34,230 nucleotides of DNA from Alphaproteobacteria bacterium (GTDB taxonomy: Bacteria > Pseudomonadota > Alphaproteobacteria > UBA828): positions 1 through 34,230 of the forward strand of contig JAJDUK010000012.1 of the NCBI GenBank assembly GCA_022826665.1. Reading direction: 5' to 3'. Below, in pieces: positions 1-34,230 of this stretch. Below the pieces are notes generated by a model, which made no database searches, was not told the origin of the DNA, and saw only the letters and a list, made by a program, of their open reading frames with translations. The translations under genes and the position numbers were made by a program. How positions within the stretch are numbered: position 1 is the first letter of the stretch; every line of letters begins with the position of its first letter.

Positions 1-117
1 CAGGGCGGAATGCGCTGGACCGTCAACGGCGCCAACGCCATCATCGCCCTGCGCTGCGCCGTCGAGAGCAATCGCTTCGACGACTTCTGGGAGCGTCGCG
101 CCGGTGCAAACGCGTGA
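1..117 (+). CDS. ISKra4-like transposase, C-terminal fragment
   Basis: Frame 1 is open from the window edge to TGA at 115-117 and encodes 38 residues. The stretch GMRWTVNGANAIIALR followed by FDDFWERR matches the conserved C-terminal end of ISKra4-family DDE transposases, as I remember that family. The N-terminus lies outside the window, so nothing can be said about whether the whole enzyme is intact. The stop codon directly touches the truncated phoX remnant, which suggests the IS end lies close by, within the first few tens of bases after 117. No terminal inverted repeat could be identified because the other IS end is not visible. The family call rests on a short segment. Confidence 0.6.
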   Translation, partial: QGGMRWTVNGANAIIALRCAVESNRFDDFWERRAGANA

Positions 118-959
118 ATCTCACAAATGCGACGTGCACCCTGAGCGATGGCGTCTATGCCGAGGGCGGCGACAATGCCGACCTTCTGGAGAGCGGCACA
201 CTCTCAGTCGCCAGGTTCGTGGACGACGGCAGCGGCGCGTGGGTCGCGCTCACGCCGGAGACCACCGGCATGGTGTCCCAGGCCGAGATCAGCATCCATA
301 CCCGCCAGGCGGCATCGGCGGTCGGCGCCACGACCATGGACCGGCCGGAGTGGGTGGCGGCCAACCCCAGCAAGGCCGAGGCGTACTGCTGCCTCACCAA
401 CAACAAGAACCGCGGCGTCAAGCCCAACGCGGGCGGCGACCTCACGCCGGTCGGCGGCCCCAACCCGCGGGAGAAGAACAAGTACGGCCAGATCGTGCGC
501 TGGGTACCGGAAGGCGGCGACCACGCGGCCGATACCTTCGCCTGGGACCTCTATGTCATTGCCGGCAACCCGACGGTCCACGCCGACGCGCGCGCCGGCT
601 CCGCCAACGTCAACGCGGACAACATGTTCAATTCGCCGGACGGCATCGCCTTCGACAGCCAGGGCCGCCTCTGGATTCAGACCGATGGCAAGTACTCCAA
701 CGAAGGCGATTTCGCCGGCCAGGGCAACAACATGATGCTGCTCGGCGATCCTGCCACCGGCGAGATTCGTCGCTTCCTCGTGGGCCCCAGGGAATGCGAG
801 GTCACCGGCATCACCTGGAGCGCCGACCGCAAGACCATGTTCATCGGCATCCAGCATCCTGGCGAGAAGGGGGACAGCCATTTCCCCGAGGGTGGCGATG
901 CCGCGCCGCGCTCGTCCGTGGTGGCGATCACCCACGACGACGGCGGCCCGATCGGCTGA
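118..959 (+). pseudogene. phoX: PhoX-type alkaline phosphatase, 5'-truncated remnant
   Basis: An open frame ending at TGA 957-959 encodes about 280 residues matching the C-terminal part of PhoX/DUF839 phosphatases (calcium- and iron-dependent, usually periplasmic). Recognisable blocks are LLESGTLSVARF, the TNN segment, NKYGQIVRW, TFAWDLYVIAG, NMFNSPDGIAFDSQGRLWIQTDG and the end HDDGGPIG. Intact family members are roughly 600-700 residues with a Tat signal peptide. Here the N-terminal half is missing and the reading frame runs straight out of an IS transposase end. A GTG at 114 could start a 281-residue product, but without the export signal and the N-terminal metal-binding part it is unlikely to work. 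Homology becomes clear from about residue 24. A hairpin terminator follows 20 bases after the stop, as expected for a native gene end. Confidence 0.8.
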
Positions 960-978
960 CCGATCGCTCTGCCGTTTC

Positions 979-1005
979 GGGGCCGCCTCTCGATGGGGCG
1001 GCCCC
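979..1005 (+). terminator. Hairpin terminator after phoX remnant
   Basis: GGGGCCGCC at 979-987 and GGCGGCCCC at 997-1005 form a perfect 9-bp stem with a 9-nt loop, followed by a pyrimidine-rich tail (atttcttcctc). It separates the phoX remnant from the glycine-riboswitch transcription unit. Confidence 0.65.
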
Positions 1006-1045
1006 GCCCGATTTCTTCCTCTCCATGCCAATGGTCCGACCGCTG

Positions 1046-1073
1046 TTGACCGCCGCGGCTAAGTCAGTAGTAT
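1046..1073 (+). promoter_or_regulatory. Candidate sigma-70 promoter of gcv operon
   Basis: TTGACC at 1046-1051 and TAGTAT at 1068-1073 are separated by 16 bp. Initiation would fall near 1080, about 18 bases before the first riboswitch helix. The position fits a promoter that transcribes the entire riboswitch. Boxes were found by eye only. Confidence 0.45.
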
Positions 1074-1097
1074 TGCCGCACCGGTCTTGCAGATGAA

Positions 1098-1292
1098 CCC
1101 CGCGGGAGAGTTCGCGTGGCCCGGCCGCGCGGCGCCGAAGGAGCAAGCGTCCCGGAAACTCTCAGGCATCAGGGACCGCGGGAGGATGCAACTCTGGAAA
1201 GCAGGCGGCGCACGCCGCGCCGCCTCACCGACGGGGTAAGCCCGCGGCACACCATTTGTCGCGCGGTTAATCTCTCAGGTTCCGAGACAGAG
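1098..1292 (+). promoter_or_regulatory. Tandem glycine riboswitch (two aptamers)
   Basis: Aptamer 1 spans about 1098-1183. Its P1 pairs CCCGCGG (1099-1105) with CCGCGGG (1176-1182), and its core carries GGAGAG, GCCGAAGGAGCAAGC (1134-1148) and ACTCTCAGGC. Aptamer 2 spans about 1192-1292. Its P1 pairs CTCTG (1192-1196) with CAGAG (1288-1292), and its core carries CACCGACGGGGTAAGC and CTCTCAGGTTCCG. These are the conserved parts of the gcvT-type glycine riboswitch, with an 8-nt linker between aptamers. It sits directly upstream of gcvT. In this class glycine binding usually raises expression of the cleavage system, so an ON switch is inferred here. Confidence 0.95.
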
Positions 1293-1302
1293 GGGGCACC
1301 GG

Positions 1303-1322
1303 ACGATCCCGCACGGGATCGT
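1303..1322 (+). promoter_or_regulatory. Expression-platform hairpin between riboswitch and gcvT
   Basis: ACGATCCC (1303-1310) pairs perfectly with GGGATCGT (1315-1322) around a 4-nt loop, 10 nt after aptamer 2. No U-run follows directly; the first T-rich bases are 11 nt further on. It is therefore not a textbook terminator, and it may act on translation or as a spacer. The gcvT ribosome binding site GGGAGA (1345-1350) is downstream and outside this helix. Confidence 0.5.
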
Positions 1323-1354
1323 TGACGGACGCCTTTGTTTGCCTGGGAGATGCC

Positions 1355-2473
1355 ATGAGCGACGATGCCGGCACCGACGCCCTCGCCCGAACGCCGCTCT
1401 TCATGGAGCACCGTGCCCTCGGCGCCACGCTGGTGCCGTTCGCGGGCTATGCCATGCCGGTCCGCTATCCAGCCGGGATCATGGCGGAGCACACCCACAC
1501 GCGCTCCGCCGCCGGCCTCTTCGACGTCTCGCACATGGGCCAATTGCGGCTCACCGGCGACGGCGCGGTCGCGGCACTGGAGCGCCTCGTGCCGGGGGAT
1601 ATCGCGAGCCTCGCGCCCTGGGCCATGCGCTACACCCAGTTCACCAACGAGGACGGCGGCATCCTCGACGACCTGCTCGTCACGCGCAGCGACGACGGGC
1701 TTATCCTGGTAGTGAACGCGTCCTGTAAGGATTCGGACATCGCCCATCTCGAACGCCGGCTCGATGCCGGCGTTGACTTGACGGTGCTCGCCGACCGCGG
1801 CCTCGTCGCCCTGCAAGGGCCGAAGGCGGCGGCGGTGCTCGAGCGCCATGCGCCGGGCTGCGCCTGGCTCTCGTTCATGACCGCCGGCTGGTTCACCATC
1901 GGCGGCGTGGACGCGCTGATCTCGCGCTCGGGCTACACCGGCGAGGACGGATTCGAGGTATCGTTGCCCGCAAACGAGACAGCGGCGTTCTGGCGGCGGC
2001 TCATCGCCGAGCCCGAGGTCGAGCCCGTGGGGCTCGGCGCCCGCGATTCGCTTCGCCTGGAGGCGGGGCTCTGCCTCTACGGCCACGATATCGACGAGAC
2101 CACCTCGCCGGTCCAGGCCGGTCTTGCGTGGTCCATCGGCAAGCGCCGCCGGCAGGAGGGCGGCTTCCCCGGCGCCCCGCGCATTCAGCATGAGCTGGCG
2201 GAGGGCCCCCGGCGCCGGCGCGTCGGCATCCTGCCCGATGGCCGGGCCCCGGCGCGCGAGGGCACGGCGATTCTGAACGCGGACGGCGACGAAATCGGCA
2301 TCGTTACCAGCGGCGGCTTCGGGCCGACCGCAGGCGGGCCGGTCGCCATGGGCTACGTCGCGGCCGACGCCGCGGAGACCGGTAGACCGGTGTCGTTGCT
2401 GGTGCGGGGCAAGCCCCGGCCGGCGACCATCGTCAAGCTGCCGTTCGTCCCCCACAACTATCACCGAGGCTGA
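1355..2473 (+). CDS. gcvT: Glycine cleavage system T protein (aminomethyltransferase)
   Basis: The product (372 aa) transfers the methylene group from the aminomethyl-lipoyl arm of the H protein to tetrahydrofolate, releasing ammonia. Family signatures are [19 protein letters not shown] near the start, FDVSHMGQ, and the C-terminal barrel block TSGGFGPT...PVAMGYV. The ATG at 1355 is chosen because GGGAGA lies 5 nt upstream and the N-terminus then matches the family. An in-frame TTG at 1322 would start inside the expression-platform hairpin. The length is normal for the family. It is the first gene after a tandem glycine riboswitch and is followed 13 nt later by gcvH, so the operon is most likely induced by glycine. 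Confidence 0.96.
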
Positions 2474-2486
2474 GCCGGAGGATGCC

Positions 2487-2870
2487 ATGAGCGGGCTCAA
2501 GTACAGCAAGGACCACGAATGGGTGCGGGTCGAGGGCGACATCGGCACCGTCGGTATCTCGGACTACGCGCAGGATCAGCTCGGCGACGTGGTCTACGTC
2601 GAGCTGCCGGAGGTGGGCCGGACGGTCGCCCAGAACGAGGAGGCGGCCGTGGTCGAATCGGTCAAGGCCGCGAGCGAGGTCTATGCGCCCGTCTCGGGCG
2701 AGGTGGTCGAGGTCAACCAGGTGCTGGAGGACGACCCCGCACTGGTGAACGGCGAGCCGACCGGGGCGGGCTGGTTTCTCAAGCTCCGGCTCAGCGCGCC
2801 CGGCGAGCTGGACGGGCTGATGGACGAGGCGGCCTACGCCGACTACGTCAGCGGGCTCGGCGACGACTAA
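2487..2870 (+). CDS. gcvH: Glycine cleavage system H protein (lipoyl carrier)
   Basis: This 127-residue lipoyl-domain protein carries the aminomethyl intermediate between the P, T and L proteins. The lipoylation site is Lys60 in [17 protein letters not shown]. The N-terminal [14 protein letters not shown] and the glycine/tryptophan block near residue 93 (GAGWFLKL) are standard. A good ribosome site (GGAGG, from 2477) precedes the ATG. The gene lies between gcvT and gcvP on the same strand. The L protein (lipoamide dehydrogenase) is not encoded in the window and is usually shared with other dehydrogenase complexes. Confidence 0.96.
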
Positions 2871-2958
2871 CCGCGTCGCCTACAGGGGCGACAACAAGTT
2901 ATGTGCGGGACGCGGCGCCTATAAGCCGACGCCCGCGGGCAGGGAAGGAACAACCGCG

Positions 2959-5853
2959 ATGACGGTACACGATGGTTCATTAACGGCTCTGGAACAGGCA
3001 GACGCCTTCGTCGGCCGGCATATCGGCCCGCGCGACGAGGACGTGGCGACCATGCTCGACGCTGTGGGCTACGAGTCCCTCGACGCCCTCATGGATGCGG
3101 CAGTGCCGGCCTCGATCCGCGCCGAAATCCCGGCGGACTTCCCGGAGAGCCGCACCGAGCGCGACGTGCTGGCGGAGCTGGCGGAGCTCGCCGGGCGCAA
3201 CCGCGTCGCGCGCTCCATGATCGGCCTCGGCTACTACGACACCATCACGCCGCCGGTCATCCAGCGCAACATCCTGGAGAATCCGGGCTGGTACACCGCG
3301 TACACGCCCTATCAGCCGGAGATTTCCCAGGGCCGGCTGGAGGCGCTGCTCAACTTTCAGACCATGGTGATGGACCTCACCGGGCTTAGCTGCGCCAACG
3401 CCTCGCTGCTTGACGAGGGCACGGCAGCGGCCGAGGCCATGCACATGAGCCACGGCATCGCCAGGAACGGCAGTGACCGCTTCTTCGTCTCCGACGCCTG
3501 CCTGCCGCAGACCATCGCGGTGGTGCAGACCCGCGCGGAGGCTATCGGCATCGAGGTCGAGATCGGCGATCACCGCGGCGGGCTGCCGGAGGGGCAGTTC
3601 TTCGGCGTCCTGCTGCAATATCCCGAGACCGGCGGCGCGGTACCTGACTACACCGGGATCGTCGAGCAGGCGCATGCGCAAGGCGCGGTGGTCACGGTCG
3701 CGGCGGATCTGCTCAGCCTCGTCTTGCTGACACCGCCCGGCGAGTTCGGCGCCGACATCGCGGTGGGCAGCTCGCAGCGCTTCGGGGTGCCGCTCGGCTA
3801 CGGCGGGCCGCACGCCGCTTACTTCGCCACCCACGACAAGTACCGGCGCGCCATGCCAGGCCGGATCGTCGGCGTCTCGGTGGACAGCCGCGGGCGCCAG
3901 GCGCTCCGGCTCGCGCTCCAGACCCGCGAGCAGCACATCCGGCGCGAGAAGGCGACCAGCAACATCTGCACCGCGCAGGTGCTGCTCGGCGTCATCGCCG
4001 GCATGTACGCGGTCTACCACGGGCCGGAAGGGCTCACGCGGATCGCGCGGCGCGTCCACCGCCTCACGGACATCCTCGCGGCGGGACTCCAGCACCTCGG
4101 CTTCGCCATCGAGAACGAGAGCTGGTTCGACACGCTCACGGTCCACGCGCCGGGCGCGGCCGAGGCGATCCTGAAGGGGGCGGAGGAGGCGGGCTACAAC
4201 CTCAGGCCCATCGACGGCGACCGTCTCGGCATCGCCTGCGACGAGACCACCACACGGGCCGACATCGAGGCGGTATGGCGCGCGTTCGCCGACGGCGCGC
4301 CCGGCTTCGACGCCGGCTCGCTGGACGGCAAGGCCCGGTGCGGACTGCCGCCGGACCTGACGCGGCAGACTGCCTTCCTCGATCACCCGGTGTTCAACCT
4401 TTACCACGCCGAGACCGAGCTGCTGCGCTACATGCGGCACCTCGAGGGCCGGGACCTCACGCTCAACCAGGCCATGATCCCCCTCGGCTCCTGCACCATG
4501 AAACTCAACGCGACCGCCGAGATGATACCGATCACCTGGCCGGGCTTCGGCGCGATCCATCCCTTCGCCCCCGCCGAGCAAGTGGCGGGCTACCGCGAGC
4601 TCGTCTCAGGCCTGGAGCGGATGCTGAGCGCGGTCACGGGTTTTGCGGCGGTCTCGCTGCAGCCCAACGCCGGCAGCCAGGGCGAGTACGCCGGGCTCCT
4701 GGTGATCCGCCGCTATCACGAGAGCCGCGGCGAAGGCGGACGCAACGTCTGCCTGATTCCGAGCTCCGCCCACGGCACCAATCCGGCGAGCGCCGTGATG
4801 GCCGGGATGTCGGTGCAGGTGGTGGCCTGCGACGAGGACGGCAACGTCGACCTCGCCGACCTGCGCGCGAAGGCCGCGGCCCACGCCGACGATCTGGCGG
4901 CGCTGATGATCACCTATCCCTCCACCCATGGCGTGTTCGAGGAGTCCATTGTCGAGATCTGCGCGGTGATCCACGCGGCTGGCGGCCAGGTCTACATGGA
5001 CGGCGCCAATCTCAACGCCCTGCTCGGGCTGAGCCTGCCCGGACAGTTCGGCCCTGACGTGGCGCACCTCAACCTGCACAAGACCTTCTGCATCCCTCAC
5101 GGCGGCGGCGGACCGGGGGTGGGGCCCATCGGCGTGGCTGCGCATCTCGCGCCCTTCCTGCCGGGGCATCCGCTGGTGCCGGAGTCAGGCCCGGAGGGCG
5201 GAATCGGGCCGGTCTCGGCGGCGCCCTGGGGCTCGGCCGGAATCCTGCCGATCTCCTGGGCCTACATCGCGATGATGGGGCGCTCGGGCCTCACGCGCGC
5301 GAGCGAGGTCGCCATCCTCAGCGCCAACTACATCGCGAAGCGCCTCGCCGACCATTATCCGGTGCTCTACACCGCCGCGAACGGCCTGGTCGCGCACGAG
5401 TGTATCATCGAGATGCGCCATCTGAAGAAGAGCGCCGGCGTCGAGGTCGACGACGTGGCCAAGCGCCTCATGGATTACGGCTTCCACGCGCCGACCATGT
5501 CCTTCCCGGTGGCCGGCACGCTAATGATCGAGCCGACCGAGAGCGAGTCCAAGGCCGAGCTCGACCGTTTTTGCGATGCGATGATTGCGATCCGCGCGGA
5601 GATTGCGGCGATCGAGGAAGGGCGGGCGGACCCGGCCGATAACCCGCTCAAGAATGCGCCCCACACCATGGACGACATCGCCGATACGGAGTGGGGACGC
5701 GGCTACAGCCGGGCGGAGGCTGTCTTCCCCGCGGATGACCTCAGGCAGGCCAAGTACTGGCCGCCGGTGAACCGGATCGACCAGGTCCATGGCGACCGCA
5801 ACCTGATCTGCGCCTGCCCGCCCATGGAGAGCTACCAGGAGGCCGCGGAGTAG
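2959..5853 (+). CDS. gcvP: Glycine dehydrogenase (decarboxylating), P protein, single chain
   Basis: The P protein decarboxylates glycine on pyridoxal phosphate and loads the aminomethyl group onto GcvH. At 964 residues it is the fused single-chain form, not the split GcvPA/GcvPB form. The N-terminal half opens with [17 protein letters not shown] and contains [25 protein letters not shown] (quoted here only as a block near residues 93-117). The C-terminal half contains [10 protein letters not shown] and the PLP lysine, Lys708, in [26 protein letters not shown] lies before the ATG. An 88-nt gap separates it from gcvH; no terminator was seen there, so it should be in the riboswitch-controlled transcript. 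It ends 23 nt from the convergent adenosyltransferase gene. Confidence 0.96.
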
Positions 5854-5876
5854 CGAAGCGGCCGCGTGGCCTTCTC

Positions 5877-6431
5877 CTACCGGTTGGCACCGGGGACCCA
5901 GAGCGTGTCGGTAGCGCCGTCGTCGTTGAGGTGGCGGGCAAGCACGAAGAGGTGGTCGGAGAGCCGGTTGGCGTAGATCACCGCCAGCGGATTGACCGGC
6001 TCGGTCTCTGCCAGCGCCGTGATCAGGCGCTCGGCTCGGCGGACCACCGTGCGCGCGAGATGCAGGGCCGCCGCCGCGCGCCCGCCGCCCGGCAGCACAA
6101 ACGATTCAAGCGGCTTCAGGCGCTCGTTGAGCGCATCGATCTCGCCCTCCAGCCGGTCGATCTGGGACTGGGCGATGCGCAGGCCCTCGTCGAGCGATCC
6201 GGGCCGGCAGAGGTCCGCGCCAAGGTCGAAGAGGTCGTTCTGGATGCGCTTGAGCATGGCATCCGCCTCGCCTTCGGTCTCCAGGCGTGCGAGGCCGATC
6301 GCCGCGTTCGCCTCGTCCACCGTGCCGTAAGCCTCGACGCGCGCATCGTGCTTCTTCACCCGCGCGCCGCCGCCGAGCGAGGTCTCCCCCGCATCGCCGC
6401 CGCGGGTATAGATCTTGGTGAGGCGGACCAC
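5877..6431 (-). CDS. PduO-type cob(I)alamin adenosyltransferase
   Basis: The enzyme (184 aa) moves the adenosyl group of ATP onto cob(I)alamin to give adenosylcobalamin. Diagnostic features are the N-terminal ATP-binding motif TRGGDAGETSLGGGARVKK, the helix VVRRAERLI and NRLSDHLFVLAR near the C-terminus. These are typical of the PduO/MMAB family rather than the CobA type, and the length is normal. It reads on the minus strand, converging on gcvP, and starts 4 nt after the stop of a small membrane protein gene, so the two are probably co-transcribed. No cobalamin-dependent enzyme is in the window. The older generic name cobO is avoided because that symbol belongs to the unrelated CobA-type enzyme. 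Confidence 0.93.
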   Translation of the reverse strand: MVRLTKIYTRGGDAGETSLGGGARVKKHDARVEAYGTVDEANAAIGLARLETEGEADAMLKRIQNDLFDLGADLCRPGSLDEGLRIAQSQIDRLEGEIDALNERLKPLESFVLPGGGRAAAALHLARTVVRRAERLITALAETEPVNPLAVIYANRLSDHLFVLARHLNDDGATDTLWVPGANR

Positions 6432-6435
6432 GTGA

Positions 6436-6630
6436 CTATTTCTGAACGACGAACACCAGCAGCGCGAGCAACGCGATCGCCGCGAACTGGAGGCCGACCC
6501 GCCAGCGCATGAAGAGATTGCTCTTGCTGTTCTTGCCGCCGGAATACATCGCGCCGAGCCCCATCACGAGCGCGACCACGACCGCGCCCATCAGGACGTA
6601 GACGACGATTTCGAGAATCTCGGCCAGCAT
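6436..6630 (-). CDS. HIG1-domain twin-transmembrane protein
   Basis: A 64-residue protein with two hydrophobic segments (about residues 5-27 and 46-62) joined by a short basic loop. The loop contains MRWRVGLQ, which fits the R-x-R-x3-Q signature of HIG1-type small membrane proteins. In bacteria such proteins are annotated as twin-transmembrane proteins; in mitochondria, HIG1 proteins associate with respiratory complexes. Its role here is unknown. It lies 4 nt upstream of the adenosyltransferase gene, in what looks like a two-gene operon. The 155-bp space to the divergent cyclodeaminase-family gene must hold both promoters; no convincing -35/-10 pair was found. Confidence 0.8.
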   Translation of the reverse strand: MLAEILEIVVYVLMGAVVVALVMGLGAMYSGGKNSKSNLFMRWRVGLQFAAIALLALLVFVVQK

Positions 6631-6785
6631 GACGGTCCTCGCGGCCCACGGGCCGGCTCACGCCCGGCCCTCGGCAGGTTATAGCGCGTCCCGCCGGTAC
6701 TGCCCACGACCTTCGCGCGCAGTTGACCGTATAGTGACCGGAACCGTTATCCGAGGAAGAGAGCCGAGAAAGGAGCGGGCAAGCC

Positions 6786-7817
6786 ATGGCGGACACGAGT
6801 TGGCGCAATCGCAAGACCCTGATTCTCAGCCGCAGCGAAATGATCGGCCTACTGGAGCCCGAGGAATACGTCCGCTGCGTAGAGACCGCGTTCCGGCGCA
6901 TGGGCGAGGGCCGGGTCTACATGGAACCCAAGGGTCATATCGTGCTCGACAAGTATCCGGGCGAATGGGAGATCATGCCGTCCTACATCGAGGAGCCGGA
7001 GGCCGCGCCCGCCGCTGCCGCGTGCAAGTGGGTCTCCATCCGCTTCGAGAACCGCGCGAGGTTCAACCTCCCCACCGTGTTCTCGATCCTGATCTACACC
7101 GAGCCTGAGACCGGCTTTCCGCTCGCCATCGTGGACGGCACCCATCACACCCTGATGCGGACCGGCGCATCCGGCGCGGTCTCCGCGAAGTGGATGGCGC
7201 GCGAGGACTCTTCGGTTCTGGCGCTGGTAGGGGCCGGCGACGTGAACACCGGCGCGTTCCGCACCTGCGTGGCGATGCATGAGTGGAAGGAGGTTCGGGT
7301 CTGGAGCCGGACCCAGGCGACGCTGGATGCGTTCATGGCGGCCGAGCAGACGAATCATCCGGACGTGGTCATCAAGCCCTCCACCGTTCTCGAAGATGTC
7401 GTGCCGGGAGCCGATGTCGTCGTCACCGGGACGACGGGCGAGACGCCGGTCCTCGGCAACGAGCTGATCGAAGACGGCATGCATATCGCGGCCCTCGGCG
7501 GCGGTCTCGCGGGCACGCAGGAGCTCGATGTCGAAGTCCTTCGCCGCTCGCGGATCATCGTCGACGACATGCGCCAGTGCATCACCGACGGCGAAATCAA
7601 CGTGCCGCTGACCAGGGGCGAGCTTCAGGAGAGCGACGTGGCGGGCGATATCGGCGAGGTGATCACGGGCAAGATCCCCGGTCGAACCTCGGCGAGCGAG
7701 GTCACGTTGTTCGATTCCACCGGGATCGCGCTCCAGGATTCCGCCACCCTGCCGCTCGAATACGAGCGCGCTATCGCGGCTGGCGTAGGCATCGAGAAGA
7801 AGATGATCTCAACTTAG
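6786..7817 (+). CDS. Ornithine cyclodeaminase / mu-crystallin family protein
   Basis: The product (343 aa) belongs to the NAD(P)-dependent ornithine cyclodeaminase/mu-crystallin family, whose members are cyclodeaminases, amino-acid dehydrogenases or imine reductases. Visible features are an N-terminal dimerisation part with the substrate-facing block VDGTHHTLMRTGASGAVSAK, a Rossmann motif LVGAGDVNTGAF and the later block ADVVVTGTTGETPVL. The glycine motif is GAGDVN where many family members have GxGxQA, so the true substrate may not be ornithine. AGGAG lies 10 nt before the ATG. It stands alone between the divergent HIG1 gene and the HTH patch. Which reaction it performs cannot be decided from sequence alone. 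Confidence 0.85.
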   Translation: MADTSWRNRKTLILSRSEMIGLLEPEEYVRCVETAFRRMGEGRVYMEPKGHIVLDKYPGEWEIMPSYIEEPEAAPAAAACKWVSIRFENRARFNLPTVFSILIYTEPETGFPLAIVDGTHHTLMRTGASGAVSAKWMAREDSSVLALVGAGDVNTGAFRTCVAMHEWKEVRVWSRTQATLDAFMAAEQTNHPDVVIKPSTVLEDVVPGADVVVTGTTGETPVLGNELIEDGMHIAALGGGLAGTQELDVEVLRRSRIIVDDMRQCITDGEINVPLTRGELQESDVAGDIGEVITGKIPGRTSASEVTLFDSTGIALQDSATLPLEYERAIAAGVGIEKKMIST

Positions 7818-7950
7818 GCCGTGTCACACGGATACACCCGTCCGTTTCGGCTCATTCGGATGGCCGGCGGCCACGGTCAAGGGGATAAACCCGGGTCGAG
7901 ATGATGAACATGAATGGGCGGGAAGGAGTGAACGTGGTGGAGAACATCGA

Positions 7951-8217
7951 TTACCGCCGCCGGCCTAACCAGTTGGTTTTCTTTCCCTTATCCTGCGACG
8001 GGGCGAGAGACGGAACGGTCTCGGCCTGGTCGCCAGTAGACGTGGCCCGGCTCAGCCAATTCGCCACCCAAAGGACCTCCTCGAGGATCTCAGCGCCAGC
8101 AGGCAAGGGAGTGTCCGGCCAGTCGGGATGATCGTTCGACAGCAAGCGCTGCCCGTTATCGCCGAGGGCGGCGCGCCGGGCAAGCACGTCGCGAGGATCA
8201 AGATAGCGCGTCCTCAC
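7951..8217 (-). CDS. Small hypothetical protein next to HTH gene
   Basis: An 88-codon frame with a GTG start lies 14 nt downstream of the HTH gene on the same strand. I do not recognise the product. It has an acidic/tryptophan-containing middle (DHPDWPDTPLPAGAEILEEVLWVANW) and a very basic tail, with no signal peptide or membrane segment. No convincing ribosome site precedes the GTG, so expression would depend on coupling to the upstream gene. An overlapping plus-strand frame starting near 7933 has a better ribosome site but a less protein-like composition. At most one of the two is real. Confidence 0.35.
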   Translation of the reverse strand: MRTRYLDPRDVLARRAALGDNGQRLLSNDHPDWPDTPLPAGAEILEEVLWVANWLSRATSTGDQAETVPSLAPSQDKGKKTNWLGRRR

Positions 8218-8231
8218 GGCTGGTTTGTCTG

Positions 8232-8795
8232 TCAGATATAGAGCTGCGCTTCGCTCCGGCTTCCCCGAGATCCTCCAGCAAAAAAGTCATTCCAGGTAAA
8301 CTCTCCGGGCTCCATGCCAGCCTTCGGAATCTCGTTGAAAGGCGGGGAGTCAGTCAACGGTCTTGACACGACCGGCGCGCTCTCGCTCGCGGCCGGCGGC
8401 GCTGCGACAGCCCGCCTAGAGGCGAGGACGGACCAAAGATCGTCGGAAACAGGGTTGCCGCCGGCGTCCGCGGTGAGCTGGGCTAGGTCCTGCGCCGTCC
8501 GCTCCAATGTGCTCAGGAGAACGTCGGGCGCTCGCTCGCTCGCGTCCCGTCGCATACGCCGCGGCCCAACGAAGAATTCCATGTCGAGGACCTCGCAGAG
8601 CGAGCGCAGTCTTTCTACGGAGGGGACATGGCCGCGCCGCATGTCCCGGATCATCTCGGGCGAACCTTGAGCCCGAATTGAGGCTGCCCTGGCCGAAAGT
8701 CCAAGGCGTTCGAGAGCCGCGTCGATCTGTCGCAGGATATCATCCACCCGACAAGGGATAAATCCCTCGTCAAGATCTGGCAACAAAAATTGCAC
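8232..8795 (-). CDS. Repressor-like HTH protein with unknown C-terminus
   Basis: The 187-residue frame carries, at about residues 18-78, a helix-turn-helix resembling the N-terminus of phage-type repressors: ILRQIDAALERLGLSARAAS, then IRDMRRGHVPSVERLRSLCEVLDMEFFVGPRR. The C-terminal half (about 85-187) is rich in Ala, Ser and Pro and shows no S24 peptidase Ser/Lys motif, so it is not a self-cleaving LexA/CI-type repressor. The GTG at 8795 has no clear ribosome site; a GTG at 8747, giving a start just before DDILRQID, would match the usual start of this HTH family and is a real alternative. It is divergent from a second HTH gene across an 84-bp AT-rich gap, as in phage immunity switches. Function beyond DNA binding is unknown. 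Confidence 0.6.
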   Translation of the reverse strand: MQFLLPDLDEGFIPCRVDDILRQIDAALERLGLSARAASIRAQGSPEMIRDMRRGHVPSVERLRSLCEVLDMEFFVGPRRMRRDASERAPDVLLSTLERTAQDLAQLTADAGGNPVSDDLWSVLASRRAVAAPPAASESAPVVSRPLTDSPPFNEIPKAGMEPGEFTWNDFFAGGSRGSRSEAQLYI

Positions 8796-8879
8796 GCGTC
8801 ATGGGATGAGTGCTTGGGAATACTAGTAATGGGGTAATTTTATTATTGGAGTGCGGGAAATATCTACTATTATGCGCTT
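8796..8879. promoter_or_regulatory. AT-rich divergent control region between two HTH genes
   Basis: This 84-bp gap is much AT-richer than its surroundings. It contains the palindrome TACTAGTA (8821-8828). It also holds a possible rightward promoter, TTATTG (8843-8848) and TACTAT (8865-8870) with 16 bp between. Initiation would then fall near 8877, three bases before the ATG at 8880, implying a leaderless or nearly leaderless mRNA. No Shine-Dalgarno sequence precedes that ATG, which agrees. Confidence 0.45.
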
Positions 8880-9176
8880 ATGGCATATCGGGTGCTGTTG
8901 GACGAGGCCATGATTGTGGAAATTATCGAGCGTTACGCGAGAGCGCTCGAAATCTCCCCCGCACGAGTCAGTTTCCTTGTTGCCGGAGATGGGAAATTTA
9001 TCAACAGGTTACGGTCCGGTCGCACCTGCACCCTGCGAACTGCGAGGCGGGTAGCGCAGCATCTGTCCGACCAATGGCCAACTGGGGCGGAGTGGCCAGC
9101 TGAAGTCCCGAGACCAACCCCACGCTCAAAGAGTGAACGCGAGGCAACGACCAGAAGGGAAATATCACTTGAATAA
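8880..9176 (+). CDS. Small HTH DNA-binding protein
   Basis: A 98-residue protein with helices around residues 9-23 and a probable HTH at about 25-63: ISPARVSFLVAGDGKFINRL, RSGRTCTLRTARRVAQHLSD. The pattern 'helix, GDGKFINRLRSGR, S/T-LRTA-R' resembles the HTH of the divergent neighbour (GSPEMIRDMRRGHVPSVERL), so the two may bind related sites. The tail is hydrophilic. The ATG at 8880 has no ribosome site, and a second ATG at 8910 follows a GAGG. The earlier start is preferred because a decayed copy 0.3 kb downstream retains the MxYR N-terminus. No effector domain is present. The role is unknown; local gene regulation is inferred. Confidence 0.6.
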   Translation: MAYRVLLDEAMIVEIIERYARALEISPARVSFLVAGDGKFINRLRSGRTCTLRTARRVAQHLSDQWPTGAEWPAEVPRPTPRSKSEREATTRREISLE

Positions 9177-9203
9177 GCCAAATTATTGCCCTATCCTGCG
9201 AAA

Positions 9204-9300
9204 ATGACATACCGATCGCACCTAGGCGAGGTCGCAGTCACCGACATCGTCGAGCGTTTCGCGAGCGCGAGGCGGCGGCCCAGTGGATGTCGCACGCCTC
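9204..9300 (+). pseudogene. Decayed copy of the small HTH gene (internal deletion, frameshift)
   Basis: Translation from ATG 9204 gives MTYRSHLGEVAVTDIVERF, against MAYRVLLDEAMIVEIIERY in the gene at 8880. By eye, 10 of the first 23 residues are identical and several more are conservative. The DNA around 9252-9269 matches 8928-8945 at 16 of 18 bases. The sequence then jumps: GCGAGGCGG followed, one base out of frame, by codons for AQWMSH matches ARRVAQHLSD of the parent gene. The HTH core (about residues 24-52) is thus deleted and a 1-nt shift follows. The frame continues into the lipoprotein gene without function. Confidence 0.6.
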
Positions 9301-9371
9301 GAACAGTCGTCCCGGCCATCAGCTGTCGGAAGAAAACAATCAACAGGACAACCCCGAGAGGAGAAGTGAGA

Positions 9372-9893
9372 ATGATCCATGTCTCGAAAATCGCGGCGGT
9401 CGCTGTGTCGGCTGCCGCTCTCGGCCTCATTGTCGCAGGTTGTCAGCCGCAGGGCGGAACCACTGCGGCCGCGACCGATGAAGCGCCGGCAACCGCAGAA
9501 GCCACGACGGTTGCCGGAGACGCTACGGCCGATGTCATGCCTCCCAAGGAATTGAAGGCGGCTGAGATCAGCGAGCTGTTCGTCGGGAACACGGTCTTCG
9601 GACAACTCGACAGCTGGAAGCTTACGTGGGCTGAGTACTTTGCTCCCGATGGAACGGCAAAGGCGTTGCTTCGGTTCGAAGGCCAGGCTGATCTGAACTT
9701 AGTCGGAAAGCACTATTCCAACGATCGGGGAGAATTTTGCACTGAATACAAAGAGTTACCCGACCAAAAGGTGTTCTGTCACAAACTAATCGTGTTGGCG
9801 GATGGGCTCCACCAACAGGTGTATGCCGACGGCACAAAAGGGGGAATTTACAAGCAGATACTTGAGGGCGAGCAAATCGACGCGTTCAAGTAG
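9372..9893 (+). CDS. Predicted small lipoprotein of unknown function
   Basis: The product (173 aa) has a basic start, a hydrophobic segment and a lipobox ending LIVAGC, with Cys at about residue 20, so it should be lipidated and held in the envelope. An Ala/Thr-rich linker follows. The folded part (about 55-173) reads GNTVFGQLDSWKLTWAEYFAPDG... with later Cys pairs (FCTEYKELPDQKVFC). It loosely resembles small beta-rich periplasmic domains of the DUF995 type; that likeness is tentative. The ATG at 9372 is chosen because AGAGGAG lies 8 nt upstream and the signal peptide then starts cleanly. Its 3' half is AT-richer than neighbouring genes, consistent with an accessory origin. Confidence 0.7.
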   Translation: MIHVSKIAAVAVSAAALGLIVAGCQPQGGTTAAATDEAPATAEATTVAGDATADVMPPKELKAAEISELFVGNTVFGQLDSWKLTWAEYFAPDGTAKALLRFEGQADLNLVGKHYSNDRGEFCTEYKELPDQKVFCHKLIVLADGLHQQVYADGTKGGIYKQILEGEQIDAFK

Positions 9894-9903
9894 GCCTTCT
9901 GTA

Positions 9904-9978
9904 GTCCGCACTAGGAAGCGGACCTTCGCACGCACGAAACTCTTGAAGGGTTGAGCAGGCCCCGTGGAACCTGCTCAA
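9904..9978. terminator. Two hairpins between convergent genes
   Basis: GTCCGC (9904-9909) pairs with GCGGAC (9918-9923), and TTGAGCAGG (9951-9959) pairs perfectly with CCTGCTCAA (9970-9978). They lie between the ends of the convergent lipoprotein and SDR genes and could stop transcription from both sides. Neither has a long U-tract. Confidence 0.45.
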
Positions 9979-10073
9979 TCCTCGACATGCAGCGAGCCCC
10001 AACCACAGGGAGAGATGGGCGCGTGGCCGCTTACCAGCCCGCCCCTCCAGCCCCAGAATCACCTGTGCCGTGC

Positions 10074-10901
10074 CTATTCTGACGCCTCGGCCTCTTCCTC
10101 GGCCGGCTTGGCGTTGTTGCCGGGGCTGCAGCCCCCGCAAACGGTGTGCTCCTGCGCCGTGATGTGGCGGCCGCGATCGCTTGCGAGGAAGACGGCGATG
10201 TCGGCGACGCTGTCGGGGGTCACCAGTGCGCCCAGCATGTTGGCGCGCATGTTCTCCGCGTAGAAGGTCTCGTAGTCGACGCCGAGGTCCGCCGCGATGC
10301 TCCGGTGGGTGTCCTGTGCCATCCTGGTCTCGACCCAGCCGGGGCAGATGGCGTTGACGCGGACGCCGTCGCCGCCGAGCTCGTCCGCGAGGCAGCGCAT
10401 GAAGGCGATGAGCCCGTTCTTCGTCATCGCGTAGGCGCTCCAGCCCGAGGAAGAAGCGCCTGCGCCGATGGAGGAGATGAAGATGATGGATGCGCCCGCC
10501 TCAGACGCCGTGATTGCAGGCAGCGCGGCCTGGGTCACCAGATAGGGGGCCGTGAGGTTGATCTCGACCATGGCGTCCCAGCTGGCGAGGTCCATCTCGA
10601 CCACCTGCTTGCGGACGAAGGTGCCCGCGTTGTTGACCAGGATGTCGAGCCCACCGAGCCGCTCGACGGCGGCAGCGCACATCGGTGCGATAGCCGCGCG
10701 GTCGCGGAGATCGGCCGTGGCGGCGAACGCGCGGCCTCCCGCCGCCTCGATCGCACTGACAGTCGGCCGGGCGCGCTGTTCGCTGCGCGCATGGACCGCC
10801 ACATGCGCCCCCTCGCGCGCGAGGGCCTCTGCGATGGCGGCACCGATGCCGCTTCCCGCCCCGGTAACCAGGGCGCGGCGGCCCCGAAGAGAAGTCTCCA
10901 T
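10074..10901 (-). CDS. Short-chain dehydrogenase/reductase (SDR)
   Basis: A classical SDR of 275 residues with an NAD(P)-binding Rossmann fold. The cofactor motif TGAGSGIG is at 13-20 and NNAG at 90-93. Asn115 and the catalytic Ser144, Tyr157 and Lys161 (SAYAMTKNG) are all present. The block VRVNAICPGWVETRM is typical. The C-terminus ends in a Cys-Gly segment and an acidic Glu/Ala tail. The start at 10901 has GGGAGA about 6 nt upstream on the minus strand. It is divergent from a 2OG-Fe(II) oxygenase across 138 bp. The substrate is unknown; an oxidation step paired with the oxygenase is a guess from proximity. Confidence 0.9.
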   Translation of the reverse strand: METSLRGRRALVTGAGSGIGAAIAEALAREGAHVAVHARSEQRARPTVSAIEAAGGRAFAATADLRDRAAIAPMCAAAVERLGGLDILVNNAGTFVRKQVVEMDLASWDAMVEINLTAPYLVTQAALPAITASEAGASIIFISSIGAGASSSGWSAYAMTKNGLIAFMRCLADELGGDGVRVNAICPGWVETRMAQDTHRSIAADLGVDYETFYAENMRANMLGALVTPDSVADIAVFLASDRGRHITAQEHTVCGGCSPGNNAKPAEEEAEASE

Positions 10902-11039
10902 GTTCGTCTCCCAATAGCGATGATGATGCCGCCGTTCGGCGGATGAGGCACCGACAGGCAAATTGCGCTATAGGCACGCCGTCGTGAACAGCCGGTTCAC
11001 ACTATCATGCCAGAAATGAAGAGCGACGGGGGACGCACC

Positions 11040-12062
11040 ATGGCCACCGAAACACCGTTTCAGATCAGGGAGGGCATGCACGCGCCGGCGGTGCGGCGCG
11101 CGTCGCTTGCAGAGGTGCCCATCGTGGACTTCGGCGCGCTCTATTCGCCGAGCTTGGCCGAGCGCAAGGCCGTGGCGCGGGCGATCCACACCGCCTGTGC
11201 GGGGCCGGGGTTCTTCTACATCGTCAACCATCAGTTCCCGCAAGCGGTGATCGCGCGGGCCCAGGCCGCCATGCAACGCTTCTTCGCGCTCCCGATCGAG
11301 CGGAAGATGCGCAACCACTACCTCGACTGGCCCAACCACCGGGGCTACGTGCCGGCGGGCGGGATCACGGCGGACCACAGCCTCGAGGGCTCAAGCGACA
11401 TCTCGGAGGCCATCGAGATGGCGCACGACCTGCCTGCGGACGATCCCGACCACGTGCGCGGCATCCGCTTCTACGGCCCCAACAACTGGCCGGCGGAACC
11501 GGCTGATTTTCGTTGGGCGCTCGGTACGTATTTCGACTGTCAGCTAGAGCTGGGCCGCCAGATCTTCCGCGCGTTCGAGTACGCTCTGGATGTGGAGGAG
11601 GGCTACTTCACCACCAAGTACACCAAGCCGCTGGCCCGGCTCCGCGTCTGCTACTACGAGCGGCAGCCGGAGCCCCTCGACATCGCCCATATTGGGCTCG
11701 GCGCGCATACCGACTACGAGTGCTTCACCACCGTCTGGCAGGACCAGGAAGGTCTGCAAATGCTGAGCCCGGAGGGCGAGTGGCTGATCGTGCCGCCGGT
11801 GGACGGCAGCTTCGCCGTCAATCTGGGCGATCTTATGCAGCAATGGACCAACGACACGTTCGTCTCGACCATGCACAGGGTCATCAACACCTCAGGCGGC
11901 AGGCGCTACTCCCTGGTGCAGTTCTTCGGCGTCGATTACGACGTGGAGGTCGAGGCGATCCCGAGCTGCGTCGGCCCGGACAATCCGTGGCGCTACGAAC
12001 CAATCAAAGCGGGCGACCACTCGGAGAGAATGGTCGCCCGCACTTACCACTACGACGAATAG
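11040..12062 (+). CDS. 2-oxoglutarate/Fe(II)-dependent oxygenase, isopenicillin-N-synthase-like
   Basis: A 340-residue member of the isopenicillin N synthase/flavanone hydroxylase-like family. The N-terminal DIOX_N part (about 20-135) includes VPIVDFGALY and GPGFFYIVNH. The double-stranded beta-helix core follows, with iron ligands His223 and Asp225 (GAHTDYECFT) and His279 (TMHRVIN), and the 2-oxoglutarate-binding pair Arg289 and Ser291 (GGRRYSLVQFF). All catalytic residues are present, so it should be active. The ATG at 11040 is preferred over one at 11007 because GGGGGA precedes it. Substrate unknown. The convergent neighbour is an OmpA-type gene 25 nt away. Confidence 0.9.
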   Translation: MATETPFQIREGMHAPAVRRASLAEVPIVDFGALYSPSLAERKAVARAIHTACAGPGFFYIVNHQFPQAVIARAQAAMQRFFALPIERKMRNHYLDWPNHRGYVPAGGITADHSLEGSSDISEAIEMAHDLPADDPDHVRGIRFYGPNNWPAEPADFRWALGTYFDCQLELGRQIFRAFEYALDVEEGYFTTKYTKPLARLRVCYYERQPEPLDIAHIGLGAHTDYECFTTVWQDQEGLQMLSPEGEWLIVPPVDGSFAVNLGDLMQQWTNDTFVSTMHRVINTSGGRRYSLVQFFGVDYDVEVEAIPSCVGPDNPWRYEPIKAGDHSERMVARTYHYDE

Positions 12063-12087
12063 AGACCTCTACGGCCTATCGTCGCCA

Positions 12088-12987
12088 TCACTCACCCAGC
12101 GTGACCTCGACCCGCCGGTTGCGGCCGTCACGCACGTTGTCCGCGGTCTTGGCGATCGGCTCCGATTCACCGAGGCCTTCGGCGTCGATCACGAAGCGAC
12201 CTGCGCCCTGTTCGATCATGTAGCCCGCCACCGAGAGAGCGCGCCTCTCGGAAAGACCCAAGTTGTACTTGTCCGGACCCGCGCGGTCGGTATGGCCCCG
12301 AATGATGATCTTGTAGGGCCGCATCACCAGCGCCGCTTCGGTAGCCTCGTCCAGCGTCTGCTTCGCGGCGTTCGACAGCTCCGAACTATCGAAGTCGAAG
12401 AACACCACGTAATAGGTCGCATAGACCGGCTCGGGTTCCGGCTCAGGCTCGGGCTCGGGTGGAGGCGGCGGCGCGGGCCGGATCGCGACCTCGGCGGCGA
12501 TCACCTGGCCATAGAAGGCGTTGCGGCAATCGGCGATGTCGTCGGGCTGGTGCCCTTCCTCCTGCTCCTGCAACCAGCATTCGTAACTGATCTGGGCGCT
12601 GGCAGCGATGGCGGGCGCCTTGCCCTTAGCGCTTCCAAACAGCGCCGCCATGAGTCTGCCTCTCGCCTTTGAGAGCTCTTCCTGCTTGTCGGCTGCAACT
12701 AGGCGCTCGTCGACAGCGGTCGGCCTTACGTCGTCGCCTCTCGCCGCCGCCGCCGCTCTCAGCGCAAAGTGGTCCGAATCCCGAAAGTCGTATTCCGCAC
12801 GCTCCCTTGCCGACAGCTCGACGTAGCCGGCGAAAAGCTGTTGGTTGAATTCCGATCCTTGGGGCTCGAGGTCCTTGACGCCTTCGAGCTCCATTCCGTG
12901 GCACGCGCCGAGCACCGCAGCGAGCCCCACCACTGCGGCAAGGCGGAGCCCTGTCAAAGAGACCCTGCTTCTCTTGAAGATCCTCAT
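12088..12987 (-). CDS. OmpA-family lipoprotein with Pro-Glu linker
   Basis: A 299-residue envelope protein. The N-terminus has a basic region, a hydrophobic stretch and the lipobox LGAC, so lipidation is likely. A helical, alanine- and charge-rich domain follows (about 45-180), then a rigid linker of Pro repeats and alternating Glu-Pro. The C-terminal OmpA-like peptidoglycan-binding domain shows VFFDFDSSELSNAAK, RGHTDRAG, NLGLSERRA and the final GRNRRVEV. It probably tethers the outer membrane to peptidoglycan. The start at 12987 is supported by GGGAGG 7 nt upstream. It is divergent from the secreted LamG-like gene with 177 bp between. The (EP)n run is encoded by a gagccg-type simple repeat and may vary in length. 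Confidence 0.88.
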   Translation of the reverse strand: MRIFKRSRVSLTGLRLAAVVGLAAVLGACHGMELEGVKDLEPQGSEFNQQLFAGYVELSARERAEYDFRDSDHFALRAAAAARGDDVRPTAVDERLVAADKQEELSKARGRLMAALFGSAKGKAPAIAASAQISYECWLQEQEEGHQPDDIADCRNAFYGQVIAAEVAIRPAPPPPPEPEPEPEPEPVYATYYVVFFDFDSSELSNAAKQTLDEATEAALVMRPYKIIIRGHTDRAGPDKYNLGLSERRALSVAGYMIEQGAGRFVIDAEGLGESEPIAKTADNVRDGRNRRVEVTLGE

Positions 12988-13164
12988 GTCACGCCTCCCT
13001 ACTGATGGTTGAACTATAGCGCCTTCCGGCTCGTCGTCGAAAGCACAACGAGTCAAGAAATGCGAGAATTTGGGTCAATTCGTGGCGCAGTCGCTCGACA
13101 ACGCCGGGAAATCCGGGCTAGACCACGGAGCATTGAGGCCATGCAATCTGACCGGAGGCGTTCC

Positions 13165-14172
13165 ATGCTGCGCAGGCTCCTCGTCCCCGTCCTTCTCGCC
13201 AGTGCGATGGCTGTGCCAGCCGCCGCTGATGACGGGTCGCGCTATTCGGAATGGCAACCGGAGGGCGCCGAGGCCACGGACCCCGCCGCGCTCGAGGCGC
13301 TCGCGCGGGAGCTCGAGGCGCTGATCGACCAGGCCGAAGATGCGCGGGCGGCCGACCCGCGTTTTCTCCAGGACCTGCGGGACCTGATCGCCACGCACGT
13401 TACTGACTCCCGACCTCGGATGGCCCTGATCCGTGACGACTTTTCCGATGGCGATTACACGGACGATCCTCGCTGGGAGGTGGTGAGCGGCGACTTCTCG
13501 GTCGACGGTAGGCTCGGCCTGCGCACGACGATTCCGCTTAGCGGGGCCGACGCGGAGGCAATGAGACTCACCCTCGACACCATCCGGGACAAGGGAGATG
13601 AACTCCTCGACAAGGGCGGCGAGCTCTTTGACAAGAGCAAGGACACGATTGGCGACCTGCTGAGCGGCGAAAAGAAGCTCGACGACCTTTGGGGCGGCGA
13701 TGACGACGAGGAGGCGAAGGAAGACACCGGGCCCGCCGGGCCGGAGCCTGCCGAGATCGTCCTGGATGCAGACATTCCCAACGCCTTCGCCCTCGAGCTG
13801 GAGCTGATGTCGGGCATCACGCACAAGGACGCACAGTTCGAGATCGATCTGTTTCAGGGCAGAGCCGGCGCTTCAGGCTATCGCCTCTCCTATCTGCCTG
13901 GCAGCGATCCTGGGCTGGTGCTCTCGCGCTTCAGCCGGCGCGGCGCGGAGGTGATCGGTGAGTCCCGCGACGACCTGAACCTCGAGGACGGCCGCAGCCA
14001 CGCGGTCGCTCTGGTGCGCGACGGCGACGGGACTATGACCACGTCCGTCGACGGTGAGGAGCTTATTCGGGTGAAGAGCAGCGCCCTGGACGACCCGTTC
14101 GGCGGCCTGTCGCTGGTCAACAGCGGTGGCGACTACGCGGTCCGCAGCATCGTGGTCTATGGCGACGAGTAA
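13165..14172 (+). CDS. Secreted LamG-like (concanavalin-fold) protein with heptad insert
   Basis: A 335-residue protein with a signal peptide (MLRRLLVPVLLASAMAVPAAA, cleaved after about residue 22; 21 residues, abbreviated here as MLRRLL...PAAA). A helical segment (about 35-75) is followed by a beta-rich region starting DDFSDGDYTDDPRWEVVSGDF that resembles LamG/DUF1080-type jelly-roll domains. The strands resume after about residue 190 and run to the end. Between them lies a charged helical insert (about 135-185) with heptad-like repeats of the form DKGxEL(L/F)DK. No catalytic residues were recognised, so it may be a binding protein. The ATG at 13165 is chosen for its GGAGG site and because it begins the signal peptide. 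Divergent from the OmpA-type gene. Confidence 0.65.
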   Translation: MLRRLLVPVLLASAMAVPAAADDGSRYSEWQPEGAEATDPAALEALARELEALIDQAEDARAADPRFLQDLRDLIATHVTDSRPRMALIRDDFSDGDYTDDPRWEVVSGDFSVDGRLGLRTTIPLSGADAEAMRLTLDTIRDKGDELLDKGGELFDKSKDTIGDLLSGEKKLDDLWGGDDDEEAKEDTGPAGPEPAEIVLDADIPNAFALELELMSGITHKDAQFEIDLFQGRAGASGYRLSYLPGSDPGLVLSRFSRRGAEVIGESRDDLNLEDGRSHAVALVRDGDGTMTTSVDGEELIRVKSSALDDPFGGLSLVNSGGDYAVRSIVVYGDE

Positions 14173-14211
14173 GAGCCGGCGGCACGCGCGGGCGAGAGGC
14201 ACCGCTAGGGC

Positions 14212-15603
14212 ATGAGCGGAGGGGTACCCGACCGGCCCGCGCCGGGTGCCGCACGGGAGGCGGTCGAGCGATGCCTCAGGCGGATCGAGCAGCTTGATCC
14301 GGCGCTCAACGCCATGGTCACGACCACGGCGGAACGGGCGCGGGAAGAAGCCGATGCCTGCGACCGGGCGGCCGCCGAGGGGCGTTGGCTCGGCCTCCTG
14401 CACGGCATGCCCGTCGCGCTCAAGGACAATATCGAGACCGCAGGCGTGCGCACCACCAGCGGCGCTGCCTACCTCGCCGACCACATCCCCAACAGCGATG
14501 CCCCGGTGGTCGGTCGGCTCAAGGCGCAGGGCGCCGTGCTGATCGGCAAGGCCAATATGCAGGAGTTGGCCTGGGGCGTGGTCTCGACCAACCCGGTGGT
14601 TGGCCAATGCCGCAACCCGTGGAACCCGGCGCGCATACCGGGAGGTTCCAGCGGCGGCTCCGGCGCCGTCGTCGCGGCCGAGATGGCCGAGGCTTCGCTC
14701 GGCACCGACACCGGCGGCTCGGTGCGAATTCCAGCCTCGATGACCGGCGTCGCGGGCCTGCGCCCCACCCATGGACGCATCTCGATCCGCTGCATCACTC
14801 CCGTCAGCGTCGCCCACGATACCGTGGGCCCCATGGCGCGCACCGTGGCGGATGTCGCGCGCCTCTTCGCCGCGCTCGCGGCCTACGACCCGCTCGACCC
14901 GGTCTCGCGGGACATGCCGCTCGACAACTTCCTGCCCCGGCTCGACGACGGAATCGAGGGCGTGCGCATCGGGCTCGCGCGCAACTTCTTCTTCGAGAAC
15001 GTCGACGCCGAAGTCGAGGCCGCGGTCCGGACCGGAGCCCGCACCTTGGAGTCCCTAGGCGCGCAACTCGTTGACGTGACCCTGCCGGGCGCCGAGACCG
15101 CCCAGCGCTGGACCACGATCATGGCCTACGCGGATGCCTGCGCCTACCACAAGGAACGGCTGGATGCCGGCCCCGGCGCGCTCTCCGAGCCCGTCTACGA
15201 GCGTATGATCATGGGCCGCGAGTTCAGCGCCGTGGACTACGCCGAGGCGATGCGCGGGCGCGAGGCATGGCGCCGCGCGCTGGCGCAGGTGTTCGAGGCG
15301 GTCGACGTGTTGCTGGCGCCGACCACGCCCCGGCCAGCGCCACCCATCGCCGACGACCGCAGCCTTCACCGGGCCACGCAGGACGCGACGCGCTTCACCT
15401 ACGGCGGGGCGCTCGCGTCCATTCCGGGTCTTTCGGTCCCCTGCGGTTTCTCCTCGGACGGCCTGCCCATCGGCATGATGCTGGAGGCCGCCTGGGGGGC
15501 GGAGCCGCTGCTCTTCAGGTTAGGCCACGCCTACCAGCAGGCGACGGACTGGCACCTCCGCCGCGCCCCCTGCCTTGACGAGGGCGGCGCAGGCGCCACA
15601 TAG
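14212..15603 (+). CDS. Amidase (amidase-signature family)
   Basis: A 463-residue amidase-signature enzyme hydrolysing a carboxamide bond. The catalytic triad is complete: Lys71 in GMPVALKDNI, the cis-serine Ser146 in GGSSGGSG and the nucleophile Ser170 in GTDTGGSVRIPAS, 24 residues after the cis-serine as in other members. The C-terminal part (LLAPTTPRPAPPIADD, then IPGLSVPCGF) is also typical. It is not necessarily GatA, because gatB and gatC are absent and the length and context suit a catabolic amidase. It begins a same-strand run that continues to 21693, with only 6 nt to the next gene. Substrate unknown. Confidence 0.9.
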   Translation: MSGGVPDRPAPGAAREAVERCLRRIEQLDPALNAMVTTTAERAREEADACDRAAAEGRWLGLLHGMPVALKDNIETAGVRTTSGAAYLADHIPNSDAPVVGRLKAQGAVLIGKANMQELAWGVVSTNPVVGQCRNPWNPARIPGGSSGGSGAVVAAEMAEASLGTDTGGSVRIPASMTGVAGLRPTHGRISIRCITPVSVAHDTVGPMARTVADVARLFAALAAYDPLDPVSRDMPLDNFLPRLDDGIEGVRIGLARNFFFENVDAEVEAAVRTGARTLESLGAQLVDVTLPGAETAQRWTTIMAYADACAYHKERLDAGPGALSEPVYERMIMGREFSAVDYAEAMRGREAWRRALAQVFEAVDVLLAPTTPRPAPPIADDRSLHRATQDATRFTYGGALASIPGLSVPCGFSSDGLPIGMMLEAAWGAEPLLFRLGHAYQQATDWHLRRAPCLDEGGAGAT

Positions 15604-15609
15604 GGGCCC

Positions 15610-16605
15610 ATGAGTGGGACTCCCGCCGCCCCTGCCGCCGCGCCGGCGGACGATGGCGACGCGCACGCACGCCTGATCGTCGAGGAGGCTGCAGCGCGCT
15701 ACTGCGCGGCACGGCGGGCGAAGATCGACGACTTCGTGGACCGCACCTTTTCGCTCTCCGGCACACTCCGGCTCCATCGCCGGGCGCTGGGCTGGGACCT
15801 AGCGCGCTCGCCGGCGAACCTGGCCCTCTCCGCCCCCCACCTTGCGGCGCGGGTCAGCGCCGGGTTCGCGCGGCGCGTTGGCCTCGAGCCGGCGGCCGAC
15901 TGGCTCGATAGCCGACGCTACTTCCTCCAGACCGATGTCGCGCGGGAGCTCGAGTGGCGGCTCTTCACCGAGCTTCTGGAGTTCCCCATCCGACAGGGCG
16001 AGCGCGTGTCGGAACGCGATGCGCTGGCGGAGGAGATCCTGCGCGACCCCCGCATCGCACCGGACAGCGAAGATGCTCTGCAATCGCCGGCTGAGCAGGA
16101 GGCGTTCCGCGCCTGGCTCGCCGGCACCGTGAGCACCTACGAAGGGACGCGGGTTTCGGCGGCTGACCTGACTACCGCGGCAGTGAGCGCCAGCGTCGGC
16201 GCGCTGGCCTTCAAGAAGCTCACGCCTGGGATGTTGTCGCTTGGCCCGGCGACCGCGCAGATGCTGGTGCAGCATGCGGCGATTGCGGGCTTCCCGCTGG
16301 GCAGTGGGGCCGGGGCGCTCTGGTACGGCGTCTTCCCTGCCGCGGCGCCGGCCGCGCTCAGCATTGGTCTCACCGGCGGTCTCCTGGCCGCAGGCGCGGT
16401 GATCGGTGCGTTCTCCGGTGTTGTCACCGACCCGATCCAGCGTGGGCTCGGCCTTCACCAGCGCCGCCTCAGGCGCCTGATCGACTGCCTGGAGCGCGAG
16501 TTGACCGGGCAGGGCGATAGCCGCTTCACCGTGCGCGACCACTACGTCGCCCGCACCCTCGACGTGATCGAGGCGCTGGGCTTGGTCTGGCGCGCCGCGC
16601 GGTAG
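15610..16605 (+). CDS. DUF6635-like membrane-associated protein
   Basis: A 331-residue protein of unknown function. The N-terminal half has a conserved-looking helical region: YCAARRAKIDDFVDRTFSL, LRLHRRALGWDLARSPANL, then DVARELEWRLFTELLEFPIRQG and RDALAEEILRDPRI. This matches my memory of the DUF6635 family of alphaproteobacteria; the label should be treated as tentative. The middle (about 185-275) is hydrophobic with two or three possible membrane segments rich in Gly and Ala. The C-terminal basic helix ends the protein. It follows the amidase by 6 nt, so translation is probably coupled; a transport or membrane-anchoring role for the pathway is only inference. Confidence 0.6.
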   Translation: MSGTPAAPAAAPADDGDAHARLIVEEAAARYCAARRAKIDDFVDRTFSLSGTLRLHRRALGWDLARSPANLALSAPHLAARVSAGFARRVGLEPAADWLDSRRYFLQTDVARELEWRLFTELLEFPIRQGERVSERDALAEEILRDPRIAPDSEDALQSPAEQEAFRAWLAGTVSTYEGTRVSAADLTTAAVSASVGALAFKKLTPGMLSLGPATAQMLVQHAAIAGFPLGSGAGALWYGVFPAAAPAALSIGLTGGLLAAGAVIGAFSGVVTDPIQRGLGLHQRRLRRLIDCLERELTGQGDSRFTVRDHYVARTLDVIEALGLVWRAAR

Positions 16606-16673
16606 CGTCCCTCCGTCGCCCGCAGAGTTGCGCCGTGCTATGACCGGTGCGCTCGCCGCTTGCAGGAGAGACC

Positions 16674-17339
16674 ATGTCCGCCAGAACGACCGCGCTCACA
16701 GACGCGCTGCACGACTATCTGCTGGCTCACGGTGTGCGCGAAACGCCGGTCATGCGCCGCCTGCGCGAGGAAACCGCTCGCCACGAGATGGGGCGGATGC
16801 AGATCTCTCCCGAGCAGGGTGCGCTGATGGCATTGCTGGCGCAGTCGATCGGGGCCACGCGCGCGCTCGAGATCGGCGTGTTCACCGGTTACAGCGCGCT
16901 GGTCGTGGCGGACGCCATGGGCGCGGCCGGCCGGCTCACGGCGTTCGACATCAATGCAGACTACATTGAGACCGCGCGGCGCTATTGGGCCGAGGCAGGG
17001 CTTGCCGAGCGGATAGAGCTTCGCCTTGGCGATGCGCGAGAGAGCCTTGCGGCACTCCGCGCCGAGGGACTTGAGGGTGCTTACGATTTCGCCTTCATCG
17101 ACGCCGACAAGTCTGGCTACGACATCTACTATGAGCACTGCCTCGCCCTCGTGCGTCCCGGCGGCCTGATCCTGCTCGACAACACGTTCTACATGGGCCG
17201 GATCGCGGAGCCCGTTCGCTGGCAGGAGTCGGGTGCCGTCGTCGATGCCCTGAACAAGAAGATCAAGGACGACGAGCGGGTGTCGATGGTGATGTTGCCC
17301 ATCGGCGACGGCCTGACGATCTGCCGGAAGCGGGGATAA
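16674..17339 (+). CDS. SAM-dependent O-methyltransferase (COMT/CCoAOMT type)
   Basis: A 221-residue class I methyltransferase of the caffeoyl-CoA/catechol O-methyltransferase type. The AdoMet-binding motif I is ALEIGVFTGYSAL (about 68-80), with the acidic ribose-binding residue in FDIN. The metal- and substrate-binding region shows FIDADKSGYDIYYE and later LLDNTFYMGRI, which supplies the Asp/Asp-Asn metal ligands of this family. AGGAGAG lies 5 nt before the ATG at 16674; an earlier in-frame start at 16647 has no such site. It sits in the middle of the amidohydrolase run with 68-nt gaps on either side. The acceptor is unknown, probably a catechol-like hydroxyl. Confidence 0.88.
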   Translation: MSARTTALTDALHDYLLAHGVRETPVMRRLREETARHEMGRMQISPEQGALMALLAQSIGATRALEIGVFTGYSALVVADAMGAAGRLTAFDINADYIETARRYWAEAGLAERIELRLGDARESLAALRAEGLEGAYDFAFIDADKSGYDIYYEHCLALVRPGGLILLDNTFYMGRIAEPVRWQESGAVVDALNKKIKDDERVSMVMLPIGDGLTICRKRG

Positions 17340-17407
17340 GACCGCACATGGGGTCCACTTTGCCCACGGCGGTGCCTGTTCTACGGTGCGCGGCGGGAGG
17401 GGGGGCC

Positions 17408-18670
17408 ATGGAAGCGAAGGCGGAGGCGCTGGCGGCGGCAGCGGCGGTAGACGAGGCGAGGCTCTGGTCACGCCAGATGGCGATGGCGGAGATCGGGGCC
17501 ACCGCGAAGGGCGGGGTCAATCGCGCCGCACTCTCCGACGAAGACCGCCGTGCCCGCAGGCTGATGGTGGAATGGGCCGGCGATCTCGGTTTCGAGATCG
17601 CGACCGACGACATTGCGAACCTCTACATTCGGCGGCCCGGCAGGCAGGCGGACGCGGCGCCCGTGGTGACGGGGAGCCATCTGGACAGCCAGCCGCGCGG
17701 CGGCAAGTTCGACGGCTCCTATGGCGTGATCGGCGGCTTCGAGGCGCTGGAGGCCATCACGCAAGCCGGGATCGAGACCGCGCGGCCCATCGATCTGGTC
17801 GCCTGGACCAACGAGGAGGGCGGGCGTTTCCAACCGGGCGCCATGGGCTCGGCCGTCTTCTCCGGTGTGCTCAGGCTCGAAGACCAGCTCGGCCTCGTGG
17901 ACCTTCAGGGGGTGACGCTCGAAGACGCGCTCGCCGAGACGCTGGCCTCCACGCCGGGGCTGCCGCACCGCCCCTTCGGCCATCCCTTCTTGGCCTACGT
18001 CGAGGCCCATATCGAGCAGGGGCCGCGTCTCGAGAACGAGGGCCTGACCATCGGCGCCGTGACCGGAATTCAGGGCCTCTACTGGTTTACAGTGGAGGTG
18101 AGCGGCGCGGAGGCGCACGCCGGCACCACGCCGCTCAAGAACCGCAAGGACGCGCTCAAGGCGGCGGTCGCCATGGTCCACGCGCTTGAAGAGTTGATGG
18201 CCGACGAGAGCGACACGGTGCGCTTCACCGTCGGCCGCTTCGAATGCTACCCCGGCTCGCCCGCCACGGTGCCGAGCAGCGCACTCTTTACCATCGATTT
18301 CCGCCATCCCGACCCGGCGGTGATCGCGCGCATCAGGCCCAACATCGAACCCGTGTGCGAGGCCAACGCCCGAGGTTGTGCAGTCAGCGTCCGGCCCACC
18401 ATCGACAACGCGCCGCTGCAGTTCGATCCGGCATTGATCGACATGGTGGAGCGCTACGCCGAGACTCTTGGCCATCCGGTCATGCGCATGCCCTCCGGCG
18501 CGGGCCACGATGCGGGCCACATCAATCATCTTTGCCCCACCGGCATGATCTTCGTGCCTTGCGAGCGGGGCCTCAGCCACAACGAGGCTGAGAACGCGAC
18601 GCCGGCCGACCTTGCCGCCGGCGCCCAGACGTTGGCCGCCTGCCTCGTCGACCTCGCGAATCAGGAGTAG
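17408..18670 (+). CDS. M20-family Zn hydrolase, N-carbamoylase / allantoate amidohydrolase type
   Basis: A 420-residue metallohydrolase of the hydantoinase/carbamoylase branch of M20 (N-carbamoyl-L-amino-acid hydrolase, beta-ureidopropionase, allantoate amidohydrolase). Metal ligands and neighbours are visible: His91 and Asp102 in GSHLDSQPRGGKFDG, Glu136/Glu137 in TNEEGGRF, His201 in EAHIEQGP and His391 in GLSHNEAE. The lid domain starts near GIQGLYWFTVEVSGAEAHAG and supplies the dimer-contact residues. The start at 17408 has GGGAGGGG before it. Only 2 nt separate it from the Ntn hydrolase gene, indicating coupled expression. Likely role: release of an amino acid, ammonia and CO2 from a carbamoyl- or ureido-compound; the exact substrate cannot be told. 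Confidence 0.9.
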   Translation: MEAKAEALAAAAAVDEARLWSRQMAMAEIGATAKGGVNRAALSDEDRRARRLMVEWAGDLGFEIATDDIANLYIRRPGRQADAAPVVTGSHLDSQPRGGKFDGSYGVIGGFEALEAITQAGIETARPIDLVAWTNEEGGRFQPGAMGSAVFSGVLRLEDQLGLVDLQGVTLEDALAETLASTPGLPHRPFGHPFLAYVEAHIEQGPRLENEGLTIGAVTGIQGLYWFTVEVSGAEAHAGTTPLKNRKDALKAAVAMVHALEELMADESDTVRFTVGRFECYPGSPATVPSSALFTIDFRHPDPAVIARIRPNIEPVCEANARGCAVSVRPTIDNAPLQFDPALIDMVERYAETLGHPVMRMPSGAGHDAGHINHLCPTGMIFVPCERGLSHNEAENATPADLAAGAQTLAACLVDLANQE

Positions 18671-18672
18671 CC

Positions 18673-20436
18673 ATGAGCGAACGCAGAAGCGAGTACGCGC
18701 TGTTCGATCCGGAGGCGATCGACGCGCTCAGGCCGGTGATCCGCGGCCACAAGCACGCGATCGTCGCCGGGCACTATCTTGCCGCAGAAGCGGGCTTCGC
18801 GATCCTGGAGGCTGGCGGCAACGCCATCGATGCGGGTGTCGCCGCGGGCATCGCCCTCGGCGTGGTGCATAGCGATCTTGTTAACGCCGCGGGCGTCGCG
18901 CCGATCATCCTCTACAGCGCGAAGACCGGGCAGGTGGAGACCATCAGCGGCCTCGGCACCTGGCCGGCGGCGGTCACCCCCGATCTCTTCATGCGCGAGC
19001 ACGACGGGCACATCCCGGTGGGCCCGCTGCGCACGGTGGTGCCGAGCGCGCCGGACGCCTGGATCACCGCGCTCGAACGCCACGGCACCATGACCTTCGG
19101 CGAGGTGGCAGAGGCCTCGATCAGGCTCGCGCGCGACGGCTTCGTGATGTACCCGCTGATGGCGAGCGTCATCGGCAAGAAGGTCGAGGCCTACAGCCGC
19201 TGGCCGTCGAACGCTGAAATCTACCTGCCTGGAGGCCGCCCGCCTGCCGTGGGCGATCTCTTCGTGCAGGCCGACCTCGGGCGCTCGCTCCAGTACATGG
19301 CTGACGAGGAGCGCGCCGCCGCCGGCGACCGCGCCAAGGGCCTCGACGCCGCCCGCGCGGCCTTCTACCGGGGCGATATCGCCCAGGCCATCGTGAACTA
19401 CCACCGGGAGAACGGCGGCCTGCTCACGGCGGACGACCTCGCCTCCTTCCGGGTGGGGGTGGAACCGCCCGAGCGGGTCACCATCGAGGGCATCGACGTC
19501 TATGCCTGCGGCCCCTGGTGCCAGGGACCGACTCTGCTCCAGGCGCTCCGCCTGCTCGACACGAAGGCGCTGGCCGCGCACGGCCACAACAGCCCGGAAA
19601 CGCTGCACATGATGGCGGAGGCGCTGAAACTGGCCTTCGCCGACCGCGAGCGCTGGATCGGCGACCCACGCTTCGTCGACGTGCCGACCGCGGCGCTGCT
19701 CTCCGATGACTACAGTGCCCAGCGCCGCGCCCTCATCCGGCCCGGCGAAGCGTGGCCCGAGATGCCTCCGGCGGGTGATCCCCTTGGCGTTGCGGTGGAC
19801 GCGGGCCGGGCGTCGGTGGGCGCCGCCGCGGCGGGGCCGGTCGAGGCCGCGCACGATACCTCCTACGTCTGCACCATCGACAGCGAAGGCAACGTGTTCT
19901 CGGCGACGCCGAGCGATATCTCTTTCGATTCACCGGTGATACCGGGCACCGGACTTTGTGTCTCCTCGCGCGGCGCGCAGTCCTGGGCCGATCCCGTGCA
20001 CACCTCGAGCGTGGCACCCGGCAAGCGGCCGCGGCTCACCCCCAACCCCGCGCTCGCCATGGGTGACGACGGCTTCGCCATGCCCTTCGGCACGCCGGGC
20101 GGCGACGTTCAGATCCAGGCGATGCTGCAGACCTTCGTGAACATCGTGGTCTACGGCATGAACCCGCAGGCCGCGGTGGAAGCGCCGCGCCTTGCGACGA
20201 TGAGCTTCCCCAATTCCTTCGAGCCGCACGAGTACCATCCGGGCAAGCTCATGCTGGAGGCGCGCATCTCCGAGGAGGCCGGCAACACCCTCGCCGCGTG
20301 GGGCCACGGGGTCGAGTGGTGGCCGGAGTGGGCCTGGCCGGCCGGCGCCATGTGCGTGCTGGTCAAGGACGGCGACACGGGCACGCTCTCGGGCGGGGCG
20401 GACCCGCGGCGGCCGGCTTACGGGCTCGCCTGGTAG
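18673..20436 (+). CDS. Gamma-glutamyltransferase-like Ntn hydrolase
   Basis: A 587-residue member of the gamma-glutamyltranspeptidase family, which self-cleaves into two subunits. The large subunit shows AEAGFAILEAGGNAIDAGVA and the block ETLHMMAEALKLAFADR. The processing site is Asp395/Thr396 in AHDTSYVCTIDSEGN; Thr396 would be the new N-terminal nucleophile. The usual DTTH is here DTSY. The small subunit keeps LTPNPALAM and FGTPGGDVQIQAM. No signal peptide is visible, so unlike many GGTs it should be cytoplasmic. In context with carbamoylase, amidase and amidohydrolase genes it is more likely an acylase for a pathway intermediate than a glutathione enzyme. Confidence 0.9.
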   Translation: MSERRSEYALFDPEAIDALRPVIRGHKHAIVAGHYLAAEAGFAILEAGGNAIDAGVAAGIALGVVHSDLVNAAGVAPIILYSAKTGQVETISGLGTWPAAVTPDLFMREHDGHIPVGPLRTVVPSAPDAWITALERHGTMTFGEVAEASIRLARDGFVMYPLMASVIGKKVEAYSRWPSNAEIYLPGGRPPAVGDLFVQADLGRSLQYMADEERAAAGDRAKGLDAARAAFYRGDIAQAIVNYHRENGGLLTADDLASFRVGVEPPERVTIEGIDVYACGPWCQGPTLLQALRLLDTKALAAHGHNSPETLHMMAEALKLAFADRERWIGDPRFVDVPTAALLSDDYSAQRRALIRPGEAWPEMPPAGDPLGVAVDAGRASVGAAAAGPVEAAHDTSYVCTIDSEGNVFSATPSDISFDSPVIPGTGLCVSSRGAQSWADPVHTSSVAPGKRPRLTPNPALAMGDDGFAMPFGTPGGDVQIQAMLQTFVNIVVYGMNPQAAVEAPRLATMSFPNSFEPHEYHPGKLMLEARISEEAGNTLAAWGHGVEWWPEWAWPAGAMCVLVKDGDTGTLSGGADPRRPAYGLAW

Positions 20437-20463
20437 GCAGCGAGTTGGGCTGGGGGCAGCACC

Positions 20464-21693
20464 GTGACCATCGTCTTTGAAGGCTGCCGGGTTTTCGACG
20501 GGGTCTCGGCCGAGCCGCGCGAGAATGCGACCGTGGTGGTCGAGGACGGCCGGATCAAGGAGGTCGCCGACGGCGCGGTGCGGGTGTCGGCCGATGCGGA
20601 GCGCGTGGCCTGCGGCGGCCGCACGCTGATGCCGGGGCTGATCGACGCGCACTTCCACGCCCTCCTGGTCGACCTCAACATCGCTTCGATCGACGACATG
20701 CCGGCCTCGCTGCTCTACCAGCACGCGCGGCACAATCTCGAAGGCGCGCTCAGGCGGGGGTTCACCACTGTGCGCGACGCGGGCGGCGCCGATCTCGGCC
20801 TCGCGCTCGCGGTCGAGCGCGGCCTGATCGCGGGGCCCCGCGTGCTGTTCGCGGGCCGCGGGCTGAGCCAGACCGGCGGACACGGCGACATGCGCAACCA
20901 GACCCGCTTCGAGCCCTGCGGCTGCGCCGGTTACCACGGACCGCTGACCCAGGTGGCGGACGGGGTCGACGCCGTGCGCCAAGTGGTGCGGGAGGAGCTT
21001 CGCAAGGGTGCCCACCAGATCAAGATGATGGTCTCGGGCGGCGTGCTCTCGCCAACCGACCCCATCTGGATGGACCAGTACTCCGACGAGGAAATCCGTG
21101 TCGGCGTGGAGGAAGCCGCGACCCGGCGCACCTACGTGATGGCGCACGCGCACACGGCGAGCGCGGTTCGCCGTTGCGCCGAGCTCGGCGTGCGCTCGAT
21201 CGAGCACGGCACCTTGATCGACGCCGAAGTGGCGGAGGCTGCGGCGGCGGCCGGCGCATTCGTGGTGCCGACGCTGGTGACGCTCTTCGCGATGATCGAG
21301 TCCGGCGACCAATTCGGGCTGCCCAAGATATTTGCCGAGAAACTCCAGGGCCTCGGCGAGGACGGGCTGCGCTCCCTCGACATCTGCCGCACCGCCGGTG
21401 TGCCGATGGGCTTTGGAACCGACCTGGTCGGGCCGCTGCACCACCGGCAGAGCCAGGAGTTCCTGATCCGGGGACAAGTGCTGGCGCCAGTGGAGGTCCT
21501 GCGCTCCGCGACCTCGATCAACGCCGCGCTGATCCAGCGATCGGGCGAGCTCGGCACCATCGCGCCGGGGGCGGTGGCGGACATTCTGGTAGTGGACGGC
21601 GACCCTTTGGGCGACCTCGGGCTCTTGCAGGAGCAGGGTCGCCACATCCCGGTCATCATGAAGGACGGCCGCTTCCATAAGAACGAGCTTTGA
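20464..21693 (+). CDS. Metal-dependent amidohydrolase (imidazolonepropionase/prolidase-like)
   Basis: A 409-residue TIM-barrel amidohydrolase. The metal centre is complete: His63-Phe-His65 (DAHFHALL), Lys187 (candidate carboxylated lysine, HQIKMMVSGG), His228 and His230 (AHAHT), His248 (EHGTLID) and Asp320 (GFGTDLVG). The small beta-sandwich domain is formed by both ends (FEGCRVFDGV at the start, GAVADILVVDGDPLGD near the end). Related enzymes hydrolyse dipeptides, acyl-amino acids or cyclic ureides. The GTG start at 20464 follows a GGGGGC stretch, 27 nt after the Ntn hydrolase. It is the last gene of the run and is followed by a hairpin. Confidence 0.9.
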   Translation: MTIVFEGCRVFDGVSAEPRENATVVVEDGRIKEVADGAVRVSADAERVACGGRTLMPGLIDAHFHALLVDLNIASIDDMPASLLYQHARHNLEGALRRGFTTVRDAGGADLGLALAVERGLIAGPRVLFAGRGLSQTGGHGDMRNQTRFEPCGCAGYHGPLTQVADGVDAVRQVVREELRKGAHQIKMMVSGGVLSPTDPIWMDQYSDEEIRVGVEEAATRRTYVMAHAHTASAVRRCAELGVRSIEHGTLIDAEVAEAAAAAGAFVVPTLVTLFAMIESGDQFGLPKIFAEKLQGLGEDGLRSLDICRTAGVPMGFGTDLVGPLHHRQSQEFLIRGQVLAPVEVLRSATSINAALIQRSGELGTIAPGAVADILVVDGDPLGDLGLLQEQGRHIPVIMKDGRFHKNEL

Positions 21694-21760
21694 CGACGCG
21701 ATCCGCCTCTCTCAAGGCGTCCACCGGACCCTGATTGCAGCAGGTTCCGGTGATCCCCCA

Positions 21761-21782
21761 CCCCGTCCGTTCAATGACGGGG
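21761..21782 (+). terminator. Hairpin terminator after amidohydrolase run
   Basis: CCCCGTC (21761-21767) pairs with GACGGGG (21776-21782) around an 8-nt loop, followed by cgtgttta. It lies 68 nt after the amidohydrolase stop and about 80 nt before the SOS promoter, and so would insulate the mutasome operon. The T-tract is short. Confidence 0.45.
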
Positions 21783-21862
21783 CGTGTTTATGGACACAGA
21801 CCATGGGGGCAATTTCCCACGCTTGATAACAACCGTCCCATCGGTGGGTCGGCCCCCGTGGC

Positions 21863-21895
21863 TTGACAAGTCTTGAATAAGAACAAATAGTGAAC
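21863..21895 (+). promoter_or_regulatory. SOS-controlled promoter with LexA box
   Basis: TTGACA (21863-21868) and AATAGT (21886-21891) are spaced by 17 bp. The -10 lies inside GAAC-N7-GAAC (21881-21895), which is exactly the direct-repeat LexA operator of alphaproteobacteria. LexA bound here would block RNA polymerase. Initiation would fall near 21898, two bases before the imuA ATG, so the mRNA may be leaderless. Confidence 0.88.
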
Positions 21896-21899
21896 AACC

Positions 21900-22766
21900 A
21901 TGAGCGCCTCTCGCCCCATATCCCCGATGCGAGTCGGGCCCTCGTGCAACGGCACTGTCGATCTGGCAGCGCTGCGGCGGCGCATCGCGGCGCTCGAACG
22001 CCGCCCGGCCGCGCTGGAGGGCGCCACTGTCGGAAGCCGGGCGGGACAGCCCTGGCCGCTCGGCATCGATGCCCTGGATGGTGCCTTGCCGGAAGGCGGC
22101 CTGGCTGCGGACGGCCTGCACGAGGCCGCGGGCGCGAGCGCGGCAGACGGGCCGGCGGCCGCCGCCTTTCTCGCCGCTCTGCTGGTGCGGCTCGCGCATG
22201 CCGACAGGCAGGGCGCGGTGCTGGTCTGCCAAAGCCGGAACGGCGCTGCCCGCTTCGGCCGCCTCCACGGGCCGGGCTGGCGCGATCTCGGCCTGGAGCC
22301 GGCGGACCTGCTGATTCTCCGCGCCCGCCGCGAGAAGGACGTGCCCTGGGCGATGGAGGAGGGCCTGCGCTCCCGCGCGCTCGCGGTGGTGCTGGCCGAG
22401 GCCGAGAGCATCGAATTCACCGCCAGCCGGCGCCTCGCACTCGCCGCGGCCGAGGGCGCGACGCCGGCGCTGCTGCTGCGCCATGACGGGCTCGGCCCGG
22501 CGAGCGCGGCGCTCACGCGCTGGCGGGTGGCGGCGCTGCCGGGCCGCGCCGATCCCTTCGACGAGGGCGCGCCCGGCCTGCCCCGCTGGCGCCTGGCGCT
22601 GGTGCGCGCGCGCGGCGGGCGGCCTGCGACCTGCGAGGTGGAGTGGAACCGTGAGACGGGTGATTTCCGTGTGGCTGCCGCGCTGGCCGATCGACCGGCT
22701 GCGCCGCGAGCGGGCGCGGGCGCGGTCGAGGCCCCGCGCCGGGCCCGCGCGGTCATCGGCGGCTGA
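21900..22766 (+). CDS. imuA: ImuA, SOS mutasome RecA-like accessory protein
   Basis: A 288-residue protein of the ImuA (RecA/SulA-like) family, needed with ImuB and DnaE2 for damage-induced mutagenesis. Seen: the N-terminal DLAALRRRIAALE helix, QPWPLGIDALDGALPEGGL resembling the start of the RecA-like core, LHEAAGASAADGPAAAAFLAALL, and later RWRLALVRARGGRPATCEVEWN. No intact Walker A motif is apparent, as in many ImuA proteins. The ATG at 21900 has no Shine-Dalgarno and follows the LexA box by 4 nt. An ATG at 21927 is also possible but has no better site. Its end overlaps imuB by 116 nt. Confidence 0.9.
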   Translation: MSASRPISPMRVGPSCNGTVDLAALRRRIAALERRPAALEGATVGSRAGQPWPLGIDALDGALPEGGLAADGLHEAAGASAADGPAAAAFLAALLVRLAHADRQGAVLVCQSRNGAARFGRLHGPGWRDLGLEPADLLILRARREKDVPWAMEEGLRSRALAVVLAEAESIEFTASRRLALAAAEGATPALLLRHDGLGPASAALTRWRVAALPGRADPFDEGAPGLPRWRLALVRARGGRPATCEVEWNRETGDFRVAAALADRPAAPRAGAGAVEAPRRARAVIGG

Positions 22767-24288
22767 GGCGGCAAAGCCGGTCCCTTTTGCGCTGGTGGCA
22801 CCGGGTCGGCGCGGGCCGGTGCTGTGGGCGGTCAACCGCGAGGCCGGCGCGAAGGGACTGAACTCTGGCATGCGGCTTGCCGACGCCCGCGCGCTGCTTG
22901 CCGGGCTCGTCACGGCGCGCGCCGATGCGGCGGCGGATCGGCAGGGGCTCGAACGGCTCGCGCTCTGGTGCAACCGCTTCACCCCCTGGTGCGCGGTGGA
23001 CGCCAGCGACGATGGCGATGGCGATAGCGGGGACGGTGGGCTGTTGCTCGACATCACGGGCTGCGCCCACCTCTTCGGCGGCGAGGCGGCGCTCATGGAT
23101 GAGATCGCGGCGCGGCTCTCAGGCCTCGGCGTCGAGAACCGCCTCGGCCTCGCCGATACCCCCGGCGCTGCCTGGGCATTGGCTCGCTTCGGCCCGGCGG
23201 CGAACGGTCGTCCGGAGTCACGCATCGCCGTGCACGGCGAGGCGCGCACAGCGATCGCGGGTCTCCCGGTCGAGGCGCTGCGGCTCGCGGCTGAGGACGC
23301 CCGCCTGCTGCGGCGCCTGGGCCTGACCACCATCGGTGTGGTGGACGGCCTGCCGCGCACGTCGCTCGCCCGCCGCTTTCCCAGCCGGGAGCGGGGCGGC
23401 GCGGTGCTGGCGCGCCTCGACCGGGCGCTGGGCCGGTTCGCCGAGCCGATCGTGCCCCTGACCCCGCCGCCCGCCTGCCTGGAGCGCCTGGCCCTGCCGG
23501 AGCCCTTGCTTGACCGGGCGGGGCTGGATGCCGTGCTGGCCCGGCTCATGCCGGGGCTCACCGCGTCCCTGGAGCGGGACGGGCTCGGCGCCCGCCGGCT
23601 CGCGCTCTGGTGCTACCGGGTGGACGGCGGCGTGGTGCGGCGCGCGGTGGCGACGGCGCGCGCGACGCGGGACGGCGATCATCTCACGCGCCTCTTCCGG
23701 GAGACGCTGGAGACCGTCGACCCCGGCTTCGGCATCGATTGCGCGGCGCTCCACGCCGAGCGCGTCGAGCCGCTCGCGCCGGCGCAGCTTTCGCTCGCCG
23801 GGGACCGGCGAAAGCAGGGCGGCGTGGACCTGCTGGTCGACCGCCTGCTGGCGAAGCTCGGCACCGGCGCCGTCTGCCGCCTGGAGCCGGTCGCCCGCCA
23901 CAGGCCGGAGGCGGCCGAGCGGGCGGTGGCGCCCGGCCATGATCCGGTGCCCAGGCTCGAAATGCCCGAAGCGCCCGAAAAGCCACCGCGGCCCTTCCGC
24001 CTGTTCGACCGGCCCGAGCCGATCGACGTGATGGCCGAGGTGCCGGACGGCCCGCCGCTGCTCTTCACCTGGCGCCGCGTGCGCCGCCGCGTCGCCCGCG
24101 CTGCCGGGCCCGAGCGCATCGAGCCGGAATGGTGGGCCGGCGCCGGCGGGCGGGACGAGACGGTGCGCGACTACTACCGCATCGAGGACGCGGACGGCCG
24201 GCGCTACTGGCTTTACCGCGCCGGCCTCTACGGCAGTGGCGAGGCCGAGGGATCGCCGCGCTGGTACGTCCACGGGCTCTATGGATAA
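22651..24288 (+). CDS. imuB: ImuB, catalytically inactive Y-family polymerase homologue
   Basis: A 545-residue Y-family-like protein that acts as the mutasome hub, linking DnaE2 to the beta clamp and ImuA. It starts VISVWLPRWPIDRLRRER, then FALVAPGRRGPVLWAVNREAGAKGL and GMRLADARALL. LLLDITGCAHLFGGEAAL stands where active Y-family polymerases have their catalytic acidic motif, and the acidic pair is absent, as is usual in ImuB. The C-terminal part holds RLFDRPEPIDVMAEVPDGPP and WYVHGLYG. The GTG at 22651 is chosen from homology of the N-terminus and the purine-rich GAGGTGGAG upstream; it lies inside imuA. A longer frame upstream is just imuA read in another frame. Confidence 0.93.
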   Translation: MRRVISVWLPRWPIDRLRRERARARSRPRAGPARSSAAEAAKPVPFALVAPGRRGPVLWAVNREAGAKGLNSGMRLADARALLAGLVTARADAAADRQGLERLALWCNRFTPWCAVDASDDGDGDSGDGGLLLDITGCAHLFGGEAALMDEIAARLSGLGVENRLGLADTPGAAWALARFGPAANGRPESRIAVHGEARTAIAGLPVEALRLAAEDARLLRRLGLTTIGVVDGLPRTSLARRFPSRERGGAVLARLDRALGRFAEPIVPLTPPPACLERLALPEPLLDRAGLDAVLARLMPGLTASLERDGLGARRLALWCYRVDGGVVRRAVATARATRDGDHLTRLFRETLETVDPGFGIDCAALHAERVEPLAPAQLSLAGDRRKQGGVDLLVDRLLAKLGTGAVCRLEPVARHRPEAAERAVAPGHDPVPRLEMPEAPEKPPRPFRLFDRPEPIDVMAEVPDGPPLLFTWRRVRRRVARAAGPERIEPEWWAGAGGRDETVRDYYRIEDADGRRYWLYRAGLYGSGEAEGSPRWYVHGLYG

Positions 24289-27200
24289 CAACCGGCACGC
24301 GGCTTACGCCGAGCTGCAGGCGGTGAGCAACTTCAGCTTTCTGCGCGGCGCCTCCCACGCGGACGAGCTGGTGGAGCGGGCTGCGGAACTCGGGCTCGCC
24401 GCCATCGGCATCGCCGACCGCAACACCCTGGCCGGCGCGGTGCGCGCCCACGTCGCAGCGAAGGCTGTTGCGGCGAAGGCGGCGGGTCTGCGGCTCCTGG
24501 TCGGTGCGCGGCTCGATCTCGCCTGCGGGCTCTCGCTCCTCTGCTATCCCCGCGACCGCGCCGCCTACGGCCGCCTCTGCCGCCTGCTCACTCTCGGCCA
24601 GCGGCGCACGACCAAGGGCGGCTGCATGCTTCATAGGGATGACGTGACGGCGCACGCCGAGGGGCAGGTGCTGATCGCGCTGCCGCCGGGCCGCCCGGAC
24701 GATGAGACGTTCGCGGCGGCGCTGGCCGCGCTCCGCCGGCGCCATTCAGGCCCGCTCTATCTCGCCGCCCACATGCTCTACCGGGGCGACGACGTGAGCC
24801 GCCTCAATCGCCTCGCGGCGCTGGCCGGGCGCCACGAGACGCCGCTGGTCGCCACCAACGACGTCCACTACCACGCGCGCGAGCGCCGGCCCCTGCAGGA
24901 CGTGCTGACCGCGATCCGCGAACGCACCACCGTGGCCGAGGCCGGCTACCGTCTGGCCGCCAACGCCGAGCGTCATCTCAAGAGCGGGGCCGAGATGGCG
25001 CGGCTCTTCCGCGGCCACGAGGATGCCGTCGCCCGCACCCTGGAGATCGTGCGCCTCTGCACCTTCAGCCTCGACGAGCTGGCCTACGAGTATCCCGACG
25101 AGCCGGTACCCGCCGGCACCACGCCGCAGCGGCACCTGGAGGCGCTGACCTGGGAGGGGGCGGAACGGTGCTATCCCGCCGGCATCCCGGCCAAGGTCCG
25201 CCGTGCGCTCACGCACGAGCTCGGGCTCATCGCCGAACTCGGCTACGCGCCCTACTTCCTCACCGTGTACGACATCGTGCGCTTCGCCAGGAGCAAGGAC
25301 ATCCTCTGCCAGGGGCGGGGCTCGGCCGCCAACTCCGCCGTCTGCTACTGCCTCGGCATCACCGCCGTCGACCCGGCCCGGATCGACCTCCTGTTCGAGC
25401 GCTTCGTCTCCCGCGAGCGGCGCGAGCCGCCGGACATCGACGTCGACTTCGAGCACGAGCGGCGCGAGGAGGTGATCCAGTACATCTACGGCCGCTACGG
25501 CCGCGACCGCGCGGGCCTCGCCGCCACCGTCATCAGCTACCGGGGGCGGAGCGCGGCGCGGGACGTGGGCAAGGCCATGGGGCTCTCCGAGGACACGGCC
25601 GCAGCGCTCGCCGGCGCAGCTCGGGATCTGCACCACGACGGCGCCGTCGCCGTCGTGCGGCGGCTCGGCGAGGCCGGTCTCGACCTCGCTGATCCCTTGC
25701 TGCGCCAGACTGTGGCGCTCGTGGGTGATTTGATCGGCTTCCCCCGCCATCTTTCTCAGCATGTCGGCGGCTTCGTGCTCACCCGAGGGCCGCTCGAGGA
25801 GATCGTGCCCATCGGCAACGGGGCGATGAAGGAGCGTACTTTCGTCGAGTGGGACAAGGACGACCTCGAGGCGCTGGGGCTGATGAAGGTCGACGTGCTG
25901 GGTCTCGGCATGCTGACCTGTATCCGCAAGGCCTTCGAATTATTGGCGCAACACAAGGGCCTGCGTCTGACGCTCGCCTCGGTGCCGCAGGACGACCCGG
26001 CGGTCTACGACATGCTGTGCCGGGCCGATACGGTCGGCGTCTTCCAGATCGAGAGCCGGGCGCAGATGAACATGTTGCCGAGGCTCAGGCCCCGCCGCTT
26101 CTACGACTTGGTGATCGAGGTGGCGATCGTGCGCCCCGGTCCGATTCAGGGCGACATGGTGCACCCCTACCTGCGACGCCGCGACGGGCTGGAGGAGGTG
26201 ATCTACCCGGCGCCCGCGCCCGAGCACGGCCCGCCGGACGAGCTGCGCCAAGTGCTGGAGAAGACCCTCGGCGTGCCGCTCTTTCAGGAGCAGGCGATGC
26301 GGCTCGCCATGGAGGCGGCGCAGTTCACGCCCGACGAGGCGGACGCCCTGCGCCGCGCCATGGCCACCTTCCGCCGGCGCGGCACCCTCGGCCAACTGAA
26401 GGAGAGGATGGTCGGGCGCATGGTGGCGCGCGGCTACGAGCCCGAGCTTGCGGAGCGCTGCTTCCGCCAGATCGAGGGGTTCGGGGACTACGGCTTCCCC
26501 GAATCCCACGCCGCGAGCTTTGCGCTGCTGGCCTACGTCTCCTCGTGGCTCAAGTGCCACCACCCGGACGCGTTTGCGTGCGCGCTGCTGAACGCCCAGC
26601 CCATGGGCTTCTACGCCCCGGCCCAGATCGTGCGCGATGCCCGCGAGCACGGCGTCGAGGTGCGCCCGGTGGATGTCAACGCGAGCGGATGGGACAACGG
26701 CCTGGAGGATGTGGGGGAGGACGCGGGGGAGGGTCGCCGCGCGGAGCACCGTGCGCTCCGTCTCGGCCTGCGCCAGATCGGCGGCCTGCACAAGGAGGAT
26801 GCGGAGAGCATCGTGGAGGCGCGCTTCGTGGATACGCGCGCCATAGACGCGCGCGATGTGCCCTATCCCGATGCCGCCGCGCTCCACCGCCGCGCCGGGA
26901 TAGCGGTCTCCGCCATCGAGACCCTGGCGGCGGCGGATGCCTTCGGCTCCGCAGGTCTCGACCGGCGCCAAGCGCTGTGGCAGACCCGCGCGCTGGCCGA
27001 GGCGACGCCGCTGCCGCTCTTCGAGGCGGCAGACCAGCGCGGCGAGAGGCCGGAGCCGGCGGTCGCGCTCCCGGCCATGGCCGACGGCGAGCAGGTGGTC
27101 GAGGACTACCGCACGCTCCGCCTCTCGCTGAGGGCGCATCCGCTCTCCTTCCTGCGCCAGCGGCTGGCGGGGCGGGGCGCGCTCCCGGCCGAGACCATGG

Positions 27201-27613
27201 CACGCGCCCAGGACGGCGACCGGGCGGCGACGGCAGGGCTCGTGCTGGTGCGCCAGCGGCCGGGCAGCGCCAAGGGCGTGATCTTCATGACGCTGGAGGA
27301 CGAGACCGGGGTGGTGAACGTCGTGGTCTGGCCCAACGTGCTGGAGCGCTACCGCCGGGCGGTGCTGGGCGCACGGCTCGCGATGGTGCGGGGCCGGGTG
27401 CAGCGCGCCGGCGAGATCGTCCACTTGGTCGCGGCCCACCTGGAGGACCTGACCCACTGGCTCGACCTGCTGACGCCGGACGAGGGCACCGCGCAGCCGT
27501 CGGCGGATGGTGCCGCACCGCACCGCAGGCACGACGGGCGGCGGGCCGCAGCGAATCCCGCTCGCCACCCGCGCAACCAGCGCGTGATCCCCAACTCCCG
27601 CGACTTCCGGTGA
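24281..27613 (+). CDS. dnaE2: Error-prone DNA polymerase III alpha, DnaE2
   Basis: A 1110-residue C-family polymerase that makes the mutagenic bypass step. The N-terminal PHP domain starts YAELQAVSNFSFLRGASHADEL; a Gln stands where replicative DnaE has a PHP His, as is common for DnaE2. The polymerase active site shows PPDIDVDFEHERRE (Asp387 and Asp389) and the third acid Asp538 in KVDVLGLGML. Also present: GRGSAANSAVCYCLGI, PRHLSQHVGGFVL, FRQIEGFGDYGFPESHAASFALLAY (cited as a block near residues 728-752) and a C-terminal OB-fold (VIFMTLEDETGVVNVVVWP). The ATG at 24281 overlaps the imuB stop by 8 nt (ATGGATAA), so translation is coupled. Length is normal. Confidence 0.97.
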   Translation: MDNNRHAAYAELQAVSNFSFLRGASHADELVERAAELGLAAIGIADRNTLAGAVRAHVAAKAVAAKAAGLRLLVGARLDLACGLSLLCYPRDRAAYGRLCRLLTLGQRRTTKGGCMLHRDDVTAHAEGQVLIALPPGRPDDETFAAALAALRRRHSGPLYLAAHMLYRGDDVSRLNRLAALAGRHETPLVATNDVHYHARERRPLQDVLTAIRERTTVAEAGYRLAANAERHLKSGAEMARLFRGHEDAVARTLEIVRLCTFSLDELAYEYPDEPVPAGTTPQRHLEALTWEGAERCYPAGIPAKVRRALTHELGLIAELGYAPYFLTVYDIVRFARSKDILCQGRGSAANSAVCYCLGITAVDPARIDLLFERFVSRERREPPDIDVDFEHERREEVIQYIYGRYGRDRAGLAATVISYRGRSAARDVGKAMGLSEDTAAALAGAARDLHHDGAVAVVRRLGEAGLDLADPLLRQTVALVGDLIGFPRHLSQHVGGFVLTRGPLEEIVPIGNGAMKERTFVEWDKDDLEALGLMKVDVLGLGMLTCIRKAFELLAQHKGLRLTLASVPQDDPAVYDMLCRADTVGVFQIESRAQMNMLPRLRPRRFYDLVIEVAIVRPGPIQGDMVHPYLRRRDGLEEVIYPAPAPEHGPPDELRQVLEKTLGVPLFQEQAMRLAMEAAQFTPDEADALRRAMATFRRRGTLGQLKERMVGRMVARGYEPELAERCFRQIEGFGDYGFPESHAASFALLAYVSSWLKCHHPDAFACALLNAQPMGFYAPAQIVRDAREHGVEVRPVDVNASGWDNGLEDVGEDAGEGRRAEHRALRLGLRQIGGLHKEDAESIVEARFVDTRAIDARDVPYPDAAALHRRAGIAVSAIETLAAADAFGSAGLDRRQALWQTRALAEATPLPLFEAADQRGERPEPAVALPAMADGEQVVEDYRTLRLSLRAHPLSFLRQRLAGRGALPAETMARAQDGDRAATAGLVLVRQRPGSAKGVIFMTLEDETGVVNVVVWPNVLERYRRAVLGARLAMVRGRVQRAGEIVHLVAAHLEDLTHWLDLLTPDEGTAQPSADGAAPHRRHDGRRAAANPARHPRNQRVIPNSRDFR

Positions 27614-27651
27614 GGGCGGGCATGGCCAAAACGAACATCCCAAACATGCAC

Positions 27652-27677
27652 TTGACACCATATGATGTAGGAAACAT
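27652..27677 (+). promoter_or_regulatory. AT-rich control site before toxin-antitoxin genes
   Basis: The bases before the toxin ATG are AT-rich and contain TTGACA (27652-27657), TATGAT (27661-27666) and the inverted repeat ATGT-N5-ACAT (27665-27668/27674-27677). AGGA (27669-27672) could serve as ribosome site. TTGACA and TATGAT are only 3 bp apart, so they cannot be one promoter. The inverted repeat is a candidate operator for the antitoxin. Confidence 0.4.
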
Positions 27678-27680
27678 AAA

Positions 27681-28052
27681 ATGAGCAGGAGATGGGTCGT
27701 CAAGATTAACCGCGAGTTCCAGCCGGAGTTCGACAGACTGCAGGAGGACGTACAAGACGCGATCCTGGCGATGTCTCGCCAGCTGCAGCAGTTCGGGCCG
27801 CAATTGGGGCGGCCTCAGGTGGACACGCTGAAGGGCTCGCGGCATGCGCACATGAAGGAAGCGCGGTTCAGTGCAGCGGATGGCGAATGGCGCCTCGTTT
27901 TCGCCTTTGACCCCCAGCGCAGGGCCATGCTTCTGGTTGTCGGTGACAAATCGGGAGGCAGCGCCAGGCGATTCTATCGCGCTCTCATCCGTAAGGCCGA
28001 CGAGCGCTTCGACAGGCACCTCGCGCGGCTCGCGCGGGAAGGAGGGTCCTGA
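27681..28052 (+). CDS. RelE/HigB-type toxin (phage Gp49-like)
   Basis: A 123-residue protein of the RelE/ParE superfamily, Gp49/HigB branch, whose members cleave mRNA at the ribosome. The diagnostic block is GRPQVDTLKGSRHAHMKEAR, followed by WRLVFAFDPQRRAMLLVVGDKSG and a basic C-terminal helix. The toxin precedes its antitoxin, as in higBA systems. The ATG at 27681 has AGGA 8 nt upstream and gives the usual N-terminal length. The stop overlaps the antitoxin start by one base (TGATG), so the two are translationally coupled. It begins 67 nt after dnaE2 with no clear terminator between. Confidence 0.9.
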   Translation: MSRRWVVKINREFQPEFDRLQEDVQDAILAMSRQLQQFGPQLGRPQVDTLKGSRHAHMKEARFSAADGEWRLVFAFDPQRRAMLLVVGDKSGGSARRFYRALIRKADERFDRHLARLAREGGS

Positions 28053-28378
28053 TGGATTTGGATGTGGACGACGTGATCGCGAAGCTCGATCCCGAGAGGC
28101 GCCGCAAGATCGAGGAGCGCGCGGCCGAGCTCATCGCCGAGGAAATGACCCTGCGCGAGCTGCGCAAGGCCCGGCAGCTCACCCAGGCGCGCGTCGCGGC
28201 CGAGCTCGGCATCAGCCAGGACGGCGTCTCCCGGCTCGAGCAGCGCAGCGACCTGCTGCTATCCACCCTGCGCAAGACCGTGGAAGCGATGGGGGGAAGC
28301 CTCTCGCTCGTCGCCAAGTTCCCTGACCGGCCGCCTGTCGAGCTCTCGGGCATTGCCGAGACCGATCCACGCGGCTGA
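28052..28378 (+). CDS. XRE-family antitoxin (HigA-like)
   Basis: A 108-residue partner of the upstream toxin. The HTH lies at about residues 34-72: [34 protein letters not shown], then [24 protein letters not shown], a pattern typical of HigA-type antitoxins that pair with Gp49-like toxins. The N-terminal 30 residues are charged and helical ([19 protein letters not shown]). It would neutralise the toxin and repress the operon through the site before 27681. A macrodomain gene follows after 16 nt on the same strand, apparently in the same transcript. Confidence 0.9.
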
Positions 28379-28394
28379 CGGTCGAGGCGGCCGC

Positions 28395-28919
28395 ATGCGC
28401 GAGCGGATCGAGATCTTCGAGGGCGACATCACCACGCTCGCGGTCGATGCCATCGTCAACGCAGCCAACAACAGCCTGCTGGGCGGCGGCGGGGTCGACG
28501 GCGCCATTCACCGGGGCGCTGGCCCTCGCCTGCTCGAGGAATGCCGCATGCTTGGCGGGTGCGAGACCGGGGACGCCAAGCTGACCGGCGCTTATGACCT
28601 GTCCGCCCGCTTCGTGATTCACACCGTGGGCCCAGTCTGGCAGGGCGGCGTGCGCGGCGAGCCCGCGCTTCTGGCCCGCTGCTACCGTCGTAGCTTTGAG
28701 ATTGCCGAGGCCAACGGGATCGAGTCCATCGCGTTCCCCGCGATCAGCACGGGCGTTTACGGCTATCCGCTCGACCACGCCACGCGTATAGCCGTGACAG
28801 AAGCTCGCGATCACTTCGAGGGCGGCAGTGCGCTCAAAAAGGTCGTGTTCGCCTGCTTCGGCGCCGAAGCGAGTGCCATGTACAGAGCTGTGATCGACGA
28901 TGTCTTCGCCCACGAGTAA
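28395..28919 (+). CDS. Macrodomain O-acetyl-ADP-ribose deacetylase (YmdB-like)
   Basis: A 174-residue single macrodomain. Motifs: [34 protein letters not shown], then [23 protein letters not shown] and [12 protein letters not shown]. Asn25 and Asp35, used by E. coli YmdB for catalysis, are present at the same positions. Such proteins remove acetyl from O-acetyl-ADP-ribose or ADP-ribose from proteins or nucleic acids. The ATG at 28395 follows GAGG by about 7 nt and gives the normal length. Unusually it lies 16 nt behind a HigA-type antitoxin and about 0.8 kb behind dnaE2; this suggests, without proving, a role linked to stress or damage. Confidence 0.92.
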
Positions 28920-28987
28920 TCGGTCGCCGCCATCGACGGCATTGCGCCAACAAGGACAGGCGCCCGAGGCTTGCCGTCTGCGCCCCC

Positions 28988-29018
28988 TGATGGTTCGTTA
29001 GGGCCCCCAGGACCATCA
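28988..29018 (+). terminator. Hairpin after macrodomain gene
   Basis: TGATGGT (28988-28994) pairs with ACCATCA (29012-29018); a T/C to G/G extension is possible inside. It lies 69 nt after the macrodomain stop and just before the acyl-CoA dehydrogenase gene. There is no U-tract, so this is a weak terminator call. Confidence 0.3.
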
Positions 29019-29040
29019 CGCATTTCCGGAAGAAGGGCCC

Positions 29041-30329
<1,289 letters not shown>

Positions 30330-30333
<4 letters not shown>

Positions 30334-31106
30334 GCTATGTGCGCGGGAGGTGCCGGCAGCGTCTCCGGCTCGCCGCCGAGCTCACGCAGGATGGTGCTGA
30401 GCTCGTCTGCGGCACGGGCGATCTCGTCCTCGTCGGTGCCGCGCAGAACCAGCGTCGTGCCGAAGTTGCCGTCGCGGACGAAGGGGTAGCTGCCGATCTC
30501 CAGCGCTGGGTAGCGCTCCTGTAGACCTTCGAGCCGGGCGGCCACGTCGCCCTCGCCCAGCAGCACCGCGATCTCGCGCGACTTGACCTCGCGCCCGCCC
30601 TTCAGTGTCGGCGCCACGCTCTCGAACATTGCGCGCATGACCGCCGGGATGCCGGCCAGCACATGGACATTCTCGACCCGGAAGCCCGGCGCCCGGCTCA
30701 CCGGGTTCTCAATGAGCGTCGCACCCTCGGGCGTATGGGCCATGCGCATCCGCGCCTCGTTCAGCTCGCGCCCGGTGTCCCGATAGAAGTCCTCGAGGAT
30801 GCGCTTCGCCTTAGGGTGGATTCGGTAGGGCAGGTTGAAGGCTCGGGCGACCGCCTCGGAGGTGATGTCGTCGTGGGTTGGCCCGATGCCGCCGGTGGTG
30901 AAGACGTAATCGTGGGATGCGCGCAGCGTGTTTACGGCGGCGATGATCGCGCGCTCCTCGTCCCGCACCATGCGGACCTCGGCGAGCTGGATACCGAGCG
31001 CGGTGAGCTGGCGGGCGAGATAGGCGACGTTCACGTCCTTGGTGCGGCCCGAGAGGATCTCGTTGCCGATGACGATCAGGGCAGCGGTGACGGAGGCTTG
31101 CGACAT
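30330..31106 (-). CDS. CinA-like molybdopterin-binding-domain protein
   Basis: A 258-residue protein with the MoCF_biosynth fold of the CinA N-terminal domain. Motifs: [20 protein letters not shown] at the start, [22 protein letters not shown], then [24 protein letters not shown]. The C-terminal nicotinamide-nucleotide amidohydrolase domain of long CinA is missing, as is usual for the short form in alphaproteobacteria; the product may be an ADP-ribose pyrophosphatase-like enzyme. The start at 31106 gives the family N-terminus, but its ribosome site is weak; upstream in-frame ATGs give an unrelated extension. The gene is divergent from sfsA with 144 bp between, and its end overlaps the acyl-CoA dehydrogenase stop. 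Confidence 0.85.
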
Positions 31107-31250
31107 GGCGGCGATGCTCGTTGATGCGTGCGCGGGCGCAGGATGGCGCAGAGCATAGAGCCGGGTGCGCGTCGCGGCCACTGCACGATGGTGCGGTGCG
31201 ATATCACCGCGCCCCTTGAGCAGGCGGCAGAAGGCAGCTTATGAGACGGG

Positions 31251-31955
31251 ATGCGATTTCCCCTGCCGCTCCGCCGGGCGACGCTGCTCAAGCGCTACAA
31301 GCGCTTCCTCAGTGATCACCGCCTCGACGACGGCAGCACCGTCACCGCCCACGTCGCCAATCCCGGCGCGATGACCGGGCTCGTGGGCGAGGGCCTCGAG
31401 ACCTGGCTCTCGCCCGCCGCGAACCCGAAGCGCAAGCTGCCCTACAGCTGGGAGATGGTGCGGGCCGACGGCGGGCTGGTGGGAGTCAACACGGGCTGGC
31501 CCAACCGGCTCGCCGAGGAGGCGATCGCGGGCGGCGCCATCCCGGCGCTCGCCGGCTACGAGACCCTCCGCCGCGAGGTCGCCTACGGCGCGGGCTCGCG
31601 CGTGGACTTGCTGCTGGAGGGACCGGGCCGCCCGCCCTGTTACGTCGAGGTCAAGAACGTCCACCTGAAGCGCGGCCCGGCGGCCGAGTTCCCGGACAGC
31701 GTGACCGCGCGCGGCACCAAGCACCTGCGCGAGCTTGCGGCGGTGGCCGAGAGCGGCGCCCGCGCCGTCATGCTCTACATCGTGCAGCGCGAGGACTGCG
31801 ACGGTTTCACCCTCGCCGCAGACATCGACCCAACCTACGCCGCGGCTTTCGCCAATGCCCGCGCGAGCGGCGTGGAGGCGCTCGCCTACGCCTGTCGTCT
31901 GAGCACGGAGGGCATCGCCGTCGACCGCCCGCTCCCCATCGAAATCCCCGCTTAG
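31251..31955 (+). CDS. sfsA: SfsA family protein (DNA/RNA nuclease SfsA)
   Basis: A 234-residue SfsA protein, first described in E. coli as a sugar fermentation stimulator and now often annotated as a nuclease. The family blocks are clear: MRFPLPLRRATLLKRYKRFL, HVANPGAMTGL, LPYSWEMVRADGG, VGVNTGWPNRLAEEA, then YVEVKNVHLKRG and FPDSVTARGTKHLREL. The Asp/Glu-Val-Lys arrangement in VDLLLEG...YVEVKN looks like a PD-(D/E)XK-type site. It is the first gene of a probable sfsA-map-radC unit, whose order is common in alphaproteobacteria. Confidence 0.94.
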   Translation: MRFPLPLRRATLLKRYKRFLSDHRLDDGSTVTAHVANPGAMTGLVGEGLETWLSPAANPKRKLPYSWEMVRADGGLVGVNTGWPNRLAEEAIAGGAIPALAGYETLRREVAYGAGSRVDLLLEGPGRPPCYVEVKNVHLKRGPAAEFPDSVTARGTKHLRELAAVAESGARAVMLYIVQREDCDGFTLAADIDPTYAAAFANARASGVEALAYACRLSTEGIAVDRPLPIEIPA

Positions 31956-32061
31956 CCGGCGCGTCTATTGAACACCGGGCGATACCGATTAGATTGTCGG
32001 CAGCGGGCGCTTTCGGCTCGGAGTCGCGCGCGCCGCAGGTAACCAGCAAGCGAGGCCAGCC

Positions 32062-32886
32062 GTGTCCACGAGGGGCGCTGCCAGCGGCGCGCAAGTCATC
32101 GAGCGGAGCATCAAGACCCACGGCGCCGACGCCTTCGCGGCAATGCGCAAGGCCGGCACGCTCGCGGCGGAGGTGCTGGATGCGTTGACGCCGATGGTCG
32201 AGCCCGGCGTCACCACCGACGCCCTCGACCGGTTCTGCCACGACTACATCGTGGACCACGGGGCGGTGCCGGCGCCGCTCGGCTACCGCGGCTACCCGAA
32301 GTCCATCTGCACCTCGGTCAATCACGTCGTCTGCCACGGCATCCCCGGCGACAAGCGGCTGCAGAAGGGCGACATGCTGAACATCGACGTGACCGTGATC
32401 CTCGACGGCTGGCACGGGGATACCAGCCGCATGTTCCACGTCGGCCAGCCGAGCGTGAAGGCGCGTCGGCTGATCGACATCACCTATGAGGCGATGATGC
32501 GCGGCATCGCGGCGGTGAGGCCCGGCGCCCGGCTCGGCGATATCGGCCACGCGATCCAGAGCTATGCCGAGGGCCAGCGCTGCGCCGTGGTGCGCGATTT
32601 CTGCGGCCACGGCATCGGGCGCATCTTCCACGACGCGCCGAACGTGTTGCACTACGGCGAGCCCGGTACCGGCACCCAGCTCAGGCCCGGCATGTTCTTC
32701 ACCGTCGAGCCCATGATCAATCTCGGCGGCTGGCAGGTGAAGCTGCTCAAGGACGGCTGGACCGCGGTGACCAAGGACCGCTCGCTCTCAGCCCAGTTCG
32801 AGCACACGATCGGTGTGACCGAGGACGGTCACGAGATATTCACGCTCTCCCCTCTCGGGCACACCAAGCCACCCTACAACTGTTGA
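32062..32886 (+). CDS. map: Methionine aminopeptidase, type I
   Basis: A 274-residue enzyme that removes the initiator methionine from new proteins. The five metal ligands are in their usual blocks: Asp in LNIDVTVILDG, Asp in WHGDTSRMF, His in CGHGIGRIFH, Glu in FFTVEPMIN and Glu in QFEHTIGV. The substrate-side His is in VVCHGIPGD. The GTG start at 32062 gives a slightly long N-terminus (about 18 extra residues before IKTHGADAFAAMR). It lies 106 nt after sfsA and 13 nt before radC. Confidence 0.96.
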   Translation: MSTRGAASGAQVIERSIKTHGADAFAAMRKAGTLAAEVLDALTPMVEPGVTTDALDRFCHDYIVDHGAVPAPLGYRGYPKSICTSVNHVVCHGIPGDKRLQKGDMLNIDVTVILDGWHGDTSRMFHVGQPSVKARRLIDITYEAMMRGIAAVRPGARLGDIGHAIQSYAEGQRCAVVRDFCGHGIGRIFHDAPNVLHYGEPGTGTQLRPGMFFTVEPMINLGGWQVKLLKDGWTAVTKDRSLSAQFEHTIGVTEDGHEIFTLSPLGHTKPPYNC

Positions 32887-32899
32887 AGGTACCTCTGCG

Positions 32900-33583
32900 G
32901 TGGCGGACAAGCCCCATTTTCACGGCCATCGCGAGCGACTGCGCAAGCGCTTCGACGAGGCCGGCGCCGATGCCCTGCCCGACTACGAGCTGCTGGAGCT
33001 GCTGCTCTGCCAGGCGCTGCCCCGGCGCGATGTCAAGCCGCTCGCCAAGCGGCTGATCGAGCGCTTCGGCACCATCGGCGGCGTGCTCGGCGCCGAGAAG
33101 GGGGCGTTGAAGGAGGTGGCAGGCGTCGGCGACGGGGTGGTCCACACGCTCAAACTGGTCGAGGCGCTCGGCGTGCGCACGCTGCGGGAGCCGATCATCG
33201 GCCGCCCGGTCATCGCCACCTGGCAGGCGGTGCTGGACTACTGCACCGCGCGGCTCGGCAAGGAAAAGACCGAGCATTTCCGCGTGCTCTTCCTCGACAA
33301 CCACAATGCGCTGATCGCCGACGAGGAGCAGCAGCACGGCACGGTCGACCATGTGGTGCTCTATCCGCGCGAGGTGATCAAGCGGGCGCTGGAGCACGGT
33401 GCGAGCGCCGTCGTGATGCACAACCACCCCTCGGGCAATCCCAGCCCGTCCCGCGCCGACATCGAGCTCACAAAGGAGGTCGCGAAGGCCGGCGCCACGC
33501 TCGGCGTAACCGTCCACGATCACCTGGTGATCGGCCGCTCCCGCCACGTCTCCTTCAAGGAGGCAGGCCTGCTGCCGGACTGA
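32900..33583 (+). CDS. radC: RadC family protein (JAMM/MPN+ domain)
   Basis: A 227-residue RadC protein. The N-terminal part has a helix-hairpin-helix region (LPDYELLELLLCQALPRRDVKPLAKRL shortened here to LPDYELLELLL and PRRDVKPLAKRL). The C-terminal JAMM domain carries the metal motif His174, His176 and Asp187 in HNHPSGNPSPSRAD. Despite its name, a repair role is not firmly shown; the JAMM motif suggests metallopeptidase or nuclease activity. The GTG start at 32900 follows map by 13 nt. A terminator lies at 33702. Confidence 0.95.
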   Translation: MADKPHFHGHRERLRKRFDEAGADALPDYELLELLLCQALPRRDVKPLAKRLIERFGTIGGVLGAEKGALKEVAGVGDGVVHTLKLVEALGVRTLREPIIGRPVIATWQAVLDYCTARLGKEKTEHFRVLFLDNHNALIADEEQQHGTVDHVVLYPREVIKRALEHGASAVVMHNHPSGNPSPSRADIELTKEVAKAGATLGVTVHDHLVIGRSRHVSFKEAGLLPD

Positions 33584-33701
33584 GGACGCGCGGCCCCCTG
33601 ATGGGAATTCTAGGCCAAGCGACGCGGAGGCACCGGCCCCAGGCCAGCTGCAGTGAGCGATCGTGCGTTCCGCGCATACGCGCGCGGCGCTGTCGCGCCG
33701 T

Positions 33702-33718
33702 CCGGGCCTGCGGCCCGG
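33702..33718 (+). terminator. Rho-independent-like terminator after radC
   Basis: CCGGGCC (33702-33708), loop TGC, GGCCCGG (33712-33718) form a perfect 7-bp GC stem followed by cctttctt. It lies 118 nt after the radC stop. The preceding stretch 33584-33701 shows no gene. The whole interval 33584-34065 holds only this terminator, the MITE-like element and the palindromic repeat. Confidence 0.6.
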
Positions 33719-33772
33719 CCTTTCTTGCCGGACGCTTCGTCCAAGGCCGCGCGCGGCGTGAGTCTCCACTAA

Positions 33773-33893
33773 CAGGCTGCTGAAAAACCCTTCGGACCCA
33801 ACCAATGATTCCCTTCTGTTCTAAATTCGATTCTCATTTGTTCCCGCGTTTTCTTAGAACAAGGTGAGAACATAGGAGTTTTTCAGCAGCCTG
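33773..33893. mobile_element. 121-bp MITE-like element with 16-bp terminal inverted repeats
   Basis: CAGGCTGCTGAAAAAC (33773-33788) is repeated perfectly in inverse at 33878-33893. Outside, CTAA on the left faces CTAG (reverse-complement sense) on the right, extending the match with one mismatch. The interior is AT-richer than its surroundings and has no coding capacity. The end sequence resembles inverted-repeat ends I associate with IS1182-like elements, from memory only. Two further inverted repeats lie inside (see findings). It is probably a non-autonomous element moved by a related transposase. Confidence 0.75.
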
Positions 33894-33899
33894 CTAGGG

Positions 33900-33976
33900 C
33901 GTCATGGCCGCGCTTGTTGCGGCCATCCACGTGGGTGCCGCGGAGAAAGATGCCCGGATCAAGTCCGGGCATGACG
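33900..33976. repeat. Alphaproteobacterial palindromic repeat ('MPGLDPGI' type)
   Basis: The unit is bounded by CGTCATG (33900-33906) and CATGACG (33970-33976) and contains two perfect hairpins: ATGGCCGC/GCGGCCAT and TGCCCGGA/TCCGGGCA. On the minus strand it reads MPGLDPGIFLRG...KRGHDA, a phrase found again and again in spurious ORFs of alphaproteobacterial genomes. It should therefore be an interspersed repeat, not a gene. It lies 6 nt from the MITE-like element. Confidence 0.7.
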
Positions 33977-34101
33977 AGTATGGGAATGGCCGCGCGGGGC
34001 TCGGACCCGGTAGCCCGCAACATGGTGCGGTGGAAGGCGCGGGCGGCGCGGGGCAGCATCGCGGGATGAGCCAACGAACAGCCCGCGAACACATCCCCGC
34101 C

Positions 34102-34230
34102 ATGCAAAACGAAACCCGACAGACCACGCCGGCGGCGGCGTTCAGCCGCTCCTCCATCAAGCGCCTGCCGCACAAACTGCGCGAGGCCGTCGATCAGGCC
34201 ATCGCGGACGGCGATACAATCGACCAGATC
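34102..34230 (+). CDS. Start of Mu gp27-like (DUF3486) phage protein, partial
   Basis: From ATG 34102 the frame is open to the window end (43 residues). An in-frame ATG at 34066 would add 12. After a loose start the sequence SSIKRLPHKLREAVDQAIADGDTIDQI matches the N-terminal helix region of DUF3486 (Mu gp27) proteins, small phage proteins of the late-gene region. Neither start has a clear ribosome site. The rest lies outside the window, so it cannot be said whether a full Mu-like prophage follows. Confidence 0.5.
   Translation, partial: MQNETRQTTPAAAFSRSSIKRLPHKLREAVDQAIADGDTIDQI

Follow-up and report, generated by a model that had tools for sequence, protein, structure and literature searches.

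The window, i.e. the whole 34,230-nucleotide stretch of alphaproteobacterial DNA under consideration, carries near its right end a radC gene (32900-33583; Pfam RadC) and, about 190 bp beyond it, a 121-bp element (33773-33893) flanked by CTAA on the left and CTAG on the right. Its termini are perfect 16-bp inverted repeats (33773-33788 and 33878-33893), lying within a 20-nt pair that is 95% complementary. These repeats had been described in an earlier note on this DNA and were recovered exactly, as were its four inner stem arms, TGTTCTAA (33817-33824) with TTAGAACA (33854-33861) and TTCTCATTTGTTC (33831-33843) with GAACAAGGTGAGAA (33857-33870), and the mutual exclusivity of the two stems, to both of which the GAACA bases are common. 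No ORF of at least 80 aa was found inside the element; minus-strand ORFs called mechanically only overlap its edges. The parts of the element are as follows:

33769-33772, no strand: left flank CTAA, a putative target-site copy, three of whose four bases equal the right flank CTAG
33773-33788, plus strand: left terminal inverted repeat (TIR) CAGGCTGCTGAAAAAC; the same 15-bp end is found on the ISs L018, L019 and L045
33805-33811, plus strand: first GANTC box, ATGATTC, with G 35 nt in from the left terminus; invariant in five of five copies
33807-33821, plus strand: repeat unit 1, GATTCCCTTCTGTTC, of an internal direct repeat
33817-33861, plus strand: stem 1, with arms 33817-33824 and 33854-33861; not conserved
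33829-33843, plus strand: repeat unit 2, GATTCTCATTTGTTC, with the second GANTC site, 22 bp after unit 1
33831-33870, plus strand: stem 2, with arms 33831-33843 and 33857-33870; not conserved
33857-33871, minus strand: repeat unit 3, inverted, imperfect and without GANTC, its likeness to units 1 and 2 judged by eye
33878-33893, minus strand: right TIR, a perfect 16-bp match to the left end
33894-33897, no strand: right flank CTAG, a putative target-site copy

Further repeats lie on either side of the element. Downstream of radC, about 48 bp (33671-33718) form a dispersed repeat with many copies among the matches listed from the own and same-genus genomes; a hairpin resembling a terminator (33702-33718) lies within it, and a weak match to the SorX RNA (21.6 bits, cut-off 46.6) overlaps it. 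Directly to the right of the element is another dispersed repeat (33900-33978), an imperfect palindrome in which 33900-33927 pairs with 33949-33976. The last stretch up to the contig end (34014-34230), which includes the start of a short open frame, is likewise repeated: own-genome copies among the matches listed are 98%, 89%, 83% and less identical, and it also occurs in same-genus genomes, with several copies near contig starts.

Within its own genome the element occurs once, and no second place with both ends was found there. Matches of any kind occur in nine of 385 genomes of the class, the own genome included, and are mostly to the ends alone. Two copies are present in the same-genus genome G005 (83% and 76% identical) and two in G307, from another alphaproteobacterial family, at 72% identity to the window copy; the second of these was found via the first (85% identity over 93 bases). 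A genome-wide pattern scan returned 19 loci, with terminal repeats only at L036 and L037, i.e. the two G005 copies, and a search of the plasmid collection for the element gave no match. The search for more copies that the earlier note had proposed was negative within the own genome and positive in G005 and G307. Most related copies and IS ends examined are flanked by YTAR, often CTAG, the latter standing on both sides of the G005 copy G005_81.

Complete ISs with the same ends, which the earlier note had proposed to look for, do exist. L018, in a same-family genome, has the same TIR, CTAG on both sides and a 378-aa transposase with DUF772 and DDE_Tnp_1 domains, which scores 254 bits against the IS5-family model NCBIfam NF033581 (cut-off 140), the IS1182 model remaining below its own cut-off. 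The transposases of L019 and L021 are likewise above the NF033581 cut-off, and L045 combines the same ends with a 61% identical transposase. The nearest such ISs named by annotation are ISAzs10 (Azospirillum sp. B510), ISPst12, ISDisp1 and ISAtc5. Like the element, these NF033581 ISs have terminal repeats of the form CAGGCTGCTGAAAAA and close variants with mostly YTAR flanks; unlike it, they are about 1.3-1.5 kb long and encode a transposase. In the own genome, a search for a partner transposase returned one partial match only (36%, E 1.7e-4), so the window copy looks stranded.

The element is short, without a transposase gene, and bounded by TIRs which it shares with autonomous ISs (L018 in the same-family genome and others), and outside its own genome it has several whole-length similar copies (two in G005, two in G307). 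With same-ended relatives in other genomes and complete ISs bearing its terminal repeats, the earlier description of it as MITE-like stands. The outcome named there as contrary, a single-copy sequence without related IS ends, was not encountered: it is single in its own genome, yet related IS ends are found elsewhere. One might still take it for an immobile sequence, either a chance inverted repeat or a decayed fragment, given the single copy, the non-identical flanks (CTAA versus CTAG) and the failure to find an empty site in the three readable same-genus genomes (L086, L087, L089), where the sequence downstream of radC differs; L085 and L088, whose stretches do not reach downstream of radC, were left out of this comparison. 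Against this stand the perfect 16-bp ends, the similarly ended relatives, which are 83%, 76% and 72% identical over practically their full length, and the complete ISs bearing the same ends. The related copies already refute immobility, which we regard as highly improbable. Rather, the MITE would have been moved in trans by an IS5-family (NF033581) transposase recognizing the CAGGCTGCTGAAAAA ends and inserting at CTAG/YTAR.

Beyond the TIR, the interior of the MITE has no significant similarity to the IS ends L017, L018, L019 and L064, nor has the MITE to the 147-149-bp MITEs of G065, G331 and G100. The same TIRs bound other MITEs of 147-172 bp, namely L020, L023 and L024 (G065), L047 (G331), L048 and L063 (G100) and L046 (G377); those of G065, G331 and G100 resemble one another, in a comparison that excluded G377, and in G100 one adjoins a complete IS5-type element. 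The same-genus genome G001 carries a lone IS-like left end (L017, from 1505), which has the TIR, a flank reading CTAG and, about 41 nt inward, GTGATTC; by eye, none of its listed ORFs is apparent as a transposase. The same-TIR MITEs of G065, G331, G100 and G377 have two or three GANTC sites each. Pairs of such sites 22 bp apart are found both in these and in the window family, which may be coincidence.

The earlier note had further suggested that the element, as RNA or single-stranded DNA, switches between its two inner hairpins. Both pairings are real and exclusive, and the competition of the stems is more than chance: 35 of 500 dinucleotide shuffles of the interior contain a perfect inverted repeat of 8 bp or longer, but just three of 500 have an 8-bp and a 6-bp repeat with a common arm. 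Folded as DNA, the 66-nt core (33810-33875) at least equals 185 of 200 shuffles (15 are as good; z -1.69), and parts of the GTTC/GAAC cores are invariant. Weighing against a switch, the 89-nt interior without TIRs as a whole folds no better than shuffles, 152 of 200 doing at least as well as RNA and 82 of 200 as DNA. The low whole-element z-scores (-5.7 as RNA, -5.2 and -5.3 as DNA) go with the terminal repeats. The relatives' whole-element RNA folds (z on the two strands -6.8 and -3.8 for G005_81, -1.4 and -2.3 for G005_26, -0.1 and -0.9 for G307_123) indicate that even the foldback of the whole element weakens once its ends decay.

Across the five copies, stem 1 keeps 8, 6, 4, 6 and 6 of its eight pairs and stem 2 keeps 13, 10, 11, 10 and 9 of 13, such that pairs are lost in the four other copies without compensation; two-sided changes amount to one cell of the alignment in stem 1 and none in stem 2. 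The covariation that had been proposed as a check was not found beyond column shuffles (443 of 500 reach the score for stem 1, 322 of 500 for stem 2), in a set whose five copies could let weak covariation go unnoticed. The earlier note had itself named loss of the inner pairings among copies as contrary evidence, and for the switch such copies exist. Sliding the stem partners lowers the pairing, as is expected when a structure comes from one row of the alignment. As for known RNA families, Rfam gave no match over 33773-33893, and over 33500-34230 only the sub-threshold SorX match (33656-33726).

What the copies do retain is the direct repeat: units 1 and 2 are 12/15 identical and 22 bp apart, a level reached in five of 500 shuffles, and it is kept at 10-12/15 in all five copies, whereas the inner pairings are not. 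The competition between the hairpins arises from a single 15-bp motif (GATTC...GTTC), present twice in direct and once in inverted orientation, parts of unit 3 being able to pair with either unit 1 or unit 2; this internal repeat accounts for the pairing. From the lost pairings we infer that the competing hairpins are a passive by-product of the repeat. A conserved RNA or single-stranded DNA switch is not supported, within the limits of five copies, and a functional alternation between the hairpins appears most unlikely. The window element is thus an ordinary MITE of a known IS type, and it is the class-associated GANTC box in its IS relatives that is worth following.

The invariant ATGATTC of the five copies is by itself only suggestive, an equal or longer run appearing in 1150 of 20000 column permutations; the second GANTC site, in unit 2, is kept in four of the five. 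GATTC, the core of the motif, fits GANTC, the sequence on which CcrM, a methyltransferase of Alphaproteobacteria, acts (PMC4287350); for this reason, the ISs with the same ends were inspected for the box. The transposase-side end was placed by script from the TIR and YTAR, the box not being used; a host was counted as alphaproteobacterial if of the same class (genomes with G handles) or so named (plasmid records). Ends were kept at a TIR score of at least 13 and a transposase identity of at least 45%. This dropped 22 rows (L068, L070, L071, L072, L077-L080, L113, L115, L120, L127, L137, L138, L140, L142-L144, L146, L148, L159, L178), among which L068, L072 and L078-L080 have the box, L077 has none and the left end of the others was not located. 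L082 gave no match, L111 and L116 come without upstream sequence, L105 and L133 are one genome, and L163 and L164 are near-copies.

A GANTC site 39-45 nt from the transposase-side end is present in all 38 alphaproteobacterial left ends and in none of the 17 others; under a stricter TIR score, the counts are 35/35 and 0/13. The rate in mononucleotide shuffles of the IS ends is 0.04 box per end. At the right ends, GANTC is found in three of 29 alphaproteobacterial cases, as GAATC, and in none of 14 others. The left-end boxes read TGATTC in 37 of 38 and TGAATC in the remaining one (L081), a departure at N that keeps GANTC; the base before TGATTC is a purine in 37 of 38, and T stands two bases after the box in 36 of 38. 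Among the 36 ends matched by the start pattern (38 examined), the box precedes the start codon by 31-42 nt in 33; the other three distances (12, 14 and 21) appear to stem from false start matches, and the pattern had no match in two ends. The box is absent from a non-alphaproteobacterial relative with an approximately 60% identical transposase (L105/L133), and three non-alphaproteobacterial copies (L106, L107, L108) have, by eye, an A/T-rich, -10-like sequence at about its position. GATC, a short and common motif, occurs in bases 26-60 of nine of the 38 alphaproteobacterial left ends; some of the non-alphaproteobacterial ends have it at 20-60, none at 37-45. The dropped L077 (G269), the one alphaproteobacterial end of this kind without the box, is AT-rich at that locus and its TIR assignment doubtful; G269 is also without a GcrA match. 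In the MITE, the G of the first box is 33-35 nt from the left end in five of five copies, 4-10 nt nearer the end than in the ISs. It is likely that this box (33805-33811) is the counterpart of the IS left-end box.

The association extends to distant relatives. With ends taken from a TIR-like motif and not from paired terminal repeats, the IS1182-type elements (28-35% identical) show the box in 15 of 15 alphaproteobacterial and none of four other cases; further IS1182-type plasmid copies have it in two of two and none of five, respectively, the end of L192 (Bacillota) not being located by the pattern. In a subgroup with CTGACAAA ends, the alphaproteobacterial L125, L162, L190 and L191 have GATTC 33 nt on, as does L076 by the script's distance. 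The Vibrionaceae copies L188 and L189 have instead GATC 33 nt from CTGACAAA, i.e. at the offset of the alphaproteobacterial GATTC, and so do the non-alphaproteobacterial L128 (counted by eye) and L254 from a viral contig. These GATC copies are one lineage. Vibrionaceae carry Dam. Neither motif is present in the non-alphaproteobacterial L126, nor, by eye, in L192. Only two of 61 viral contigs with a CTGACAAA end have any transposase match, one with a placed left end (L254), and a further search found no relative. Ten viral-contig relatives were found, of which eight were examined and seven left ends located: four with GATTC, one with GATC (L259) and two with neither. In L259 (upstream of 1501), the transposase is 68% identical to that of ISAzs10, and TGATCC replaces the box to give GATC.

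In a tree of 65 transposases, the box is present in 45 of 45 alphaproteobacterial rows and none of 20 others, and box and host class switch together: at least three times on supported branches and four times on the best tree. The tree left out L077, L083, L129, L131, L137, L138, L149 and L178 by name, as well as matches of less than 200 residues (L079, L080 and L147, each of which has the box); L077 and L083 are alphaproteobacterial loci without a box at that place, L083 being 25% identical with its ends not determined. The independent host contrasts on supported branches agree in three of three cases, too few for significance (sign test p 0.25). Since the main-group alphaproteobacterial ISs form one clade (support 96/91), shared ancestry explains much of the 38/38, and the main-group box may be a single inheritance; ancestry alone is disfavored in that most other leader positions vary.

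A candidate reader of the box is GcrA, which in Caulobacter is credited with activation at methylated sites reading TGATTCG or YGAKTCK, though the same paper did not confirm such activation for Brevundimonas (PMC7987155). In the IS ends, the base directly after the box (A 22, C 7, T 5, G 4) is mostly not the G/T of YGAKTCK. A match to GcrA (PF07750) was obtained in 28 of 40 alphaproteobacterial genomes (27 above the cut-off), including that of the window, and in none of 12 others, and a control search also matched an archaeon, such that single weak matches mean little. PF07750 was not found in 12 of the 40, nine of which carry the box (G054, G087, G100, G306, G795, G811, G820, G827, G829). GcrA therefore cannot be required in general.

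That DNA methylation places transposition under cell-cycle control is textbook knowledge for Dam and IS10/IS50. By analogy, the IS box is predicted to be a CcrM site overlapping the transposase promoter, which would couple transposase transcription to methylation and tie expression to the passage of the replication fork through the box; the MITE would have inherited or acquired such a box. As the gene-less MITE needs no promoter, its box would either descend from an IS end or have some use in cis. For the ISs, published work is consistent with a promoter role: the position of GANTC relative to the start goes with cell-cycle timing (PMC4287350), and in Caulobacter GANTC mutation cripples four of five tested promoters (PMC3667746).

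The box might instead be a site for the transposase or a host protein, or an alphaproteobacterial promoter element, that contains GANTC by accident, methylation being uninvolved. This would suit the near-constant T at N (37/38) and the preferred flanking bases, which are more than a bare GANTC needs, the persistence of the box in gene-less MITEs, the single clade of the main-group ISs and the several hosts in which GcrA was not found. However, a transposase site is needed at both ends, and most ISs have the box at one only (3/29 right ends). Further, an accidental GANTC sits poorly with the absence of the box from the approximately 60%-identical L105/L133, with the sole departure at N (L081) keeping GANTC, and with the GATC at the same offset in the Vibrionaceae copies of the distant group. 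We consider this account a substantial possibility, falling somewhat short of an even chance.

As a single explanation, a MITE with by-product hairpins and a CcrM box that is tied to transposase transcription seems to us fairly probable. A broader generalization is more tentative: this transposase superfamily would carry the adenine-methylation motif of its host at a fixed position before the transposase gene, namely GANTC (CcrM) for Alphaproteobacteria and GATC (Dam) for Vibrionaceae, the other non-alphaproteobacterial hosts examined having neither at that place. We offer it as a substantial possibility, with somewhat less confidence than doubt. If true, replication-coupled transposition would have been re-tuned to the host methyltransferase several times (at least three box changes on supported branches), and CcrM sites would be carried around alphaproteobacterial genomes by gene-less MITEs such as that of the window.

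Among known repeats, the closest in kind are the CIR elements of Caulobacter and Brucella, which are intergenic, carry GANTC and measure about 110 bp (Chen and Shapiro 2003, cited from the review PMC2229807). They resemble the window MITE in being small alphaproteobacterial intergenic elements with a conserved GANTC (in the MITE, the first site in 5/5 copies). In the review's account, however, they have two arms and no TIRs, whereas the MITE has 16-bp TIRs and a known type of IS partner; these TIRs set it apart from the CIR elements. In the portions of open-licence literature covered by a limited search, no report of GANTC/CcrM control of an IS or MITE was found; control of gammaproteobacterial IS4/IS5 elements by orphan methyltransferases is suggested in passing in one paper (PMC9296519). 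The precedents for the proposed mechanism are IS10/IS50, where a Dam site over the -10 raises transposase transcription on hemimethylated DNA, GATC likewise being given as overlapping the -10 of the Tn10/Tn5 transposase genes (PMC5390034), and IS6110, where a MamA site overlaps the inverted repeat and the presumed transposase promoter (PMC3701705). Like these, the ISs described here have an adenine-methylation motif of the host shortly before the transposase gene; unlike them, the motif is GANTC, the hosts are Alphaproteobacteria, the elements are of the IS5/IS1182 type and the effect of methylation is a predicted one. If right, this would tie the activity of mobile elements across Alphaproteobacteria to CcrM in a simple and testable manner.
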